Of a stretch of 64,000 nucleotides of DNA, positions 1-64,000 are shown piece by piece. How positions within the stretch are numbered: the stretch's first letter is position 1; each line of letters begins with the position of its first letter. Where the stretch lies: the NCBI RefSeq assembly GCF_009735625.1, contig NZ_CP046244.1, positions 992,001-1,056,000 of the forward strand, given 5' to 3'. Made by a program: the position numbers and the translations under genes. Under the pieces are notes generated by a model. The model did not search any database, was not told the origin of the DNA, and saw only the letters and a program-made list of their open reading frames with translations. Source of the DNA: Moorella glycerini. Lineage in GTDB: Bacteria; Bacillota; DSM-521; Neomoorellales; Neomoorellaceae.

Positions 1-1301
1 CGGATGAGGGGTCGGCCGTGGGTCACCGGCCCCTGGAGACGGGCAGCGGCCCGCAGCAGGGTGTGCATAAGCTTCGGCCTGGCCACCACCCCGTGGAGGG
101 CAAGGCGGTAGCCGCGGGAAAGGCCCTGCTTCCTGACGACCCGCTCCCGCAGCTTCAATACCAGCTCGGGGATGTTGATCTGCGCCGGGCAGACCTCAGC
201 GCAGCGCCGGCAGCCGATGCACAGGCTCTGGGGATCGGCGGCGTCTTCCAGTGAATTGAAGAAGGCTGTGAGGATACTGCCGATGCCACCGCTGTAAATA
301 TAACCGTAGACCTGGCCGCTGACCAGCTGGAAGACAGGGCAGACATTGGTGCAGGAGGCGCAGCGGATGCACTGCAGGGCTTCCTTGAAGACCGGGTCGG
401 CGGCCATGCGGGTGCGGCCATTGTCCAGAAGAACGACGTGTAACTCCTTAATCCCTTCGCCCTCACCCTTCCAGGCCGGGACCGGGCCGGTAATCATGGT
501 CACATAGCTGGTAATGGGCTGGGCTGTCCCGCTACGGGGCAGGGCCTCCAGGATGGGGACGATGTCTTTAATGCCGGGCACCAGCTTCTCGTAGCCGACA
601 ATGGCCACGTGCACCGGGGGAACGGTGGTGGCCAGGCGGGCGTTACCTTCATTGGTGCAGATGACGATGGTCCCCGTCTCGGCCACGGCAATGTTGGCGC
701 CGCTGATGCCCATACCGGCGGTCAGGAATTTTTTCCTTAATTCTCGCCGGGCGATGCGGACCATATTTTTAATATCCGGTTCCACCGGCTCATTCAGGTA
801 ACGGCTGAAGACCCGGGCCACCTCTTCCTTGGGCAGGTGGATGGCCGGCATGACCATGTGGGAGGGCCTTTCCCCGGGCATGAGCTGCAGGATCCACTCC
901 GCCAGGTCAGTCTCATGGGGGGTGATGCCCCGCTCCTGTAGGTACGCGTTGAGGTGGATCTCTTCCGAAGCAAAGGACTTGGACTTGACAATATCGGTAA
1001 CGCCATGTTCTCTAGCTACCTGGTAGATGTATTCCCTGGCGGCCGCTGCGTCCTTAGCACGGAATACCTTGCCGCCACGGGCCTCCACCGCCCGGGTGAA
1101 CTGCTCAGCCAGTTCCTCGTAACGGCTGGCGGCATCAGCCTTGATAGCGGCAATCCTCTGCCTTAAGGATTCAAAGTCCCGGCCGGCATAGACCTGCTCC
1201 CGGGAAACGATGTAAGCATCGGCAAAGCGCTCTAGTGCCCCGCGCAGGCTGGCATTGTCCAAAGCCCGGCGAATACGCTGTTTGAATTCTTTACCGGCCA
1301 T
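1..1301 (-). CDS. lutB: LutB-like iron-sulfur protein, partial at window start
   Basis: The reading frame enters from beyond base 1, so the C-terminus is missing; about 433 residues are visible. It belongs to the LutB/YkgF family of L-lactate oxidation proteins, which combine a LUD domain with a bacterial ferredoxin domain. Visible marks are the LUD-type segment with AETGTIV and, near residues 310-370, two cluster motifs CIRCASCTNVCP and CIGCRRCAEVCP. The ATG at 1301 lies inside the end of lutC (11-bp overlap), which indicates translational coupling. With glcF and glcD next door the likely role is electron transfer during lactate or glycolate oxidation in the cytoplasm. The family is secure; the physiological substrate is inferred. 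Confidence 0.88.
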   Translation of the reverse strand, partial: MAGKEFKQRIRRALDNASLRGALERFADAYIVSREQVYAGRDFESLRQRIAAIKADAASRYEELAEQFTRAVEARGGKVFRAKDAAAAREYIYQVAREHGVTDIVKSKSFASEEIHLNAYLQERGITPHETDLAEWILQLMPGERPSHMVMPAIHLPKEEVARVFSRYLNEPVEPDIKNMVRIARRELRKKFLTAGMGISGANIAVAETGTIVICTNEGNARLATTVPPVHVAIVGYEKLVPGIKDIVPILEALPRSGTAQPITSYVTMITGPVPAWKGEGEGIKELHVVLLDNGRTRMAADPVFKEALQCIRCASCTNVCPVFQLVSGQVYGYIYSGGIGSILTAFFNSLEDAADPQSLCIGCRRCAEVCPAQINIPELVLKLRERVVRKQGLSRGYRLALHGVVARPKLMHTLLRAAARLQGPVTHGRPLI

Positions 1302-1854
1302 GATGCCCACCCCCGTTATCGCCTATCAGGATAATCAGCAGCCGTTCCGGGCCGTGCACGCCGATGGTCAGGCTGCGTTCTATGTCGGCCGTGCGGCTGG
1401 GCCCCGTGACCAGGGTGAAATATCCCGGCCAGGAACCCCGCCCCAGGTAGGCGTCGATTACCTCGGTTAAATTGGCCCGGACCCGCTCCACCGGCAGCAG
1501 GGCCACGCAGTTGAGCGGCAGCATGGCCGCCAGGCGGGTTTTAAGATCGGTAGCGTCCATAGCCAGGGTGCCCGTCTCGGCAATGCCATAATCAAATTCC
1601 ACAATGCCGGTATCGGCCTGGCGGGCAAAACAGGCGCCGTCCTTCTCAATACTGAACCCCGCCTGGCCCAGGGCCTTTTCCACCCCTGCTGTCTGCACCA
1701 GGGGAGAATCTACCAGGGCCACCTTCAATCCCAGGGGGCGTAAAATTTCTACCAGTTTGGAAGCAACCTCTCCCGGTCCAGCTACCGGGATTACCCGGGC
1801 CCCCATCGCTTCGGCCTGGCTGGTGAAGGAGGCGATTAATTCCGCGTGGCGCAA
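1291..1854 (-). CDS. lutC: LutC-like LUD domain protein
   Basis: 187-residue LUD-domain protein of the LutC/YkgG family, a partner of LutB in lactate utilisation. The family signature is seen in FDYGIAETGTLAMDA and the C-terminal VTGPSRTADIERSLTIGVHGP motif, where the conserved GPSRTADIE stretch is intact. It is somewhat shorter than many LutC proteins (about 200-240 residues), the N-terminal part being compact. Its stop overlaps the start of lutB. It is the first gene of a lutC-lutB pair; the 190-bp gap to glcF holds a hairpin, so it may be transcribed separately from glcD-glcF or by read-through. Confidence 0.85.
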   Translation of the reverse strand: MRHAELIASFTSQAEAMGARVIPVAGPGEVASKLVEILRPLGLKVALVDSPLVQTAGVEKALGQAGFSIEKDGACFARQADTGIVEFDYGIAETGTLAMDATDLKTRLAAMLPLNCVALLPVERVRANLTEVIDAYLGRGSWPGYFTLVTGPSRTADIERSLTIGVHGPERLLIILIGDNGGGHHGR

Positions 1855-1914
1855 ATAGAAACCCTCCCGAAATAGAAGTCAGATGCAAGAAGTCAGAAGT
1901 CGGAATTTCCGTCA

Positions 1915-1935
1915 GAACTGGCTGGAAGCCAGTTC
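1915..1935. other. Hairpin between glcF and lutC
   Basis: Perfect 9-bp arms GAACTGGCT / AGCCAGTTC around a 3-base loop, followed on the plus strand by CTTTT. On the minus strand, along which the genes run, there is no U-tract, so it is at best a weak terminator or an RNA structure separating lutCB from glcDF. The surrounding 1855-2042 gap also repeats AGAAGTCAGA-like words; no gene is seen there. Confidence 0.4.
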
Positions 1936-2042
1936 CTTTTAACTTATCGCCGGAAAGTCCCAACTATAAGGACGGGATGATAGATGGTATTTTGGTACAA
2001 GCTATTGTTCAAGGATAGTCCTCATCATAGGTGGTTTCTGGT

Positions 2043-3338
2043 TTATCCAACCTCTGACATCCTGCTTCCGACCCCCGTTTTTTCGTAGGCCTGCTCCAGT
2101 ACCTGGACGACGTGAAGGACCCGTGGTGAAAGCCCCGCCTGGGCCAGGCCGTCTTCCAGCTGCATGCGGCAGGCCGGGCAACTGGTAACCACCGTATCTA
2201 CCCCGGTGGCCTTGATGGCCGCCACCTTGTGGGCCTGGACCTGCATGGACATATCGTAATTGGTCAGGCTGAAGGAACCGGCGTTGCCGCAGCAGCGGTC
2301 GGCATTTTTCATTTCCCGGAACTCCAGGCCGGGGATGGAGCGCAAAATCTGCCGCGGTTCTTTGCTGATGCCCTGGCCGCGCACCAGGTGACAGGGGTCA
2401 TGGTAGGTTACCTTGAGGGGCAGGCCGGCGGCAGGCCGGCGGTAATCAAGCTGCACCAGCAGTTCGTTGATATCCCGGGCCCTGGCGGCCATGACCCGGG
2501 CCGCCGCCCCCTGGGGGCTGTGCTCAAGGAGTTGCGGGTAAAAATGCTTCCAGGCCTCGCCGCAGGTGGCGCAGGCCACCACCAGGTAGTCAAAGTTATA
2601 GCGCTGGAAAATCTGCAGGTTGGAGGCTGCCATTTCCCGGGCCGTCGGGACGTCGCCGTGTACCAGGGTCGGGATACCGCAGCAATGCTGGTCCCGGGGA
2701 ATTATGACCTCCACATCGTTGGCCAGCAGGACGTTGACCACCGCCCGGCCGGTATCGGTGTAGATATAATTCTCCAGGCAACCGGTAAAAAAGGCCGCCC
2801 GGGCCCTGGCTTTAACCGGCTGCATCACTTCCGGGAACTCTTCCCTCAGGGTCTTCCTGGCCAGGGGCGGTAACACCCGCCGCAGTTCCAGCCCGATGGG
2901 GAAGCGGGGGTTACAGCGCTGGATTTCAGGCCGGTAACGCAGGGCCAGGGACTGGAAACGGCGGCCGGTTTTGAGGGCCGTGTCAAAGAGCCAGGGGCGC
3001 TTCAAGCCCTGGAAGATTACTTTTTTTACCCAGGGCAGGCCCTTTTCCCGCACCATGGCCGCCCGGGCGGCCAGGACTACCATATCGACCCGGACGCCGC
3101 TGGGGCAATTGGCCACGCAGGCCATGCAGGTAAGACAAAAAAGCAACTTCCCGGCCAGGGAGTGGGTGGCCGGTAGCTCTCCCTTGAGGTAGGCGTAGGC
3201 CAGCTGGACCTTGCCCCGGGCTACCGCCGCCTCCCGCAGGGTTTCTTTATATAAAGGGCAAACCGCCTGGCAGTTGCCGCATTTCATGCATTTAGCCATT
3301 TCCTCTTCTACCAGGGCCAGGTCATCGAAAGGATTCAC
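2043..3338 (-). CDS. glcF: Glycolate/lactate oxidase iron-sulfur subunit (GlcF family)
   Basis: 431 residues with two [4Fe-4S] motifs near the N-terminus (CMKCGNCQAVCPLY at about 18-31 and CLTCMACVANCP at about 68-79) followed by two CCG domains, with CCGIPTL at about 242 and CCGNAGSF at about 350. That is the full domain order and length of GlcF/LldF-type subunits, which pass electrons from the flavoprotein GlcD. The gene lies 6 bp downstream of glcD on the same strand, so the two form an operon. In acetogens such pairs serve as lactate or glycolate dehydrogenases; which 2-hydroxyacid is used cannot be read from sequence. Confidence 0.9.
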   Translation of the reverse strand: MNPFDDLALVEEEMAKCMKCGNCQAVCPLYKETLREAAVARGKVQLAYAYLKGELPATHSLAGKLLFCLTCMACVANCPSGVRVDMVVLAARAAMVREKGLPWVKKVIFQGLKRPWLFDTALKTGRRFQSLALRYRPEIQRCNPRFPIGLELRRVLPPLARKTLREEFPEVMQPVKARARAAFFTGCLENYIYTDTGRAVVNVLLANDVEVIIPRDQHCCGIPTLVHGDVPTAREMAASNLQIFQRYNFDYLVVACATCGEAWKHFYPQLLEHSPQGAAARVMAARARDINELLVQLDYRRPAAGLPLKVTYHDPCHLVRGQGISKEPRQILRSIPGLEFREMKNADRCCGNAGSFSLTNYDMSMQVQAHKVAAIKATGVDTVVTSCPACRMQLEDGLAQAGLSPRVLHVVQVLEQAYEKTGVGSRMSEVG

Positions 3339-3344
3339 GGCAAA

Positions 3345-4742
3345 TCACTCCTTTACCGGCAGGGGGCCTACCAGCTTCCCCGGGTTTAAGATCCCCAGGG
3401 GGTCCAGGGCCTGCTTGAGCCGCTGCATGACGGCAACGCCACTGGCGCCAAATTCCAGTTCCATATATTTCTGTTTGGCGAGGCCAATGCCGTGCTCGCC
3501 GCTTAAAGTTCCGCCCAGGGCAATGGCCGTATGGAAAATCTCATCTACCGCCCGGTGTACCCGCTCCATTTCTTCCTGGTCGCGCTCATCACAGGTAATG
3601 GTCGGGTGCAGGTTGCCGTCACCGGCGTGGCCGTAAGTAGCAATAGACACATTATACTTCCGGGCAATTCTCTCCAGGGCCAGGAGCATCTCCGGTATTT
3701 TACTGCGGGGTACGGTGGCGTCTTCCAGAACGGTGGTCGGCCGCAGCCGGGCACAGGCCGGCAGGGCCGCCCGGCGGGCCGTCCACAGGTTTTCCCGCTC
3801 GGCATCGTCCCGGGCCACCCGTACCTGGCCGCCGTTTTCCCGGCAGACGCGCTCCACGATAGCTGCCTCTTTTTCCACCACCGCCGGGATGCCGTCCACC
3901 TCCAGCAAGAGCACCGCCGCCGCCTCTACCGGCAGGCCGGCATGGCAGTAGGCTTCCACGGTGCGAATGGTGACATTGTCCATGATCTCCATAGTAGCTG
4001 GAATTACTTTATTGGCAATAATCCCGGTGATGGTCCTGGCGGCCCCTTCCAGCCGGTCAAAAACGGCCAGCATGCTCCGCCGCGCCTCCGGGGCGGGGGT
4101 CAACCGCACGGTAATGGCGGTCATTATCCCCAGGGTTCCCTCGCTGCCGCAGAAGAGCTTGACCAGGTCATAACCGCTGACGTTTTTCACCGTCTTACCG
4201 CCGCAGTGAAAGACAGTGCCGTCGGCCAGGACAACCTCCAGGCCCATGACGTAGTCTTTAGTAACACCGTACTTCAGGCCCCGTAACCCCCCGGAGGATT
4301 CCGCTACGCTACCCCCCATGGTGGCCGTTGCCACGCTGCCGGGATCTGGTGGATAAATTAACCCGTAGGGTGCCACAGCATCATTGAGTTCCTGGATCAC
4401 CACTCCCGGCTGGACGGTGGCTGTCAGGTTTTCAATATCCAGTTCCAGGATGTTATTCATTTCCACAAAGGAGATTACCAGGCCATCTTCCCGGGGAATG
4501 ACGCCACCACTCAGATTGGTACCGGACCCCCGGGGATAGACCGGTACGCGGTAGGCCGTAGCCAGCTTCATGATGCCGGCGACTTCTTCCGTCGACCGTG
4601 GCAAGGCCACGGCCAGGGGCAGGTGCTTGGGCTGGGCCGCTGCGGCGTCAAAGGCGTAGCACCAGCGGTCTTCCGTTCCGGTCAGCAGCCGTTCCGGTCC
4701 CAGAACGGCCTGCAATTCCTTTAAAAAATCTCCCCCTGCCAA
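3345..4742 (-). CDS. glcD: FAD-linked 2-hydroxyacid dehydrogenase (GlcD family)
   Basis: FAD_binding_4 flavoprotein of the GlcD / D-lactate dehydrogenase family. The PRGSGTNLSGG segment, DPGSVATATMGGS and the C-terminal GEHGIGLAKQKY motif are the family's FAD- and substrate-binding landmarks. The TTG start chosen at 4742 has a GGGGGGA ribosome site seven bases upstream and gives the usual beginning GGDFLKELQAVLG; the frame is open to 4799, so a longer form is possible but less likely. The gene is followed directly by glcF. A sigma-A type promoter and a dyad sit just upstream. It oxidises a 2-hydroxyacid (lactate or glycolate) with electrons passing to GlcF. Confidence 0.9.
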   Translation of the reverse strand: MAGGDFLKELQAVLGPERLLTGTEDRWCYAFDAAAAQPKHLPLAVALPRSTEEVAGIMKLATAYRVPVYPRGSGTNLSGGVIPREDGLVISFVEMNNILELDIENLTATVQPGVVIQELNDAVAPYGLIYPPDPGSVATATMGGSVAESSGGLRGLKYGVTKDYVMGLEVVLADGTVFHCGGKTVKNVSGYDLVKLFCGSEGTLGIMTAITVRLTPAPEARRSMLAVFDRLEGAARTITGIIANKVIPATMEIMDNVTIRTVEAYCHAGLPVEAAAVLLLEVDGIPAVVEKEAAIVERVCRENGGQVRVARDDAERENLWTARRAALPACARLRPTTVLEDATVPRSKIPEMLLALERIARKYNVSIATYGHAGDGNLHPTITCDERDQEEMERVHRAVDEIFHTAIALGGTLSGEHGIGLAKQKYMELEFGASGVAVMQRLKQALDPLGILNPGKLVGPLPVKE

Positions 4743-4794
4743 GGTAATCCCCCCCAAAAAGGATCGCAATGGTCTGGTAATTTTGTCTGGCCTG

Positions 4795-4807
4795 ACCACC
4801 TGGTGGT
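4795..4807. promoter_or_regulatory. Operator-like dyad at the glcD transcription start
   Basis: ACCACC-T-GGTGGT is a perfect 13-bp dyad placed just downstream of the -10 box of the glcD promoter, where a repressor would overlap +1. Nearby TGGTC/GACCA words recall sites of the FadR/LldR branch of GntR regulators, but no regulator gene is adjacent, so assignment is inference. Confidence 0.45.
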
Positions 4808-4810
4808 TCT

Positions 4811-4838
4811 ATTATAGCACTTTTTTGCGGCAATTCAA
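4811..4838 (-). promoter_or_regulatory. Sigma-A type promoter of glcD-glcF
   Basis: Read on the minus strand: -35 TTGAAT, 16-bp spacer, -10 TATAAT, ending about 70 bases upstream of the preferred glcD start. It follows directly on the purA terminator and is the only good promoter in this gap. Confidence 0.6.
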
Positions 4839-4852
4839 TAAGTATTTTACCA

Positions 4853-4880
4853 CAAAAAAACTGGCCTGGCAGGCCAGTTT
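4853..4880 (-). terminator. Intrinsic terminator of purA
   Basis: Minus-strand hairpin with arms CTGGCCTG / CAGGCCAG (extended by A-T pairs) followed by seven T residues. It lies about 70 bases after the purA stop. Confidence 0.85.
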
Positions 4881-4949
4881 ATAGAACAACTCCACCCATC
4901 CCTGTTTCGGGTGCAAATAGAGCAGCTCGGCACGTCGTTGCAGGCAAGG

Positions 4950-6233
4950 CTAGAAAACATCTTCCACCACAATGGTCTGGTCCCGGCGCGGGCCGACGGC
5001 AATGAGATGAACGGGCACGCCGGCCAGTTCTTCCAGCCGCCGGATGTAGCTGTGGCAGGCGGCCGGCAAATCTGCCAGGGTCCTGGCCTTAGTGATGTCT
5101 TCCTGCCAGCCGGGGACTTCTTCGTAAACAGGCTCACACTGCTGCAGGACCTTCAGGCTGGCGGGGAAATCACGGATTATCTCGCCGCCGTAACGGTAGC
5201 CGATACAAATGCGCAAGGGGTCAATTCCCGTCAGGACGTCCAGCTTGGTCAGGGCGATGCCTGTCAGGCCGTTGACCCCGGCGGCATGGCGCAAGATGAC
5301 CGTATCCAGCCAGCCGCAGCGGCGCGGCCGCCCGGTGGTGGTGCCATACTCCCTTCCCTGCTCCCTTAAAGTATCGCCAATACTCCCCGTTACTTCGGCC
5401 GGGAAGGGACCAGCTCCCACCCGGGTGGTATAGGCCTTGGCCACCCCCAGGACCTTAGTGATCTTCGTCGGGCCGACACCGGCACCAATGCAGGCCCCCC
5501 CGGCCGTCGGGTAGGAAGAAGTAACAAAGGGATAAGTCCCCTGGTCCAGGTCCAGGAGGGTCCCCTGGGCACCTTCAAAGAGGACCCTGCGACCGTCCTT
5601 TAAAGCCTCGTTAACCAGGCGGACGGTATCGGCAATGAGGGGCCGCAGGCGCCTGGCATAGCCGGCATATTCGTCCAGGATGGCCTCCAGTTCGTAGCCC
5701 GGCCGGTCGTAAATTTTAGCCAGCACCTCGTTGACTGCCGCCAGGTTACGGGCCAGCTTCCCGCGGAATTCCTCCCCGTCCAGGAGATCCCCTACCCGGA
5801 TGCCCGTCCGGGCCGTTTTATCCACATAGGCCGGGCCAATACCCCGTTTGGTGGTGCCAATCTGGGCTTCGCCCCGGCGCTCTTCCTCGGCAGCATCCAG
5901 GCCCTTATGGTAAGGTAAAATGAGGTGGGCCCGGTCGCTGATCCGCAAACTTGAGGTATCTATACCCCGTTCCGCCAGGCCGTCCAGTTCTTGCACCAGG
6001 ACGGCCGGGTCGACCACTACACCATTGCCGATCAGGCAGAGCTTGCCGGGGTAGAGGATACCGGAAGGTACCAGGTGCAGTTTGAACTCCTGTTCCCCGA
6101 CCATGACCGTATGGCCGGCGTTGCTCCCTCCCTGATAGCGAACCACCACTTCAGCCTTTTCCGCCAGGTAATCGGTAATTTTGCCCTTGCCCTCGTCGCC
6201 CCACTGGGCTCCCACCAGGACTACCGCTGCCAT
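4950..6233 (-). CDS. purA: Adenylosuccinate synthetase
   Basis: 427 residues, the normal length for PurA, which makes adenylosuccinate from IMP, aspartate and GTP in AMP synthesis. The N-terminal [12 protein letters not shown] loop, the GNGVVVDP segment, the [15 protein letters not shown] stretch and the [11 protein letters not shown] motif are all present. The frame is open 22 codons further upstream, but the ATG at 6233 is preceded by AAAGGCGGT at good spacing and gives the universal [18 protein letters not shown] beginning. It is followed by its own terminator, so it ends a transcription unit that may begin with the FAD gene upstream. Confidence 0.97.
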
Positions 6234-6316
6234 GCAAGCACCGCCTTTCAATGTTATTTGTTTTCCCAATCCTCGCCCGGGTGCGGGAGCCGGGCGCAAG
6301 CCACGGCCACTCCCGG

Positions 6317-7705
6317 TTAAGCGCCGGTCATAATAGCCCGCGCGGCAATAACGCCGGCCGCCGAAGCCTGGGCCAGGCCGCGGGTAACGCCGGCGCCGTC
6401 ACCGGCAGCGTACAAGCCGCGGATATTTGTTTCCAGTTCCCGGCTTAAACTTAACCGGGAAGAGTAAAATTTAACCTCCACGCCGTAAAGCAGGGTATGC
6501 CGGGAGTAAACCCCCGGCGCGATCTTATCCATGGCCGCCAGCATCTCTACAATGGCCGTCAGGTGGCGATAGGGAAATACCAGGGACAGGTCCCCTGGCG
6601 TCGCCTCGGTCAGGGTCGGTGTCACCAGGCCCTTTTCCAGGCGGTCAGCTGTGGTCCGCCGCCCCGACAGGAGATCTCCCAGGCGCTGGACCAGGACACC
6701 GCCCCCCAGGAGATTGGCCAGCCGGGCTACATAACGGCCGTAGGCAATGGGTTCCTTGAAAGGCTCGGTAAAGGTCTTGCTGACCAGCAGCGCAAAGTTG
6801 GTATTGTTAGTCTTTTTGTCAGCATAGGAATGGCCATTCACCGTCACCAGACCCTCGTTATTTTCCAGCACTACTTCCCCATAGGGGTTCATGCAGAAGG
6901 TCCGCACCCGGTCGTCAAATTTCCGCGAGTAGAAGATAAATTTGGATTCGTAAATGACACTGGTCAGGTGCTCCATGACGGCCGCCGGCACTTCCACCCG
7001 CACGCCGATGTCCACGGGGTTGACGGCCAGCTTCAGGTTCAAGCCGGCAGCCACCCGGCGCAGCCAGTCGGCGCCTTCCCGGCCCGGGGCCAGGACCACA
7101 TAACGGGCGCCGATCTCTTCCCCCTGCCGGGTAACCACCCCGCTAACCCGGTTATCGTCCACCAGGATTTCCTCCACCGGCGTATCCGTGCGCACCTCTA
7201 CGCCGTGCTCCTCCAGGTAATCCTTCATGGCCTGGAGGATCTCCTGGGTACGCCCGGTACCCAGGTGGCGGATGGGAGCCGGGATCAACTTTAAATCTGC
7301 CAGGATGGCCTGGCGCTGGATATCCATAATCCGCTCATCCTCGAGACTGCCGTAGACCTTTTCCGGCGCCCCGAAATGGCGGTAAACGCCATCGACATAA
7401 TCGATTAAGGCCGTGACATCCCGCTCCGGTATATATTCACTCAGCCAGCCGCCCACTTCCGGCGACAGGGTTAACTTGCCGTCACTGAAGGCCCCGGCTC
7501 CTCCCCAGCCGGATACTACCGAGCAGGGGTTGCAGTGCAGGCAGCTGGAACGCGTCTCCTTGGACGGGCACACCCGCCGTTTTAAGCCGTGGCCCTTTTC
7601 CAGGATCAGCACTTTGAGCCCGCTTCTCTGCCGCACCAGCTCCAGGGCGGTGAAGATCCCCGCCGGGCCGGCGCCAACGATGACCACCTCATATTTTCCA
7701 GCCAT
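6317..7705 (-). CDS. FAD-dependent dehydrogenase (COG2509-type)
   Basis: 462-residue flavoprotein with an N-terminal Rossmann dinucleotide-binding motif [14 protein letters not shown] (about 9-23), the family-specific segments [21 protein letters not shown] and a C-terminal [22 protein letters not shown] that completes the FAD site. A cysteine-containing stretch ([13 protein letters not shown], about 53-66) precedes the [10 protein letters not shown] motif, as in other members of this family of uncharacterised FAD oxidoreductases. No substrate can be assigned. It precedes purA with an 83-bp gap on the same strand. Confidence 0.8.
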
Positions 7706-7876
7706 CCGTCTCCCCTCCTCAACCTGTTTGCGGGCAAAAAAATAGCCCCTTCACCGGGATTAGCCAGAACAACATTATAATTTTACCAGACCCTTTGCGG
7801 GGCGTCAAGAAAAACCACCCGCCTGTGTCACCGGACTGTGATATTGTCACCCTGTAAGCGGACTGAGAAAATGATT

Positions 7877-8011
7877 TTAGGGCTCATCATCTCGCCCGGG
7901 AAAGAGGCTGGTTAACAGGTTAATTACGCCAATAAAAAGGAGGATTATCCCAAACATGGTCGGTAGGGCGATGGCCATCAATTGTAAAGCCTGGGATACA
8001 GCATGATCCAT
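7877..8011 (-). CDS. 44-residue single-span membrane protein at the end of the decarboxylase operon
   Basis: A small frame with an ATG at 8011, a GGAGG site nine bases upstream and only 14 bp after the mmdB stop. The product is MDHAVSQALQLMAIALPTMF... with one hydrophobic span of about 22 residues and a charged tail PGRDDEP. Position and topology suggest an accessory small subunit of the Na+-pumping decarboxylase; Veillonella-type methylmalonyl-CoA decarboxylase has a small extra subunit (epsilon), and OadG-type subunits start with such a span. I cannot show homology to either. It is easily missed by gene callers because of its length. Confidence 0.65.
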   Translation of the reverse strand: MDHAVSQALQLMAIALPTMFGIILLFIGVINLLTSLFPGRDDEP

Positions 8012-8025
8012 CTCTACTGGCCTCC

Positions 8026-9129
8026 TTAATGCACCAGCGCCAGGACCAGGCCGCCGGCAATAATGGACCCGATCTGGCCGGAGACATTAGCCCCAATGGC
8101 ATGCATGATGAGGAAGTTGTTAGGATCTTCTTTTAAGGCCATCTTGGCTACCACCCGCGCCGACATGGGGAAGGCGGAGATGCCAGCCGCACCGATAACC
8201 GGGTTGAGCTTTTCCTTCAGGAAGAGGTTCAAAAGCTTGCAGAAGAGGACGCCGCCGGCGGTGTCAAAGACAAAAGCCACCAGCCCCATGGACATAACCA
8301 TCAAGGTCTGCCAGTTTAAGAAGGCGCTGGCTTCCATGGTGGAACCGATGGTGATGCCCAGAAGCAGGGTGACAAGGTTGCCCAGTTCTTCCTGGGCCGC
8401 CCTGGAGAGCTTATCCACCACACCGCACTCCCGCAAGAGGTTGCCGAACATCAGGGAGCCGATGAGGGCGACGCTGATGGGGGCGATAATGCCGGCGACG
8501 ACGGTCACGACGATGGGGAAGAGGATACGTACCAGCCGCGATACCGGTTTCCCTTCCCGGTAGGGCATGCGGATCATGCGCTCTTTTTTGGTAGTCAGGG
8601 CTTTGATGACCGGCGGCTGGATAATGGGTACCAGGGACATGTAGGAGTAGGCGGCTACAGATAAGGGGCCCAGGAGGTGCTGGGCGAACTTGGTGGCCAC
8701 GTAGATAGTGGTGGGGCCATCGGCAGCGCCGATGATGCCGATGGAGGCGGCTTCCTTGATGTTGAACCCCAGGGCCGCGGCGGCGACGATGGTGGCGAAG
8801 ATGCCGAACTGGGCGGCAGCGCCGAAGACCATCATCAGGGGGTTGCGCAAGAGGGGTACGAAGTCACACATGGCGCCCACGGCGACAAAGATCAGCACCG
8901 GGAAGAGTTCATTTAAAATCCCGGCATGGAGCAAGACGGTTAAAAAACCTTCTTCGCCCACGGCCGAAGAGAAGGGGATATTGGCCAGGATGGCGCCGAA
9001 GCCGATGGGGAGAAGGAGCAGGGGCTCATAATCTTTAGCAATGGCCAGGTAAATCAGGAGACCGCCGATGGCAAACATGATGACGTCCTGCGGGGTTAAG
9101 CTAGTTATACCAATGAGTAGATCTTGCAT
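8026..9129 (-). CDS. mmdB: Na+-pumping acyl-CoA/oxaloacetate decarboxylase beta subunit
   Basis: 367-residue polytopic membrane protein of the OadB/MmdB/GcdB family, the carboxybiotin decarboxylase that couples decarboxylation to Na+ export. The conserved GIIGAADGPTTIYVATKFA stretch (about 133-151, with the DGPT of the ion path) and the SAFPMSARVVAKMA and GANVSGQIGSIIAGG segments are intact, and at least eight hydrophobic spans can be counted. It lies between the biotin carrier gene and the 44-residue gene. MmdA, MmdD and MmdC homologues upstream make a complete pump. Confidence 0.93.
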   Translation of the reverse strand: MQDLLIGITSLTPQDVIMFAIGGLLIYLAIAKDYEPLLLLPIGFGAILANIPFSSAVGEEGFLTVLLHAGILNELFPVLIFVAVGAMCDFVPLLRNPLMMVFGAAAQFGIFATIVAAAALGFNIKEAASIGIIGAADGPTTIYVATKFAQHLLGPLSVAAYSYMSLVPIIQPPVIKALTTKKERMIRMPYREGKPVSRLVRILFPIVVTVVAGIIAPISVALIGSLMFGNLLRECGVVDKLSRAAQEELGNLVTLLLGITIGSTMEASAFLNWQTLMVMSMGLVAFVFDTAGGVLFCKLLNLFLKEKLNPVIGAAGISAFPMSARVVAKMALKEDPNNFLIMHAIGANVSGQIGSIIAGGLVLALVH

Positions 9130-9189
9130 AATGAAACCCCTTTGTTAAAATTTTAAGCTAAACCATTTATGGTTAAAGCTTTAAGTAGC

Positions 9190-9582
9190 CTAAATTATAG
9201 CAACCAATGGTTCGCCAACGTTAACACTGGCACCCTCGCTGACATAAATTTCCTTCACTGTACCGGCACCCGGGGCTACAATCTCATTTTCCATCTTCAT
9301 GGCTTCCAGAACTATGAGAACATCCCCCTGCTTTACCGGAGTCCCCATCTTAACTTTAACAGCTACCACCTTCCCGGGCATGGGCGCGGTAATGGTATTG
9401 GCGCCTGCCGGCCCTTGCGCCGGTGGGGGTGTTACCGGAGTTGGAGCTACCGGGGATGCCGGTGGCGATGATAGAGCAGGTGCTAGTACTGCTATAACAC
9501 CGGGGATACCGGTCCCACTGCTTTTTTCTTCTACAGTTACTTCATAGCGCTGGCCGTTAACATGAATAATATAGGTTTTCAT
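9190..9582 (-). CDS. mmdC: Biotin carboxyl carrier subunit of the decarboxylase
   Basis: 130 residues: a beta-rich start (MKTYIIHVNGQRYEVTVEE), a Pro/Ala linker (about 37-65) and a biotinyl domain whose lysine lies in VLEAMKMENEI (about 97-107). The linker allows the biotin arm to shuttle between the MmdA carboxyltransferase and the membrane MmdB. The start at 9582 overlaps the mmdD stop in an ATGA arrangement and has GGAGG upstream; the ATG five codons earlier sits on that GGAGG and is rejected. Confidence 0.93.
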   Translation of the reverse strand: MKTYIIHVNGQRYEVTVEEKSSGTGIPGVIAVLAPALSSPPASPVAPTPVTPPPAQGPAGANTITAPMPGKVVAVKVKMGTPVKQGDVLIVLEAMKMENEIVAPGAGTVKEIYVSEGASVNVGEPLVAII

Positions 9583-9914
9583 CTTCCCGACCTCCATTTG
9601 AAGTTAGGTGGTACGGCTCCTAGCAGCTCCTGGCGACCGCTCAGTACCCAGTAATTGGCCTGGGGAAGGGTTCGGCGGATTGTTATCCGATGGGGGGTAG
9701 CGCTGTCGGCGGCAATGGCGGCTGCAATAGCGGCTACAAGCTCGGGAGCAATCCCTGTTGGAACTGCTTCTTCCCCGGCAGCAGCTGCCTCCTCCTTGGC
9801 TGTTTCCTTCCCGGCCAGCTCTCTTTCCCCACCTTGCCGGTGCTGGCTCCACAGCCCCAGGATGATCCCAACGACTGCCAGCAGACCCAGGGCCAGTAAT
9901 CCTGAATAGGGCAT
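9579..9914 (-). CDS. mmdD: Decarboxylase gamma/delta-type small membrane subunit (OadG/MmdD-like)
   Basis: 111 residues with one N-terminal membrane span (MPYSGLLALGLLAVVGIILGL..., about 5-21), a charged Glu/Ala-rich middle and a C-terminal ELVAAIAAAIAAD...RRTLPQANYWVLSGR region of the kind found at the end of OadG/MmdD proteins, which hold the pump subunits together. The open frame reaches 10076 but that extension lies within mmdA; ATG 9914 has AGGTGA six bases upstream. Its stop overlaps the mmdC start by four bases. Confidence 0.82.
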   Translation of the reverse strand: MPYSGLLALGLLAVVGIILGLWSQHRQGGERELAGKETAKEEAAAAGEEAVPTGIAPELVAAIAAAIAADSATPHRITIRRTLPQANYWVLSGRQELLGAVPPNFKWRSGR

Positions 9915-9924
9915 TTTCTTCACC

Positions 9925-11475
9925 TCACAGGGGAATATTCCCATGCTTTTTGGCGGGCCTGCTCTCCCGTTTGGTAAGTAGGAGTTCCAGGGCCTGAACC
10001 AGGTAACGCCGGGTCTGGCGGGGGTCGATGATGACATCGATATACCCGCGCTCGGCGGCGACATAGGGGTTGGCAAAGAGGCGCCGGTATTCGGCTATTT
10101 TTTCCTGCCGCACCTGCTGGGTATCGATAGCTGTTTCTATTTCTTTACGAAAGATTATATTGGCCGCCCCCTCCGGTCCCATAACGGCAATCTCTGCTCC
10201 CGGCCAGGCAAAGACCTGGTCGGCACCCAAGTCGCGACTGCACATGGCTAGATAAGCCCCGCCGTAAGCCTTGCGGACGATTAAGGTAATCTTGGGGACT
10301 GTAGCTTCGGAATAGGCATATAACATCTTCGCCCCGTGGCGGATGATACCACCGTACTCTTGCTTGGTGCCTGGTAAAAAGCCGGGTACATCGACGTAGT
10401 TGACGATGGGGATATTGAAGGCATCGCAAAATCTGATGAACCGCGCCGCTTTGTCGGAGGAATTAATATCCAGGCATCCTGCCATGACCGCCGGCTGATT
10501 GGCGATAATCCCGATTACCCGGCCGTTAAGTCTGGCAAAGGCGGTGATAATATTAGGGGCATAGAGGGGCTGGACTTCGAAAAGGCTCCCCCGGTCCACG
10601 GTCAAATTAATAACATCCAGCATATTAAAGGCCTTATTAGAGTTATCAGGTAAAATGTGGCGTAATTCCTCCTCTTCCCGGGCCGGATCATCACTTGTTT
10701 CCTGGAATGGTGGGTCATCCATATTATTGCTAGGTAAATAGCTTAGCAGGGTACGAACGAGCTGTAAGCATTGATCTTCGTTTTCAGCGGGGAAGTGGGC
10801 CACACCGCTGGTCTGGTTGTGGGTCAGGGCGCCGCCCAATTGCTGGGCGCTGACATCTTCGCCGGTGACGGCCTTGATGACCTGGGGCCCGGTAATGAAC
10901 ATCTCGCTGGTGTCCTTGACCATGAAAATGAAGTCCATTAGGGCCGGGGAATAGACGGCGCCACCAGCGCAGGGGCCCATGATGACGGCGATCTGGGGGA
11001 TGACCCCCGAGGCGATGGTGTTGTGATAGAAGATCTGACCGTAACCGCTCAGGGCGTCGACGCCTTCCTGGATGCGCGCCCCGCCGGAATCGTTGATGCC
11101 GATTACCGGGATCCCCACTTTCATCGCCAGGTCCAAAACTTTACATATTTTTTTAGCATGCATTTCTCCCAAAGAGCCGCCCAGGACTGTAAAGTCCTGG
11201 GCATAAATGGCTACCAGCCGGCCGTCAATAGTCCCATAGCCTGTCACGACTCCTTCTCCTGGAGCCTCGGTTTGCGCCATATCAAAATTGGTGCAGCGGT
11301 GGGTGACAAAGGCATCAATTTCGTTAAAGCTCCCCGGGTCCAGCAGGGCTTCAATTCGTTCCCGGGCCGTCTTTTTGCCCTGCTGGTGTTGTCGAGCTAC
11401 ACGTTCTTCACCGCCACCGGCCCTGATCTTGACCAGTTTCTTATTTAATTCATTTAATAGTCCGTCCATGATCAT
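9925..11475 (-). CDS. mmdA: Acyl-CoA carboxyltransferase alpha subunit (methylmalonyl-CoA decarboxylase type)
   Basis: 516 residues, the standard MmdA/PccB length, with both crotonase-like halves. The N-terminal half has [12 protein letters not shown] and [19 protein letters not shown]; the C-terminal half has [30 protein letters not shown] and [13 protein letters not shown]. These are the acyl-CoA and carboxybiotin binding surfaces of carboxyltransferases. With mmdD, mmdC and mmdB directly downstream it forms a biotin-dependent Na+ pump. The true substrate (methylmalonyl-CoA, malonyl-CoA, glutaconyl-CoA or another acyl-CoA) is not decided by sequence; no methylmalonyl-CoA mutase is present in the window. 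Confidence 0.93.
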
Positions 11476-11547
11476 ATTCTAACCCTCACTCTAAGTGATA
11501 CGACCTCTTTTATTCGCAAAAACTATTCCATCCCTCGTTGAAAATGC

Positions 11548-12894
11548 TTAGAAAACTACCATAGCGCCAAAAAAGATCAATGTAACTAATATAAATCCCA
11601 TAATACAATAGCCCACAATATCCCGGATATTAAGACCCGCTATACTTAAAAGGGGTATAGCCCAAAAGGGTTGAATCATATTGCTAAACACTTCCCCAGC
11701 AGCAAAACTATTAATAACCCGGGCGTCAGCAACACCTAACATTCGTCCAGCTTCAATCATAATCGGCCCCTGGACCATCCAGATACCACCGGAAGAGGGG
11801 ATAAAAAAGTTAACTACAGCCCCGCTTAAATAATTCCAAAACTGGTAAGTAAATGGCGTCGATATGCTCACAAACCATTGGGCAATAATCATAACCAAAC
11901 CTGAAGAAGCCATCATCCCCTGGATACCAGCATAAAAAGGAAACTGCACTATAATCCCGAAAACATCTTTGGTAGCTTCTTCTGCAGCTCGCATAAATCT
12001 AGCCGGTGTCTTGTGCAAGAATAAGGCTAAAAATAGTAGGGTAAAATTGAAGATATCTAAATTAACATCAAAACCTTTTGTATAAAACCAGTTAACAATG
12101 TAAATTAAGCCAAGCAATCCTGCACACCAGTTTATAAGCGGGCTATTCTCCAGCTTCTGGGCAAAAGACATTTCTGCTTTTGCAGCTAATTCATTGCCAA
12201 TATTGCCTTCTGTATCTAATAATTTTTTGACACGTATATCTATAACTGGTGTTTCTTGTCTGTCGGGATGAACTAGATAAAACAATAGAGCCACACCCAA
12301 AGTACCTAAAGCGACGCCGGTTAAAACCATAGGACTTAAGGCTGTCTGGCTAAAAGGAATAAGTCCTATGGTCTTTTCCAAAAAATGACCCGGGGTATTA
12401 ACTAGAAGGGATTCTGTATTTGAAAGCCCAAAAAGTCCTATCGACCAGCCGGCATAGGCCCCTGCTACCATTAACTTAAAATCCAGCTTTTCAAGATTCT
12501 TGGCAATTTCCCGGCAAAGCAACCCCCCGGCAATTAGACCTAAACCCCATTGCAGCCAGGTTAAAAAGGAGGTAATAATCGTAACAAAGACTACTGCAGA
12601 AAGAGAGTTCTTAGGTATCCGTGCCAGGGCCTTCATAAAACGATGGCCCAATGGACTAATAGCCACCATACCACCCACGACCATTAATACTACCATTTGC
12701 ATGGAAAAAGCTAGGAAACCCCAGAAACCTTTTCCAAAGTATAAGATCATGTCAAACCAGCTTTTGTGGGCGATGAAAATGCCGGCTAAATATACGATAA
12801 AAACTAAGCCAACACAAAAAACAAAGGAATCTGGAAAAACTTTTTCCATACCAAAATTTAATTTAGAACTTATCCAACGAAGGATCTTGCGCAT
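11548..12894 (-). CDS. Short-chain fatty acid transporter, AtoE family
   Basis: 448-residue integral membrane protein resembling the AtoE short-chain fatty acid uptake family, with about ten hydrophobic spans and the characteristic SSGGIWMVQGPIMIEAG and AAGEVFSNMIQPFWAIPLL segments near residues 355-410. It starts with a cytoplasmic amphipathic stretch MRKILRWISSKLNFGMEKVFPDSFVF. Its DNA is clearly more AT-rich than the flanks. It lies between the CaiB-type CoA-transferase and mmdA, so it probably imports the acid that the operon degrades. Confidence 0.85.
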   Translation of the reverse strand: MRKILRWISSKLNFGMEKVFPDSFVFCVGLVFIVYLAGIFIAHKSWFDMILYFGKGFWGFLAFSMQMVVLMVVGGMVAISPLGHRFMKALARIPKNSLSAVVFVTIITSFLTWLQWGLGLIAGGLLCREIAKNLEKLDFKLMVAGAYAGWSIGLFGLSNTESLLVNTPGHFLEKTIGLIPFSQTALSPMVLTGVALGTLGVALLFYLVHPDRQETPVIDIRVKKLLDTEGNIGNELAAKAEMSFAQKLENSPLINWCAGLLGLIYIVNWFYTKGFDVNLDIFNFTLLFLALFLHKTPARFMRAAEEATKDVFGIIVQFPFYAGIQGMMASSGLVMIIAQWFVSISTPFTYQFWNYLSGAVVNFFIPSSGGIWMVQGPIMIEAGRMLGVADARVINSFAAGEVFSNMIQPFWAIPLLSIAGLNIRDIVGYCIMGFILVTLIFFGAMVVF

Positions 12895-12993
12895 ATTCCG
12901 TCCTCCTTTTTGAATTTTAGCTTTTATAAATGGTGCCAGGAAACCAGCCCGGAGCTTTATCGGCCTAACTGTTTCCCAGCACCAGCTCCAGTG

Positions 12994-14187
12994 TTAAACA
13001 ACCCCTTCTTGAGCAAGCAAATTAATTTCTTCAGCAGTTAAACCGTATTTTTGTAGCACCTCCCTTGTATGCTGTCCTAATACAGGCGCCGGTTGACGGA
13101 CCCTCCCAGGAGTATCAGATAGCTTTACAGGTACCCCATGAATTAATTGCTTTCCGGCTACAGGGTGGTCAATTTCGACCACCATCTCCCGCGCCCTGAC
13201 TTGCGGGTCATTAACTACTTTATCAACGGTGTTAATGGGTCCGCAGGGAATACCGGCCGTTTCTATAATCTCGATCCACTCTGCTGTTGTCTTTTGGCGA
13301 AATACCTCAAACAGAATCGGTTCTAACTCGGCTATATTTTCTGTACGCAGGCGGTTGCTTTCAAAACGCGGGTCGTGCACTAATTCTTCTTTGCCTATGG
13401 CCTGGCAAAACTTTTCCCACAACTTATCATTACCAGCGGCGCAAATCACATAATAATCTTTCGTCGGAAATGCCTGGAATGGAGTAATAGATGGATGCCT
13501 ATTCCCTGTCGGCAGTGGAGCCTTTCCTGTGGCCCAGTACCTGGCAATGGCATTTTCCAATAAAGCAACCTGGCAATCAAGCATAGCCACATCTACCAGT
13601 TGGCCTTTGCCGGTTACTTCCCGGGCTCGTAAAGCCGCCAGGATGCCGATGGCTCCAAACATACCGGCAGCAATATCCCCAATGGCCGAGCCCACTCTCG
13701 TTGGCAGACCTCCCGGGTGAGCTGTCAAACTCATTACTCCACCCATAGCTTGAATAATTAGATCATAAGCAGGTTTAGAAGCATAGGGACCGCTCTGGCC
13801 AAAGCCAGAAATGGCGGCATAAATCAAGCGTGGGTTTATCTCCTTTAGGACTCCATATCCCAAACCCAATTTATCCATCGTACCTGGCCGGTAGTTTTCT
13901 AAAACCACGTCAGCATGCTTAACTAGAGTTTTAAATACTTCCTTTCCTCGCGGATGTTTGAGATTTAAAGTTAGACTTTTTTTGTTACGGTTCAGGCTCA
14001 TGAAATAGCCACTTTCACCATTAATAAACGGTGGATACTCTCTCGCATCATCGCCTTTACCGGGGACTTCAATTTTAATAACTTCCGCCCCCAGGTCGGC
14101 CAATATCATGCCACAATAAGGCGCCGCCAACACCCGGCTGAGATCCAAAACAATTATCCCTTCCAGGGCACTGTTGATAACAGCCAT
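12994..14187 (-). CDS. CaiB/BaiF (class III) CoA-transferase
   Basis: 397 residues with the family hallmarks LEGIIVLDLSRVLAAPYCGMILADLGAEVIKIE at the start, the catalytic aspartate segment AMLDCQVALLENAIA (near residue 185) and the GNRHPSITPFQAFPTKD motif. Class III enzymes move CoA between carboxylic acids. ATG 14187 is preceded by AGGAGG with normal spacing; the 39-codon extension upstream lacks a site. Its place between methyltransferase genes and the AtoE transporter suggests that it activates the imported acid to its CoA ester. Substrate unknown. Confidence 0.9.
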   Translation of the reverse strand: MAVINSALEGIIVLDLSRVLAAPYCGMILADLGAEVIKIEVPGKGDDAREYPPFINGESGYFMSLNRNKKSLTLNLKHPRGKEVFKTLVKHADVVLENYRPGTMDKLGLGYGVLKEINPRLIYAAISGFGQSGPYASKPAYDLIIQAMGGVMSLTAHPGGLPTRVGSAIGDIAAGMFGAIGILAALRAREVTGKGQLVDVAMLDCQVALLENAIARYWATGKAPLPTGNRHPSITPFQAFPTKDYYVICAAGNDKLWEKFCQAIGKEELVHDPRFESNRLRTENIAELEPILFEVFRQKTTAEWIEIIETAGIPCGPINTVDKVVNDPQVRAREMVVEIDHPVAGKQLIHGVPVKLSDTPGRVRQPAPVLGQHTREVLQKYGLTAEEINLLAQEGVV

Positions 14188-14245
14188 TAACTGTTCCTCC
14201 TTTTTAAATGGAGGTCCAGCCCCCTTCCCTTTAGTCGCTATATCA

Positions 14246-15100
14246 CTAAATGGTTGGACCATACTCACGGTAGTCTTTAAGATAATTGGTAGCCCATTCG
14301 TCATAACCCATTAGCAAGTCCGACGCCCGAATAACCCGGCGAATGGGCTGTACTGTAGGATCAGCAATTATAGCACTTAATCCCTCATGAATAACCATTG
14401 GGAAAAAGGCCAGGTGAATACACTTCCGTTCTGGTAAGCCAAAGGATACATTGCTAGCCCCCAGCACGGTATTGTTACCCAGCTTATCCCTTACAGCCGC
14501 CAGGGTTTCCAGGGTTATTACAGCAGCCTGGGTATTTGAACTTACCGTCATGGCCAGGCAATCAATAATTATATCTTCTTGAGGAATACCAATTTCCGTA
14601 GCCCTCTCAATTATTTTAGTAGCTATTTTCACTCTCCCCTCAACGTCTTCGGGAATACCATTATCATCCATACAGAGGCCAATAACTGCAGCATTATATT
14701 TTTTAATCAGGGGTAAAACCTTTACCAGAGAATGTTCTTCACCGGTTACGCTATTCACCAAGGCTTTACCCTCATAAACCTCTAGGGCTGCAGCCAGGGC
14801 ATCAGGATTGGAGGAGTCGATGGACAAAGGCAAATAACTAACTTCAGCTACAATTTTTACCGCCGCTGGTAAAACAGCGACCTCATCAACTCCTGCCGCT
14901 CCTACATTTACCTCTAAAACCTCCGCCCCTGCTTCTATCTGGCGAATTGCCTCCTGGCGCAATACTTCAAGGTCACCGTTAAGGAGTGCCTGAGCCAACG
15001 CTTTTTTACCTGTAGGGTTAATGCGTTCACCGATGATAACTGTCCCTTTGCCTCGTTCAATAACTACCTCTTTCGTCTTGCTGCTTAATATTGTTTTCAT
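14246..15100 (-). CDS. Tetrahydrofolate/corrinoid methyltransferase (AcsE/MtrH-type pterin-binding)
   Basis: 284-residue pterin-binding TIM-barrel protein of the AcsE/MtgA group. Pterin-site marks are IGERINPTGKK, LPLSIDSSNPDALAAAL, GKALVNSVTGEE, IDCLAMTVSS and LGASNVSFGLPER. In acetogens this type either moves a methyl group from methyl-THF to a corrinoid protein or, as methyltransferase II of O-demethylases, from the corrinoid to THF. The adjacent corrinoid protein and UroD-fold enzyme favour the second role, feeding the methyl group into the Wood-Ljungdahl pathway. Confidence 0.88.
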   Translation of the reverse strand: MKTILSSKTKEVVIERGKGTVIIGERINPTGKKALAQALLNGDLEVLRQEAIRQIEAGAEVLEVNVGAAGVDEVAVLPAAVKIVAEVSYLPLSIDSSNPDALAAALEVYEGKALVNSVTGEEHSLVKVLPLIKKYNAAVIGLCMDDNGIPEDVEGRVKIATKIIERATEIGIPQEDIIIDCLAMTVSSNTQAAVITLETLAAVRDKLGNNTVLGASNVSFGLPERKCIHLAFFPMVIHEGLSAIIADPTVQPIRRVIRASDLLMGYDEWATNYLKDYREYGPTI

Positions 15101-15131
15101 AATTTTTCCCTTCCCCAGGACGTGCTACCTC

Positions 15132-16184
15132 CTAGAAATTCAAGGGGTAATCACGATATTGTTTTACAACTGCGGCCATGGCCCGGACGTTGTCGGGGTT
15201 GGTATCCCTGGGAACAGCACAGTCAGCGCTGATAATATAACGGCCACCCGGCGCTCCCTTCTGCAGGCATGCTAAAGTCTCCTCGCGTACCTGTTCTTCT
15301 GTGCCTTGAAGCAGGGTTACAACTGATTTCACATTACCCATAACAACAATACGATCACTATATTTTTCCTTAAAGTCCTTAATGTCTACTTTATCGCAAT
15401 GAATAATATCAACATTTTCAGCGCAGACTAGGTCAAAGCGGTCATCCCAGCGGCCACAGGTGTGATAAAGAATAGCCTTAGCGCCGTGAGCCTTCAGCTC
15501 ACCAAACATTTTCTTGGTGTAAGGATGAGAAAACTCCTCATAGTGCCTGCGGGAAATACAATCCATATTGGCCACGGGATTGGAGGTACAAATAATATCG
15601 GCACCCGCATCGACCAGGGCTTTACCATAGGCAGTACAGGCTTCATAGGTAATATCTAGAAGGTCTTTGACGAACTTGGGGTCATCGAAAATGTCCAAAT
15701 ATAGATTAGCACTGCCCCTTAACATACAGGCCGTCCGGAAAGGCGGAGAAGCCCAGGCAATTACAGGCACGTCCGGCCCCACTGCTTTTTTCAGCCTGCT
15801 GACAACTTCTAACATATAGGGCATACGGCCATCTTTTCTAGGGTCCACTGGTTTAAGCTTACTAATATCTTCTCTTTCATTAAGGTAAGGTTCAGGAATC
15901 CAGGGCGGGTCATCCTCAGCAACTACCATATGGGCACCCATGGCCTCGTCTACAGCAGGTGTACACCAGATATCCCAGACCCCATCTAATTCAAATTCCT
16001 CCAGCAGTCGCAGCTGAGAGTTTACATAAAGATTAGGATCTTCATAGCACTGGGCATACTTCAGGCCTGCATACTTAATACCAAATTCACGAGAAGTGAG
16101 GAGAAAAGGGACGCGATCGGGGATTTCCTTATTACAAACGGCCATAATCCTTTTCATCGAAGTCATCTTACCGTTACTTGCCAT
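15132..16184 (-). CDS. UroD-fold corrinoid methyltransferase
   Basis: 350 residues of the uroporphyrinogen decarboxylase superfamily, in the MtaA/methyltransferase branch rather than a haem enzyme. A zinc-binding pattern is visible: H-x-C in LYHTCGRWDDRFD (about 256-268) and a later Cys in ISADCAVPRDTNPDNV (about 319-334), matching the HxC...C ligands of methylcobamide methyltransferases. It lies 3 bp after the corrinoid gene, so it is probably methyltransferase I, which moves the methyl group of the substrate to the cobalt. Haem synthesis is excluded by context. Confidence 0.85.
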   Translation of the reverse strand: MASNGKMTSMKRIMAVCNKEIPDRVPFLLTSREFGIKYAGLKYAQCYEDPNLYVNSQLRLLEEFELDGVWDIWCTPAVDEAMGAHMVVAEDDPPWIPEPYLNEREDISKLKPVDPRKDGRMPYMLEVVSRLKKAVGPDVPVIAWASPPFRTACMLRGSANLYLDIFDDPKFVKDLLDITYEACTAYGKALVDAGADIICTSNPVANMDCISRRHYEEFSHPYTKKMFGELKAHGAKAILYHTCGRWDDRFDLVCAENVDIIHCDKVDIKDFKEKYSDRIVVMGNVKSVVTLLQGTEEQVREETLACLQKGAPGGRYIISADCAVPRDTNPDNVRAMAAVVKQYRDYPLNF

Positions 16185-16186
16185 CC

Positions 16187-16834
16187 TTAAGCACTCCTTC
16201 CCAGGGTAAATTCTTTAACGAGTTCAAGGGCTTCACCAGCATCGGCACCGTAGCCATCAGCCCCTATCTTATTGGCGAATTCTGCAGTAACCGGGGCTCC
16301 TCCTACTAAAAATTTAACTTTATGCCGCTGTCCCTGCTTTTCAAAAAGGGCTATGGTATCGCGCATGGCCTGCATGGTGGTGGTCAACATAGCTGACATA
16401 CCAATAACAGCAGGTTTTTCCGCTTCAAATACTTCCAGGAATTTTTCCGGGCTTACGTTCATTCCTAAATCAATAACTTTAAAGCCAGCGCCTTCCAGCA
16501 TCATAATTACCAGATTCTTTCCAATATCATGTAAATCGCCTTTTACTGTACCAATAACAACTTTTTCTTTGTTGCCTTGAGCACCTTCAACCATTACCGG
16601 CTTTAGTACATCCATACCAGCATGCATAGCCCGGGCACATAACAGAACTTCTGGAACAAACATTTCGTTGGCTTTAAACCGCCTGCCCACTTCATCCATG
16701 CCTGCAATCAGGCCCTTTTGCAGGATTTCCTGAGGCGCAACGCCCTCCTTTAATGCTTCCCCAACTAACTGCCGCACCTGATCCTGGCTACCAGCTATTA
16801 ATGCTTTGGCTATCTCCTGTAATTCAACTGCCAT
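16187..16834 (-). CDS. Corrinoid (B12-binding) protein of a methyltransferase system
   Basis: 215 residues, the usual size of MtaC/MtbC-type proteins: a helical cap (about 1-85) and a Rossmann-like B12 domain. The cobalt-ligand signature D-x-H-x-x-G is present in GDLHDIGKNLV (about 101-111), followed by the GMSAMLTTTMQAM and FLVGGAPV segments of the cobalamin pocket. It heads the trio corrinoid protein - UroD-fold methyltransferase - pterin methyltransferase, the same three components as in acetogen O-demethylases. Confidence 0.93.
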   Translation of the reverse strand: MAVELQEIAKALIAGSQDQVRQLVGEALKEGVAPQEILQKGLIAGMDEVGRRFKANEMFVPEVLLCARAMHAGMDVLKPVMVEGAQGNKEKVVIGTVKGDLHDIGKNLVIMMLEGAGFKVIDLGMNVSPEKFLEVFEAEKPAVIGMSAMLTTTMQAMRDTIALFEKQGQRHKVKFLVGGAPVTAEFANKIGADGYGADAGEALELVKEFTLGRSA

Positions 16835-16952
16835 TTTGCCTCACCTGCTCCTTTCTTTAAAATTAACTAATATTTGGTAACAAAAATTCTTTTCTGGCTC
16901 CCTCTTCCACCCCCCTTTATTTTTTTCTCTATTTGAATTTTAATCTTGGCAA

Positions 16953-17798
16953 TTAATTTTTTACTGGATAACGGCGTTCTAATTGACTGGCTGAAAATTC
17001 CCTTTTGCGCACGTTTAAAGGATCTAAACGACGAATAAGTTCAATTTCTTCCCTTGTTGGTAAAGGTGTCTCTCCTAAAGGTTCCGCCATAACTGGCCTG
17101 AATGACGTATTATCAAGAAGCTCTTCCATGGTAACTCCCGGGTGTAATGTTTTTAGCCTTAATTCACCTGAAGCAGTAAAATCAAAAACGCCCAAATCAG
17201 TTATGACCCAATCTGGCCCTCCGCCCCTTAACCCCATTTCTTTTCGTGTTCCTGACGGGGTTACATGACCCATTGTAGTAATAAAATCAACTTTTTCTAC
17301 CAGAGTATAATTTTTGCGGGAATCCGCAGGCTTAACTTGATGGCGTGAGGTCCATACCGTAAAATTTTTGGCAAAACAAGATAGGTTGCTGGCTCCTGCG
17401 CCACCAGGCAACTTTACTTTTATCTTTTCTTTGCTGCCAATAAGAGTATTATTTAAATTACCGTACTTATCAATTTGGGCGCCACCAAAGAAGATGCGAT
17501 CTAGCTTGCCTTTTTGCGCCAGGTCGAAAATCTCATGGAGAGGTAGAATTGTAACTGCACCATGGAGCATTACGGCATCCGCCGAAGTAGGGGGTAAAAA
17601 CGGCGGCTGGGGATCAACCCCTGCCGGCAGCCCGCCTAGAAAGACACAATTGCGAGCATGGGTATGTTTGGCTAACATAATGGCCGTAAAAGGTAACGCT
17701 ACTGCTACTCCATTAAAAACCACGTCATGATCTTTAATCGTCCTGGCAAGGCAAACAGCCATTAATTCATCTATGGTACAATAAGTTACATCCGTCAT
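16953..17798 (-). CDS. CoA-transferase-like beta subunit (GctB/IpdB-type)
   Basis: 281 residues, related to the beta subunit of family I CoA-transferases such as glutaconate CoA-transferase. The fold marks KLPGGAGASNLSCFAKN and the VITDLGVFDF...LHPGVTMEELLDNT tail are present. At the place where the catalytic Glu normally stands (E-S/N-G after a helix ending in THAPN) this protein reads THARNCVFLGGLPAG, with no Glu. IpdAB-type C-C hydrolases are known members of this superfamily that lack that Glu, so the function may not be CoA transfer. Start overlaps the alpha subunit stop (ATGA). Confidence 0.82.
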   Translation of the reverse strand: MTDVTYCTIDELMAVCLARTIKDHDVVFNGVAVALPFTAIMLAKHTHARNCVFLGGLPAGVDPQPPFLPPTSADAVMLHGAVTILPLHEIFDLAQKGKLDRIFFGGAQIDKYGNLNNTLIGSKEKIKVKLPGGAGASNLSCFAKNFTVWTSRHQVKPADSRKNYTLVEKVDFITTMGHVTPSGTRKEMGLRGGGPDWVITDLGVFDFTASGELRLKTLHPGVTMEELLDNTSFRPVMAEPLGETPLPTREEIELIRRLDPLNVRKREFSASQLERRYPVKN

Positions 17799-18727
17799 TC
17801 TCCAAATACCTCCATCCAGCTCGTAATATCCTGCCTCCAGGCTCGCAAGCGTTTAAAATGCTCTTCGTCGCCCACACGCCGTAAGTATTCTTGCTGGGTC
17901 TCGCTACCATAAACAAATACATCCAAATATTCTCTCCGGAATATTTCCTCGCCCTCTTGAGCAAGTTGTATATATTTAGCAATATGCTTGCGATCATATG
18001 CATAGGCAGGATAACAAGCTGTCGGATGGGCCCCAAACGGAACTTCTACTACTGCTGTCACTTCATAGTAAGGAATTACTATACCCAATTCCCGGATTTC
18101 TTCCTCACTAACCACCTCCTCAACAGTTACGATGGTTTTCTCGGCGGCCGTAGCCATTAAAACGTCGGCAAAATACGGTTTGGTTAAATGAACATTCCCG
18201 CGTTTATCTGCTTTATAGCCATGAATTATTGCCACATCAGGTTTTAAGGCTGGTACGGCTGTTAATTTTTCGCCCGTGAAGGGACAGGTTATGGTTTTAA
18301 ATTCAGGATGCAGTTGAAGGATATCCGTACCTCCAACGCGCGGCATGGGCATAAAGGGAATACCGTACTGGGCTGCTCGTAATTGTTGTAAAGTAAAATT
18401 ACAATCTGTTTCCCTTACCTGCACTTTTCCACTCTGGCAGGCGCGCCTATAATTTGGGGCTAAACCAAAATCAAATTCAAAGCCTACAAAAGAATTTTGT
18501 ACTGCCCCTACTACCCCCCCGGCACACAAAAGGTCAATATCCAGGCCATGGGCACCGCCAATGGTCATTAAATTCTTCTTCCCCTGGCGTATTATTTCGT
18601 GAATGAGGGCGATGGGTTCACGGGCAGACAAAGCTCCACCAACGGCTATAATGTTACCATCCTGGATAATCTGCCCAGCTTCTTTTAAAGAAACAATTTT
18701 TTCTCCCTTTGTTATAAACCCGCCCAA
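17795..18727 (-). CDS. CoA-transferase-like alpha subunit (GctA/IpdA-type)
   Basis: 310 residues of the alpha subunit family, with the start KEAGQIIQDGNIIAVGG, the GGAHGLDIDLLCAGG glycine stretch, MPRVGGTDIL and the VTVEEVVSEEEIRELG segment. A GTG at 18778 would lie inside a terminator hairpin, so I prefer the TTG at 18727, which has AAGGGGTGG upstream. It is the first structural gene after the leader that follows the HutP-like gene. Together with the beta subunit it forms an alpha-beta enzyme acting on an acyl-CoA or acid; substrate unknown. Confidence 0.83.
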   Translation of the reverse strand: MGGFITKGEKIVSLKEAGQIIQDGNIIAVGGALSAREPIALIHEIIRQGKKNLMTIGGAHGLDIDLLCAGGVVGAVQNSFVGFEFDFGLAPNYRRACQSGKVQVRETDCNFTLQQLRAAQYGIPFMPMPRVGGTDILQLHPEFKTITCPFTGEKLTAVPALKPDVAIIHGYKADKRGNVHLTKPYFADVLMATAAEKTIVTVEEVVSEEEIRELGIVIPYYEVTAVVEVPFGAHPTACYPAYAYDRKHIAKYIQLAQEGEEIFRREYLDVFVYGSETQQEYLRRVGDEEHFKRLRAWRQDITSWMEVFGE

Positions 18728-18752
18728 AAAATACCACCCCTTAAAACAAACA

Positions 18753-18789
18753 AAGCCTTTAAATTGGATAAGCACCAATTTAAAGGCTT
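18753..18789 (-). terminator. Leader terminator between hutP-like gene and the CoA-transferase operon
   Basis: On the minus strand a perfect 15-bp stem (AAGCCTTTAAATTGG / CCAATTTAAAGGCTT, 7-base loop) is followed by TGTTTGTTTT. It would end transcripts coming from the HutP-like gene before the CoA-transferase genes. The ribosome site of gctA-like lies just beyond it, so it can act as an attenuator. Confidence 0.85.
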
Positions 18790-18791
18790 CA

Positions 18792-18808
18792 CTTTACACT
18801 CTTCTCTG
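18792..18808 (-). promoter_or_regulatory. NAG-triplet block B, candidate HutP-type RNA site
   Basis: Read on the RNA: CAG-N4-GAG-N4-AAG, three NAG triplets at exact 7-nt pitch, ending two bases before the terminator stem. Bacillus HutP recognises NAG triplets separated by four nucleotides. It shares the 13-mer AGTGTAAAGTGAA with block A. Confidence 0.6.
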
Positions 18809-18843
18809 AGCAAATGCCCCGCCTTGTTTTTACAACCGTTTAC

Positions 18844-18867
18844 CTATTCCCTTTTCACTTTACACTT
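18844..18867 (-). promoter_or_regulatory. NAG-triplet block A, candidate HutP-type RNA site
   Basis: Read on the RNA: AAG-N4-AAG-N4-AAG-N4-UAG, four triplets at exact 7-nt pitch, beginning at the stop codon of the HutP-like gene. The 13-mer AGTGTAAAGTGAA (18854-18866) is repeated at 18788-18800, 66 bases apart. Confidence 0.65.
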
Positions 18868-19303
18868 ATAAATGCATTACTCCTAATCCAGCTCGTTCAT
18901 GATTGGTACATACATGTAAAGCAGTAACTCCAAACATACCTACTGCTACCCACTTATCATCTGTTACTATCCCCATTTTAACTTTTATGCTCGGATTTGC
19001 TAAAGCTGCTATGAGTATGCCTTGGGTAGCTTCTAAAACCGCATGAACTAGACCATGAAGTTTACGGGGGTCATTCTCAATTATACCCGTGTGCAAAGCT
19101 GCAGCTACCGCGTTTTTCATTACCTTTTGCTTAAAATCAGCTAACGGCCCAGATACCTCAGTAGCTACTGCTTTTTTATAGCCAATAGATGCCAACCATT
19201 CTTTGATACTCTCTTCTTCCTCGCGATCATCCGTCATTGCCAACATTAACGCCGCCTTACCTAGAGAAATTTTTCGCTTCTCAATATATATCTTACTTAC
19301 CAC
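18866..19303 (-). CDS. HutP-family RNA-binding antiterminator
   Basis: 145 residues resembling Bacillus HutP, a hexameric protein that, with L-histidine and Mg2+, binds NAG-repeat RNA and opens a terminator. The metal-ligand pattern is preserved: His83 and His87 in KLHGLVHAVLEA (H-x3-H, as HutP His73/His77) and His144 in the C-terminal GLGVMHL (as HutP His138 in GINHI). The DDKWVAVGMFGV segment also fits. The GTG at 19303 is used because the downstream sequence aligns with the HutP start; its ribosome site is poorly spaced. No histidine-degradation genes are near, so the effector may differ. The terminator and NAG blocks lie immediately downstream. Confidence 0.82.
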   Translation of the reverse strand: MVSKIYIEKRKISLGKAALMLAMTDDREEEESIKEWLASIGYKKAVATEVSGPLADFKQKVMKNAVAAALHTGIIENDPRKLHGLVHAVLEATQGILIAALANPSIKVKMGIVTDDKWVAVGMFGVTALHVCTNHERAGLGVMHL

Positions 19304-19394
19304 TCCTCTTTACCTCACTAAAACAGCTTATTCGACATAACTTTATAAATTCCTTCTATGGGGATATAATTTTTTTTAATTTTTATTTTGGCTA

Positions 19395-19871
19395 CTATAA
19401 CCGATTACTATATTTTTCCCGGGCGGGCGCCACGTCTCCCAGGTTCACGGTAATAATCCCCAGGGCCACCAGGGCCAGCCCCAGGAGCAGGTTCAGGGTC
19501 AATTTCTCACCCAGCAACAGGGTGCTGGAGGTAACGCCAAAAACCGGCACCAGGAAGAGGTAAACGCTGGTCTGGCTGGCCGGGTAACGGGCCTGGATAG
19601 TTAAAAGGATGGCAAAACCCAGGGCCGAGGTGAAGATAGAAGTGTAAAGGATGATCCCTATAGCCGGCAGCGTCCAGGAGAAGCGCAGGCCATGATCAGC
19701 CAGGGCGGCTACCGGGAGTAACAACAGGGAACCATAAAACATCTGGTAAGCAGTTACCACCAGCTTGTCCCGGTTTTGAAAGGCTGCTTTCAGGTAAACG
19801 CTGGCCAGGCCCCAGCTGACGGAACCGCCCAGGAGAACAAGGATGCCCAGCCCCTTATTTCCATGAAGCAA
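19395..19871 (-). pseudogene. Half-length EamA/DMT transporter remnant
   Basis: 158 residues covering a single EamA domain (five or so membrane spans, with ASQTSVYLFLVPVFGVTSSTLLLGEKLTLN near the end). DMT permeases normally have two EamA domains and about 300 residues, and this one corresponds to the C-terminal half. Its start (TTG at 19871) has no convincing site and nothing related is seen upstream. A truncated gene is most likely; a genuine single-domain EamA protein that dimerises cannot be excluded. Confidence 0.6.
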
Positions 19872-19911
19872 TTACTAAGACCATGTAAATCAAGCCTCCC
19901 AGGGGAAATAA

Positions 19912-19943
19912 AAACCGCCCACCTGTAAAAAGGTGGACGGTTT
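19912..19943 (-). terminator. Intrinsic terminator of the MatC-type permease gene
   Basis: Minus-strand stem AAACCGTCCACCT / AGGTGGGCGGTTT (one G-U pair), short loop, then TTATTT. It lies about 75 bases after the permease stop. Confidence 0.8.
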
Positions 19944-20015
19944 GCCTGCCAGGTAAGGACAGAAAGGGGAGATGGAGAGACAATCAAAACGTACAGCCAG
20001 CCGCGGCAGGGAGCA

Positions 20016-21293
20016 TCAGGGCAAGCGCAGGACGGTAAAGGCCAGCCAGCTTACAACAGCACCCACTACCGACATGGACAGGCCCCAGATGAGCATATCC
20101 CGGAAGAGCTTTTGCTTGTTGGTCTTCTCGCCGGCATTGGCGTAGAAAATGGCACCGGTGGTAGAGAGGGGACTCAGGTCGGTCAAGAAACCGCAAACTA
20201 CAATTGTTGAAAGCAAGGGTATCAGGTCTGTTGCTGGCGCCCCCACCTTCTGCAGCAGCATGGGGGCCATGGGGATGAAAGCAGGCAAAATAACACCGAT
20301 GGTGCTGGCATAAGCAGAAATCAGCGCCGCTAAAAATCCCGTTACCAGGGTGAGGGTCAGCGGGGTGGAGAACCTGGCAATTATGCTAGCAAACAGGTCC
20401 ATGCCCCCTATCTTGCTCATGAGGTCAACGAGCACCGTAACACCCGTCACGAAGAGGATAGTCCCCCACGGCATCTGCTTGATGGCTTTGCCCTCATCGG
20501 CAATCTTGAACAAAGCCAGGACGGTGCCAATCAGGAAGCCGCCCAGGCCGACGTCCATCTTGAAGAAAAGGGCGCCGATGATAAATATAAGAATAGCGAC
20601 GAGGGTGATCAACTGGTTGCGCGTAAAAGGCTCGACCTGCATGTCGACCAGGCTTTGCCGCTGTCCCGGTTCTTTAACTTTCCACAGCTTCAAGCCGCCG
20701 TAAATTATATAAGCGAGAATCGAGACGATAAAGTGACCCAGGAACTGGTTCAGCCACAGGATGCCGCTTACCCCTGTCAGGCCCATCTTCTGGGTCAACC
20801 CTGCCGCGATAACGCCTGCCGGGGCTATGGGAGACATGGCCCCGGCCTGGCCGCCGTTACCCACTACGATGGCCATGAGCAGGGGGCTGATGCCGGCTTC
20901 CTCCGCCAGCAGCATGGCCATGGGCGCCATTAAAGCAGCTATCGTTATCTGCCCGGGCCCCATGGAAGAAAGAACAAAGGCCAGAAGGAAGAAAATTATA
21001 GGAAGAATAGCAGCATTGCCTTTAACGCCTTTTAGTGTATATTTAACAATTTTCTCCAGGGTGCCGTTCACCTGGGCCAGCGAGAAAAGATAGGTAGTGC
21101 CGGCCAGCATGATTAAAATATTGGTAGGGTAGCTTTTCAGTATATCGGCTACTTTCAGGCCCCCGATATAATGGCCGACCACCAGGGCCAATCCCAGCGA
21201 CATGGCGCCAATGTTCAGCGGCATGATGCAGCTGATTATAATGATGAATATTAGTGCCAGTAAAGAAACTACTGGTACAGACATCTGGAGCAT
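20016..21293 (-). CDS. MatC-type dicarboxylate carrier / SLC13-like permease
   Basis: About 425 residues with roughly eleven hydrophobic spans, fitting the dicarboxylate carrier MatC N-terminal family within the ion transporter superfamily. Repeated helix-breaking segments such as GNGGQAGAMSPIAPAGV (about 150-166) and SPLSTTGAIFYANAGEK near residue 385 are typical of the two pseudo-symmetric halves of such carriers. ATG 21293 and ATG 21284 share the GGAGGAGGG site; either may be used. It stands downstream of the oxidoreductase/hydro-lyase genes but is separated from them by the IS110 insertion, so it may once have belonged to that operon as the acid importer. Confidence 0.75.
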   Translation of the reverse strand: MLQMSVPVVSLLALIFIIIISCIMPLNIGAMSLGLALVVGHYIGGLKVADILKSYPTNILIMLAGTTYLFSLAQVNGTLEKIVKYTLKGVKGNAAILPIIFFLLAFVLSSMGPGQITIAALMAPMAMLLAEEAGISPLLMAIVVGNGGQAGAMSPIAPAGVIAAGLTQKMGLTGVSGILWLNQFLGHFIVSILAYIIYGGLKLWKVKEPGQRQSLVDMQVEPFTRNQLITLVAILIFIIGALFFKMDVGLGGFLIGTVLALFKIADEGKAIKQMPWGTILFVTGVTVLVDLMSKIGGMDLFASIIARFSTPLTLTLVTGFLAALISAYASTIGVILPAFIPMAPMLLQKVGAPATDLIPLLSTIVVCGFLTDLSPLSTTGAIFYANAGEKTNKQKLFRDMLIWGLSMSVVGAVVSWLAFTVLRLP

Positions 21294-21472
21294 TCCCTCC
21301 TCCGAAATCACTAAGGCTTACAGTTCAGCCCATATTTCACTTTAGTGGAAATAATTAGTGTGCGTTATTGCTGTATAAACTTTACTCTGGCGGTATAGCT
21401 ATACTAAAATGTGTCTTTTTACCATTGCATGCTTGCACCTAGCATTTATCTTTCCTTTGGCTTTTTTTAAAA

Positions 21473-22711
21473 CTAGGCAACAGAAGGCTTTTCTTCTAGA
21501 GTTACTGTGTAACCTTGGGCTTCTATTTGCTTTACTAACCGCCTTATTCGGCGTTCTCGTTCTTCTTTGGTATAGTAGTTTGGTCCTGGATCCTGGTAAT
21601 GGGCTTTATCTTTTAGGAGATGGTAGATAATTTTTATCAGACTATGGGCGATGGCTAGCAGGGCTTTTTTCTTGCCTAGTCGTGGCGCTAATCGACGATA
21701 TTTCGCGGAGAGATAGCTGTCTTTTGTTCGTATTGCGGCCCAGGAACATTGGACTAATATTGCTCTTAAGTGTTGATTTCCTTTACGGGTTTTCCCACTC
21801 TTTCGTTTACCGGCACTTTCGTTGTTACCGGGACAGACCCCTGCCCATGAGGCTAAATGGTCAGCATCAGGAAAGGGGGTCATGTCGACGCCTATTTCGG
21901 CAATTATATCCTGGGCTGCTTCTTTTTTTATGCCGTTTACTTCAGCTAGTCTCCCCGCTTCTTCGAAAAAAGGCTCCATCCTTTTTTCGATTTCGGCATT
22001 TAGTTCTTCGATTTGTTGCTCTAAAAACTCCAGGTGCTCTAGTTGTTGTTTCAACAATAGCCGGGTATGTTCTTCTATTTTCCCCTCCAGGGCTTTTTCT
22101 AGTTCTGGTATCTTCTTGCGTAATTTCCCCCTGGCCATTTGCGCTAGTTCTTTTGGATCTTCGTTCCCGTTAAGCATCGCTTTTAGTATCTCTCGCCCTG
22201 ATACGCCCATGATATCTGTGGCTACTGAACTTAATTTGATATTGCTGTTTTCTAGCTGCTTTTGGACCCTTTGCACCTCGCGGCTGTGTTCTGCTACCAA
22301 AGCCGCCCTATACCTGGTTAACTCCCTTAATTCCCTTATTTCTTTCGGCGGGATAAAGCTTCCTGCTAGCAGGCCATGCCTTAAAAGTTCGGCTAGCCAC
22401 ACCGCGTCTTTGCAGTCGGTTTTCTTCCCCTTTAAGGCTTTAAAGTGTTCGGGGTTGATCAATATTAATTCTGGTATTTGGCCTTCTAAAATGTTGTATA
22501 TCGGTTTCCAATATACTCCGGTGCTTTCCATGGCTACGGCAGTAACTCCGTTTTCTAAAAGCCATCCCCGTAACCCTTCTAAGTCTTCGGTCATGGTGCC
22601 AAAGGTTCTTATTTCTTGTTTTAGTTGTTTTTCTCCTGGCGTGATCAGACACGCCACTACCTTTTTCTTGTGGACATCTAGCCCACAGCAGCGTTCATAC
22701 ACTACTTCCAT
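21473..22711 (-). CDS. IS110-family transposase/recombinase
   Basis: 412 residues with the N-terminal DEDD (RuvC-like) domain, seen in GLDVHKKKVVACL (first Asp near residue 11), the ESTGVYW motif (about 62-68) and TDCKDAVWLAELL (about 97-109). A coiled-coil middle (about 200-245) follows, then the C-terminal Transposase_20 domain EIGVDMTPFPDADHLASWAGVCPGNNESAG with its serine. Length and order are those of an intact IS110 recombinase, an enzyme directed by a bridge RNA transcribed from the element. The gene looks uninterrupted and is probably functional. Confidence 0.93.
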   Translation of the reverse strand: MEVVYERCCGLDVHKKKVVACLITPGEKQLKQEIRTFGTMTEDLEGLRGWLLENGVTAVAMESTGVYWKPIYNILEGQIPELILINPEHFKALKGKKTDCKDAVWLAELLRHGLLAGSFIPPKEIRELRELTRYRAALVAEHSREVQRVQKQLENSNIKLSSVATDIMGVSGREILKAMLNGNEDPKELAQMARGKLRKKIPELEKALEGKIEEHTRLLLKQQLEHLEFLEQQIEELNAEIEKRMEPFFEEAGRLAEVNGIKKEAAQDIIAEIGVDMTPFPDADHLASWAGVCPGNNESAGKRKSGKTRKGNQHLRAILVQCSWAAIRTKDSYLSAKYRRLAPRLGKKKALLAIAHSLIKIIYHLLKDKAHYQDPGPNYYTKEERERRIRRLVKQIEAQGYTVTLEEKPSVA

Positions 22712-22769
22712 TTCGTGGTTTCTTGCTTTCCCCTCTTTCTTTTTTATTTTTTATTTAACTACTGCCAAG

Positions 22770-22875
22770 AGACACCTCCATGGTCTAAGAATCTCCTCCA
22801 CGTGCTCAGCCTTCCAAGGCGGGTACTTTACCTTGTTGAGGCCTGCTTTACAGTTCGTGGTTCCTAAAGGTGTCT
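22770..22875 (-). ncRNA. Candidate IS110 bridge RNA region
   Basis: Upstream of the transposase on its strand, AGACACCT pairs with AGGTGTCT about 90 bases away, enclosing a second structure GGCCT...CAAGG / CCTTG...AGGCT with an 11-base loop. In IS110 elements the non-coding end 5' of the recombinase encodes a bridge RNA with target- and donor-binding loops. Folding was done by eye; the exact RNA ends and loops are not defined. Confidence 0.5.
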
Positions 22876-23177
22876 GGATCAGACTCCTCCTCGGGCTCCT
22901 TGTCCGGCACCAGAGCGAAATCGATCCTTTTCATGGCAGTGTTTTAACTTATACTATCACCTATTTCATGTGTCGTGGAGGGGGCGCCAGCCCCCATGGG
23001 GGGCTCCTCAGCAAATGAATATTTTGGTCCAACTCATCGCTCTAAATTTTCGCCACTCTCCGTTTATTAACCTTTCACCTCCCAGCAATTCACCACTCAA
23101 ACCATTTTTAAGACGATTTCCTATCCCCTCCTTTCCGGAAGATCAGAAAAGCAAGCGCCTTTACCCGGAAATAAAAG

Positions 23178-24362
23178 CTACACTGTTCCTCCTGCGGTAA
23201 TGTTCCCCGCTGCCGCCGCAGCCCCTACAGTTCGCGGTGAAGCAAGGTATATCTCGCTTTGCTCGGACCCCATCCGGCCCGGTACATTGCGGACCGTCGC
23301 TGCCAGCGCCCGGTCGCCAGGCGCCAGGAGGCCCAGGTGAATGCCCGGGCAGGGACCGCACCCCGGGGGGAGAATGATGGCCCCCAGATCGCGCAGGACC
23401 CGGGCCAGGCCCTCCCTTTCCATTTGATGTAAAACGTCCCGGGAGGCCGGTGTCACCAGCAGGGTCACCTCTCTATGAACCTTCCGGCCATTAAGCCCCA
23501 GGGCTAACTCCCTTAAATCCTCTAACCTGCCGCTGGCACACCCGCCAACTACGGCCTGGGTGATGGGCAGCCCTTCCAGTTCCTTCAGGGGCCGCACGTT
23601 AAAGGGAGAAGGGGGACAGGCTACCACCGGCTCCAGGTTCTCCAGTTCCACCTCCAGGTTCGGTTTAACTCCTGGGACTACTGCTTGCGGTGGTATTATC
23701 AGTCCCGTTACCGCCCCTGTCTCGCCAATGAGGTTGCATAAAGCCATCCGGCCGGCAGTGCTGAGGCCCCATACCCCCGGGCCCTGGAAACCCAGGGCCC
23801 GGCCCTTCACAGTCTCGCGGTCAAGGTGCTTTAAAACCGCCAAAGCCAGGTCCCGCGCTGCCACCCCCGGCGGCATTTTCCCTTTAACCTGCACATTATA
23901 TATTTCCGGCACCTTAAGCTGCAACTTCCCGCTGACCAGCACGCTCACCAGTTCTTCCGGTTTAAGGGAAAAGGCGATGGCGCCAAAGGCCCCGGCGGTG
24001 GCCACGTGACCGTCGGCGCCGGCAATAATCATCCCGGCCCGGGGGGTAAATCTTTCCGCCACTACCTGGTGGAGAACGCCCTCGCCCCGGTCAAAGAGGT
24101 GGATGCCCTCCCGGCGGGCAAAGGCCTGCATTTCCCGGTGCAGTTGCCGGCTGGCTACCGCCGGCGCCGGCAAGGTGTGGTCCAGGGTAAAAACAACCCG
24201 CTCCGGGCAGGCCACCCTCTCGCCCGCTGGCCAGGCGGCCAGGACCTTGCCGGCGCTGCCGTCATGAGCCAGCATGAGGTCGACGTTGATGGTTATCTCT
24301 TCCCCGGGCGCTACCTGCCCTTTCCCGGCAGCAGCCGCCAGGGACTTAAGAAGAAAGTTCAT
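23178..24362 (-). CDS. Aconitase-superfamily hydro-lyase, large-subunit type
   Basis: 394 residues related to LeuC/HacA-type dehydratase large subunits but short. The three Fe-S cysteines are visible: one in VVGGCASGRLEDL (about 276) and two in PPGCGPCPG (about 337-341), followed by the arginine motif RNVPGRMGS. ADGHVATAGAFGAIAF corresponds to the active-site histidine region. It would isomerise or dehydrate a hydroxy-di- or tricarboxylic acid. No LeuD-type small (swivel) subunit gene is seen nearby; the IS110 insertion lies just downstream and may have removed or displaced it. It is the last gene of the oxidoreductase operon. Confidence 0.8.
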   Translation of the reverse strand: MNFLLKSLAAAAGKGQVAPGEEITINVDLMLAHDGSAGKVLAAWPAGERVACPERVVFTLDHTLPAPAVASRQLHREMQAFARREGIHLFDRGEGVLHQVVAERFTPRAGMIIAGADGHVATAGAFGAIAFSLKPEELVSVLVSGKLQLKVPEIYNVQVKGKMPPGVAARDLALAVLKHLDRETVKGRALGFQGPGVWGLSTAGRMALCNLIGETGAVTGLIIPPQAVVPGVKPNLEVELENLEPVVACPPSPFNVRPLKELEGLPITQAVVGGCASGRLEDLRELALGLNGRKVHREVTLLVTPASRDVLHQMEREGLARVLRDLGAIILPPGCGPCPGIHLGLLAPGDRALAATVRNVPGRMGSEQSEIYLASPRTVGAAAAAGNITAGGTV

Positions 24363-24404
24363 GGGAACACCTGGCCTCCCGTAAGAGTTGGCAGCAAACC
24401 AGTT

Positions 24405-24827
24405 TTATTCTTTATATTGATCCTTCCAGAGCCTCTCCAGGGCTACGAGAAGGGCCTGCTCTTTGTCTCCCGCCGGCGCAACAGGGGTAAATCTAAACTT
24501 CTTCCCCTTTTCCCCCAGGGTCTCAGGGCCAATCCCCAGGGCGAACACCATACCGCCATCCTTCAGCCCTTTAGTGACATCCGTTAGCGGTAGCAGGCTG
24601 TTGTCCAGGACCACCACTGCATCCGGGTTGCTGGCATTGGCCGAGCGTTCCCGGATAAAGCTATCAGCAATACGCACCACCGCATACATAGGTGCCCCGG
24701 GCCGGTAGGCGCCGAAGTTTTCGAAGACCTGGGCATATTTGCCTGCTGCCAGGGCAACCTGCGCTACTTTACCGGCCAGGGCCGCCACCGGCTGGCCGTA
24801 ACGGCCGTGGAAGCGGATTTCGATCAT
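24405..24827 (-). CDS. 2-Oxoacid:ferredoxin oxidoreductase gamma subunit
   Basis: 140 residues of the PorG/KorC family, with YAQVFENFGAYRPGAPMYAVVRI and the DNSLL strand end typical of the fold. Two oddities: family members usually have about 180 residues, and the N-terminal glycine motif, normally HGRGGQG, reads HGRYGQP here. The protein may still pair with the alpha, beta and delta subunits encoded upstream, but its CoA-binding loop differs from the norm. Its start overlaps the beta-subunit stop by four bases. Confidence 0.8.
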   Translation of the reverse strand: MIEIRFHGRYGQPVAALAGKVAQVALAAGKYAQVFENFGAYRPGAPMYAVVRIADSFIRERSANASNPDAVVVLDNSLLPLTDVTKGLKDGGMVFALGIGPETLGEKGKKFRFTPVAPAGDKEQALLVALERLWKDQYKE

Positions 24828-25696
24828 GACTGCACCTCCTGGAAGCGGCGGTCAACTTCGGCCTGCAGGGCGGCAATGGCCGCTTCATCCATAGTCTTGA
24901 AGCGCCCCTGGAGCCGCAGGTATTCCCGGACCGGTATACGGCGTTCCGGGATGACCGTCACCCGCCGCCGGCCGTCGATCTCTTCATAAAGCTGCCACAG
25001 GCCGCATTCTACTGCCAGGCGGGCGAGTTGCACCGTCTGGTCCTCCCTGATGCCCCAGCCTTTAAAGCAGGGGGCCAGGATGTGGATATAGCGGAAGCCC
25101 TGTATTTCCCCGGCCTTCTGGAATTTCTGGATCAGGTCCAGGGGGTAGGCGACGGAAGCCGTGGCCAGGTAGGCCGGGTGATGGGCGGCCATAATAGCCA
25201 GCATATCCTTCCGCGGGGTCGGCTTCCCGCCGGGGGTGTCAGGCGTGACCGCGAGGTAAGGGGTAATGCTGCCGGCCTGGCCGCCGGTATTCATATAAGT
25301 TTCATTATCATAGCAGACGTGGATGATATTCTCCTGGCGTTCGGCCGCCCCTGTCAGGGACTGGAAGCCGATGTCCGCCGTCCCGGCATCACCGGCCCAG
25401 GAGACGACATTGACATCTTTAATGCCCTGGATGTCCAGGGCCGCCCGGATACCGGAAGCGACGGCCGGGGCGCACTCAAAAAGGGAGTGGTAAAAGGGTA
25501 TCTCCCAGGCGGTACTTAAACCCGAACCGCCAATGGTGGCCATACAGGAAGCCGGAATGGTAATGATGGTCCGCGGGCCCAGGGCCTTCATGGCCTGGCG
25601 CACCGCCAGGGCCGCGCCACAGCCGCGGCAGCCGCCGTGACCACCGGTGAAAAGCTCGGTTTCTGGTACATCAGCTAAACTATTAATTAGTTCCAT
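24824..25696 (-). CDS. 2-Oxoacid:ferredoxin oxidoreductase beta subunit (TPP-binding)
   Basis: 290 residues with the N-terminal cluster cysteines GGCRGCGAAL (about 22-31), the thiamine diphosphate motif GDAGTADIGFQSL...NETYMNTGG (about 101-138) and a later cysteine in ILAPCFKGWG, matching the four ligands of pyruvate-type beta subunits. It carries the TPP active site that decarboxylates a 2-oxoacid and hands electrons to ferredoxin. Genes run delta-alpha-beta-gamma without significant gaps. The 2-oxoacid is not identifiable. Confidence 0.92.
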   Translation of the reverse strand: MELINSLADVPETELFTGGHGGCRGCGAALAVRQAMKALGPRTIITIPASCMATIGGSGLSTAWEIPFYHSLFECAPAVASGIRAALDIQGIKDVNVVSWAGDAGTADIGFQSLTGAAERQENIIHVCYDNETYMNTGGQAGSITPYLAVTPDTPGGKPTPRKDMLAIMAAHHPAYLATASVAYPLDLIQKFQKAGEIQGFRYIHILAPCFKGWGIREDQTVQLARLAVECGLWQLYEEIDGRRRVTVIPERRIPVREYLRLQGRFKTMDEAAIAALQAEVDRRFQEVQS

Positions 25697-25713
25697 GATC
25701 TCTCACCTCCGGC

Positions 25714-26874
25714 CTACAGGCCGTACCATTGATAGGGTGCCGGGGTCGTTCCGGCTCCCAGCTGCTCGCGCACCTGCCGGTAAATACTGGTCAAGTCTTC
25801 CACGCCGACATCCCGGCCCCCCAGGCCCAGGATGTAGCTGTAAACCGGCATGGTTGCCAAGCCGTACAGGCCGGCCCGCAGTTCCCGGGCCAGGGCGCCG
25901 CCTGCACCGTAGACAATATTTTTATCCAGGGCGACTACGGCTTCCGCCGCCCGCAGGCTCTCCCGTACCGCTGCTGCCGGGAAGGGCCGGAAGAGGCGGA
26001 CCTTCAGCAGGCCGGCCTTTTCGCCTACCGCCCTTAAAGCGTCAACGGCAATCCGGGCCGTGCTGACCAGGGAGCCCATGGCCACCAGGACAATGGCGGC
26101 ATCCTCCAGCCGGTAGCCCGTTACCGGGCCGCCCCAGTCCCGGCCCGTCAGCCCGGCGTAAGCCGTGCTAACTTCCTGCAGGACTTCACCCGCCCGCTGC
26201 AGGGCGGCATCCTGCTGATATTTATAGTCTATATACAGTTCCGGGCCGGTAACGGTATTGACGGCCAGGGGATTATTTACATCCAGGACCGGCCGCCGCA
26301 CCAGGGGCAGGAAATTAGCCACCGCCTCCTGCTCCGGCAGGTCCACGGTTTCCCGGGTATGGGACTGGATGTAGCCCTCATAGTTGACCATTACCGGCAG
26401 GCGCACCCGCTCATCTTCCCCCAGGCGAAAGGCCTGGAGGAGGCTGTCCAGGACTTCCTGGTTGTTCTCGCAGAAAAGTTGCACCCACCCGCAGGCCTCC
26501 TGGGCCACCACGTCCCCGTGCTCCGGGAAGCGGCTGTGGGGAGCTGCCAGGGCCCGGTTGACGACGGCCATGACCACCGGCTGGCGCAGGCCGGAAACAT
26601 GGTAGAGAACCTCGCTCATATAGGCCAGGCCCTGGGAATTGGTGATTAGAAAGGATCTGGCACCGGCCATGGTCGCCCCCAGGGCCGCCGCCAGGGCACT
26701 GTGGTCGGACTCCACCCGGACAAAATTACATTTAAGGCTGCCTTCAGCTATAAACTGCGTTATCTTTTCCATGACCGGCGCCGCCGGGGTAATGGGGTAG
26801 GAAGCCAGGACTTCTACCCGCGCCAGGCGGGCGGCATGGGCGGCAGCTTCGTTGCCGTTTAATAACTGGCGCAT
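25714..26874 (-). CDS. 2-Oxoacid:ferredoxin oxidoreductase alpha subunit
   Basis: 386 residues of the PorA/VorB family, including the start LLNGNEAAAHAARLARVEVLASYPITPAAPVMEKI, the ESDHSALAAALGATMAGAR segment and the FRPFPAAAVRESL and ALDKNIVYGAGGALARE motifs of domains II-III. Length is as expected for archaeal-type four-subunit enzymes. It sits between the ferredoxin-like delta and the TPP beta subunit genes in the sigma-54 controlled operon. Confidence 0.92.
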   Translation of the reverse strand: MRQLLNGNEAAAHAARLARVEVLASYPITPAAPVMEKITQFIAEGSLKCNFVRVESDHSALAAALGATMAGARSFLITNSQGLAYMSEVLYHVSGLRQPVVMAVVNRALAAPHSRFPEHGDVVAQEACGWVQLFCENNQEVLDSLLQAFRLGEDERVRLPVMVNYEGYIQSHTRETVDLPEQEAVANFLPLVRRPVLDVNNPLAVNTVTGPELYIDYKYQQDAALQRAGEVLQEVSTAYAGLTGRDWGGPVTGYRLEDAAIVLVAMGSLVSTARIAVDALRAVGEKAGLLKVRLFRPFPAAAVRESLRAAEAVVALDKNIVYGAGGALARELRAGLYGLATMPVYSYILGLGGRDVGVEDLTSIYRQVREQLGAGTTPAPYQWYGL

Positions 26875-26891
26875 TTTCTTTCACTCCCTGC

Positions 26892-27185
26892 TTACTTCTC
26901 AATAAACCCCCGGTTGCCGGCATATTCCGCAACCATGGTGATAGCCCGGACGGGACACTCGACGGCGCAGATGCCGCAGCCTTTGCAAAAATGCCAATCC
27001 ACCCTGACCTCCCCTTTATCTACCGCCAGGGCCGCGTCCGGGCAGTACAGCAGGCACTCGCGACAGAGATTACACTTTTGATGATCAATGACCGGCCGCT
27101 GCTCGCGGATACGCTCCATGGCCGCCCCGGCGGCCATGGTACCCGGCCTGGCCGAGGGTACCACTGGTAGTTCTTTAGCTGCCAC
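26892..27185 (-). CDS. 2-Oxoacid:ferredoxin oxidoreductase delta subunit (2[4Fe-4S])
   Basis: 97 residues with two ferredoxin motifs, CNLCRECLLYCPDAAL (about 38-53) and CKGCGICAVECPVRAI (about 68-83), the delta subunit that links the TPP enzyme to external ferredoxin. It is the first gene of the operon. The ATG at 27185 has GGAGG just upstream and lies about 120 bases after the predicted sigma-54 start site. Confidence 0.9.
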   Translation of the reverse strand: MAAKELPVVPSARPGTMAAGAAMERIREQRPVIDHQKCNLCRECLLYCPDAALAVDKGEVRVDWHFCKGCGICAVECPVRAITMVAEYAGNRGFIEK

Positions 27186-27317
27186 TCCTGGTTGCCTCCT
27201 CCGTTACAACTCTTAATGTCATGCTTCCAGGCGGGGGTAGATTTGCCCGTTGCTGGCCGCACCCTTATACAGGATCTGCCACGAGAGACTTTCGGACTAT
27301 AGACATCCATTTAATAA

Positions 27318-27333
27318 TGCAAGTTCCATGCCA
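27318..27333 (-). promoter_or_regulatory. Sigma-54 promoter of the oxidoreductase operon
   Basis: Read on the minus strand: TGGCATG-N4-TTGCA, one base from the consensus TGGCACG-N4-TTGCA, with the GG and GC at -24/-12. The divergent neighbour is a sigma-54 activator gene, which makes control by sigma-54 RNA polymerase very likely. Confidence 0.85.
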
Positions 27334-27397
27334 GGTCGAAAAAAACGAACTGAAAATTTTTGCCTGTCTTACAACCGTTGCTATTTAAAGGTTCTGG

Positions 27398-27430
27398 GAA
27401 AAAGAAAAGCCGGCCGCAGTTGCCGGCCGG
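27398..27430 (-). terminator. Terminator-like hairpin upstream of the sigma-54 promoter
   Basis: Minus-strand stem CCGGCCG / CGGCCGG with a 7-base loop, followed by CTTTTCTTTTT. No minus-strand gene precedes it, so it may shield the sigma-54 operon from antisense transcripts out of the activator region. Confidence 0.6.
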
Positions 27431-27439
27431 GAAGCCTCG

Positions 27440-27593
27440 TGTTTCATTAATATTACATTTACAATTATCTGCAACGTTTATCTATGTTTCACTGCAATAC
27501 CGGTAGAGAGAGAATTAAGGGTGAAAATTTTCAAACCAGCAAGGAAAAACTGTTTAAACGTCGAATAGTAACTCTAAAGCCCGTAATGTTTCA
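27440..27593. promoter_or_regulatory. Candidate upstream activator sites (TGTTTCA repeats)
   Basis: TGTTTCA occurs three times (27440-27446, 27485-27491, 27587-27593), plus TGTTTAAAC at 27551, all 110-275 bases upstream of the sigma-54 promoter, the usual place for enhancer-binding protein sites. No full dyad is formed, so the assignment is weak. Confidence 0.35.
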
Positions 27594-27670
27594 TCTTTGT
27601 AACGATAAAGGTTTCCTGAGGTGGCCACCTGGTGTCACCACGGCAAGAAATGAAAATCAGGAGGAAAAGG

Positions 27671-29608
27671 TTGGTGGCGGAAATTGCCTTTATTGCTCCC
27701 TATGAAGACCTGGCCCACATCGCCCGCCAGGTGAGCCTGGAGCTGGGCCTGGACCTGTCCATCCACGTTGCCCGGGTAGAAGAAGGGGCCAACCTGGCCC
27801 GCGACCTGGCTAGAAACGGTTGCCAGGTAATAGTCAGCCGCGGTGTGACGGCCTGGCTCATCGAGCAGGCCGTGGACCTCCCGGTGGTAGATGTACCCAT
27901 CGGCGGCTACGACATCCTGCGCGCCTATTACCAGGCCAAACAATTCGGCGGTCCCATCGGCATCGCCGACGTCCCTGATGTCATCCAGGGCCTGGAGAGC
28001 CTGGAAACCATCCTGGGAGATACTTTCCTCAAGTACACCCTGAAAAACCAGGATGATGACATCCGGCGGGGCATCATGGCCCTCAAGGAAGCCGGCGCCG
28101 AAGTAATCATCGGGAAAATTGCCATGGCCCGCGAGGCGCGCAATTTCGGCTTAAACAGCGTTATAATCACTTCCGGGAAGGAAACAGTTTACCAGGCCCT
28201 CAAGGAGGCCCAGCGGGTATTACAGGTCCGCCAGCAGGAGAAACGCCGGGCCGAACAATTCAAGGCCATCCTGGATTTTGCTTACGACGGCATCATCGCC
28301 CTGGATGAGGAAGGCCGGATCACCGTCTTCAACCCCGTGGCGGAAAAACTCTCCGGCTGGCGCGCCGAGGAAGCTATCGGCCGCCCGGTGACCGAGGTTA
28401 TCCCCGCCGCCCAGTGCCATATATTGTTAAAGACGGGAAAACCGGAACTTGGTGAGTTACTGGACATCGGTAATACCCGGGTAGTGGCCAACCGGGTACC
28501 CATTCTTGTCGACGGCCGCACCGTAGGAGTGGTAACTACTTTCCAGAATATTTCCAGCCTGCAAAGCCTGGAGCATAAGGTCCGGCGCCGGCTGGCCGGG
28601 CGCGGCCACGTGGCCAAGTATACCTTTGCCGACATCCTGGGCGAAAGCCCATCCTTAAAGGAAGCCGTTCGCCTGGCCCGGGAGTACGCCGCCGTCCAGT
28701 CCACGGTCCTTATTCACGGCGAGACGGGTTCGGGCAAGGAAATGTTCGCCCATGCCATTCACCTGGCCGGCCCGCGGCAGAACGGTCCCTTTGTCGCCGT
28801 CAACTGCGCCGCCCTGCCGGAAAACCTCCTGGAAAGCGAGCTTTTTGGCTATGCCGAAGGGGCCTTTACCGGCGCCCGCAAAGGCGGCAAGCCCGGCCTT
28901 TTCGAACTGGCCCACGAGGGGACCATCTTCCTGGATGAAATCGGGGAAATGTCGCCCCGCCTCCAGGCTCGGGTGCTGCGGGTCCTGGAAGAGGGGGAGA
29001 TCATGCGCCTGGGGGATGACCGCATCATCCCCGTCAACGTGCGGGTTATTGCTGCTACCCACCGGAATCTGGCGCAGATGGTCAAAGAGCAGGCTTTCCG
29101 GGAAGACCTTTACTACCGCATCAACGTCCTCAACCTGGAAATCCCGCCTTTACGGGAGCGCGGGGCCGATGTGCTCCTCCTGGCCGGACACTTTCTCCAG
29201 GAATTCTGCCGCCAGTTGCAGCGGCCGGCGGGGAACCTCACGCCTGAGGCAGCCAGGGAGTTGCTCCAGTACCAGTGGCCGGGAAACATCCGGGAGCTGC
29301 GCAACTGCATGGAACGCCTGGCCTTACGTTGCCATGGGACCACCATCAACGCTGCTGAGGTTCGCCAGGCCCTGGGGCTGGTAATAGCGCCGGAGTCCGG
29401 GGTCCCCGGAGAAGGCGCAGCAGGAGAAGGAAGAATAGAAAGACTGGCCGGCCAGGTAAGTACCCTGGAGCGCGGGTTGATTAAACGCGTCCTGGCCGAA
29501 GCAGGAGGCAACAAGGCCGAAGCCGCCCGCCGCTTAGGCGTCAGCCGCACCACCCTGTGGCGGAAGTTAAAAGAGGAAAATAAGATAGACAAAACTGGTA
29601 AAGCATAG
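27671..29608 (+). CDS. Sigma-54 dependent activator with PrpR-type sensor domain
   Basis: 645 residues: an N-terminal PrpR_N sensor (about 1-180, IVSRGVTAWLIEQ and GGYDILRAY), a PAS domain (about 195-300), an AAA+ domain with Walker A GETGSGKE and the sigma-54 contact loop ESELFGYAEGAFTGA, and a C-terminal Fis-type helix-turn-helix GNKAEAARRLGVSRTTLWRKL. The TTG at 27671 is preceded by AGGAGG at six bases. PrpR-type sensors bind small carboxylate metabolites. It is divergent from the oxidoreductase/hydro-lyase operon, which has a sigma-54 promoter, so it most likely switches that operon on in response to the substrate. Confidence 0.93.
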   Translation: MVAEIAFIAPYEDLAHIARQVSLELGLDLSIHVARVEEGANLARDLARNGCQVIVSRGVTAWLIEQAVDLPVVDVPIGGYDILRAYYQAKQFGGPIGIADVPDVIQGLESLETILGDTFLKYTLKNQDDDIRRGIMALKEAGAEVIIGKIAMAREARNFGLNSVIITSGKETVYQALKEAQRVLQVRQQEKRRAEQFKAILDFAYDGIIALDEEGRITVFNPVAEKLSGWRAEEAIGRPVTEVIPAAQCHILLKTGKPELGELLDIGNTRVVANRVPILVDGRTVGVVTTFQNISSLQSLEHKVRRRLAGRGHVAKYTFADILGESPSLKEAVRLAREYAAVQSTVLIHGETGSGKEMFAHAIHLAGPRQNGPFVAVNCAALPENLLESELFGYAEGAFTGARKGGKPGLFELAHEGTIFLDEIGEMSPRLQARVLRVLEEGEIMRLGDDRIIPVNVRVIAATHRNLAQMVKEQAFREDLYYRINVLNLEIPPLRERGADVLLLAGHFLQEFCRQLQRPAGNLTPEAARELLQYQWPGNIRELRNCMERLALRCHGTTINAAEVRQALGLVIAPESGVPGEGAAGEGRIERLAGQVSTLERGLIKRVLAEAGGNKAEAARRLGVSRTTLWRKLKEENKIDKTGKA

Positions 29609-29635
29609 TAAGATGTTATCAGAGGAGCGAAAGGG

Positions 29636-30367
29636 GTGGCAGCTATGGCTGAAGAAGCCCGGCAGGAGATAGTTTCTGGAAGGCGGGAAGCTGCTGCAGG
29701 AGAGGAAAAACTGGCGGACTTTGGCTTTTATCTGCTGGTGGATAGAATAAGTAATGTCAAAGGCGATCTGCAAAAGCAGCTCATTGACACTAAAGATACT
29801 CTGGCAGACAGGATAAATAACGTCAAAAACGACCTGCAAAAGCAAATCAGCGACACCAAAGAAGGCCTCGAGGCCAGGATAAGTAATGTTAATACCAATC
29901 TGCAAAAACAGATCAGCGACACCAAGGATAGCCTTGAAGCCAAGATAAATAACGTCAAAAGCGACCTGCAGAAGCAAATCAGCGACACTAAAGAAGGCCT
30001 CGAAGCCAGGATAAATAACGTCAAAAGCGACCTGCAAAAGCAAATTAGCGACACTAAAGAGGGCCTCGAAGCCAAGATAAATAACGTCAAAAGCGACCTG
30101 CAAAAGCAAATCAGCGACACTAAAGAGGGCCTCGAGGCCAGGATAAGTAATGTCAAGAACGACCTGCAAAAACAGATAAGTGACACTAAAGAAGCCCAGG
30201 AAGCCAGGTTTGATAATAAAATTGAAGCCCTACGCCAGGAAGTAAAAAATGATATCAACCGTCTTGATGGCAAACTGGATAATACACGGTGGTGGAGCAT
30301 AGCCACATTCTTTGCGGTCCTGTTAGGTTCCCTGGCAATTGCTTACTCCATATATTTCGCGAAGTAG
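29636..30367 (+). CDS. Membrane-anchored coiled coil with seven 22-residue repeats
   Basis: 243 residues (GTG start at 29636 or ATG at 29645). After a charged N-terminus, residues about 36-189 are seven tandem 22-mers of the type ARINNVKSDLQKQISDTKEG plus LE. The 22-residue period equals two hendecads (11-mers), which favours a straight or slightly right-handed coiled coil. A C-terminal hydrophobic span (STWW-like ...TFFAVLLGSLAIAYSIYF) anchors it in the membrane, leaving a rod in the cytoplasm or outside. No function is recognised. It lies 27 bp after the activator gene and is followed by a strong terminator. Confidence 0.8.
   Translation: MAAMAEEARQEIVSGRREAAAGEEKLADFGFYLLVDRISNVKGDLQKQLIDTKDTLADRINNVKNDLQKQISDTKEGLEARISNVNTNLQKQISDTKDSLEAKINNVKSDLQKQISDTKEGLEARINNVKSDLQKQISDTKEGLEAKINNVKSDLQKQISDTKEGLEARISNVKNDLQKQISDTKEAQEARFDNKIEALRQEVKNDINRLDGKLDNTRWWSIATFFAVLLGSLAIAYSIYFAK
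29741..30202 (+). repeat. Seven in-frame 66-bp tandem repeats
   Basis: Units begin at 29741, 29807, 29873, 29939, 30005, 30071 and 30137. The central units (4-6) are nearly identical in DNA, the outer ones have diverged, as expected for repeat growth from the middle. They encode the 22-residue coiled-coil repeats. Confidence 0.92.
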
Positions 30368-30378
30368 TAGAAAAATGG

Positions 30379-30412
30379 CTAAGGGGTGCATAACAGCACC
30401 CCTTAGTTTTTT
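30379..30412 (+). terminator. Intrinsic terminator after the coiled-coil gene
   Basis: Perfect 11-bp stem CTAAGGGGTGC / GCACCCCTTAG, 6-base loop, then six T residues. It may also serve fdhA on the minus strand, where ATTTTTC follows more distantly. Confidence 0.9.
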
Positions 30413-30427
30413 AAGGCTGGACAGTTC

Positions 30428-33124
30428 TTAGCCAGCCGGTTCTAGCCGCACTGCGGTCACCTTATATTCCGCCGTCTTGGCGATGGGGTCAAAGGCGGCG
30501 TTGGTCAGGATGTTCACCGGCGATTCTTTGTAGTGGTAGGACATGAACATGATCCCCGGCGGTACCCGGTCCGTCACCCTTACTTTCGTTACCAGCCGGC
30601 CGCGGCGGGAAACGACCGTCACCCTGTCTCCCGTCTGGACCCCCAGTTCCGCTGCCTGGACGGGGTTAATCTCCGCCAGCTCTTCCGGCCGGTAGCTTTC
30701 CAGGGCGGGCGAATGGCGGGTGGTAATGCCGTAGTGATACAGCATGCGGCCGGTAGTCAGCAAAATGGGGTATTCCTCGTCCGTCAGCTCGGCCGGCGGC
30801 TGGTACTCGATGCCCTGGAGCAGGCCCTTGCCCCGCGGGAACCTGCCGGCATGGAGGAACTTCGTCCCCGGGTGATCGGGCGTTGGGCAGGGCCACTGCA
30901 GGCCATTACCCTCCAGGCGGGCATAGTTCATTCCGGCATAGCTGGGGGTGAGACTTGCCATCTCGGCGAAAATCTGCTCCGGGGAGTCGTAGTGCATGGG
31001 GTAGCCCAGGCGCGTCGCCAGATCGCAGATAATCTGCCAGTCGGGCCGGGACTCGCCCCTGGGGCTCAAAGCCCGGCGCACCCTTTGCACCCGGCGCTCG
31101 GTGCTGGTAAAGGTGCCGTCCTTCTCCAGGAAACTGGCGCCGGGCAGGATGACGTCGGCAAACTTCGCCGTCTCGGAAATAAAGAGATCCTGCACTACCA
31201 GGAAGTCCAGGTTGGCCAGGGCCCTGCGCACGTGGGTGATGTCCGGGTCCGTCAGGGCCGGGTCTTCGCCCATGATGTACATGGCCCTGATATAGCCCTC
31301 AGCCGCCAGGTCGATCATCTCCGGGATGCGGAGGCCCGGGGTGGCGTCCAGCCGGCAGTTCCAGGCGACGGCAAAGCGCTCCCGCACCTCCGGGTTGGCC
31401 ACCTTCTGGTAGCCCGGGAAGACATCGGGCAGGGCACCCATGTCGCAGGCCCCCTGGACGTTATTCTGGCCGCGCAGGGGGTTGACGCCGCTGAACTCTT
31501 TGCCCACATGGCCGGTAATCATGGCCAGGTTGGCCAGGTTCATGACGTTGCTGGTACCGCTGGTATGCTCAGTGATGCCCAGGGTATAGAAGATCCCCGC
31601 CCTGTCAGTCGTGGCGTAAAGCCGCGCTGCGGCGTAGATCTTCTCCGCCGGCACGCCGGTAATCCCCGCCACCCGTTCCGGCGGGTAGTTCTGGACCACA
31701 GCCCGGAGGCTCTCAAAACCTTCCGTCCGCTCCTCGATAAACTTTTTATCCACCAGGCCTTCCGTGATGATGACGTACATCAGGCCGTTAATCAAAGCCA
31801 CATTGGTCCCGGGTCTGATGGGCAGCCACAGGTGGGCGTGCTCCACCAGCTCAATCCGGCGCGGGTCAACGACGATGAGCTTAGCTCCCCGCCGGGCGGC
31901 CTGTTTCATTTTCTGGCCGATGACCGGGTGGGCCTCGGTGGTGTTGGAACCGATAATAAGCAGGACGTCGTTATGCTCAATTTCGGCGATGGAGTTCGTC
32001 ATAGCGCCGCTACCGAATGCTATGGCCAGACCGGCCACGGTAGGGGCGTGTCAGGTCCGGGCGCAGTGATCGACGTTGTTGGTGCCGATCACCGCCCGCA
32101 TGAACTTCTGCATCAGGTAGTTTTCTTCGTTGGTACACCGGGCCGAACTCAAGGCAGCGATGGCCCGGCTGCCGTACTGTTCCTTGATCTCTTGCAGGCG
32201 CCGGGCGGTATAGTCAAGGGCCTCGTCCCAGGTAGCTTCCCGGAAGCGGCCCTCGCCCCGCTCGCCCACGCGGATGAGGGGCCGGGTAATGCGGTCCGGG
32301 CTTTCGGCAAAGTCGGCGCCAAAGCGGCCCTTGACGCAGAGCCAGCCGCTATTGACCAGGGGGTTGTCATAACCGCGGACGCGCACCACATGGTCGTCCT
32401 TCACGCTGACCTCCAGGTTACAGCCCACGCCGCAGAAGGTGCAGGTGGTACGCACTTTGGTGAGTTCCCACTCGCGGCCCTGCCATAAACTCGCCTTCTC
32501 CACCAGGGCCCCCACCGGGCAGACCTGGACACAGTTGCCGCAAAAGACACATTCCTCCGATTCCCTTAAGGTTAGATCCATGGCCGGGGTTACCCTGGTG
32601 TTGAAACCGCGATGGGCAAAGTCGATGACGTTGTTAACCTGGACTTCCGCGCAAACGCGGATGCACTTGCCGCACAGGATACACTTGTTCATATCCCGCA
32701 CGATGAAGGGGTTGTCATCCTCCAGGGGATAGTCGTGTTTTTCCCCGTGGAATTTGTCTCCCCTTACGCCGTAATAGTAGGCGTAATCCTGCAGGCTGCA
32801 GGCGCCGCTCTTGCTGCAGGTGAGGCAGTCCTGGGGATGGTTGGCCAGCAATAATTCCAGCATCATTTTACGGGCTTCAACTACTTGCGGCGAAGCCGTC
32901 TGCACCACCATACCCTCAGCGACGGTGGTCACGCAGGAGGCCGGCAGGCCGCGCATACCCTCGATTTCCACCACACACAGGCGGCAGCCGCCCCAGGGCG
33001 TGAGCTTCGGGTCATGACAAAGGGTAGGGATAAAGATGCCGTTATTCCGGGCGGCCTGCAAGACCGTTGTCCCGGCCGGTACGGTAATTCTCTTGCCATC
33101 TATGGTCAAGGTGACATCAGCCAT
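30428..33124 (-). CDS. fdhA: Formate dehydrogenase alpha subunit, selenocysteine protein
   Basis: 898 residues read through an in-frame TGA at 32051-32053 as selenocysteine 358, giving DHCART-Sec-HAPTVAG, the metal-ligand site of Sec formate dehydrogenases. The N-terminus is NuoG-like: a [2Fe-2S] site ([15 protein letters not shown]) and further clusters including [11 protein letters not shown] and [12 protein letters not shown]. Then follow the Mo/W-bis-PGD domain with its own cluster ([10 protein letters not shown]) and the C-terminal domain ([11 protein letters not shown]). It resembles the NADP-linked tungsten enzyme of Moorella thermoacetica, which reduces CO2 to formate in the methyl branch of the Wood-Ljungdahl pathway. 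NuoF- and NuoE-like genes lie upstream in the same operon. Confidence 0.95.
32020..32053 (-). promoter_or_regulatory. Bacterial SECIS element and UGA selenocysteine codon
   Basis: Thirteen bases after the TGA, the coding strand forms TGGCC-GGTCT-GGCCA, a stem with the GGUCU apical loop that SelB recognises in fdhF-type SECIS hairpins. It supports reading the TGA as Sec rather than stop. Confidence 0.88.
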
Positions 33125-33200
33125 CTGTTTTCCCCCCTACGTAAATAGATGTGGGAAGTTGGAGCTTAAAGTCTCTAAAACCCACCATTTTCGTTCTTCG

Positions 33201-35099
33201 CTACAGCCTGGATATAGCCCCGAATTTGCACTTCTCCATACAACTGCCGCACTTGATGCACAAGGCAGGATCAATCCGGTGCGGCTGCTTTTTCTCGCCG
33301 CTGATGGCCCCCGCCGGGCAGGCGCGGGCACAGGCGCCGCAACCGGTACACTTGCCGGCGTCAATGGTATAGACCAGCAAGGCCTGGCAGACATGGGCCG
33401 GGCAGCGCTTATCTTTGATGTGGGCCTCATATTCTTGGCGGAAGTACTGGAGGGTGGAGAGGATGGGGTTGGGGCAGGTCTGCCCCAGGCCGCAGAGGGC
33501 CGTGTTCTTGACTACTCGCGCCAGGGTCTCCAGGGTATCCAGATCCTCCATCTTCCCCTGGCCCTCACAGATGCGGGTGAGGATCTCCAGCATCCGTTTG
33601 GTGCCCTCCCGGCAGGGGGTACACTTGCCGCAGGATTCCGCCTGGGTAAAGTTCAGGAAAAAGCGCGCCACATCTACCATACAGGTATTCTCATCCATGA
33701 CCACCATGCCGCCGGAACCCATGATGGCCCCGGCCCGGGTCAGGGAGTCATAGTCCACCGGCAGGTCGAGCTTGTCCTCGGGCAGGCAGCCGCCCGACGG
33801 GCCGCCGATCTGGACGGCCTTGAACTGCTTATCATCCTGGATACCGCCGGCAATATCAAAGATAATTTCCCGTAGGGTTATCCCCATCGGCACTTCGATG
33901 AGCCCGGTCTTTTTGACCTTGCCCGTCAGGCAGAAGACCTTGGTCCCCTTGCTCTTTTCCGTGCCCATGGCGGCAAACCACTGGCCGCCGTTCTTGATAA
34001 TAAAGGGGACGTTGGCGTAGGTTTCGACATTATTGATATTGGTAGGCTTACCCCATAACCCCTGCTGCGCCGGGAAGGGCGGCCGCACCCGGGGCATGCC
34101 CCGCTTGCCTTCGATGGAAGCCAGCAAGGCCGTCTCCTCGCCGCAGACGAAGGCGCCAGCACCGGCCTTGATATGCAGGTCAAAATTAAAGCCCGTCCCC
34201 AGGATATCCCGGCCCAGCAGGCCCTTTTCTCCCGCCGCGGTAATGGCCATTTTCAGGCGCTTGATGGCCAGGGGGTACTCGGCGCGGCAGTAAATATAGC
34301 CCTCATCGGCGCCAATGGCATAAGCGGCGATGGTCATGCCCTCAATAACGGCAAAGGGGTCGCCTTCCAGGACGCTGCGATCCATAAAGGCGCCGGGATC
34401 GCCCTCATCGGCGTTGCAGACCACATACTTTTTGTCCCCCGGGGCTTGCCGGGTAAAACTCCACTTCAGGCCCGTAGGAAAGCCGGCACCGCCCCGGCCG
34501 CGCAGGCCCGAGATCTTGATTTCTTCGATAACCTGTTCCGGGGACATCCCGCTCAAGACCTTTTCCAGGGCCTCATAGCCGCCGGTGGCGATATATTCTT
34601 CCAGGCTTTCAGGGTTGGTAAGCCCCAGGCGGGAAGTTACCACCCGTACCTGCCGCCCATAGTAAGTGCTTCCTGGCATCACCGGGATGCCTTCATAGGG
34701 AGTTGCCTCACCGGACAACTGGATAAGGGCCCATTCCCTGACAGGCTCCCCCTGAACCAAATGTTTTTCAATCAAGCCGGGGACCCGCTCCGGCGTTACG
34801 TCGCCGTAAAACACCCGCGGTTTCCCCGGCAGGGCTACTTCCACAATGGGCTCAGCGTAACACATGCCGATACAGCTCGTCTGGCTTATATCTACCTGCA
34901 AACCCCGCCTGGCTATCTCTTCTGCCAGGGCCGCCATTACCTTCGCTCCCCCGGCCGCCTGGCCGCAGGTGCTCATGCCCACGGTAAGGGAGGGCCTGTC
35001 CCCCCGGTGAGATTGCTGCTGCAAAGTTTCCCGCCATTCCTTCAAGTCCTGCAATTCAGTTTCACCCCCACCTAAAAATAGAAGTCTTTTTATATCCAT
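33201..35099 (-). CDS. fdhB: NuoF-like NAD(P)/FMN subunit of formate dehydrogenase
   Basis: 632 residues: an N-terminal thioredoxin-like [2Fe-2S] domain (TCGQAAGG and SCIGMC, about 44-80), the FMN/NADH Rossmann region GLRGRGGAGFPTGLKW and GAGAFVCGEETALLASIEG, an SLBB segment, the N3-type cluster ESCGKCTPCREGT and a C-terminal pair of [4Fe-4S] sites (CTGCGACARACP and CIKCGSCMEKC). This is the HydB/FdhB architecture. It moves electrons between NAD(P)H and the iron-sulfur chain of FdhA. It lies 76 bp upstream of fdhA and 33 bp after the NuoE-like gene. Confidence 0.92.
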   Translation of the reverse strand: MDIKRLLFLGGGETELQDLKEWRETLQQQSHRGDRPSLTVGMSTCGQAAGGAKVMAALAEEIARRGLQVDISQTSCIGMCYAEPIVEVALPGKPRVFYGDVTPERVPGLIEKHLVQGEPVREWALIQLSGEATPYEGIPVMPGSTYYGRQVRVVTSRLGLTNPESLEEYIATGGYEALEKVLSGMSPEQVIEEIKISGLRGRGGAGFPTGLKWSFTRQAPGDKKYVVCNADEGDPGAFMDRSVLEGDPFAVIEGMTIAAYAIGADEGYIYCRAEYPLAIKRLKMAITAAGEKGLLGRDILGTGFNFDLHIKAGAGAFVCGEETALLASIEGKRGMPRVRPPFPAQQGLWGKPTNINNVETYANVPFIIKNGGQWFAAMGTEKSKGTKVFCLTGKVKKTGLIEVPMGITLREIIFDIAGGIQDDKQFKAVQIGGPSGGCLPEDKLDLPVDYDSLTRAGAIMGSGGMVVMDENTCMVDVARFFLNFTQAESCGKCTPCREGTKRMLEILTRICEGQGKMEDLDTLETLARVVKNTALCGLGQTCPNPILSTLQYFRQEYEAHIKDKRCPAHVCQALLVYTIDAGKCTGCGACARACPAGAISGEKKQPHRIDPALCIKCGSCMEKCKFGAISRL

Positions 35100-35132
35100 G
35101 CTGTGGAAGCTCGCGACGTCATAGTCGTATAG

Positions 35133-35615
35133 CTAGTATTTTTCCAGGATGGCCGGGATCTTCTCCGGCACCAGGCGCCCATAGGTTTCTTCGTTAATCA
35201 TCATCACCGGGGCCAGCCCGCAGGAACCCAGGCAGGCCACCGTTTCCAGAGTAAAGCGGCCGTCGGCGGTGGTTTCATTTTTGCCTATACCCAGGGCTGC
35301 CGAAATAGCCTCCAGCAGCCGGGCACCCCCCCGTACGTGGCAGGCCGTACCCTGGCAGACGCGGATGATGTTCCGCCCGCGGGGTTTTAAGTGAAACTGG
35401 GTATAAAAAGTAGCCACGCCGTAAACCTGGCTGAAGGGGATTTTCAGCTTCCCGGCAATTTCCTGCATGATTTCTCGCGGCAGGTAACCGTAAATCTCCT
35501 GGGCTTCCTGGAGGAGAGGGATCAAGGCTCCCCTTGTCCCGGCATAGCGTTCCAGGGCATCCGCCAGGGCTTTTGCCTTAATGTTCACATCATTATTGCT
35601 GCCAGCATCCATCAA
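35133..35615 (-). CDS. NuoE-like [2Fe-2S] subunit
   Basis: 160 residues of the 24-kDa NuoE family with the four-cysteine [2Fe-2S] pattern: CQGTAC (about 91-96) and CLGSC (about 129-133). The helical N-terminus (ALIPLLQEAQEIYGYLP) and GVATFYTQF segment are typical. It is the first gene of the nuoE-nuoF-fdhA operon and completes an electron-transfer module for NAD(P)-linked or bifurcating formate dehydrogenase activity. Either of two adjacent ATG codons may be the start. Confidence 0.92.
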   Translation of the reverse strand: MMDAGSNNDVNIKAKALADALERYAGTRGALIPLLQEAQEIYGYLPREIMQEIAGKLKIPFSQVYGVATFYTQFHLKPRGRNIIRVCQGTACHVRGGARLLEAISAALGIGKNETTADGRFTLETVACLGSCGLAPVMMINEETYGRLVPEKIPAILEKY

Positions 35616-35650
35616 ATCTAGCCAACCCTCCTATCAGACGCTTTCCGCCA

Positions 35651-35675
35651 ATTTAGTGTTATTATAACACTAAAT
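35651..35675 (-). promoter_or_regulatory. 25-bp dyad overlapping the -10 box of the fdh operon
   Basis: ATTTAGTGTTAT-T-ATAACACTAAAT is a perfect dyad with 12-bp arms. On the minus strand it contains TATAAT (35661-35666), with a weak -35 (CTGACT) 18 bases upstream. It should be both promoter and operator of nuoE-nuoF-fdhA; the regulator is unknown. A Rex site (TTGTGA-type) does not fit. Confidence 0.7.
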
Positions 35676-35704
35676 CTACGCACCAGTCAGTAAGTTTTTT
35701 TGCT

Positions 35705-36757
35705 CTAAATTTTACTATTTTGCATATTTAACTTTGTACGGGCTAATATCCCCGGTCCTATATCCCCTAAATCGCCGCAGCCGGTAAGGCGCATGGCCAC
35801 GGCCAGGTCGTCGGCCAGGGCCTCCAGCTGCAGCCTCACGCCGGCGGCACCGCCGCCAATAGCGGCAATGGCCAGGGGCCGGCCCACCAGGACCGCCCGG
35901 GCGCCCAGGGCCAGCATCTTCAGGACGTCCACGCCCGAGCGTACGCCGCCGTCGGCCAGGACCGTTATTTTATCCCCCACCGCCGCCGCGATTTCCGGCA
36001 GCACCGCCGCCGTTCCCGGCGTGTGGTCCAGGGCGCGGCCGCCATGGTTGGAAACCACAATGGCCGCCGCCCCGCCGGCCACGGCGGCCTCCGCGTCGGC
36101 CACCGTCATGATGCCTTTTAAAATCAGGGGGAGTGAGGTCGCCGCCGCAATCCCGGCAATCTGCTCCACCGTCTTGGGTTCCACCAGCTGGCCGGCGCGG
36201 GTCATATTCACCAGCCCGGCAGCGTCGACATCGATACCTACGGCCACGGCGCCGGCATCCTCGGCCCGGCGGATAAGGCTCACTATTTCCCCATCTTCCC
36301 GGGGTTTAATGACCGGGATACCCCGCCCCCCGGCAGCTTTGATGGCCTTGAGCCCGGCGTCCATGAGTTCCGGCAGGGGACCGTCCCCGGTGAGGGAAAG
36401 GCTACCGGCCTCGGCCGCCCCCAGGACGAAGGCCCGCGCCAGTTCCTCTTCCCCCAGGCGGCCCTGGAAGTTGACCCTGGCCCCGGCCACGGCCGCACCC
36501 AGGATGGGAAAGGCCAGCTTCTGGCCGAAAAGCCGCAAGCCCAGGTCCTGGTCCTTGCGGTCGTGGAGAACCCGCATATTGACCTGCCAGGCCGCCAGGG
36601 CCGTAACATTATTGCGGAAAGACGCCCCGGTACCAGTGCCGCCCATTCCCGGCACGCCGGTAGGGCAGCGCCGGCCGTCACATGCCGGGCAAACGTGGCA
36701 GATGCCGTCCAGGAGCACCCTGGCCCGCTCGCGAATAGATACAAGAGTCGCCGGCAT
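35705..36757 (-). CDS. FMN-dependent alpha-hydroxy acid dehydrogenase (LldD/GOX-like)
   Basis: 350 residues of the FMN-dependent alpha-hydroxy acid oxidase TIM-barrel family. The FMN lysine lies in LILKGIMTVADAE, the catalytic His/Arg in VVSNHGGRALDHTPGT, and the phosphate loop in ADGGVRSGVDVLKMLALGA. Unusual is a cysteine-rich start, CHVCPACDGRRCPTG (about 20-34), absent from classical lactate oxidases but typical of clostridial relatives annotated only by family. ATG 36757 has AAGGAG at nine bases; the frame is open 11 codons further. It stands alone, divergent from vapBC. Substrate uncertain. Confidence 0.85.
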   Translation of the reverse strand: MPATLVSIRERARVLLDGICHVCPACDGRRCPTGVPGMGGTGTGASFRNNVTALAAWQVNMRVLHDRKDQDLGLRLFGQKLAFPILGAAVAGARVNFQGRLGEEELARAFVLGAAEAGSLSLTGDGPLPELMDAGLKAIKAAGGRGIPVIKPREDGEIVSLIRRAEDAGAVAVGIDVDAAGLVNMTRAGQLVEPKTVEQIAGIAAATSLPLILKGIMTVADAEAAVAGGAAAIVVSNHGGRALDHTPGTAAVLPEIAAAVGDKITVLADGGVRSGVDVLKMLALGARAVLVGRPLAIAAIGGGAAGVRLQLEALADDLAVAMRLTGCGDLGDIGPGILARTKLNMQNSKI

Positions 36758-36803
36758 AAGCAGCTTCTCCTTCCTGACACTTCTTGCCAAGCATATATTC
36801 TAG

Positions 36804-36820
36804 TGTTATACTTTATAACA
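36804..36820. promoter_or_regulatory. Dyad between the FMN oxidase gene and vapB
   Basis: TGTTATA-CTT-TATAACA lies in the divergent promoter gap. It could be the VapBC autoregulatory operator. Its core resembles the arms of the fdh dyad (AGTGTTAT/ATAACACT), so a shared regulator is another option. Confidence 0.45.
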
Positions 36821-36846
36821 AATAATATAACATGGCGGTGATTCGT

Positions 36847-37092
36847 ATGCCTTATATTGCTCGTGTATCTTCAAAAGGGTGGGTGGTTATACCCAAAGAA
36901 CTGCGCCAGCGTTATAACATCAGCCCCGGATCAAAAATTGTTTTTACAGAAAATGGTGGCAGCCTCTATCTTACTCCAATCCCTCCAAATCCTATCGCCT
37001 CAGGTAAAGGAATGCTTCAAGGTTATCCCCTGGTAGAAACGCTCCTGGCCAGCAGAAAAGAAGAGGTAAAAAATGAAGAAGTACGTTTTTGA
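36847..37092 (+). CDS. vapB: VapB-type antitoxin, AbrB/SpoVT fold
   Basis: 81 residues with the swapped-hairpin DNA-binding motif IARVSSKGWVVIPKELRQRYNISPGSKI at the start. The ATG at 36847 has GGCGGTGA at good spacing; an ATG five codons upstream overlaps that site. The C-terminal tail (SGKGMLQGYPLVETLLASRKEE) is the usual toxin-wrapping part. The gene overlaps vapC by 20 bp, as in classical type II toxin-antitoxin operons that repress themselves. Confidence 0.85.
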   Translation: MPYIARVSSKGWVVIPKELRQRYNISPGSKIVFTENGGSLYLTPIPPNPIASGKGMLQGYPLVETLLASRKEEVKNEEVRF

Positions 37093-37492
37093 CAGTTATG
37101 CCCTCCTGGTTTATTTACAAAACGAACAGGGGGCCGATCTGGTTGAAGCTATGATTGAGGAAGCCCAAAATGAGACGGCGCAGATTTTGATAAGCGCCGT
37201 TAATCTTGGCGAAGTTGCTTATATTATCGAAAGAGCAGCGGGCACAAAAAAGCTAAATGAAGCCATGGCCCTTTTGGAAACGTTACCGATAGAAGTTGTC
37301 AATGTAAATAAAGAATTTGCGCTAAAAGCCGCTAAATATAAAGCTAAAAACCCAATCGCCTATGCAGATTGTTTTACCCTGGCCCTCGGAGTGCAAACCG
37401 GAAGTCAAATAGTAACCGGCGACCCTGAGTTTCATAAAGCCGCCGATCAGGCCAGCATTATCTGGTTGCCTGAAAAAATCAAGGCGAATTAA
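37073..37492 (+). CDS. vapC: VapC-type PIN-domain toxin
   Basis: 139-residue PIN ribonuclease. The acidic quartet is visible: Asp7 in VFDSYALL, Glu in VNLGEVAYI (about 47), Asp in AYADCFTLAL (about 99) and Asp in VTGDPEF (about 115). No frameshift or missing catalytic residue, so the toxin should be active when freed of the antitoxin. The RNA target cannot be predicted. Confidence 0.88.
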   Translation: MKKYVFDSYALLVYLQNEQGADLVEAMIEEAQNETAQILISAVNLGEVAYIIERAAGTKKLNEAMALLETLPIEVVNVNKEFALKAAKYKAKNPIAYADCFTLALGVQTGSQIVTGDPEFHKAADQASIIWLPEKIKAN

Positions 37493-37493
37493 A

Positions 37494-38642
37494 TTACCTG
37501 CAGGCCAGGTTGCCCGCCACTAAGGGCGGGGCAATTTGCGCCCGCAGGATTTTCAAGGCGCGGTCCAGCTGCTCCCGGCCCTCCGTTACTTCAATATCCG
37601 GTTTTAGCCCTTCCCCGTCAATATCCTGGCCGGCAGGCGTACGGTAATAAGCCGTAGTTAATTTTAAGGCGCCGCCGTTACTTAAAGGAAAGATGGTCTG
37701 CAGCGCCCCTTTGCCGTAGGTCCGGGTGCCGACCAAAATGGCGGCGTGATTGGCCTGCAGGGCCCCAGCCAGGATCTCCGCCGCGCTGGCCGTGCCCCGG
37801 TCCACCAGGACCACCAGGGGCAGGTCCTGGCCCGGTCCCCGGGAACGGAGGACGGTGACCTTTTTATCCCGGCCCATCACCTGCGCCACAGGTTTATCCC
37901 GGAGCAAAAACAGGGACGCAGTATCCAGGGCAGCGTCCAGGTAGCCGCCGGGATTACCCCGGAGATCCAGGATCAGGCCCCGGGCGCCCTGGTCTTCCAG
38001 CCCCGCCAGCGCCGTCTCCACCTCCTCCGGCGCCCAGTAGGGGAAAGAGCGCAGGTAAAGGTAGCCCACCGGCCCGGCCAGCAGGCGGCTGCTGACCACC
38101 GGCGGCCGGATTAATTCCCGGCGCAGGTAATAGCTCCGGCGACTGTCACTGCCGGGAAGGGTAACCGTCAGGTCCACATAGGTTCCCGGTTTGCCGCCCA
38201 GCAGCGTGCCTATCTCCTCCAGGGAGAGGTTCCCGACCGGGCGGCCGTCCACGGCCACCAGCACCGACCCGGGCGTGACCCCCAGCCGGGCCGCCGGCGA
38301 GCCGGGAACAACGTTAGTGATAACCACCCATCCGTCGAGTGCCTGGAAAACGATCCCTACCCCTATATATTCCTCGTCCAGGGAAGAAGCAAAAGCAGGC
38401 ATCTCTTCCGGGGCTATGTACTCGCTGTAAGGATCGCCCAGGGATTCCACCAGACCCCGGACGGCCCCGGCCTCAAGGGTTGCCTGATCAATAGGGCCGG
38501 CATAATTTTTTTCCGTGAGAGAGCGCACCTCGTCCAGGAGGGCCCACCCCGGCGCCGCGGCCCGGGCTGCTGCCAGGTCACCCAGGAAAACGGCAAAAAA
38601 GATGGCCAAAAAGAAAACCCACCGCCGCGCTCGCAGCATCAT
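37494..38642 (-). CDS. Carboxy-terminal processing protease, S41 family
   Basis: 382 residues: signal peptide (MMLRARRWVFFLAIFFAVFLGDLAAARA), a helical region, a PDZ domain (about 90-165, GSPAARLGVTPGSVLVAVDG) and the S41 core with catalytic Ser in RGTASAAEILAGAL (about 287) and Lys in TRTYGKGALQT (about 312), a Ser-Lys dyad. It would cut secreted or membrane proteins outside the membrane. It converges with vapC (1-bp gap) and is divergent from the nucleotidyltransferase/HEPN pair. Confidence 0.9.
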   Translation of the reverse strand: MMLRARRWVFFLAIFFAVFLGDLAAARAAAPGWALLDEVRSLTEKNYAGPIDQATLEAGAVRGLVESLGDPYSEYIAPEEMPAFASSLDEEYIGVGIVFQALDGWVVITNVVPGSPAARLGVTPGSVLVAVDGRPVGNLSLEEIGTLLGGKPGTYVDLTVTLPGSDSRRSYYLRRELIRPPVVSSRLLAGPVGYLYLRSFPYWAPEEVETALAGLEDQGARGLILDLRGNPGGYLDAALDTASLFLLRDKPVAQVMGRDKKVTVLRSRGPGQDLPLVVLVDRGTASAAEILAGALQANHAAILVGTRTYGKGALQTIFPLSNGGALKLTTAYYRTPAGQDIDGEGLKPDIEVTEGREQLDRALKILRAQIAPPLVAGNLACR

Positions 38643-38790
38643 TCCGTCGTCATTCCCCTCTCCCGGCTTGATGTTGTTAACTATTCGGTACAGTAAGTGC
38701 TATTTCCTGCCACAATACATGATTACATTGATTTTTTTCCCAGAAAATACTAAGATGATGAACAAGGAAAGAACGGAAGGAGAAAGAACA

Positions 38791-39111
38791 ATGATGGCCG
38801 CTAAAGACCTGGCCATTGCCCGGAAGGTAAAAGAGCGTCTCACAGGGAAGATCCCTCTTTACGAGGTACGTCTATTTGGATCCCGGGCACGCGGGCAAGC
38901 CAGCCCCGATTCAGATCTTGATCTGTATTTAGAGACTGGTCCTCTTTCACGGGAACAAAAACGTTTAATCAGCGAAGTGGCCTGGGAAGTGGGATTTGAA
39001 AACGATGTGGTTATAGTACCACTGGCAGTTAATCGTAATGAAGCACTAAACGGACCTTTTTCTATTTCGCCACTCTACCGGTCGATAAAAAAAGAAGGGA
39101 TAAAAGTATGA
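38791..39111 (+). CDS. MntA-type nucleotidyltransferase (antitoxin), pair 1
   Basis: 106 residues with the minimal nucleotidyltransferase core: FGSRARGQASPDSDLDLYLE, giving GSxxxG and the DxD metal site. The ATG at 38791 has AGGAG upstream; the long N-terminal extension in the open frame is non-coding. It overlaps the HEPN gene by four bases (ATGA). In MntA-HepT systems this protein AMPylates the HEPN ribonuclease and so silences it. Confidence 0.85.
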   Translation: MMAAKDLAIARKVKERLTGKIPLYEVRLFGSRARGQASPDSDLDLYLETGPLSREQKRLISEVAWEVGFENDVVIVPLAVNRNEALNGPFSISPLYRSIKKEGIKV

Positions 39112-39521
39112 AAGAAGATAACCACAAACGCACTTTAATTAAGTACCGGTTAAACGAAGCATATGAAGTTCTGGCAGATGCGCAAAAATTACTGGCATCC
39201 CAGGGCAGCCCGCGTAGTATAGTCAACCGTTCTTATTATGCCATGTTTTATGCCACTCTGGCTCTTCTAGTAACTATCGACCAGGGTTCAGCCAAACATA
39301 GCGGGGTTATTTCCCTCTTCGATCGCTATTTCGTCAAACCGGGGATATTCCAAAAAGAACTTAGCAAATCGCTTCATCGCGCTTTTGAATTCCGACAACA
39401 AGGAGATTATGGCGAAGTTACTCCTATAGTAGTAGAAGATGCTATTGAACTTCTGCAAGCTGCGGAAAAGTTTATCCACACCGTACAACGCTACCTTAAC
39501 GAAAGAGGATTTGCTGATTAA
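39108..39521 (+). CDS. HEPN-domain protein, pair 1
   Basis: 137 residues of the HEPN fold (PF05168-like), with the NRSYYAMFYATLALL helix (about 42-56) and a following AKHSGVISLFDRYFVK stretch. In this subgroup the RNase motif R-x4-6-H is not obvious in its standard place, so it may be a minimal-nucleotidyltransferase-associated HEPN rather than a proven HepT toxin. Coupled to the upstream gene by ATGA. Confidence 0.8.
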   Translation: MKEDNHKRTLIKYRLNEAYEVLADAQKLLASQGSPRSIVNRSYYAMFYATLALLVTIDQGSAKHSGVISLFDRYFVKPGIFQKELSKSLHRAFEFRQQGDYGEVTPIVVEDAIELLQAAEKFIHTVQRYLNERGFAD

Positions 39522-39525
39522 AAAT

Positions 39526-41319
39526 TTACTTATCCACCCGGGCGCCGAAGCGCTGCACCAGGGTCTCCCGGACGGCCGCCACGTCGGCATCGGTAAAGGT
39601 ACCCGGATCGCGTCCCTGCGTTACGGCGTAAGCGGCAGCCACCCCGGCGGCATCCCCCAGGACGCACTGATTAGGCAGGACTCGCAGTTCGGCCCAGGCC
39701 AGGGAGGAGATGCTGGCCGCGTAGCCGGGGATGAGCAAGTTGGGCACCGGGCGGCTGAGGAGGGTGTTAAAGGGAAGATAGACCGGGTTTTGCGGCCATG
39801 CGCCCGGTCCAGGCGTGGTCCGGGGATAATCAGGCCGCAAGAAAGGCGTCACCGGCCAGCGGTAGCGACCGTCGCTGCCTTTCAGGTCGCTGAAATGATA
39901 GGCATTGATATCCTGCCAGTAAAAGCCCAGGCCGATGCGGTTTACATAATTGCCAAGGTCGTTGCCTTCCTCCGGGCCTGGCCCGGCGCCGTGTACGGCC
40001 GCCGCAGTCAGGGCGTAGTTGCTATCCTCCGTCCCCGGTCCCGCTTCCCGGGGATCGACTACCGTATGAATCGTTTCCCGCAGGTAGAGCATCCCGCCGG
40101 CAAGGGGTTTCCCATCCGCATCCGGCACCACTTCCGCCTTATTGAAGCCATCGAAGCGGCGCAACGCCCGGATGAAATCAGGATTCGCCAGCATCTCCCG
40201 CGCCCGCTGCCAGGCCGTGTCCGTGTCCAGGGCTCCCGGCGCCATATCTCCCGGATAAGCATCGTGCCCCCGGTCGCGGGCATTCGCCCGGCCGTCGACG
40301 TTAAAGATGAGAAGGGTATTGACCCACCACTCCTGGCTTCCCGGCCCGTCCTGGGCGGCATTGAGGGGCTTTAAAGCAAAGCCCGCGGGACCGTACCTGT
40401 CGTTAAAGCCAGTTACCACCGGGTCATTTATGTAAACTTCCCTGCCGCCATAGGCCCCCCAGGCACCCCGCTCCTGGCGGAAAATCATATCCCGGTAACG
40501 GCCGGGCTGCACTCCCCGTACCTTGAACATGAGGGTGGCCGCCTGCTGGCGGGGCAGCAGGATATCCCCATCGTGGCCGGGCCCCGACCAGCCAGCCGCT
40601 ATTCCTCCGGCGCCGGCAGTACCGCCTTGCAGCCGCAGGCTCTTAAGACGCCGCACCTCTTCCTTGCTAACCAGGTCCGCCGCCAAAAATTCGACGGGCC
40701 AGTCTTCCCGGCCCACTGTTACGCCGGCCTCACTCAAGCGGCTGAGCCGCCCGTCTTCCGAGGCGTCAACAAAGATGGTCGCGGCCAGTATTTGGCGCTC
40801 TTCACCCCAGATTACCGTCCCGGCGGCATCCCGCTGCAGGCCCCGCAGGGCCAGGGCCTGGAGCCGCCCGCGCCAGTCCTTCCGGACGGCAGTAATATCC
40901 ATGGCCCAGTAAGTCTGGAGATTAGGCAGCCTGCCCAGGTCGGCGGCAATCCGTGCCGCCAGGTCAGCCGTGCGGTAAAATGGTCCCACAGCTTTAAACC
41001 AGTGGGCAAAAGAGCCCCCCTGCACAAGCCTTCCATCCCGGAGCCAGTAGCGCACGTCCCAGAAGTTCTGGCCGCCAGCCGTGGCCAGGCCGCCGTACTC
41101 GCGCCCGGGGTAGGGGACCACCAGGGCTACCGACCTGTCCGGCGCCGTCGCCGCCGCCTTCCAGGCCGCCGCGCACCCGGCCAGCCCGCCACCGTAAATG
41201 ACAATATCCGCCCGCGCCACCGGCGCCGCCAGGGGCCAGCCTTCCGTCCGGCTTCCCGTACCGGAGAGAGTTAACATAAAATATAAAGCGATAAAAAATA
41301 ACAGCAACCGTTGCCCCAT
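39526..41319 (-). CDS. Secreted FAD-dependent oxidoreductase
   Basis: 597 residues with an N-terminal signal/anchor (MGQRLLLFFIALYFMLTLSG) and a FAD_oxidored domain starting with DIVIYGGGLAGCAAAWKAA (about 38-56) and EYGGLATAGGQNFWDVRYW. The FVDASEDGRLSRLS segment and a C-terminal LLIPGYAASISSLAWAELRVLPNQCVLGDAAGVAAAYAV complete the flavin site. It is exported or membrane-tethered, which is unusual for this family. Substrate unknown. It overlaps the downstream HepT fragment stop region by one base and converges with pair 1. Confidence 0.75.
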   Translation of the reverse strand: MGQRLLLFFIALYFMLTLSGTGSRTEGWPLAAPVARADIVIYGGGLAGCAAAWKAAATAPDRSVALVVPYPGREYGGLATAGGQNFWDVRYWLRDGRLVQGGSFAHWFKAVGPFYRTADLAARIAADLGRLPNLQTYWAMDITAVRKDWRGRLQALALRGLQRDAAGTVIWGEERQILAATIFVDASEDGRLSRLSEAGVTVGREDWPVEFLAADLVSKEEVRRLKSLRLQGGTAGAGGIAAGWSGPGHDGDILLPRQQAATLMFKVRGVQPGRYRDMIFRQERGAWGAYGGREVYINDPVVTGFNDRYGPAGFALKPLNAAQDGPGSQEWWVNTLLIFNVDGRANARDRGHDAYPGDMAPGALDTDTAWQRAREMLANPDFIRALRRFDGFNKAEVVPDADGKPLAGGMLYLRETIHTVVDPREAGPGTEDSNYALTAAAVHGAGPGPEEGNDLGNYVNRIGLGFYWQDINAYHFSDLKGSDGRYRWPVTPFLRPDYPRTTPGPGAWPQNPVYLPFNTLLSRPVPNLLIPGYAASISSLAWAELRVLPNQCVLGDAAGVAAAYAVTQGRDPGTFTDADVAAVRETLVQRFGARVDK

Positions 41320-41510
41320 TAGCTAATTCCCAATAGTTTTTTTATGGTTAACATAAAATGCTTTAAATCACCAAGATCACGTTTTAATATTCCCCAGATA
41401 ATCTCAGCATCAAGTCGAGCATAATCATGGACAATAATGTTACGAAATTGGGCCATCTTCATAAGTTTTTTGGTCAATTCCTCAGGCAGGTAACCGTTTG
41501 CCTGGACCAA
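41319..41510 (-). pseudogene. HepT remnant (C-terminal half), pair 2
   Basis: Only 63 residues of a HepT (DUF86) ribonuclease that normally has about 135. The catalytic R-x4-H-x-Y motif survives in FRNIIVHDYARL, but the N-terminal helices are gone. The frame overlaps the end of the nucleotidyltransferase gene, so a deletion has joined the tail of mntA to the middle of hepT. No proper start is seen. Probably non-functional. Confidence 0.75.
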
Positions 41511-41899
41511 ACTTCAAACGCCACCCGGTAGCGGGGATTTTTATCGACCAGTAAAATCCCGTCCTTTAAGATCTGGTGCTGCAACAGTAAAGGCGCTGCC
41601 TGAATGTCAATGACATCCACCTTTTTCCCCGTCACCCTTTCCAGGTCGATAATTATTTCCAGCCGGCGGTCAAAACGCTGCAATTTATCTTCGATACCGG
41701 CAAATAACACGGCCACGTCGATATCGCTGCGCTCCCGGCTGGTCCCTCGGGCGTAAGAACCAAAAAGGTACGCCGCCACCACATCCTGGCAGCGGGTGAG
41801 ATACCCGGTCATGGCAGCAGCCATAGCTTTATTCAAGCGCGCTTCGGCCGGCAAATATTTGGGGAAAGTCAAAATCTCCACCTTCCTGCAACCACACAT
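41474..41899 (-). CDS. MntA-type nucleotidyltransferase, pair 2 (partner deleted)
   Basis: 141 residues with AYLFGSYARGTSRERSDIDVAVLFAG (GSxxxG...DxD) and the VTGKKVDVIDIQAAPLLLQHQIL segment typical of MntA antitoxins of HepT. The last dozen residues (WSRQTVTCLRN) do not look like the usual C-terminus and come from the deletion junction with the HepT remnant. A cysteine-rich start (MCGCRK) is odd; an internal start cannot be excluded. Confidence 0.78.
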   Translation of the reverse strand: MCGCRKVEILTFPKYLPAEARLNKAMAAAMTGYLTRCQDVVAAYLFGSYARGTSRERSDIDVAVLFAGIEDKLQRFDRRLEIIIDLERVTGKKVDVIDIQAAPLLLQHQILKDGILLVDKNPRYRVAFEVWSRQTVTCLRN

Positions 41900-42169
41900 T
41901 TACATCACCTTGACCTTAATTTTACTGGAATTAACCATTTTAAGCAACAAAACAAAAAAGACTGTCCCGAAATTATATGGAAAGCCCTCCTGCCGAAAAA
42001 ATCCTTAAGCGCAAAAAATCCTTGCTTTAAGCCGGAAATTGTAGTGTAATTTTTATAAAAATCCGCCCCTGAAAACCTACCCCCTTGTGGGGTAGGATGA
42101 AGGGGGCGCATGTGATCGTTAAAATTAAACATATCGACCAAACCCCTGTTCTTATGGTAAAATAAAGCC

Positions 42170-42492
42170 ATGGAAAGAAAAATTAACCATTGCGTGTACA
42201 ACATCAACTACCATATCGTTTTTTGCCCCAAATACCGCCATAGAGTATTAAGGATGATGTCGCCAAACCTCCGCCAACTGTGGCCCCAACGGAGATCGTC
42301 AAGCGGCTCAAAAGCATCACCGCCAACAGGATATTCGCCGCCTTTCTCGCCTTGAAAAAGAGATACTTCTGGGGCAGCGGCCTCTGGAGGAGGGGCTACT
42401 ATATCGGTACTACCGGCAATGTCAGCGCCGAAACCATCCGCAGGCACATTGAAGCCCAAAAGTCTCGCCCGAAGGGGGGTGAAAAAAGATGA
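42170..42492 (+). pseudogene. Degenerate tnpA (Y1 HUH transposase)
   Basis: The N-terminal 28 codons (MERKINHCVYNINYHIVFCPKYRH...) are in one frame and the C-terminal part (EIVKRLKSITANRIF ... RRGYYIGTTGNVSAETIRRHIE) in another. About 40 codons between them, including the HUH motif, are missing. The tyrosine-containing segment survives. The element can no longer encode its own transposase. Confidence 0.85.
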
Positions 42493-43748
42493 GCCAGTTA
42501 AAACGCAATACCGCAGTTAAAAAAGGCAGGAATCAAACGCAAGGTGACGTGCTGGCAGAAAAGATCCCACTGCATTTTAAACCTCATGAGGAAGAAATGG
42601 CCAGGGACATCCAGAGAGAATCCGCCAGGGTCTGGAACACCGTCATGACCATCCACCGCTTATTCTGGTTCAAATACGGCGTCTGGATAGATGAAGCCAT
42701 GATGAAAGAGTTCCTTAAAGGAAGGTTCAACGTCCATTCTCAGGACGTGCAGGCCATTATTGAGACCTACTACGAATGCTGGGAAAGGACGAGGAAGCTT
42801 CACGAAGAAGGGCATACAGAGTGGCGCTATCCCTGGCGGCTAAAGCGTTTTTTCACCTCCACGTGGAAAGTGACCGGCATCACCGTAGAGGACGGATACT
42901 TAAGGCTGTCCAACGGCTGGAGGAAACCGCCGCTCAAGGTAAAACTGCCTGAAAGGCTGAATGGGTTGGCAATCAAGCAGGTCCAGCTCGTCTGGCGCCG
43001 CAACGGCTACTGGCTGCATGTAGCGGTAGTCAAGCCCGCCCTGGAGAAAGTACAGGGGGATGCCGTAGCAGCCATAGACCCGGGCGAGGTGCACGCCTTA
43101 ACCCTGACTGACGGGCAAGAGGCCCTGGTCATCAACGGCCGGCATTTGCGTTCCCTGCGCCGCCTGCGCAACAAAACCTTGAGGAAATTCCAGAAGGCCA
43201 TTTCCCGCACTAAAAAAGGCTCCAACCGCCGCAGGAAACTCCTGGCGGCCAAGTACCGCTTTTTAAATTGGATTGGAGCTCAAATATCTCACGCCGAACA
43301 TGCCGTCACGAAAATGGCGGTAGACTGGTGCCTGGAACGCGGGATAAAGAAGGTCTACATCGGCGACCCCCAGGGTGTAAGGGAACGGGACTGCGGCCGG
43401 CACCACAACCAGCGGATGGGCCAGTGGAGCTTCGGCCGGCTGCGGGATCTCCTGGAATATAAACTCAAGCGGCACGGCATCACTCTGGAGAAAATCGAAG
43501 AACGAGGTACTTCCGGCACCTGCCCGCTATGCGGCAAATATACGAAGCAGGCCGGCCGCATTTACCGGTGCGGTGACAGGGAGTGTGGCTTCGGCGAGGT
43601 TCACCGCGACGTGATAGGCGCTGCGGGAATACTGGACTTAGCCGTAAATGGCCGGTTCACACTTGGCCGTAAGTTGCCGGAGATGGTGTCTTATGCACGG
43701 CCTGTGGTGTTGGCTCCAGGGCAGGGCCATAATATAAAAGCCGCATAA
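42489..43748 (+). CDS. tnpB: TnpB RNA-guided nuclease
   Basis: 419 residues. The RuvC-like core has AIDPGEVHALTL (first Asp near 194), and a C-terminal zinc ribbon CPLCGKYTKQAG...CGDRECGFGEVHRDVIGAAGIL with the last Asp in HRD. The second RuvC motif reads VYIGDPQGV, not the E-D-L of ISDra2 TnpB; a large TnpB subgroup shares this G-D form, so activity is not excluded. The frame is intact although tnpA is dead. It should work with the omega RNA from the 3' end. The start overlaps the tnpA remnant by four bases. Confidence 0.92.
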   Translation: MSQLKRNTAVKKGRNQTQGDVLAEKIPLHFKPHEEEMARDIQRESARVWNTVMTIHRLFWFKYGVWIDEAMMKEFLKGRFNVHSQDVQAIIETYYECWERTRKLHEEGHTEWRYPWRLKRFFTSTWKVTGITVEDGYLRLSNGWRKPPLKVKLPERLNGLAIKQVQLVWRRNGYWLHVAVVKPALEKVQGDAVAAIDPGEVHALTLTDGQEALVINGRHLRSLRRLRNKTLRKFQKAISRTKKGSNRRRKLLAAKYRFLNWIGAQISHAEHAVTKMAVDWCLERGIKKVYIGDPQGVRERDCGRHHNQRMGQWSFGRLRDLLEYKLKRHGITLEKIEERGTSGTCPLCGKYTKQAGRIYRCGDRECGFGEVHRDVIGAAGILDLAVNGRFTLGRKLPEMVSYARPVVLAPGQGHNIKAA

Positions 43749-43948
43749 AGACGTATCTACGTTGAGTAGTAGTTGCCTATGGACCGGGCCATCCAACATC
43801 CGGGGCTAATCTGGGTGTCTGGATGTAGCGCATTGAGGGGGAGTAAGACCTGTCTTCCGGCAGGCGTCTCCTTATGAGGTGCTGAGGACCGTCCGGGAAA
43901 ACCCGGCTATTTTAAGAAGCCGCCGGGCTTGTCCCGGCGGAGGTTCAC
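43749..43948 (+). ncRNA. Probable omega (reRNA) region and right end of the IS605 element
   Basis: The 200 bases after tnpB contain hairpins (CTTCCGG-type near 43853 and GTCCGGG-AAAA-CCCGG at 43891-43905) and end in the CTTGT-loop right-end hairpin and GAGGTTCAC. In IS605 elements this segment is transcribed as the TnpB guide RNA scaffold, with the guide read from the DNA just beyond the end, here the DUF815 sequence CATCTTCATCGACGAC. RNA ends are inferred. Confidence 0.65.
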
Positions 43949-44376
43949 CATCTTCATCGACGACCTTTCCCTTTGAAGAGGACGAGGTGGAATATAAAGA
44001 GCTGAAGGGCCTGCTGGAAGGGAGCCTGCAGGTACGGCCGGCCAACGTCCTGGTTTACGCTACCTCCAATCGCCGCCACCTGGTGAAGGAATTCTTCGCC
44101 GACCGCGCGCCGAATGCTGGCGGCGAGGTGCGTCTGCAGGACACCGTCCAGGAGAAGCTCTCCCTGGCGGAGCGCTTCGGCCTTACCGTCATCTTCCCCA
44201 GCCCGGACCAGGAGCAGTACCTGGCCATTGTAGGCGAGCTGGCCCGCAAAGCCGGCCTGCAAATGGAACCGGCCGAGCTGCGCCGCCGCGCCCTGCAGTG
44301 GGCCCTCTACCATAACGGTGCCAGCGGCCGCACCGCCCGGCAGTTCGTCGACTACCTCCGGGGAGAGCTGGAATAA
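43948..44376 (+). pseudogene. DUF815 ATPase, C-terminal fragment
   Basis: Starts with TIFIDDLS at the IS605 junction, then shifts frame (an extra C in CTTTCCCTTTG) to EEDEVEYKELKGLLEGSLQVRPANVLVYATSNRRHLVKE, the Walker B/sensor region of DUF815 AAA-type ATPases, and ends normally at 44376. The N-terminal half with the P-loop is not found on the other side of the element. Broken by insertion, deletion and frameshift. Confidence 0.82.
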
Positions 44377-44383
44377 GAATTGG

Positions 44384-44911
44384 TTATACCTCGCTGCTAC
44401 TGTCAAGCCCGAGGATCCGGCGCATTCTAAGGATAAAAAGATGCAGGTCCTTCTTAAAATCACCGGCCAGCTCCGGCAATCCCTCCAGGAGCTGGCGAAT
44501 TTTTGCCGGGTCCAGGCTAAAACCATAAATGTTACGGAAAACGTGCCTGAAAGCCCGGAGTTCATCCAGGCTCCGGGCTGTCTTAGAAGCAAGTAACGCC
44601 GGGCGTAAGCCCGGCACTTCCAGGGTCATTTGATCCAACAACTCTTTATGCCATTGCTCGCCGGCAGGGACAGAACAGTCAATATCTCTGGATATAATTC
44701 TAAAAATCTTTTCTATAGCCGTGTAGTAGTCATGCAAGATGGAACCTATAATCCGCAGGGAGGCTTCATCGGTGAGGCTGAAACCCCCCAGGGAATCTGC
44801 CTGAATCCTGGGGAATAAATTATACCGCGCTAGTTCTCTTTCCAGCCTTTCCAGGTTGGCAACTTCTTTACGAATACGGGCTTCCAGCAGGAGGTATTTT
44901 TCAGGGATCAA
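44384..44911 (-). CDS. HEPN-like (HepT-like) protein, pair 3
   Basis: 175 residues, helical, with SILHDYYTAIEKIFRIISRDID (about 58-79) and a C-terminal RAFRHVFRNIYGFSLDPAKI (about 119-138). R-H-x-F-R-N-x-Y replaces the HepT R-x4-6-H-x-Y motif order but keeps Arg, His and Tyr, as in the HepT-like toxin family that accompanies short nucleotidyltransferases. The TTG at 44911 overlaps the partner's TGA stop (TTGA) and has GGGGTGA upstream, which decides the start against the longer frame. Confidence 0.78.
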   Translation of the reverse strand: MIPEKYLLLEARIRKEVANLERLERELARYNLFPRIQADSLGGFSLTDEASLRIIGSILHDYYTAIEKIFRIISRDIDCSVPAGEQWHKELLDQMTLEVPGLRPALLASKTARSLDELRAFRHVFRNIYGFSLDPAKIRQLLEGLPELAGDFKKDLHLFILRMRRILGLDSSSEV

Positions 44912-45252
44912 ATTTTCACCCCTTCCCGGGCAACTTCTTCCTGTAAAGATGGCAGGGCGTCCTCGGCGCACACGATGCTGACCTCAAAGGGCGCGGCCAG
45001 GCGCCCGGCCCGGGCCAGCATCTGCCAGTAGGGGCCTGTAAAGCCCTTGATATAAAGATCAATATCGGACCCTTGCCGGAAATCGCCCCGCGCCAGGGAA
45101 CCATAGAGGATAACCTCCTGCGCGCCGTAAGTATCCCGCAAAAAGGAGGCCACCTGACGGGCCTTCAGCCAGGCCAGGGCCCGGCGCTTATCTAACTCTT
45201 CCTCGCGTTTCATGTCAAGAAGCCGCTTTAACCGGACAAATTCTTGTGTCAT
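44908..45252 (-). CDS. MntA-type nucleotidyltransferase, pair 3
   Basis: 114 residues: a helical start, then VILYGSLARGDFRQGSDIDLYIKG with GSxxxG and DxD. Putative antitoxin that modifies the HEPN partner, to which it is coupled by a four-base overlap. It is intact and has a normal ATG at 45252 preceded by GGGG-rich sequence. The downstream side is the convergent DUF815 remnant. Confidence 0.82.
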   Translation of the reverse strand: MTQEFVRLKRLLDMKREEELDKRRALAWLKARQVASFLRDTYGAQEVILYGSLARGDFRQGSDIDLYIKGFTGPYWQMLARAGRLAAPFEVSIVCAEDALPSLQEEVAREGVKI

Positions 45253-45279
45253 ATTATTATCCCCTCCAGGGAAGCCCTG

Positions 45280-45349
45280 AAAGAGTGGCTTTTCTTTATT
45301 TTACATCCTATCATTAGCCAATTATCCAGTCAATCCTGCCCGTACTAAC
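45280..45349 (-). repeat. 70-bp duplicated flank, copy A (uninterrupted)
   Basis: AAAGAGTGGCTTTTC... to ...CGTACTAAC is repeated at 46661-46730 essentially without change. Here it is followed directly by ATTACTCCACCG and the adaptor fragment, so it shows the pre-insertion arrangement for the ISLre2-like element. Confidence 0.92.
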
Positions 45350-45350
45350 A

Positions 45351-45790
45351 TTACTCCACCGTAACGGCCATGCCGTCCTGCAGCACGCCCACGTTGGTCA
45401 CGGCCACCTGCTCGCCGTCCTGCAGGCCCTTAAGTACCATCACCTGCTCCTCGTTCTTCAGGCCCAGAACAACCGGCCGCCGCTCTACCGTACCGTTTTT
45501 AACCACAAAGACATAATCCTGGCCGCCGTCCGTACGCACGGCAGCAAGGGGCACAACTACGCCCTCCGGGGCCGCCAGTTTAAATACAGCCCGGGCCGTC
45601 ATGCCGGCCTTCAGCTCGCCCGGGTTGGCCAGGCTGATCTCTACCGGGAAACGCTGTCCCGTAGCCGCCGCTCCCAGGGCCTGGGGGTTGATGGCGCTTG
45701 AAGTAGGGTAGATTCCAGTTCAGCCGGCCCAGGACCTGCCCGGCTTTAGCCTCATCGCCTTCCTGGACGGGATGGAAAATATGCTCAAAT
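45351..45790 (-). pseudogene. Chimeric efflux-adaptor remnant (EmrA-like front, HlyD-like back)
   Basis: The 3' part (45351 to about 45670) is nearly identical to the end of the complete adaptor gene at 48462-49658 (ATGQRFPVEISLANPGELKAG onward). The 5' part matches the EmrA-like gene at 49693-50388 (EGDEAKAGQVLGR and SSAINPQALG), with a frameshift between these two pieces. Recombination between tandem adaptor genes best explains it. No start codon or full domain remains. Confidence 0.82.
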
Positions 45791-45792
45791 GT

Positions 45793-46194
45793 TTATTTTT
45801 CTTCATGCTGTTTGGTAAGGGATAAAGCCCATTGGTAAACTTCCTGGGCGAGAGAGACTGCCTGTTTGTATTCAGCTTCATCTATTGGTTCCCAGTCTCC
45901 CGGGTAACGGGTCGTTACAGCGTAATCAGTTAGTATTGCAGCTTCCTTAAGGCTTTCAGTAACTTGCCCTACCCCCGATTCTTCAATTAACTTTAAAAGG
46001 TATCCAATAGAATGTGTTTTTGGGATATCAATCTTAAAAAAGGCCATTATACCTTTAAGAGCTTTCTCGGCTGCTTGCTGGGCGTCAAAACAAAGATCTT
46101 CGTATAGAATATCAGGTGTTTGCCTGCCCAGTTTTGCCCTGGCGAGATTGCTTTTTGCTTTTTTTAACCACAGCCGCCATAATTCATCGCTCAT
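45793..46194 (-). CDS. HEPN-domain protein, pair 4
   Basis: 133 residues of the HEPN PF05168 type, with FDAQQAAEKALKGIMAFFKIDIPKTHSIGYLLKLI (about 36-70), where the K-x-H and surrounding residues form the family core, and DYAVTTRYPGDWEPIDEAEYKQAV. The start overlaps the nucleotidyltransferase stop by 11 bp. Possible toxin or RNA-binding partner of pair 4. The R-x4-6-H motif of HepT is not seen, so RNase activity is doubtful. Confidence 0.85.
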   Translation of the reverse strand: MSDELWRLWLKKAKSNLARAKLGRQTPDILYEDLCFDAQQAAEKALKGIMAFFKIDIPKTHSIGYLLKLIEESGVGQVTESLKEAAILTDYAVTTRYPGDWEPIDEAEYKQAVSLAQEVYQWALSLTKQHEEK

Positions 46195-46489
46195 AAACTA
46201 CCAACCCTTTGGCAGCCTCAGCATAAACCAACCCCTGTGAAGTCTGGTACCTTTCTATTTTTTCCGGAGTATCTACAAGTATATCTACAGCCGCAGGAAC
46301 ATCGACCAGGTTTTTATAAAGCTGTTGAGCCAAAGCGCGGCGATTATTTATTCCGCTCTTCAGCACTAGGAGATCATAATCACTATTAAATCCTGCTTTC
46401 CCTTTACTTCTGGACCCAAAAAGGATTATCTTATCAGGATTTACTGCCTTCACTATTCTGTCTATTACATCTTTAAGGACTTCTTCCAA
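46184..46489 (-). CDS. MntA-type nucleotidyltransferase, pair 4
   Basis: 101 residues with KIILFGSRSKGKAGFNSDYDLLVLKSG (GSxxxG...DxD) and AAVDILVDTPEKIERY. Predicted to modify the HEPN partner. The pair is intact and lies between the chimeric adaptor remnant and the 70-bp repeat copy B, so it was either carried in with, or inserted into, the duplicated efflux region. The 170-bp gap upstream holds its promoter region; no gene is seen there. Confidence 0.85.
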   Translation of the reverse strand: MEEVLKDVIDRIVKAVNPDKIILFGSRSKGKAGFNSDYDLLVLKSGINNRRALAQQLYKNLVDVPAAVDILVDTPEKIERYQTSQGLVYAEAAKGLVVYER

Positions 46490-46660
46490 AAAAATTTCCT
46501 CCTCTAGTTTAAACTTTACGCGATAAAATTCCTGTATTCTTTATCTAGATGCTACCAAATTTCTAGCACAATAGTCAACCAAAAAATGTTAAAACGGCAT
46601 TTTCTCCTTTGCATATCGCTGCTGCCTTCGAGACCGAAAATGCGGCGCATTCTTATGGTA

Positions 46661-46730
46661 AAAGAGTGGCTTTTCTTTATTTTACATCCTATCATTAGCC
46701 AATTATCCAGTCAATCCTGCCCGTACTAAC
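46661..46730 (-). repeat. 70-bp duplicated flank, copy B, interrupted by the IS element
   Basis: Same sequence as 45280-45349. Its last nine bases CGTACTAAC (46722-46730) are the left target duplication; the sequence resumes at 48452 after the element. Confidence 0.92.
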
Positions 46731-46794
46731 AGTACGTGTCAAGATGTAGTAGGCAAAAAGAGACCTCACATAAAAATCCCATATATATCCAACA

Positions 46795-46920
46795 CCTTTT
46801 CCGGCTCCGGAGTATTGTGCAGTAATTCTCTGCGCCTGTCAAGGTTAAAGCCTGCGGCCGCCTACGGCGACCTTGACAGGCTTCGCGAATTACTGCCTGC
46901 TCTAATTAAGCCGGAAAAGG
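46795..46920. repeat. Triple nested inverted repeat inside the IS element
   Basis: Three nested arm pairs: CCTTTTCCGGCT/AGCCGGAAAAGG (12 bp), GCAGTAATTC/GAATTACTGC (10 bp) and CCTGTCAAGGT/ACCTTGACAGG (11 bp), with GCGGCCGC in the centre. It lies directly after the transposase stop and could be a strong terminator, a barrier to outside transcription or a small structured RNA. Confidence 0.9.
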
Positions 46921-46922
46921 GG

Positions 46923-48353
46923 TTAGAATATAGCTCCACTAATTCTTGTTAGTTGCCTCAAGGTATATTTAACCCAATCTGTTCCCGCCTCAGGGCCAAC
47001 AAGGGCTGGTACTCTCTTCCTTAACCATGCTTCTACGTCTTCTTTAACTATCTTCTTTTCTTTTATTACTTTAACGGGATTCTTTTCTACTTGTGGCATC
47101 TTCTTTTCTAGCCATGCGGCTAATTCTCCATTGGCTTTGAGCATAAGTAATGCTACCATGGCCGTTGCTCCTGCTTCGCTCCAGCTCATTCCCCTCTTTT
47201 TCATGCGAATGGCTATTTTTTTGTCTACTGTTGTTTCGGCTACGCCCATCCCGTATAACTTTAGCCCTTCCAGTTGTCGTGGTAACCGCAAGCGGTAATC
47301 TAACAGGTTATCGCGATATCTTTGACAGTAGTCATATACTTTTTGGCGTTGTTGCTTGTTTTTGCGGTTCGGTGCTTCTTCTATGAGTGCTTCCATGGTG
47401 TCCAAAAAGACCTGCTCTTGACCTTTGGCTAAAATCTCCATTAATCCTCGCGCTGTTTCGTTCCCATAAGCCTGCCTTATATCCCGGTGGAGGTGGTAGC
47501 GGTCCAATTGTACAATGGCTCCTGGTAACTGTTCTTTGGCTGTCTTCTGGATCCAGCTGGCTCCGTCGCCATTGACCACATATATTGTTTTTTCGTCTAT
47601 CTCGTAGTACCTGGCTATTTCCGTGGTGAGGGCTTCCCAAAATTGTTCTCCATCTTCATAGATGCCCATTACTACCCGCGGGTTCTTGAGATGCCGGGCA
47701 TTCCCTTTTTCTATCCACCCTTCGTATACTATTCCTACTTTTACTTCTATCCGCTCTTGCTTGCTCCTTTGCAGGGGAATCATTATGCCATCGGCTTCGA
47801 TAAATAGTGCCGGTACTTTTTTCTTTTTGCCTTGGGGCTCTTCCCCGCTCACGAATAGCTTGTTGCGCAGGGCTTCTTGCAGTCCTTTTTGTTCCAGTCC
47901 ATTTCGTTTTACTTCGCTATGGATGGTCATATGGCTTAATTGGCCCATCCCTGCTTCGGCCATTATTTCCGCTGCCTGCCTGAAGGGTAACCGGGTTGCC
48001 AGCGATACGGCTAATTTGAGCAGTCTTCCTGTCAGGCGCTTTCCTTGGCGTAAGTTCAGGGCTTCGTCTAACAGAAACCTTCCCTCGCCTCTTTTCTTTT
48101 TGCGCGTCGCTTTGACATATAGTCGGCGCTTAAAGGTTATATCCCCGTACAGGCAGGTGATTGTGCGGTAGCGGAAGCCAGCTATCCTATATCTCTTGGG
48201 TTTTGCTGGCATAAGGGCATCATCCAGGGCTTCCAGTACGGCTACCAATAATCGCCTGGCTATTTGCAGGATAACTTCTTCTAGAGTGTTGAAATTCTCG
48301 ATACCATCTAATAAACTAAAGATGGTAGCGGTACTGGTATTACCGTTTACCAT
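46923..48353 (-). CDS. ISLre2-family (UPF0236) transposase
   Basis: 476 residues of the UPF0236/ISLre2 transposase family. Recognisable parts are the N-terminal RTITCLYGDITFKRRLYV, the acidic segments FIEADGIMIPLQ and VVNGDGASWIQ, and VQLDRYHLHRDIRQAYG, which carry the presumed DDE-type aspartates. The frame is complete. The start is followed on the outer side by a short promoter region containing GTAAAAGGAGTGAGGT. The enzyme would move the element that interrupts the adaptor gene flank. Confidence 0.85.
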   Translation of the reverse strand: MVNGNTSTATIFSLLDGIENFNTLEEVILQIARRLLVAVLEALDDALMPAKPKRYRIAGFRYRTITCLYGDITFKRRLYVKATRKKKRGEGRFLLDEALNLRQGKRLTGRLLKLAVSLATRLPFRQAAEIMAEAGMGQLSHMTIHSEVKRNGLEQKGLQEALRNKLFVSGEEPQGKKKKVPALFIEADGIMIPLQRSKQERIEVKVGIVYEGWIEKGNARHLKNPRVVMGIYEDGEQFWEALTTEIARYYEIDEKTIYVVNGDGASWIQKTAKEQLPGAIVQLDRYHLHRDIRQAYGNETARGLMEILAKGQEQVFLDTMEALIEEAPNRKNKQQRQKVYDYCQRYRDNLLDYRLRLPRQLEGLKLYGMGVAETTVDKKIAIRMKKRGMSWSEAGATAMVALLMLKANGELAAWLEKKMPQVEKNPVKVIKEKKIVKEDVEAWLRKRVPALVGPEAGTDWVKYTLRQLTRISGAIF

Positions 48354-48461
48354 AAAGAGACCTCACTCCTTTTACGGTGTTTTTCTTCTTGTGAGGTCTC
48401 TTTTCTCTTTTTTGCTCCTTTTTCCTCCTGCCTACTGTAATTTTACACTAACGTACTAACA

Positions 48462-49658
48462 TTACTCCACCGTCACGGCCATGCCGTCCTGCAGCACGCC
48501 CACGTTGGTCACGGCCACCTGCTCGCCGGCCTCAAGGCCCTTAAGTACCATCACCTGCTCCTCGTTCTTCAGGCCCAGAACAACCGGCCGCCGCTCTACC
48601 TTACCGTTTTTGACGACAAAGACATAATCCTGGCCGCCATCCGTACGCACGGCAGCAAGGGGTACAACTACGCCCTCCGGGGCCGCCAGTTTAAATACGG
48701 CCCGGGCCGTCATGCCGGCCTTCAGCTCGCCCGGGTTGGCCAGGCTGATCTCCACCGGAAAACGCTGTCCCGTAGCCGCCGCCACCGGGCCCACCTGGGT
48801 CACCGTGCCGGTGAACTCCCTGCCCGGCAGGGCGTCCATGGTGACCGTCACCTTCTGCCCGCCGGCCAGCAGGGGGACCGCCTCCTGGCCAACCGTACCC
48901 TGCAGCTTCAACGTTGAAGTGTCGGCGATGGTCAGCAGGGGCAGGGGACTCGTCGGTGCGGCCATTTCGCCGGGATTAATGTTCCTGTTGGTGACAACGC
49001 CGGTGATGGGGCTGGTTATGACGGCGTTGCTCATATTCACTTTAATGGTGTTCACCGCCGCCTGGGCCTGGGCCAGGCCGGAGCCGGAGGCTATTTCATA
49101 TTGTTTTTTGGCCACCTCGTACTGCTTTTTGGCAGCATCAAGGCCGTTTTTAGCCTGGTCCAGCTTGGTCCGGGCATCGTCCAGCTGGCTCTGGGAGGCT
49201 GCGCCGGCGTCCGCCAGGGCTTTAATGCGGTCGTAGTATTTCTGGGCGGCATCCAGGGCGACGCCGGCGTTGGCAATAGCCACCTGTGCCGTCTCCATGC
49301 CGATGCGGGCCTGTTCCGCCTGGTCTTGCACGCCGCGGACGGCCGCCTCGGCCTGCCGCAGCTGGGCCTGGAGTTCCTTGGTGTCGATTTCCACCAGGAC
49401 CTGCCCGGCCTGCACCCGGTCGCCGACATCAGCCTTCACAGCCAGCACCTGCCCCGCCAGCTTGCTGACCACACTGGCCACCCGCACCGGCACCAGGGCG
49501 CCGCTTATTTCTACCGTAGCCGCCAGCTTCCCCCTGCCGGCGGCAGCGGCTTTTACCGTTACCCGGTCGCCGGCCCCGGCCCCGGCGCCGCAACCGGCGG
49601 CCAGGGCCAGGGTTCCCGCCGCCAGGAGGGCCACAACTTTCTTAATCAACTTCCTCAT
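48462..49658 (-). CDS. Efflux RND/ABC-type periplasmic adaptor (HlyD family lipoprotein)
   Basis: 398 residues: lipoprotein signal with lipobox LALAAGC (Cys near 23), a biotinyl-lipoyl-like half (GQVLAVKADVGDRVQAGQVLVEID), a long alpha-helical hairpin (about 95-200, Gln/Ala-rich), the second lipoyl half (NAVITSPITGVVTNRNINPGEM) and beta-barrel and membrane-proximal domains. It would bridge an inner transporter and an outer TolC-like channel. It is the last gene after emrB and the EmrA-like gene. The ISLre2-like element stands just downstream; the end of the coding sequence is intact. Confidence 0.88.
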   Translation of the reverse strand: MRKLIKKVVALLAAGTLALAAGCGAGAGAGDRVTVKAAAAGRGKLAATVEISGALVPVRVASVVSKLAGQVLAVKADVGDRVQAGQVLVEIDTKELQAQLRQAEAAVRGVQDQAEQARIGMETAQVAIANAGVALDAAQKYYDRIKALADAGAASQSQLDDARTKLDQAKNGLDAAKKQYEVAKKQYEIASGSGLAQAQAAVNTIKVNMSNAVITSPITGVVTNRNINPGEMAAPTSPLPLLTIADTSTLKLQGTVGQEAVPLLAGGQKVTVTMDALPGREFTGTVTQVGPVAAATGQRFPVEISLANPGELKAGMTARAVFKLAAPEGVVVPLAAVRTDGGQDYVFVVKNGKVERRPVVLGLKNEEQVMVLKGLEAGEQVAVTNVGVLQDGMAVTVE

Positions 49659-49692
49659 GGTCTGCTCCCCTCTTTGCCTTTCGCTCTGTGTT

Positions 49693-50388
49693 TTACCTGA
49701 TATGGATACGCACCGTCGCGTTCATTCCCGGCATCAGTTTCACGTCGCCGGCATCCAGGAGCTGGATCTTCACCGGAACGACCTGGGTCACCTTGGTGTA
49801 GTTGCCGCTGGCGTTCTGCGCCGGCAGCAGGGAAAAGACAGACGTCGTCGCGCCGCTGATGCTGGCTACCCGGCCGCTAAAGGTCCGGCCGGGGTACGCG
49901 TCGATTTTTATGTCTACCACCTGGCCGGGCTTGACCTTTTCAATCACCGTTTCTTTGATGTTGGCGCTAATATACAGGTGGGCTGTGTCAGCAATAACGG
50001 CCAGGGGCGTACCGGGGGCGACCATTTCCCCGGCCACGGCCCTGGACTGGATCACCTGGCCGCCGACCGGTGCCGTTATTTCCGCCTTCTGGGCCAGCAC
50101 CCCCGCCGTGCTCCCCAGGGCCTGGGGACTGACGGCGCTGGAGGTCAGCGCCGCTCCCAGGTCCTGGCGTCCCAGCACCTGGCCGGCTTTGACCATATCT
50201 CCTTCCTGCACCAGCCAGGCCAGCAGCTTGCCGGGGATTTCTGGGCTGACCGTCACCGTATCCGCCGCCACCCGGGCGTCGTCGGTGCTGGCATAGTTGA
50301 CGGCCTGGTAGTGGTAGTAGTAGGCAATACCTCCCGCCCCGGCCAGGGCTAAAAGGAGTACCACTGTGATAATCATTCGCCTTTTCAT
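49693..50388 (-). CDS. Short EmrA/HlyD-type adaptor
   Basis: 231 residues with an N-terminal membrane anchor (MIITVVLLLALAGAGGIAYYY), lipoyl halves GKLLAWLVQEGDMVKAGQVLGR and AEITAPVGGQVIQSRAVAGEM, and a C-terminal barrel ending in MPGMNATVRIHI. It has almost no helical hairpin between the lipoyl halves (about 25 residues, SSAVSPQALGSTAG), much shorter than EmrA. It lies between emrB and the longer adaptor gene and is the parent of the front part of the chimeric remnant at 45.6-45.8 kb. Confidence 0.85.
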   Translation of the reverse strand: MKRRMIITVVLLLALAGAGGIAYYYHYQAVNYASTDDARVAADTVTVSPEIPGKLLAWLVQEGDMVKAGQVLGRQDLGAALTSSAVSPQALGSTAGVLAQKAEITAPVGGQVIQSRAVAGEMVAPGTPLAVIADTAHLYISANIKETVIEKVKPGQVVDIKIDAYPGRTFSGRVASISGATTSVFSLLPAQNASGNYTKVTQVVPVKIQLLDAGDVKLMPGMNATVRIHIR

Positions 50389-50480
50389 TTATCCTACCTC
50401 TCCCTGACTCTATTTTCCTGATTGGTTGTGCCTTCCAGGCAGGGCCGGTTATTTAAAAATTACCCTGCCGCCCGTGGGCG

Positions 50481-52076
50481 TCATTCGCCGCCGAAGGTGG
50501 CCCTGGCAGCGCCCGAGCCTTTCTGCAGGAAAAAGGCCGGGAGCAGCCCCACCAGGATGATCAGCGCGGCGATAATAAACACGTCGTCAATGGCCCGGAC
50601 AAAAGCCGTCCTGGCGATAATCCCCTGCAGGTAGGCAGCCGCCAGGGTCCTGGCCTGGTCCCCCGCCGTGGACCCGCCGCCCAGCAGTAGACCCGCCTGC
50701 CGGAAAAACTCGCCGGCCGCCAGGCTGGACGCCGTGACCTCGTTAGCCAGGTGGGCGGCGTGCATGGCCGTGCGGTTGTTCAGGACGGTTGTCAGCACGG
50801 CAATGCCGAAGGAGGAGGAAACCCGGTTGATGATATTGGTAATGGCCGACGCGCGGCCCACCAGTTCGGCGGGGACAACCGACAGGGCCGCCGTCTGGCC
50901 CGGCATCATGGCCAGGGACATTCCCAGGCCGCGCAGGATGACCCACAGGTATAGGGTGGCAGTCGGGGTAATAACGTCAAGATGATGGAAAATATAGGTG
51001 GTCCAGCCCAGCCAGAGCATACCCGCGACCGCCAGGGGCCGGGGTCCCAGGCGGTCGTACAGCCAGCCCGTCAGGGGCATAACCAGCCCGGAGGCCAGGG
51101 CACCGGGCATGGTGATCAGGCCCGTCTCCATGGCCCCCAGGCCCCGGGCCACCTGTAAGAAAAAGGAGATGTAAAACACCCCGGCAAAAAGGCCGATGGA
51201 AGTAACGATAACAATGACGTTTCCCAGCGTAAAAGTGAGGTAACGGAAAACGCGCAGATCGAGGAGAGGATTTTCCTGGGTCAGCTCCAGGTATATAAAC
51301 AGCCCCAGGGAAACCGCGCTGGTGTAAAAAAGCAGCACGATAGCTTCCGATGACCAGCCCCAGTCGCCGCCCTTGCTCAGGGCCAGCAGCAGGCAGAAAA
51401 GCCCCACGGCGGCCGTCACGGCACCGCCTATGTCCAGGCGGCCGGCTTCACGGCGGGGAAAGACCGGCAGGTAAAACCAGGAAAGGATGACCCCCAGGAC
51501 CCCCACCGGCAGGTTGATGGTGAAAATCCAGCGCCAGTCCACGTACTCCACCAGGTAACCTCCCAGGGTAGGGCCAATGGCCGGGGCAACAATCATCGCC
51601 ATGCCGAAAATGCCCATGGCGCTGCCCTGCTTTTCCCGCGGCACCAGGCGGTAGATGATGGACATGGTGGTGGGCATAATCATACCCCCGCCCAGGGCCT
51701 GGATCACCCGCGCCGCGATCATGGAATCGACGTTCCAGCTCAGGGTGCACAGGAGCGACCCCAGGGTAAAAACGCCCAGGGAAAGAATATAAAGCAGTTT
51801 AAAACCCAGTTTGTCACCCAGCCAGCCGCTCAAGGGAACAACCACACCCAGGGCGAGCATGTAAATAGTGACTACCCACTCAATGGTGGCGGTGTCGGTG
51901 TTGAAAACGCGCATCATGGTCGGCAGCGCCACGTTGACGATGCTGGAATCCAGGATGGCCATAAAGGCGCCGATAAGGGCCACCAGGACAGGGATGATCC
52001 AGCGCCCCTCACGGCTGCCCTCTCCACCCGGCAGGCCCGATACCACCTCTGTTCGTACCCTTTCATGCCCGGCCAT
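50481..52076 (-). CDS. emrB: EmrB/QacA-type MFS drug:H+ antiporter (DHA2, 14 spans)
   Basis: 531 residues, about 14 membrane spans. Family motifs: LDSSIVNVALPTMM near the start (motif D1), the LGDKLGFKLLYILSLG loop (motif A), and APAIGPTLGGYLVEYVDWRWIFTINLPVG (motif C and following). It should export hydrophobic toxic compounds. Its start overlaps the marR stop by 14 bp, so marR-emrB-adaptors form one operon under the MarR-type repressor. Confidence 0.92.
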   Translation of the reverse strand: MAGHERVRTEVVSGLPGGEGSREGRWIIPVLVALIGAFMAILDSSIVNVALPTMMRVFNTDTATIEWVVTIYMLALGVVVPLSGWLGDKLGFKLLYILSLGVFTLGSLLCTLSWNVDSMIAARVIQALGGGMIMPTTMSIIYRLVPREKQGSAMGIFGMAMIVAPAIGPTLGGYLVEYVDWRWIFTINLPVGVLGVILSWFYLPVFPRREAGRLDIGGAVTAAVGLFCLLLALSKGGDWGWSSEAIVLLFYTSAVSLGLFIYLELTQENPLLDLRVFRYLTFTLGNVIVIVTSIGLFAGVFYISFFLQVARGLGAMETGLITMPGALASGLVMPLTGWLYDRLGPRPLAVAGMLWLGWTTYIFHHLDVITPTATLYLWVILRGLGMSLAMMPGQTAALSVVPAELVGRASAITNIINRVSSSFGIAVLTTVLNNRTAMHAAHLANEVTASSLAAGEFFRQAGLLLGGGSTAGDQARTLAAAYLQGIIARTAFVRAIDDVFIIAALIILVGLLPAFFLQKGSGAARATFGGE

Positions 52077-52509
52077 GGCTTTCTCCTTCTTCCTGTTCCA
52101 GGTACCGGCAAAGCAGCTCTAAATCTGCCATTAAACGCCGGTAATAATCTTCCGGCACCGCTTTAAAAATATGCCGCAATTCCTCTTCCATAGCTTCAAT
52201 TAACCGCCCCATCAACTCTGCCAGGGCGGGCGTGCCCCGCACCAGGACGCTGCGGCGGTCCCCCGGGTCCGGCACCCGCTCCAGGAGCCCGCGGGCCACC
52301 AGGCGGTCAAAGATGCCGGTAAAGGTGCTGGGCGGGATGCCAATGTGCCCGGCCAGCTCCGTCGCCCGCAAAGAACCCTTTTTATGCACCTTCCAGAGAA
52401 CAAGGATCTCCGTCCCGGAAAAACCTTCCGCCTGGAACAGCGGCGCCAGCCGCCGCACTAGCCTCCGGTGCACGCGGCTTAAAAGTTCTAAAAGCCGGAT
52501 CTCCTGCAT
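52063..52509 (-). CDS. MarR-family repressor of the efflux operon
   Basis: 148 residues with the winged helix ELAGHIGIPPSTFTGIFDRLVARGLLERVPDPGDRRSVLV (about 52-92). The ATG at 52509 is preceded by AGGTGG; the longer open frame starts within the -35 box and is not translated. The promoter upstream has a dyad in its spacer, so the protein probably represses its own operon until a drug binds. Confidence 0.9.
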   Translation of the reverse strand: MQEIRLLELLSRVHRRLVRRLAPLFQAEGFSGTEILVLWKVHKKGSLRATELAGHIGIPPSTFTGIFDRLVARGLLERVPDPGDRRSVLVRGTPALAELMGRLIEAMEEELRHIFKAVPEDYYRRLMADLELLCRYLEQEEGESHGRA

Positions 52510-52564
52510 TAACACCACCTGTTTTGAAACCGGATAATACGAATCCGAAGTAATAACGATAAAA

Positions 52565-52593
52565 ATAATAGCACCTCCAAAGGTGCCTGTCAA
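52565..52593 (-). promoter_or_regulatory. Sigma-A promoter with operator in its spacer (marR-emr operon)
   Basis: Minus strand: perfect -35 TTGACA (52593-52588), 17-bp spacer, -10 TATTAT (52570-52565). The spacer holds the dyad GCACCT-CCAA-AGGTGC (52571-52586), the expected binding site of the MarR-type repressor encoded just downstream. Confidence 0.85.
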
Positions 52594-52622
52594 CTGCTGT
52601 TAAAATTTTGGTCAAAAGCAGG

Positions 52623-52835
52623 CTATATGGTAGCCGTCTTCGTTAGCTCTACCTCCACAGTTAAAGGGGGCTTTCCCAACTTTTTAGACGCATTAAGAAT
52701 CTCCAGGCCTACCAGCTTGCCTTCTTCATCGATGTCCAACAATACACCCTGGGATATTTCTTCAGTTTCATAAATAGAGCTGTCATTAAAACGAATATAT
52801 ACGGCGTCAGCATCTGGATCATAACGAAACTTCAT
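52623..52835 (-). CDS. DUF2283 protein
   Basis: 70 residues, full-length for DUF2283: FRYDPDADAVYIRF...ISQGVLLDIDEEGKLVGLEILNASKKL. Such genes commonly follow DUF4258 genes as a small pair thought to be toxin-antitoxin-like. Here the DUF4258 partner just upstream is split by an IS element. AGGAGA precedes the ATG. Function is not established. Confidence 0.88.
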   Translation of the reverse strand: MKFRYDPDADAVYIRFNDSSIYETEEISQGVLLDIDEEGKLVGLEILNASKKLGKPPLTVEVELTKTATI

Positions 52836-52920
52836 GATTTATCTCCTCCGCCCCATTTCCTTGTAAATCTTCTGGTAGATTAAAACATCCTGTCCTTGCG
52901 GTATTATTTGTTCCGGATTA

Positions 52921-54857
52921 CCCGAGTTCGACAGTTGCTAGGCAAAAATGACTGCTTTCTAGATGAAGAGGCCTTATAAATCAAGGGTTTCCGGTTTCGG
53001 GAAAGCTCAAAAATCAAAAACTGCCTAGGCACACGATTTCGGAATTAAAGCTTGATAACGACATAGTACATGCGCTATAATATAGACATGTACATAAGAA
53101 CTATTTCCCGCAAAAACAAGGACGGCTCTGTTGTCCGTTATATCCAGCTTGCCCACAACGTCTGGGACCCCAAGGCCGGCTACCCGAAAGCCAAAGTACT
53201 CTTCAACTTCGGCCGCGAAGAGGATGTAGACCGGGAAGCCCTGGTCCGCCTGGTAAAGAGTATTACGCGTTTTTTGGGACCGGAAGAGGCTTTACGCACC
53301 CAGGCAGAGTTAAACGGCAGCGCTCCCCTAACTTTTGTCTCCAGCCGGCCTATAGGTGGCGCCTGGGTGTTAAACGAGCTCTGGAACCAGCTGGGTATCA
53401 ACCGCGTTTTAGCCGGGCTGCTGGCCAAACGTAAGTTCCAGGCGCCGGTAGAACGAGCCATCTTCGCTATGGTAGCCAACCGGGCTTTGAACCCGGCCAG
53501 TAAACTTAAGACCGAGGATTGGGTCAGCCACGATGTTTTCATTCCCGGCCTCCCGGACGTGCCGGTGCAAAACCTTTACCGAGCCATGGACTTCTTACTG
53601 GAGGCTGCTGAAGAACTGCAAAAGGATATCTTCTTCTCCGTGGCCCACCTCTTCAACCTGGAAGTCGATCTCCTGTACTTCGATACCACCTCCACCTACT
53701 TTGAAGTGGAAGAGGAGGATAATCCGGAGGACCATAAGCAGCACCTTCGGCGTAAAGGCAACTCCAAGGACCACCGGCCGGATTTACCCCAGGTGGTAAT
53801 CGGCCTGGCTGTCACCAGGGAGGGCCTGCCGGTACGCTGCTGGGTCTGGCCGGGTAACACCGCCGACATGGCGGTAATCGAGCAAGTCAAAAAGGACCTG
53901 GTGGGCTGGCAACTGGGCCGGGTCATCACTGTTGTCGACCGCGGTTTTGCTTCGGAAGACAACCTTCGTTACCTCCAGCGCGCCGGCGGCCACTACATTG
54001 CCGGCGAAAAGATGCGCAGCGGCAAGGATACGGTGGCAGAGGCCCTGGCCCGGCCGGGCCGCTACAAAACTGTCAAGGATAACCTTGAAGTTAAAGAAGT
54101 TATCGTCGGCGACGGCGAAAAAAGGGTACGATATATCCTGGTACGTAACCCTAAAGAAGCAGAAAAAGACAGACTGGAGCGGGAGAAAATCCTGGCCCGC
54201 CTCAAGGAAGAATTAGCGGCCATTGGGGACCTCAAAGGCGAACCCCATACTAAAGCCTGCTGCCAGCTCATTGCCCATCCCACTTATGGCCGCTATCTCA
54301 AGACCGACAAGAAGGGACAACCCTATATCGATGCGGCCAGGGTGAAAGCTGAAGAGAAGCTGGACGGCAAATACCTTTTAAGAACCTCGGACGATACCAT
54401 AAGTGCTGAAGACGTGGCCCTCGGCTACAAGCAACTGCTTGAGGTAGAGGATGCCTTCCGCACCATGAAGCAGTCCTTAGAGCTGCGGCCGGTCTATCAT
54501 CGCCTGAGCGACCGCATCCATGCTCACGTCCTCCTGTGCTGGCTGGGACTGCTCCTAATCCGGGTAGCTGAAACGAAAGTGCAGGATAGCTGGCGGAACA
54601 TCCGCCAGACCCTGGAACGCATGCACCTGGGCGAATTTGTTGGTCCTGAGGGCAGGGTACTCCAAAGGACGGAAACAACCCCGCCACAGCAGCATATCTT
54701 CAAGACCCTTGGGATAAAGGAACCGCCGCAAATAATCGCGGTCGAAACAAAGGCCAGAAAGGGTCCCTAGTAACACGCGCCCAAAAAGCCGATCCCTGAA
54801 ACCCTTGCGCAACAAGCTGTTGCGCTTATTATTCACCTAGCAACTGTCGAACTCGGG
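52921..54857 (+). mobile_element. IS1634-like (IS4 superfamily) element, 1937 bp, 5-bp target duplication
   Basis: Perfect terminal inverted repeats of at least 20 bp start with CCCGAGTTCGACAGTTGC at 52921 and end with the complement at 54857. GATTA flanks both ends (52916-52920 and 54858-54862). One transposase gene fills the element. It splits a DUF4258 gene, whose two halves rejoin in frame without it. Confidence 0.9.
53088..54770 (+). CDS. IS1634-family DDE transposase
   Basis: 560 residues (start MYIRTISRKNKDGS at 53088; six further codons upstream are open). DDE landmarks are LLYFDTTSTYFEVEE (first Asp), VITVVDRGFASEDNLRYL (second Asp) and a C-terminal EVEDAFRTMKQSLELRPVYHR with the glutamate, the usual YREK-like region. 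The frame is intact, so the copy is probably active. Confidence 0.92.
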   Translation: MYIRTISRKNKDGSVVRYIQLAHNVWDPKAGYPKAKVLFNFGREEDVDREALVRLVKSITRFLGPEEALRTQAELNGSAPLTFVSSRPIGGAWVLNELWNQLGINRVLAGLLAKRKFQAPVERAIFAMVANRALNPASKLKTEDWVSHDVFIPGLPDVPVQNLYRAMDFLLEAAEELQKDIFFSVAHLFNLEVDLLYFDTTSTYFEVEEEDNPEDHKQHLRRKGNSKDHRPDLPQVVIGLAVTREGLPVRCWVWPGNTADMAVIEQVKKDLVGWQLGRVITVVDRGFASEDNLRYLQRAGGHYIAGEKMRSGKDTVAEALARPGRYKTVKDNLEVKEVIVGDGEKRVRYILVRNPKEAEKDRLEREKILARLKEELAAIGDLKGEPHTKACCQLIAHPTYGRYLKTDKKGQPYIDAARVKAEEKLDGKYLLRTSDDTISAEDVALGYKQLLEVEDAFRTMKQSLELRPVYHRLSDRIHAHVLLCWLGLLLIRVAETKVQDSWRNIRQTLERMHLGEFVGPEGRVLQRTETTPPQQHIFKTLGIKEPPQIIAVETKARKGP

Positions 54858-55159
54858 GATTACGTACTGTCTCATTTACCAGCTGTTTAGGGAGTTTCCT
54901 TTCTATTAGCTGCTTTTCAGCATGGAAGGTAAATCTAAGCTTCAAGGTTTCCTTCCTCCTGACTGCCGCAGAAGAAGTCTTCGCCGCCTGGTACGCACCT
55001 CAAGGATGGCGCTCTCGATGCCATCCTGTCCAAGTAGCTCAATAAGACAGCTTTAATAAGGTTCACCTCAAGCTCAATCTTAATGTTGAAATGCATAACT
55101 GTCAAGAATTTCGGGCCCCTCCCAGCAGGAAATGGCGCCCGGAAACAGTGAGCCTTAAA

Positions 55160-55190
55160 AATAAAACCGGTAGCTTTTAGCTATCGGTTT
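55160..55190 (-). terminator. Terminator after the TolC-like genes
   Basis: Minus-strand stem AAACCGATAGCT / AGCTACCGGTTT (one wobble pair) then TATTTTT. It ends transcripts of the tolC region about 50 bases after the TolC-like fragment. Between it and 54946 I see only a possible short coding remnant on the minus strand (NLIKAVLLSYLDRM) and no gene. Confidence 0.75.
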
Positions 55191-55242
55191 CTTGTTAACA
55201 CGAAAATAGTCCTTTCCAATTTTCATTATTTGTTGTTCCCAT

Positions 55243-55500
55243 TTAATTCCCTGTTCCCATGCCACTACTACCTGTTGCCACAGTTGCTGAACTACCGCCA
55301 GAAGCCGACCAGGCCCAGGGCTGCCAGAAGGCTTTTACCGCCAGCTCGTGCTGGATAGTGATGCTCAGCAGTTGCTGCCGGGCCTGCGCCAGGGACGCCT
55401 CAGCTGCCAGCACGTCGGCCTGGGTACCAATGCCGACATCATAACGTAATTGGGCCAGGCGCAATACGCCTTCTGCCGAAGCAACCCCTTTTGGGCCGCT
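55243..55500 (-). pseudogene. TolC-like protein, C-terminal fragment
   Basis: An 85-codon remnant, open from the TGA at 55503: KGVASAEGVLRLAQLRYDVGI, QADVLAAEASLAQARQQLLS and ITIQHELAVKAF match the last helices of TolC-type outer channel proteins, a different sequence from the full copy upstream. No start codon or upstream domains remain. It indicates a second tolC paralogue lost by deletion. Confidence 0.72.
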
Positions 55501-55586
55501 TCATAACCCGTTCCGGGGTTTTTAAGCTTTAAAAGTATGGCTTTTTATTGTACAATAACTTATCTCGCTGCAAATAGTGACCTTTA

Positions 55587-56687
55587 TCATCTAGTATTAC
55601 TGCTTGAAACACCTGTTGAACCAGTATAATTATATGCCCACGGTTTCTCTAGGGCTAGTTTATAATAAGCATGATCTAAAGTTAACTGGAGCAACTTTTG
55701 CTGCGCATCTGCAAGATTCTTTTCTGCTTCATTGATGTCGCTTTTCGTTGCCATACCTATTTCATATTTAATTTTGGTTACCCTTAAATTTTCTTCTGCC
55801 AGGCGAAGGTTATTTTGAGCAGGAATATAATTTTCTTCCAAGGTTTTTACGCTATTATAAAGAGTGCGTACCAGTTCTTTTACTTGATCTTGGGCCATAC
55901 CAGCTTGGAGCCTTGCGATTTCAATATCTTCATCGCTGGTATTTTCATCCCACCCCTTCAATCTTTCTTTCAATTGGGCATTTTCTATGGCTGACATTAC
56001 GTTCGGGCTCTCATCTAGGGCCAGGGTTTGCTGGGAGGCTAAATCACCTTGAAATGGGCTAAAATCTATCTTATCAACAAGTACGGGTCTTGCATTCTCC
56101 GGGAGGCCGATAAGTAAATTGAGGGCCTTATACGTTTTATCCAGCTCGATCCTTGCTGCTGCCAGGGCCGCCCTGCCGACCGCCAGCTGGGTTTCCATCC
56201 CCATAAGGGCCTGCTTGCTAATTAAGCCATTGGTATAACTAAGCCGTGCATTACTGAGCTTTAAGGCATCATTTTCTACAGTTAAAGTAGCCAGTGAAAC
56301 CTGAGCCTCTTTTTTTAAAACATCATAATAGGCCTTATGAGTTGCCAGAATAACACTATCTTTTACTGCTGCCTGCTTTTTCCTGGCTACTTCATAGCCC
56401 ATCTTGCTCTGCTCCCTGGCGACATAAAGAGGTTCTACGCCGGGAGTATAGTCGGTAGCCCAGTTTGGACTAAACCTGGCCAGGGCATAGGCAGCATCAT
56501 CCTTTAATTCCTCGCTTTTTTGCAATTCAAGCTCGCTTATTTTTAAACTGTCACTATGCAGCAAGGCTTTCTTGATTGCTTCTTCGAGGGTTAATTCCAT
56601 CTCGTTATTTTCTTCGGCCCTAGCAGGCATTACCATCAACATCAAGAACAAGAAAACCACCATAACAATTGTTGGCAGCCGCCGCAT
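55587..56687 (-). CDS. TolC-family outer efflux protein
   Basis: 366 residues: signal peptide (MRRLPTIVMVVFLFLMLMVMPARA), then two OEP repeats rich in coiled-coil helices, including LTLEEAIKKALLHSDSLKISELELQKSEE and LRLAEENLRVTKIKYEIGMATKSDINEAEKNLADAQQKLLQL. TolC-family proteins in Moorella-type cells are compatible with their unusual envelope. ATG 56687 has GGAGTGGGAT upstream; the upstream extension in frame lacks a site. Probably the channel for the adaptors and EmrB, although it is separated from them by the IS1634-like element. Confidence 0.85.
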   Translation of the reverse strand: MRRLPTIVMVVFLFLMLMVMPARAEENNEMELTLEEAIKKALLHSDSLKISELELQKSEELKDDAAYALARFSPNWATDYTPGVEPLYVAREQSKMGYEVARKKQAAVKDSVILATHKAYYDVLKKEAQVSLATLTVENDALKLSNARLSYTNGLISKQALMGMETQLAVGRAALAAARIELDKTYKALNLLIGLPENARPVLVDKIDFSPFQGDLASQQTLALDESPNVMSAIENAQLKERLKGWDENTSDEDIEIARLQAGMAQDQVKELVRTLYNSVKTLEENYIPAQNNLRLAEENLRVTKIKYEIGMATKSDINEAEKNLADAQQKLLQLTLDHAYYKLALEKPWAYNYTGSTGVSSSNTR

Positions 56688-56773
56688 TATCCCACTCCTT
56701 ATACTTCTTGAATCAAACCTGCTGTTAAAGTCTCCCCTTTGTATAATCTGTATCAATATTTAGACAACCCATA

Positions 56774-56810
56774 GAAAGAAGCTGAGCCCGGGTTTTAACC
56801 CGGGCTCAGC
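56774..56810 (-). terminator. Terminator of the surface protein gene
   Basis: Very stable GC-rich hairpin, arms GCTGAGCCCGGG / CCCGGGCTCAGC extended through the loop bases, followed on the minus strand by TTCTTTC. It lies 17 bases after the stop codon. Confidence 0.85.
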
Positions 56811-56826
56811 AAATTTGGTTGGTTAC

Positions 56827-58998
56827 TTATTCCAGATTCATGGTCACGGTCTGGGTGGCGTCGTCATAGCCGACGCTGGCGCCCAGGGCCTGGGCGATGA
56901 ACCGGAAGGGCAGCATGGTGCGGCCACTGGCAACCTCAGGAGCAACGTCCATGGTCAGGCTGATGCCGTTGACCTTCAGCACGTTGCTGCCGATGGTCAT
57001 CTGGACGGCAGTAGTACCCTTCAGCACGGTCACGGTCTGGGTGGCGTCATCCCAGAAGATGTTCTCCGGATCCACACCCAGGGCGTAGGCGACGTAGCGG
57101 ACAGGCAGGTAGGTCCGGCCGTCTTTTACGTAGGCGGCTACGTCCATGGTGTACTCGGTGCCGTTGACGGTGTAAGTGCTGCTGCCGATGACGAAGGAGG
57201 CTGAACGTTTGGTTGCAGAAACCCCCGAAGCGTTCGTCACAGTAGCTACAGTGCTGGTACTACCGCCAGCTTTTGTCAAGAAAGTACCACTAATTTCCAC
57301 TGTAACGTCCTTAGCTAGGAAGCGGGAATCGACGTCGTAAGCAATGTCTTTAATCTCAATAACGTCAGCCTTAACAGTGCTGAATTTGGTTCCCCATGTA
57401 GCAGCTGCAACCTCAGCAACGTTTGTCCCTTTAGGCGTAGCTACCCACGTAACAGTGACTTTTTCACCATTGATGTAAAGGGTCGGGTTTTTAGAGAAAT
57501 AGATACCATTGGGTAATGTCAGCTTCAGGGTTCCATTAGTGTTAAAGAGATTTTTCCCTGCTTCGGTAATCTTGATATCACCAGCAACCTGATCAAGACT
57601 ATTTACGTTTACGTTCTTCTTATCGGCCTCAAAGGTGGCAACGGGGATAACCTTGCCCAATACAACCTCACCGTTCGGACCGGCGGTACCGCTAATCTCC
57701 ACAACGATGTCGCCAGAAGCATTCGCATCAATATTGACGGTGGGCAGGTGAGTAGAACCATCAAAGGTAACGGGATCAGTAATATTAGTTGGATTAGTCA
57801 CACTAAACCAGATGCTCCGGTCATCGTTATAACGAGTTCCAGCGGCAAAACCAGCAGGAGCAGCAGGTGGGTTACTGGTCCATTTAGCGTTTTTCAGTGT
57901 AAAAACAAGGCTGCCATTGTTGCTAAAGGCACCGGCAAAGTTCTGATCGATCTTAATATCACCCAAGATAACGCCAGCTTGGCCGGGTACACCTTCACGG
58001 TCCTTAGTATCCTCTGCGGTTATGGTAAATTCACCTACAGTCGTAGTCGCAACCACCAAATCGGTATCGCTCAGCTTAGAATTTGAGCTAGCAACGGTGA
58101 TTACGATATCGCCTGAAACACCGGGAGATACATTAAGATAACCGGCAGAATCAAGATCAAACGTCAGCTTCCCACCGATACCTGAAGACGGACTGGTGAC
58201 AGTGTAAGTAAGGGTTTTGTCATCGGTACGCGTTGCGGGACCCACGGCAAGACCCGCGGTGCCAGAAGCCGTTGGGTATGGGCCAGGAGCAGCAACCCAG
58301 GTCACGCCCGGGGTAGCAATTGTTAAGGTGATTGTGTCAGGGGTAGTTGAACTTAGAACGCCAGGTTGATTTTCCTCAATGGTAATATCGGCAACCTTAA
58401 CGCCAAGACCTGCCCCGCTGATCTTCTTGGCACTGGCAGCAGTGGCAGTCAGCGCACCGGCTCCAATCCTAGCGATGACAAGAGTTTTACTCTCAGTCCA
58501 AACCTGGTTGCCATCCTCATCTAAAACCTGCAGCTTAACAGTTGCAGTTACATCACCGGTAGTACCCGACGTGATGTCTAAGTTTGGAACGTCAAAAACC
58601 AGTTGGGTTACAGCAGCAGTAGCATTGTAGACGGTAAACTGCACCGAATCACTGTCGGATGCGACATAAGTAATCGTGGCAGCTGGCGAAGTAGTGACGA
58701 GAGCTTGAACGGCAGCATTAGTGTTGGGTTCGCTGTTCCATTTCGCCCCGCTTGAAAGATCGACGGTTACATAGGTAGTACCTCCACCGGGTTTCTGACC
58801 ATTAAATGTAATATTTTGATCGCCAGCAGCTATAGAAAACCACCCAGCCGGCTGATTAGAAGCATCGGTGATGATCGGATATGCGCTGCTGTACTTAAAC
58901 GGATCTCCGGCAAACGCCGGTACTGCCATGGGAACCAACAACGTTACCATAACAGCCAAGGTTACTAAAATGGCCACAATTTTTTTCGATTTGCCCAC
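56827..58998 (-). CDS. Secreted surface protein with copper amine oxidase-like N-terminal domains at its C-terminus
   Basis: 723 residues: signal peptide (MGKSKKIVAILVTLAVMVTLLVPMAVPAFA), a long Thr/Val-rich beta region (about 30-600) with recurrent DIxI/GDI segments (GVKVADITIEEN, GVILGDIKIDQN and VAGDIKITEAG) suggesting three or more repeated beta domains, and a C-terminal Cu_amine_oxidN1 pair (TMDVAAYVKDGRTYLPVRYVAYALGV and TMDVAPEVASGRTMLPFRFIAQALGA). This is the plan of abundant S-layer-like proteins in Moorella and relatives. It is driven by an ECF promoter nearly identical to that of the neighbouring sigma factor gene and has a 210-base leader. Confidence 0.85.
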   Translation of the reverse strand: MGKSKKIVAILVTLAVMVTLLVPMAVPAFAGDPFKYSSAYPIITDASNQPAGWFSIAAGDQNITFNGQKPGGGTTYVTVDLSSGAKWNSEPNTNAAVQALVTTSPAATITYVASDSDSVQFTVYNATAAVTQLVFDVPNLDITSGTTGDVTATVKLQVLDEDGNQVWTESKTLVIARIGAGALTATAASAKKISGAGLGVKVADITIEENQPGVLSSTTPDTITLTIATPGVTWVAAPGPYPTASGTAGLAVGPATRTDDKTLTYTVTSPSSGIGGKLTFDLDSAGYLNVSPGVSGDIVITVASSNSKLSDTDLVVATTTVGEFTITAEDTKDREGVPGQAGVILGDIKIDQNFAGAFSNNGSLVFTLKNAKWTSNPPAAPAGFAAGTRYNDDRSIWFSVTNPTNITDPVTFDGSTHLPTVNIDANASGDIVVEISGTAGPNGEVVLGKVIPVATFEADKKNVNVNSLDQVAGDIKITEAGKNLFNTNGTLKLTLPNGIYFSKNPTLYINGEKVTVTWVATPKGTNVAEVAAATWGTKFSTVKADVIEIKDIAYDVDSRFLAKDVTVEISGTFLTKAGGSTSTVATVTNASGVSATKRSASFVIGSSTYTVNGTEYTMDVAAYVKDGRTYLPVRYVAYALGVDPENIFWDDATQTVTVLKGTTAVQMTIGSNVLKVNGISLTMDVAPEVASGRTMLPFRFIAQALGASVGYDDATQTVTMNLE

Positions 58999-59091
58999 TA
59001 ATTATTTACCTCCTTGAAAATTTGGTTTTTCTTGGCCCGGGCGGCCAATCTTACCCGCTACTCCCCTCCTTCACTCTGGTTTCCCATACCT

Positions 59092-59124
59092 TGCTGCGAT
59101 TTATTGCTGCGACTGGTGCTGCGA
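59092..59124 (-). repeat. Three TGCTGCGA repeats in the surface protein leader
   Basis: TGCTGCGA at 59092-59099, 59105-59112 and 59117-59124 (TCGCAGCA in the RNA), spaced 13 and 12 bases. They lie in the 5' leader, about 100 bases before the start codon. Role unknown; an RNA or DNA binding site is possible. Confidence 0.6.
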
Positions 59125-59212
59125 TACAGGCAATTATGCCCGGATGAGGAATTTCCTGCGTGCCCGACCAGCATCCCTACTGGCTTGGACAGGTTTTCCT
59201 CACCCAACCAGT

Positions 59213-59245
59213 TTATTAGACACCGCACCGCGGTAAAAAGTTCCC
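59213..59245 (-). promoter_or_regulatory. ECF sigma promoter of the surface protein gene
   Basis: Minus strand: GGGAACTTTTT-N13-GTCTAATAA, i.e. -35 GGAACTT, 17-base spacer, -10 TCTAA. It is the same in both boxes and spacing as the sigma-gene promoter at 59458-59490 and resembles the GGAACTT/TCTGA promoters of ECF sigma-E type factors. Confidence 0.85.
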
Positions 59246-59457
59246 AGGGCCCGTAAAAAATTTTAAAAGGACATATGTAATATAAAGTATAATTTTAACG
59301 GAACCCGCCAGTAAAACGCTCGCCTGAGATATTTGTTACTTTCTGCCAGGTTGCAGTATAGATGGCCCTGCGATATACTTAGTAATGATAGCATGAGGGC
59401 ATTAAAGCATGATTTCGTCTTCTTATAGAAAATTTCCTTACGGATAACGTCCTTCAC

Positions 59458-59490
59458 GGGAACTTTTTGGCTTTCCATATTGTCTAATAA
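59458..59490 (+). promoter_or_regulatory. ECF sigma promoter of the sigma/anti-sigma operon
   Basis: GGGAACTTTTT-N13-GTCTAATAA, matching the surface-gene promoter over 20 box positions. It lies about 40 bases upstream of the preferred sigma start, so the factor activates its own gene. The gap 59246-59457 shows no gene. Confidence 0.85.
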
Positions 59491-59527
59491 GTGTCCGGGG
59501 AATACCGGGCCTCCAGGGGTGTTCTGC

Positions 59528-60121
59528 TTGAACCTTGGGAGTAAAAAGGCGCCGGGCAAAAAAAACGGTGCTGTTTCCTTTGAAGAACTGGTCCTGACCT
59601 ATCAGGATAAGGTATATAACCTGAGCTACCAGCTGACGGGTAACCATAACGATGCCCAGGACCTGGCCCAGGAGGTCTTTGTTAAGGCCTACCTGGGGCT
59701 GGATAAATTCCGGTATGAGGCCGATATAGGTACGTGGTTACACCGCATCACCGTAAATTTATTTTTAAACCTGCGCCGGAAAATAGCCCGCCACCCGGCG
59801 GTTTCCCTGGACGCCCCTCTAGATACGGGGGAAGGGGAGGTTAGCCGGGAAGTAGCCGCCGCCGGGGGTGACCCCCAGGAGCTGGTGGAGGAGCTGGAGC
59901 TGCAGGGCCTTGTCCGGCGGGCCTTAAGGCAGCTGCCGGCGGAGTACCAGGCGGTGCTGGTGCTGCGGGAACTGCAGGGTTACAGCTATGAGGAAATCGC
60001 GTCCCTGCTGGGCTGCCCCCCGGGGACGGTGAAGTCGCGCCTGAACCGGGCGCGGCAGGCCATGAAAGAGAAAGTAATGCAGATGGCAGAGGAGAAGCCG
60101 CCTGAACACAGGCGGCCTTGA
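59528..60121 (+). CDS. ECF (sigma-70 family) RNA polymerase sigma factor
   Basis: 197 residues: region 2 (FEELVLTYQDKVYNLSYQLTGNHNDAQDLAQEVFVKAYLGLDKF), a linker, and region 4 (LPAEYQAVLVLRELQGYSYEEIASLLGCPPGTVKSRLNRARQAMKE). The frame is open to 59480, but that part overlaps the -10 box; the TTG at 59528 has CAGGGGTG upstream. The zinc-finger anti-sigma gene follows after 11 bp. It probably reads the GGAACTT/TCTAA promoters of its own operon and of the surface protein gene. Confidence 0.92.
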   Translation: MNLGSKKAPGKKNGAVSFEELVLTYQDKVYNLSYQLTGNHNDAQDLAQEVFVKAYLGLDKFRYEADIGTWLHRITVNLFLNLRRKIARHPAVSLDAPLDTGEGEVSREVAAAGGDPQELVEELELQGLVRRALRQLPAEYQAVLVLRELQGYSYEEIASLLGCPPGTVKSRLNRARQAMKEKVMQMAEEKPPEHRRP

Positions 60122-60132
60122 GGTGAGGGGTT

Positions 60133-61197
60133 ATGCAGTGCCGTAACGCGCGGGAGTTCTTCTCGCCCTACCTGGACGGGGAGCTCTCCCCGGCGGAAAG
60201 AGAGGTTTTCCGGCAGCACCTGGGCGAATGCCCGGCCTGCTGCAAAGAATTAGAGCGTTGGCGGGATATTTCCCTGGCCCTGCAGGGAATGAAGGCGCCG
60301 GTGGCGACACCGCCGGGCTTCCTGGCGGCGGCCAACACCAGGCTGGCGGCCCGGCAGAGGACACGGCCCTGGCAGGGTATCCGGCGCTGGGTGGCTGCCG
60401 CTGCGGCCGTGGCGGTGCTGGCCGCCGGTTCCCTAAGCTACGCCGCCCGGGGGTTATGGCAGCACCTGCCTGCTCCTGTAGCCAGGGTGCAGCAGGGCGA
60501 TGGCCAGCAGTTAGCTGTTGATAATCCCGATCCGGCCGCGAGGCCGCCGGCGTCAAATCTGCTGCCGGACAGCGGGCACAGCCAGCCGGTAAAGCCGGAC
60601 GTCCAGCAGCCGGACAGCGGCAACCCGCCCGGTAAAAATCAGCTGCCGGTAACTGCGCCTGGCAATGGCGGGGGGCAGCCGGTGACACCGGACAGCGGTA
60701 AGCCGGGCCAGCAACCCACCCGGCTGGCCGGCGGGGAGCCATATACCGCCCGGGCCTTTTTAAGCGCCGGGCGCCAGGCGACCAGTACCATGATAAAAAT
60801 TACCGTAGATGATATAAATGGGACCAAAGCAAAGGCTTTAAGTTTAGCCAGCAGCAGCGGCGCCGCTATTCAGGTCATCGCCGACCAGGACAACGGCCAG
60901 GTGAAGCGGGTAATTTACAAGTTCACCGTGGCAGAAAGCCAGGCCGCCGCCCTCGTGGCTGGATTGAGCCAGCTGGGCCAGGTGATCTCCAAAAATACCA
61001 CCACCCAGGACCTGACGCAGCAGTTCAGCGCCACCCTGGAGCAGTACCAGGCCAAGGTGGCCCAGGTCAATGCCGCTGCCGACGCGGAGGAGAGGGCGAA
61101 GCTCACTAAAGAAGCTAAAGCCCTGGAACAACAGCTCAGTACCTGGGAAGAGGAAACGAAACAGCACACCATCATATTATGGCTGGAGACGAAATAA
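60133..61197 (+). CDS. Anti-sigma factor with zf-HC2 domain and extracellular domain
   Basis: 354 residues: zinc-finger zf-HC2 domain (CRNAREFFSPYLDGELSPAEREVFRQHLGECPACCKEL, H-x3-C-x2-C), one membrane span (WVAAAAAVAVLAAGSLSYAA, about 83-102), a Pro/Gly/Asp linker with repeated PDSG (about 130-200) and a C-terminal coiled-coil domain (about 230-350) of the DUF4349-like type. The cytoplasmic finger would hold the sigma factor and the outer domain would sense envelope state. It is co-transcribed with the sigma gene. Confidence 0.88.
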   Translation: MQCRNAREFFSPYLDGELSPAEREVFRQHLGECPACCKELERWRDISLALQGMKAPVATPPGFLAAANTRLAARQRTRPWQGIRRWVAAAAAVAVLAAGSLSYAARGLWQHLPAPVARVQQGDGQQLAVDNPDPAARPPASNLLPDSGHSQPVKPDVQQPDSGNPPGKNQLPVTAPGNGGGQPVTPDSGKPGQQPTRLAGGEPYTARAFLSAGRQATSTMIKITVDDINGTKAKALSLASSSGAAIQVIADQDNGQVKRVIYKFTVAESQAAALVAGLSQLGQVISKNTTTQDLTQQFSATLEQYQAKVAQVNAAADAEERAKLTKEAKALEQQLSTWEEETKQHTIILWLETK

Positions 61198-61219
61198 GGG
61201 ACCGGAAGGTCCCTTATTT
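61192..61219 (+). terminator. Terminator of the sigma/anti-sigma operon
   Basis: Perfect 12-bp stem AAATAAGGGACC / GGTCCCTTATTT with a GGAA tetraloop; the anti-sigma stop codon lies in the left arm. U-rich on both strands, so it may act in either direction. Confidence 0.8.
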
Positions 61220-61385
61220 AATGGCTGCAGTTGTCTTGTATCACAGGATATGAGAAAAGAGGACAGGCGGGAATGGGCGGGTGAAAACGGGAAAAACCGG
61301 GATGGGACAAGGGTTTGAGGGATTTGGCGGGCGGCCTGGCGGTGAGGCGGGAATCTCACAAGGGATGAAAAAAGGCGGGAGAATA

Positions 61386-61493
61386 ATGGCGGCGGAGCGG
61401 CGTGTAACGAAGGTATTGTACCGGCTGTTACTGGCCGTTACTAGAATGTGCAAAGGCAGGTTTTATCTGCGTTACAAAGGATTCAGGTTGTAA
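61386..61493 (+). CDS. Possible 35-residue basic peptide gene
   Basis: ATG at 61386 with GGGAGAATA upstream, product MAAERRVTKVLYRLLLAVTR plus MCKGRFYLRYKGFRL. It is strongly basic with an amphipathic or membrane-active helix in the first half. It is framed by terminators on both sides (61192-61219 and 61500-61522), which supports a small separate transcript. No family is recognised. Translation is uncertain. Confidence 0.4.
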   Translation: MAAERRVTKVLYRLLLAVTRMCKGRFYLRYKGFRL

Positions 61494-61499
61494 TGATGG

Positions 61500-61522
61500 C
61501 ACCCCGGAAAGGGGTGTTTTTT
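61500..61522 (+). terminator. Terminator after the 35-codon frame
   Basis: CACCCC-GGAAA-GGGGTG followed by six T residues, seven bases after the stop codon of the small frame. The stretch 61523-61738 beyond it shows no gene, only a GGCGACA direct repeat near 61655. Confidence 0.85.
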
Positions 61523-61738
61523 AGTGGTCGGCGGCGGCCTGGATGTCGCGAAAGCGAACTGGCGGATACTGACCGGAGGCGAAGCCAGCAAAGCCAGATA
61601 TATCAAGGGATTAAAGGTATTTTGGGTGACCGGTAAGGGGTGAGTTTTGGCGACATTGGCGACACCTAAATTATGGTAAAAAGCGAATAAATATAACATA
61701 ATGATGCATAAATATGCAACGAGATGATTAAAAATAGG

Positions 61739-61770
61739 GGCTGACCGGCATGGTGCTGGCCAGCCTTTTT
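61739..61770 (+). terminator. Terminator-like hairpin at the edge of the integrated element
   Basis: GGCTG-A-CC / GG-C-CAGCC stem with an 11-base loop and TTTTT. It could stop plus-strand transcription into the repressor gene; on the minus strand it is also followed by ATTTTTA. Confidence 0.6.
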
Positions 61771-61871
61771 ATTGGTGGCGATCCAGCGGGCAAGTTTGGC
61801 GGCTTTGACATGCACCAAGACGTGGCCGCCGGTCTTTTAATTTTAAGGCCCCCTCTGTTTCCTGTAAATGC

Positions 61872-61887
61872 GGAATAAATTCCACAA
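61872..61887 (+). promoter_or_regulatory. GGAA-N4-TTCCACAA site, copy 1
   Basis: GGAATAAATTCCACAA, downstream of the repressor gene end. Two more copies with the same orientation lie at 62431 and 63722. Confidence 0.55.
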
Positions 61888-61902
61888 ACAACGCCAAAAA
61901 AA

Positions 61903-62313
61903 TCAGGCGTATTCTTTACCTGCGGCCTGTTCGGAAGTCGATGTAGATAACCTTCCTTTTTTAGCCTGTTCAAAGTGGGTGTAGTTGACAAAATGAGCGA
62001 CTTCCCGCTTCCCTTCTTCATCAAGCTCCCGGAACTTTTCAAGGATCTCCCGCTCAAGCGGCGACAGTTCTGCCTGCCTTTTTTCCCGGACCGGCACTTC
62101 TCCCGGCCCCGGCCCAGTGCCTTTCAGGAGCCAATCTGTTGAGATATTAAAATATCGGCTCGCGGATATAACCGTTTCAATCGAGGGCTTAAATTTATCC
62201 TTTTCAATGTCACTTAAAGTACCTTGAGATATACCGATTGCCTGGGCAAAGTTGACTTGGCTCATCTTCATCATTTTTCTAAGGTGCTTAAATCTCTTCC
62301 CAATAGATTCCAA
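61903..62313 (-). CDS. Cro/CI-type (XRE) repressor of an integrated element
   Basis: 136 residues with an N-terminal helix-turn-helix (SQVNFAQAIGISQGTLSDIEKDKFKPSIETVI, about 18-49), a FNISTDWLLKG segment typical of phage-type XRE proteins and a Glu/Lys-rich C-terminal tail without the LexA-type protease residues. It is divergent from a cluster of small genes whose promoter carries a perfect dyad, most likely its operator. Confidence 0.88.
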   Translation of the reverse strand: MESIGKRFKHLRKMMKMSQVNFAQAIGISQGTLSDIEKDKFKPSIETVISASRYFNISTDWLLKGTGPGPGEVPVREKRQAELSPLEREILEKFRELDEEGKREVAHFVNYTHFEQAKKGRLSTSTSEQAAGKEYA

Positions 62314-62330
62314 TAAACTTCCCCCCTTTC

Positions 62331-62376
62331 AAGATATCCGCTCACCTGATAATTTAGAAGAAAAAGTTATCCGCGA
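62331..62376. promoter_or_regulatory. Operator half-sites near the repressor gene
   Basis: GATATCCGCT near 62331 and GTTATCCGCG near 62367 match one arm of the ATATCCG-N4-CGGATAT dyad at 62398. They lie between the divergent genes where they could control the repressor's own promoter. Confidence 0.55.
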
Positions 62377-62391
62377 ACCTGTTAATTAGGG

Positions 62392-62420
62392 TTGCAAATA
62401 TCCGTTAGCGGATATATAAT
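62392..62420 (+). promoter_or_regulatory. Sigma-A promoter with repressor operator filling its spacer
   Basis: -35 TTGCAA (62392-62397), 17-bp spacer, -10 TATAAT (62415-62420). The dyad ATATCCG-TTAG-CGGATAT (62398-62415) occupies exactly the spacer, so repressor binding would exclude RNA polymerase. Drives the rightward small genes. Confidence 0.85.
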
Positions 62421-62430
62421 AGAGGCATCG

Positions 62431-62446
62431 GGAATTTATTCCACAA
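62431..62446 (+). promoter_or_regulatory. GGAA-N4-TTCCACAA site, copy 2
   Basis: GGAATTTATTCCACAA, just downstream of the -10 box of the rightward promoter, where a bound protein could block initiation or early elongation. Confidence 0.6.
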
Positions 62447-62587
62447 CCAAATATAGCACCCCGCCGGGAATGGGACAAGGAAAACCGTTCCCCTGAAATT
62501 CATGAAAGGCCAAAGGAGCGGCGGTGCTAGCCGCGCCCCCGGTGGCAGCCGGGGACGCAGCACAAACAAGTAAAGGAGGTGGATAAA

Positions 62588-62767
62588 GTGAAAAACAGTC
62601 AAAGGCAGGGGCGGTTGCTAACACCCGAAGAACTCGCCCGAGAATTTAAAAGCTTCCTGGGTGGTTATGCCAACCTGGCGGCAACAGCGCCCGAAAAACC
62701 ATTCCGCTGGAACCGGTCTATAGAATCCTGGTTTAAAAAGATGGCTGCTAATTATTACGGGGGCTAA
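62588..62767 (+). CDS. Small hypothetical protein (59 residues)
   Basis: GTG at 62588 with AAGGAGGT seven bases upstream. Product begins MKNSQRQGRLLTPEELAREF and contains SFLGGYANLAATAPEKPFRW. No family is recognised. It is the first gene behind the repressor-controlled promoter, in the position of an early phage or element gene. The 140-base leader between promoter and start holds GC-rich inverted repeats around 62515-62555. Confidence 0.65.
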   Translation: MKNSQRQGRLLTPEELAREFKSFLGGYANLAATAPEKPFRWNRSIESWFKKMAANYYGG

Positions 62768-62813
62768 GGTTGTAAATGTGGTCATGGCAAAACTCAAAAA
62801 GGTGGTGAACAAC

Positions 62814-63005
62814 GTGAACGCCCGCAAATGCCGGTGGTGCAACACTTGGCCTTGCCCGTATCCCAGCGATGAGGACTTCAGGCGGCAAAGGGAGAAGGGC
62901 GGCCAGGAATGGCTTGAAACAAAGCCTTGCTGGAAACCGTTCCCCGAAAACATCGGGACCCTGCATGATGAGAACGGGCAACTACTCCGGACACCGGCGA
63001 CTTAG
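62814..63005 (+). CDS. Small cysteine-containing hypothetical protein (63 residues)
   Basis: GTG at 62814 with AAGGTGGTG upstream. MNARKCRWCNTWPCPYPSDE has C-x2-C-x4-C, with a fourth Cys in ETKPCWKPF, a possible zinc site. It ends at 63005, overlapping by 24 bases the end of the convergent gene at 62982. No known function; probably an early gene of the integrated element. A longer version from 62784 is possible. Confidence 0.6.
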   Translation: MNARKCRWCNTWPCPYPSDEDFRRQREKGGQEWLETKPCWKPFPENIGTLHDENGQLLRTPAT

Positions 63006-63518
63006 ATCTAAAATGCGGAACTGCCGGGGCTCTTCCCGGGAGGCCGAGTTCATCAGTTCTTTCAGGTATTCGTCCAGGAACTCGTCCTCGGAGCCTATCT
63101 CTTCAACAATGGCGGAATAAGGCAAGACGTTTTTGGAAGCGAACCTGGTCAAGGCATAACCGAGGAATTCCGGACAGACCAGGGTGGTACCGGCCACCTG
63201 GCCGCCGCGCAGGAGCGCGACGGTGATTACATTCCGGTCTTCGGGATCATCATGGTAGAGATCGGCCCGGTAAAGAAGCAGGGCTTCTTTGAGGGTCAGG
63301 GGCTGCAAGAGGGCTACCGGCACCCGGTCGGCGGCAAGAAAGTAACAGCGCCATTGCCCGGCCTGCTCAAGATCGGCGGCAACTATTTTAGCCAGGTAGT
63401 CATGGCGGCGGAGAACACCGACTGGCTGTGACTCCAGGCCCAGGCCGAGAGGAAATTCAGACTCAAACTGTTCGATTGCTTTCAAGTCCTGCGCTATTGT
63501 GCCAGGCGAAAAATTCAT
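62982..63518 (-). CDS. Hypothetical protein (178 residues)
   Basis: ATG at 63518 with AAAGGAGGT nine bases upstream; the extension to 63710 is antisense to the neighbouring gene. The product MNFSPGTIAQDLKAIEQFE... has the features of a soluble alpha/beta protein (LGLESQPVGVLRRHDYLAKIV, CYFLAADRVPVALLQPLTL, VITVALLRGGQVAGTTLVC) and an acidic C-terminal stretch EEIGSEDEFLDEYLKELM. No family recognised. It runs against the other small genes, and its ribosome site overlaps that of the divergent gene at 63535. Confidence 0.65.
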   Translation of the reverse strand: MNFSPGTIAQDLKAIEQFESEFPLGLGLESQPVGVLRRHDYLAKIVAADLEQAGQWRCYFLAADRVPVALLQPLTLKEALLLYRADLYHDDPEDRNVITVALLRGGQVAGTTLVCPEFLGYALTRFASKNVLPYSAIVEEIGSEDEFLDEYLKELMNSASREEPRQFRILDLSRRCPE

Positions 63519-63534
63519 AGTGAGGTGACCTCCT

Positions 63535-63720
63535 TTGCAAATAATGGAAGTAACTCTTAGATATACGGAAGACGATCTCAAACGGCTGGTGGAAGGCCCG
63601 AGGATTAAGCGGGCGGACTGGGTTAAGTGCCTGCCTCTTGAACTTAGGTCCCATCTAACGCGGCTGTTGGAGCTGCAAAAAGTTGCCGCACAGGCATCAC
63701 CTTCTTCCAAAGTGGTTTAA
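63535..63720 (+). CDS. Small hypothetical protein (61 residues)
   Basis: TTG at 63535 with GAGGTGA five bases upstream. MQIMEVTLRYTEDDLKRLVE then GPRIKRADWVKCLPLELRSH. Soluble, mixed charge, no family recognised. It is divergent from the 178-residue gene with only 16 bases between start codons; both ribosome sites come from the same dyad GGAGGTCACCTC. Confidence 0.55.
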   Translation: MQIMEVTLRYTEDDLKRLVEGPRIKRADWVKCLPLELRSHLTRLLELQKVAAQASPSSKVV

Positions 63721-63721
63721 G

Positions 63722-63737
63722 GGAAATAATTCCACAA
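63722..63737 (+). promoter_or_regulatory. GGAA-N4-TTCCACAA site, copy 3
   Basis: GGAAATAATTCCACAA, about 60 bases upstream of the next rightward gene. Same orientation as copies 1 and 2. Confidence 0.6.
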
Positions 63738-63796
63738 AGGCCGCGCAAAATCCTTTATTTTGTAACAGCCTGTCTCAACTTCGGGAGGTGGTGGAT

Positions 63797-64000
63797 ATGC
63801 GAAAAAGACAGCTGACCAGCTTTGGCGTGGCGGTGAAAAAAGCGCTTTTGGAAAAAAGAATATCGCAGAAGGAGTTTTGCCAGGTCTACAACATCCCGGA
63901 GAACAGGCTGTCGGAGATACTGTATGGAGACAGGCCGGGCAAGAAGTACCGGGAGAAGATCGCGGAAATCCTGGACATTGACCAAGAGCTGGTCGCTTCG
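63797..64000 (+). CDS. Small phage-like DNA-binding protein, partial at window end
   Basis: ATG at 63797 with GGGAGGTG upstream. The 68 visible residues include KKALLEKRISQKEFCQVYNI then PENRLSEILYGDRPGKKYREK, a helix-turn-helix of the XRE/Rha-like type seen in small phage regulators. The frame runs off the window. It probably belongs to the element controlled by the repressor at 61903. Confidence 0.7.
   Translation, partial: MRKRQLTSFGVAVKKALLEKRISQKEFCQVYNIPENRLSEILYGDRPGKKYREKIAEILDIDQELVAS

Follow-up and report, generated by a model that had tools for sequence, protein, structure and literature searches.

Twin ECF-type promoters in front of a sigma/anti-sigma operon and a divergent S-layer-type gene: a candidate regulatory pair in Moorella and related anaerobes

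Introduction

On a 64,000-nucleotide stretch of the Moorella glycerini genome (the window), the gene of an ECF sigma factor lies divergently to the gene of a large secreted protein, here called SURF, and the same promoter-like boxes stand in front of both. The locus raises the question of whether one sigma factor reads both promoters and so ties a surface protein to its own operon. In a literature search with subscription journals mostly outside its coverage, the control of S-layer production in anaerobic Firmicutes turned out to be sparsely covered, and nothing on point came up for DUF4349 anti-sigma factors or for a link between ECF sigma factors and S-layer genes. Our comparison of the locus with related genomes indicates that the adjacent ECF sigma factor very probably reads both promoters, that of its own operon with the anti-sigma factor and that of the S-layer-type SURF gene.

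Results

The sigma-side promoter is a 33-bp site, GGGAACTTTTTGGCTTTCCATATTGTCTAATAA, at 59458-59490 (+), and has the form GGGAACTTTTT-N13-GTCTAATAA. The SURF-side site, GGGAACTTTTTACCGCGGTGCGGTGTCTAATAA, runs from 59245 to 59213 (-) with the same boxes and spacing. The two lie 212 bp apart, and their 13-nt spacers have 2/13 positions in common. An earlier note, made from the letters alone, had described such twin boxes at identical spacing, 33 bp each, with different spacers, before the sigma gene and, divergently, before a large secreted protein gene. The boxes, spacing and spacers were borne out letter for letter, and the coordinates and domain assignments of the genes agree with the described placement. 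When the window was dinucleotide-shuffled 100 times, the 33-bp site was never matched, even with up to 3 mismatches allowed. Regulon scans were done as pattern searches. The genome search proposed in the note was run as GGAACTT-N15..18-GTCTAA and matched only at these two sites in the whole genome; perfect copies of GGGAACTTTTT-N13-GTCTAATAA in the 3.56-Mb genome are also limited to these two. A DDE transposase gene (IS element) lies near the locus, at 53070-54770 (+) of the window.

The sigma gene (59528..60121, +) encodes 197 amino acids from a conserved TTG start, preceded by a conserved AGGGGTG. A TTG at 59480, mechanically listed as the start, was rejected since it is situated at the edge of the -10 element and the ORF cannot begin there. 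The sigma leader (59491-59527, +) carries a small, conserved CCGG..CCGG hairpin just 5' of the ribosome-binding site. The protein matches Sigma70_r2 at 21-88 and Sigma70_r4_2 at 128-179, and the remaining Pfam matches overlap the same HTH. Its best NCBIfam matches are SigW/SigE/RpoE-type models, all under the equivalog cut-offs; it scored 138.2 bits against the SigW model (cut-off 209) and 123.4 against the RpoE model (cut-off 236.2), so it is not called an equivalog of either.

The co-directional anti-sigma gene (60133..61197, +) starts 11 bp past the sigma stop, and this pairing is conserved. Its 354-aa product has a zf-HC2 domain (4e-12), a transmembrane helix at about 85-106, a disordered linker and a DUF4349 domain at about 211-354. 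The HxxxCxxC motif (H29, C33, C36) is invariant across 37 homologues. The AF2 model shows a zinc-finger helical domain and the helix 85-106, which we take as transmembrane; its linker is disordered and its external domain folded. The zinc-finger part matched RslA in Foldseek with a probability of 0.95 but an E of only 0.5, a weak match, while Foldseek gave nothing under E 0.02 and no convincing structural match for the DUF4349 sensor. By domain and HxxxCxxC motif the protein is a zf-HC2 anti-sigma factor of class I and a putative inhibitor of the sigma factor. We also observed a duplicate sigma/anti-sigma operon in one relative (G001:C1:563447 and 577440); the M. glycerini genome itself carries a decayed, stop-containing piece of an anti-sigma gene (G000:C1:1102783).

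SURF (56827..58998, -) is a secreted protein of 723 amino acids with a GTG start, a signal peptide recognised by inspection and two C-terminal Cu_amine_oxidN1 domains. It is a homologue of Swol_0133, described as the top-abundance membrane-fraction protein of Syntrophomonas wolfei, a predicted S-layer protein of 78,098 Da (PMC3582634), and listed also among the most abundant proteins by NSAF (PMC4324140). By this homology the Moorella protein is likely of S-layer type. Read from the TTG at L063:10801, the SURF ORF of genome G035 encodes a protein with a calculated mass of 78,098 Da, exactly the published value for Swol_0133, and the promoter letters of G035 are those of the S. wolfei locus L181. 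An ATG 71 codons upstream of the mass-matching TTG restores a signal peptide (L063:10588-13026), which suggests that the start codon of Swol_0133 is misannotated and that the annotated start omits the signal peptide. This would explain the absence of a signal-peptide prediction for Swol_0133.

The promoter region has already been in use in vivo. Pcao, the promoter of Moth_2343, is called constitutive and is used in the metabolic engineering of M. thermoacetica (PMC10823632). The published primers have exact matches in genome G005, where they enclose a 600-bp fragment with both the motif and the leader (L136:8965-9564). By its letters, Pcao is thus the putative ECF-type promoter of SURF together with its leader.

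The 5' leader of SURF is long (58999..59212, -), and most relatives have one of about 200-300 nt. In Moorella the first 81 nt (59132-59212) form a conserved hairpin element. A covariance model, R2, found one strong copy (E below 1e-17) per genome in 11 genomes, always at SURF, and detected the Desulfovirgula leader (L154), which was outside the training set, with an E of 1.6e-4. Rfam gave no family for the leader with E up to 1 in the window and up to 2 in six relatives; one match, to Chlorobi-1, was sub-threshold (E 0.43). The words GAGGAAA, GCAGGAA and GTGTAGAATAT are common to the Pelotomaculum and Moorella leaders, and these shared words suggest a structure that the two groups may have in common. 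R1, a covariance model built on the Pelotomaculum leaders, detected none of the Moorella leaders in searches of 1 Mb and of 21 genomes; applied directly to one, it scored no more than 2.1-2.9 bits, so a single RNA family across both groups is not established. A candidate pseudoknot in the leader, CUGGUU/AACCAG, was dropped since it is broken in G001.

A TolC/OEP homologue (55587..56687, -; OEP 6e-24) comes after SURF in most relatives. Its AF2 model (pLDDT 88.7) is a confident all-helical TolC fold with zero barrel strands and only short links, at 76-87 and 247-254. The protein therefore has the helical domain of a TolC outer-membrane factor and is predicted to be without the transmembrane beta-barrel. 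The lineage is presumed to have a single membrane, and in it a TolC homologue predicted to be barrel-less stands behind an S-layer-type gene. It is tied to SURF by adjacency only, with a terminator-like hairpin of 13 bp (56781..56810, -) in between. About 45 kb off in the same genome lies a paralogous cluster of anti-sigma2, SURF2, OEP2, HlyD and RND genes (L066, G000:C1:1092000-1110000). The paralogous module also occurs in L127, L128 and L129, and some genomes have sigma2, HlyD and RND close to it. The GGAACTT..GTCTAA site was absent from this module in L066, L127, L128 and L129, including before sigma2 and SURF2.

Conservation of the promoter pair was followed in 40 relatives with the exact pattern GGAACTT-N16-GTCTAA. 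Besides M. glycerini itself, 12 of the 40 (8 of the genus, 4 of the family) have exactly one match per strand, and the reversed pattern gave 0-2 matches in each of these 12. In the locus maps one copy is at sigma and the other at SURF, except that in G013 the second site precedes a signal-peptide ORF truncated by the contig end; G007 has the pair and one additional site. The motif pair was absent from genomes without a sigma ortholog, and G014 and G020, with paralogous sigma genes only, have no site. Across 15 genomes the boxes are invariant (maximal information) and the spacers nearly free, the twin spacers within one genome having a mean identity of 29%.

The SURF-side site accompanies SURF when the gene has moved. 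SURF is 2.7, 5.4 or 6.7 kb from sigma in G003, G006 and G010, 18 kb in G005 and about 550 kb in G009, and the site still lies upstream of it. The two-site arrangement is seen in G019 as well, where the target is an SLH protein encoded about 27 kb from sigma. One-mismatch sites (L005:1501-1529 and L007:1501-1529, both -) are kept in part of the genus before exported-protein genes, one of which carries a Cu_amine_oxidN1-like stretch. Near-match sites of the M. glycerini genome lie at G000:C1:436771 and 2621423. Sigma may thus have additional weak targets beyond the perfect sites, and a statement of exactly two promoters is valid for perfect sites only. The sigma autoregulation and surface-protein target held likely in the earlier note gain comparative support from the invariant boxes, the free spacers and the site that travels with SURF. 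Its "closed local regulon" holds for the perfect sites and may be less than closed if one-mismatch sites act as weak targets.

To see how far the arrangement extends, 84,980 species genomes were scanned with the sigma alignment, which gave 79 loci; of the first 53 of these, the 52 that were usable entered the motif counts. The 52 loci span Moorella, Pelotomaculum, Desulfotomaculia and Syntrophomonas. The exact sigma-side motif was present in 41 of 52, a divergent motif within 600 bp in 28 and both in 25, with 8 further sites elsewhere, and the reversed pattern was found 0 times in 803 kb. About a fifth of the 52 have no exact sigma-side site, and variants exist. Nearly all second sites are followed by a SURF homologue of about 700-860 aa, one by an SLH-domain protein. 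These counts support a conserved regulatory pair, a putative two-promoter regulon for an S-layer-type gene that is wider than the earlier note had claimed. Upstream of SURF, the loci L167-L172 have two divergent sites in tandem, separated by about 90-120 bp. Many of the more distant ECF loci (L203-L225) have a similar motif ahead of the following gene, where the sigma gene ends, at about +509 to +530 relative to the sigma match.

Discussion

We propose that the sigma factor would activate its own operon, including the membrane anti-sigma factor, in a positive autoregulation, and that the second promoter would drive the divergent major S-layer-type gene through its long structured leader. Read-through from SURF would probably express the TolC-like gene behind it. 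The zf-HC2 anti-sigma factor would hold sigma at the membrane, and its external DUF4349 domain would report the state or need of the envelope and release sigma, so that S-layer supply could be matched to need. We infer from the co-occurrence, the proximity and a -35 box of RpoE type that this sigma factor recognises both sites; the direction of signalling is presumed, and the signal sensed by the anti-sigma factor is a guess. Since the two sites are the only perfect copies in the genome and the arrangement recurs in many related anaerobes, the coat appears to own a private switch.

Twin sites with identical boxes at a distance of 212 bp could also have arisen when one promoter segment was recently duplicated locally, with only one of the copies functional. 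However, spacers that average 29% identity beside boxes invariant in 15 genomes do not look like a recent copy, and the SURF-side site persists 2.7-550 kb from sigma and in other gene orders, which makes a duplication extremely improbable. It is somewhat easier to imagine, although still quite unlikely, that another ECF sigma factor such as the paralogous one of the second module, or several with overlapping specificity, reads both promoters. The genome has 19 Sigma70_r4_2 matches and the paralogous anti-sigma/SURF/OEP/HlyD/RND cluster. A second zinc-finger ECF pair carries a GGAAC...CGTCTAT site before its anti-sigma gene. Nevertheless, the relatives with the paralogous sigma only have no site, module-2 loci have none before sigma2 or SURF2, and the nine other sigma-region matches that were examined showed no GGAAC-type site upstream. 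The adjacent sigma factor is therefore the best candidate for both promoters.

What the adjacent sigma factor responds to is a separate matter. The surface gene could be driven by envelope stress or damage rather than by routine S-layer supply, since stress sensing usually relies on a layout like this one, a zinc-finger membrane anti-sigma factor and its external domain, and positive autoregulation suits a switch. On the other hand, constitutive, abundant expression better fits routine supply than a pure stress response, and the "constitutive" Pcao, whose sigma dependence is putative, fits a housekeeping over a stress role. We consider the stress reading possible although doubtful. At the other end, the circuit could be one of S-layer homeostasis, in which the sigma regulon is its own operon and the S-layer gene only, DUF4349 senses the completeness of the S-layer, a further layer of control comes from the structured leader RNA, and SURF and the barrel-less TolC homologue together make an export conduit through the S-layer that replaces the outer membrane. 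Taken as a whole, this extended scheme is speculative and we hold it to be improbable.

The proposed coupling of the sigma factor to SURF gives a specific and testable answer for S-layer control: one sigma factor, one membrane anti-sigma factor and two promoters in four groups of anaerobes. Identification of Pcao as ECF-type leads to the prediction that this sigma factor and its anti-sigma factor govern the strength of the promoter. The very abundant and so far unexplained Swol_0133 would gain a place in a regulatory circuit.

Swol_0133 is a SURF homologue with the same divergent promoter pair in front; in the available part of its source it is treated as an abundant protein and its regulation is not described (PMC3582634). 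TolC/OprM outer-membrane factors have their helical fold in common with the OEP homologue (Foldseek E 3e-10), but differ from it in the beta-barrel strands, which the OEP model is without. RpoE1 of T. tengcongensis, also a thermophilic anaerobe, is an ECF sigma factor autoregulated in vitro with the membrane anti-sigma factor Tt-TolB downstream, which has another sensor domain and for which the available part of the source describes no S-layer target (PMC3397946). SigW/RsiW of B. subtilis resembles the pair in its zinc-finger anti-sigma factor, and SigW is the sigma factor's best NCBIfam match (138 bits, cut-off 209), whereas the SigW -35 box is ATTGAAACCTTT, unlike the GGAACTT found here. The SigW regulon is large, and the RpoE regulon of E. 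coli is broad. The RpoE/RseA system differs from the present one in that here only two perfect sites occur per genome and the anti-sigma factor carries DUF4349. The likeness to RpoE/RseA lies in a sigma factor that here probably regulates itself, a membrane anti-sigma factor, a probable envelope target and a -35 box that is GGAACTT in E. coli RpoE promoters as well (PMC8103513).
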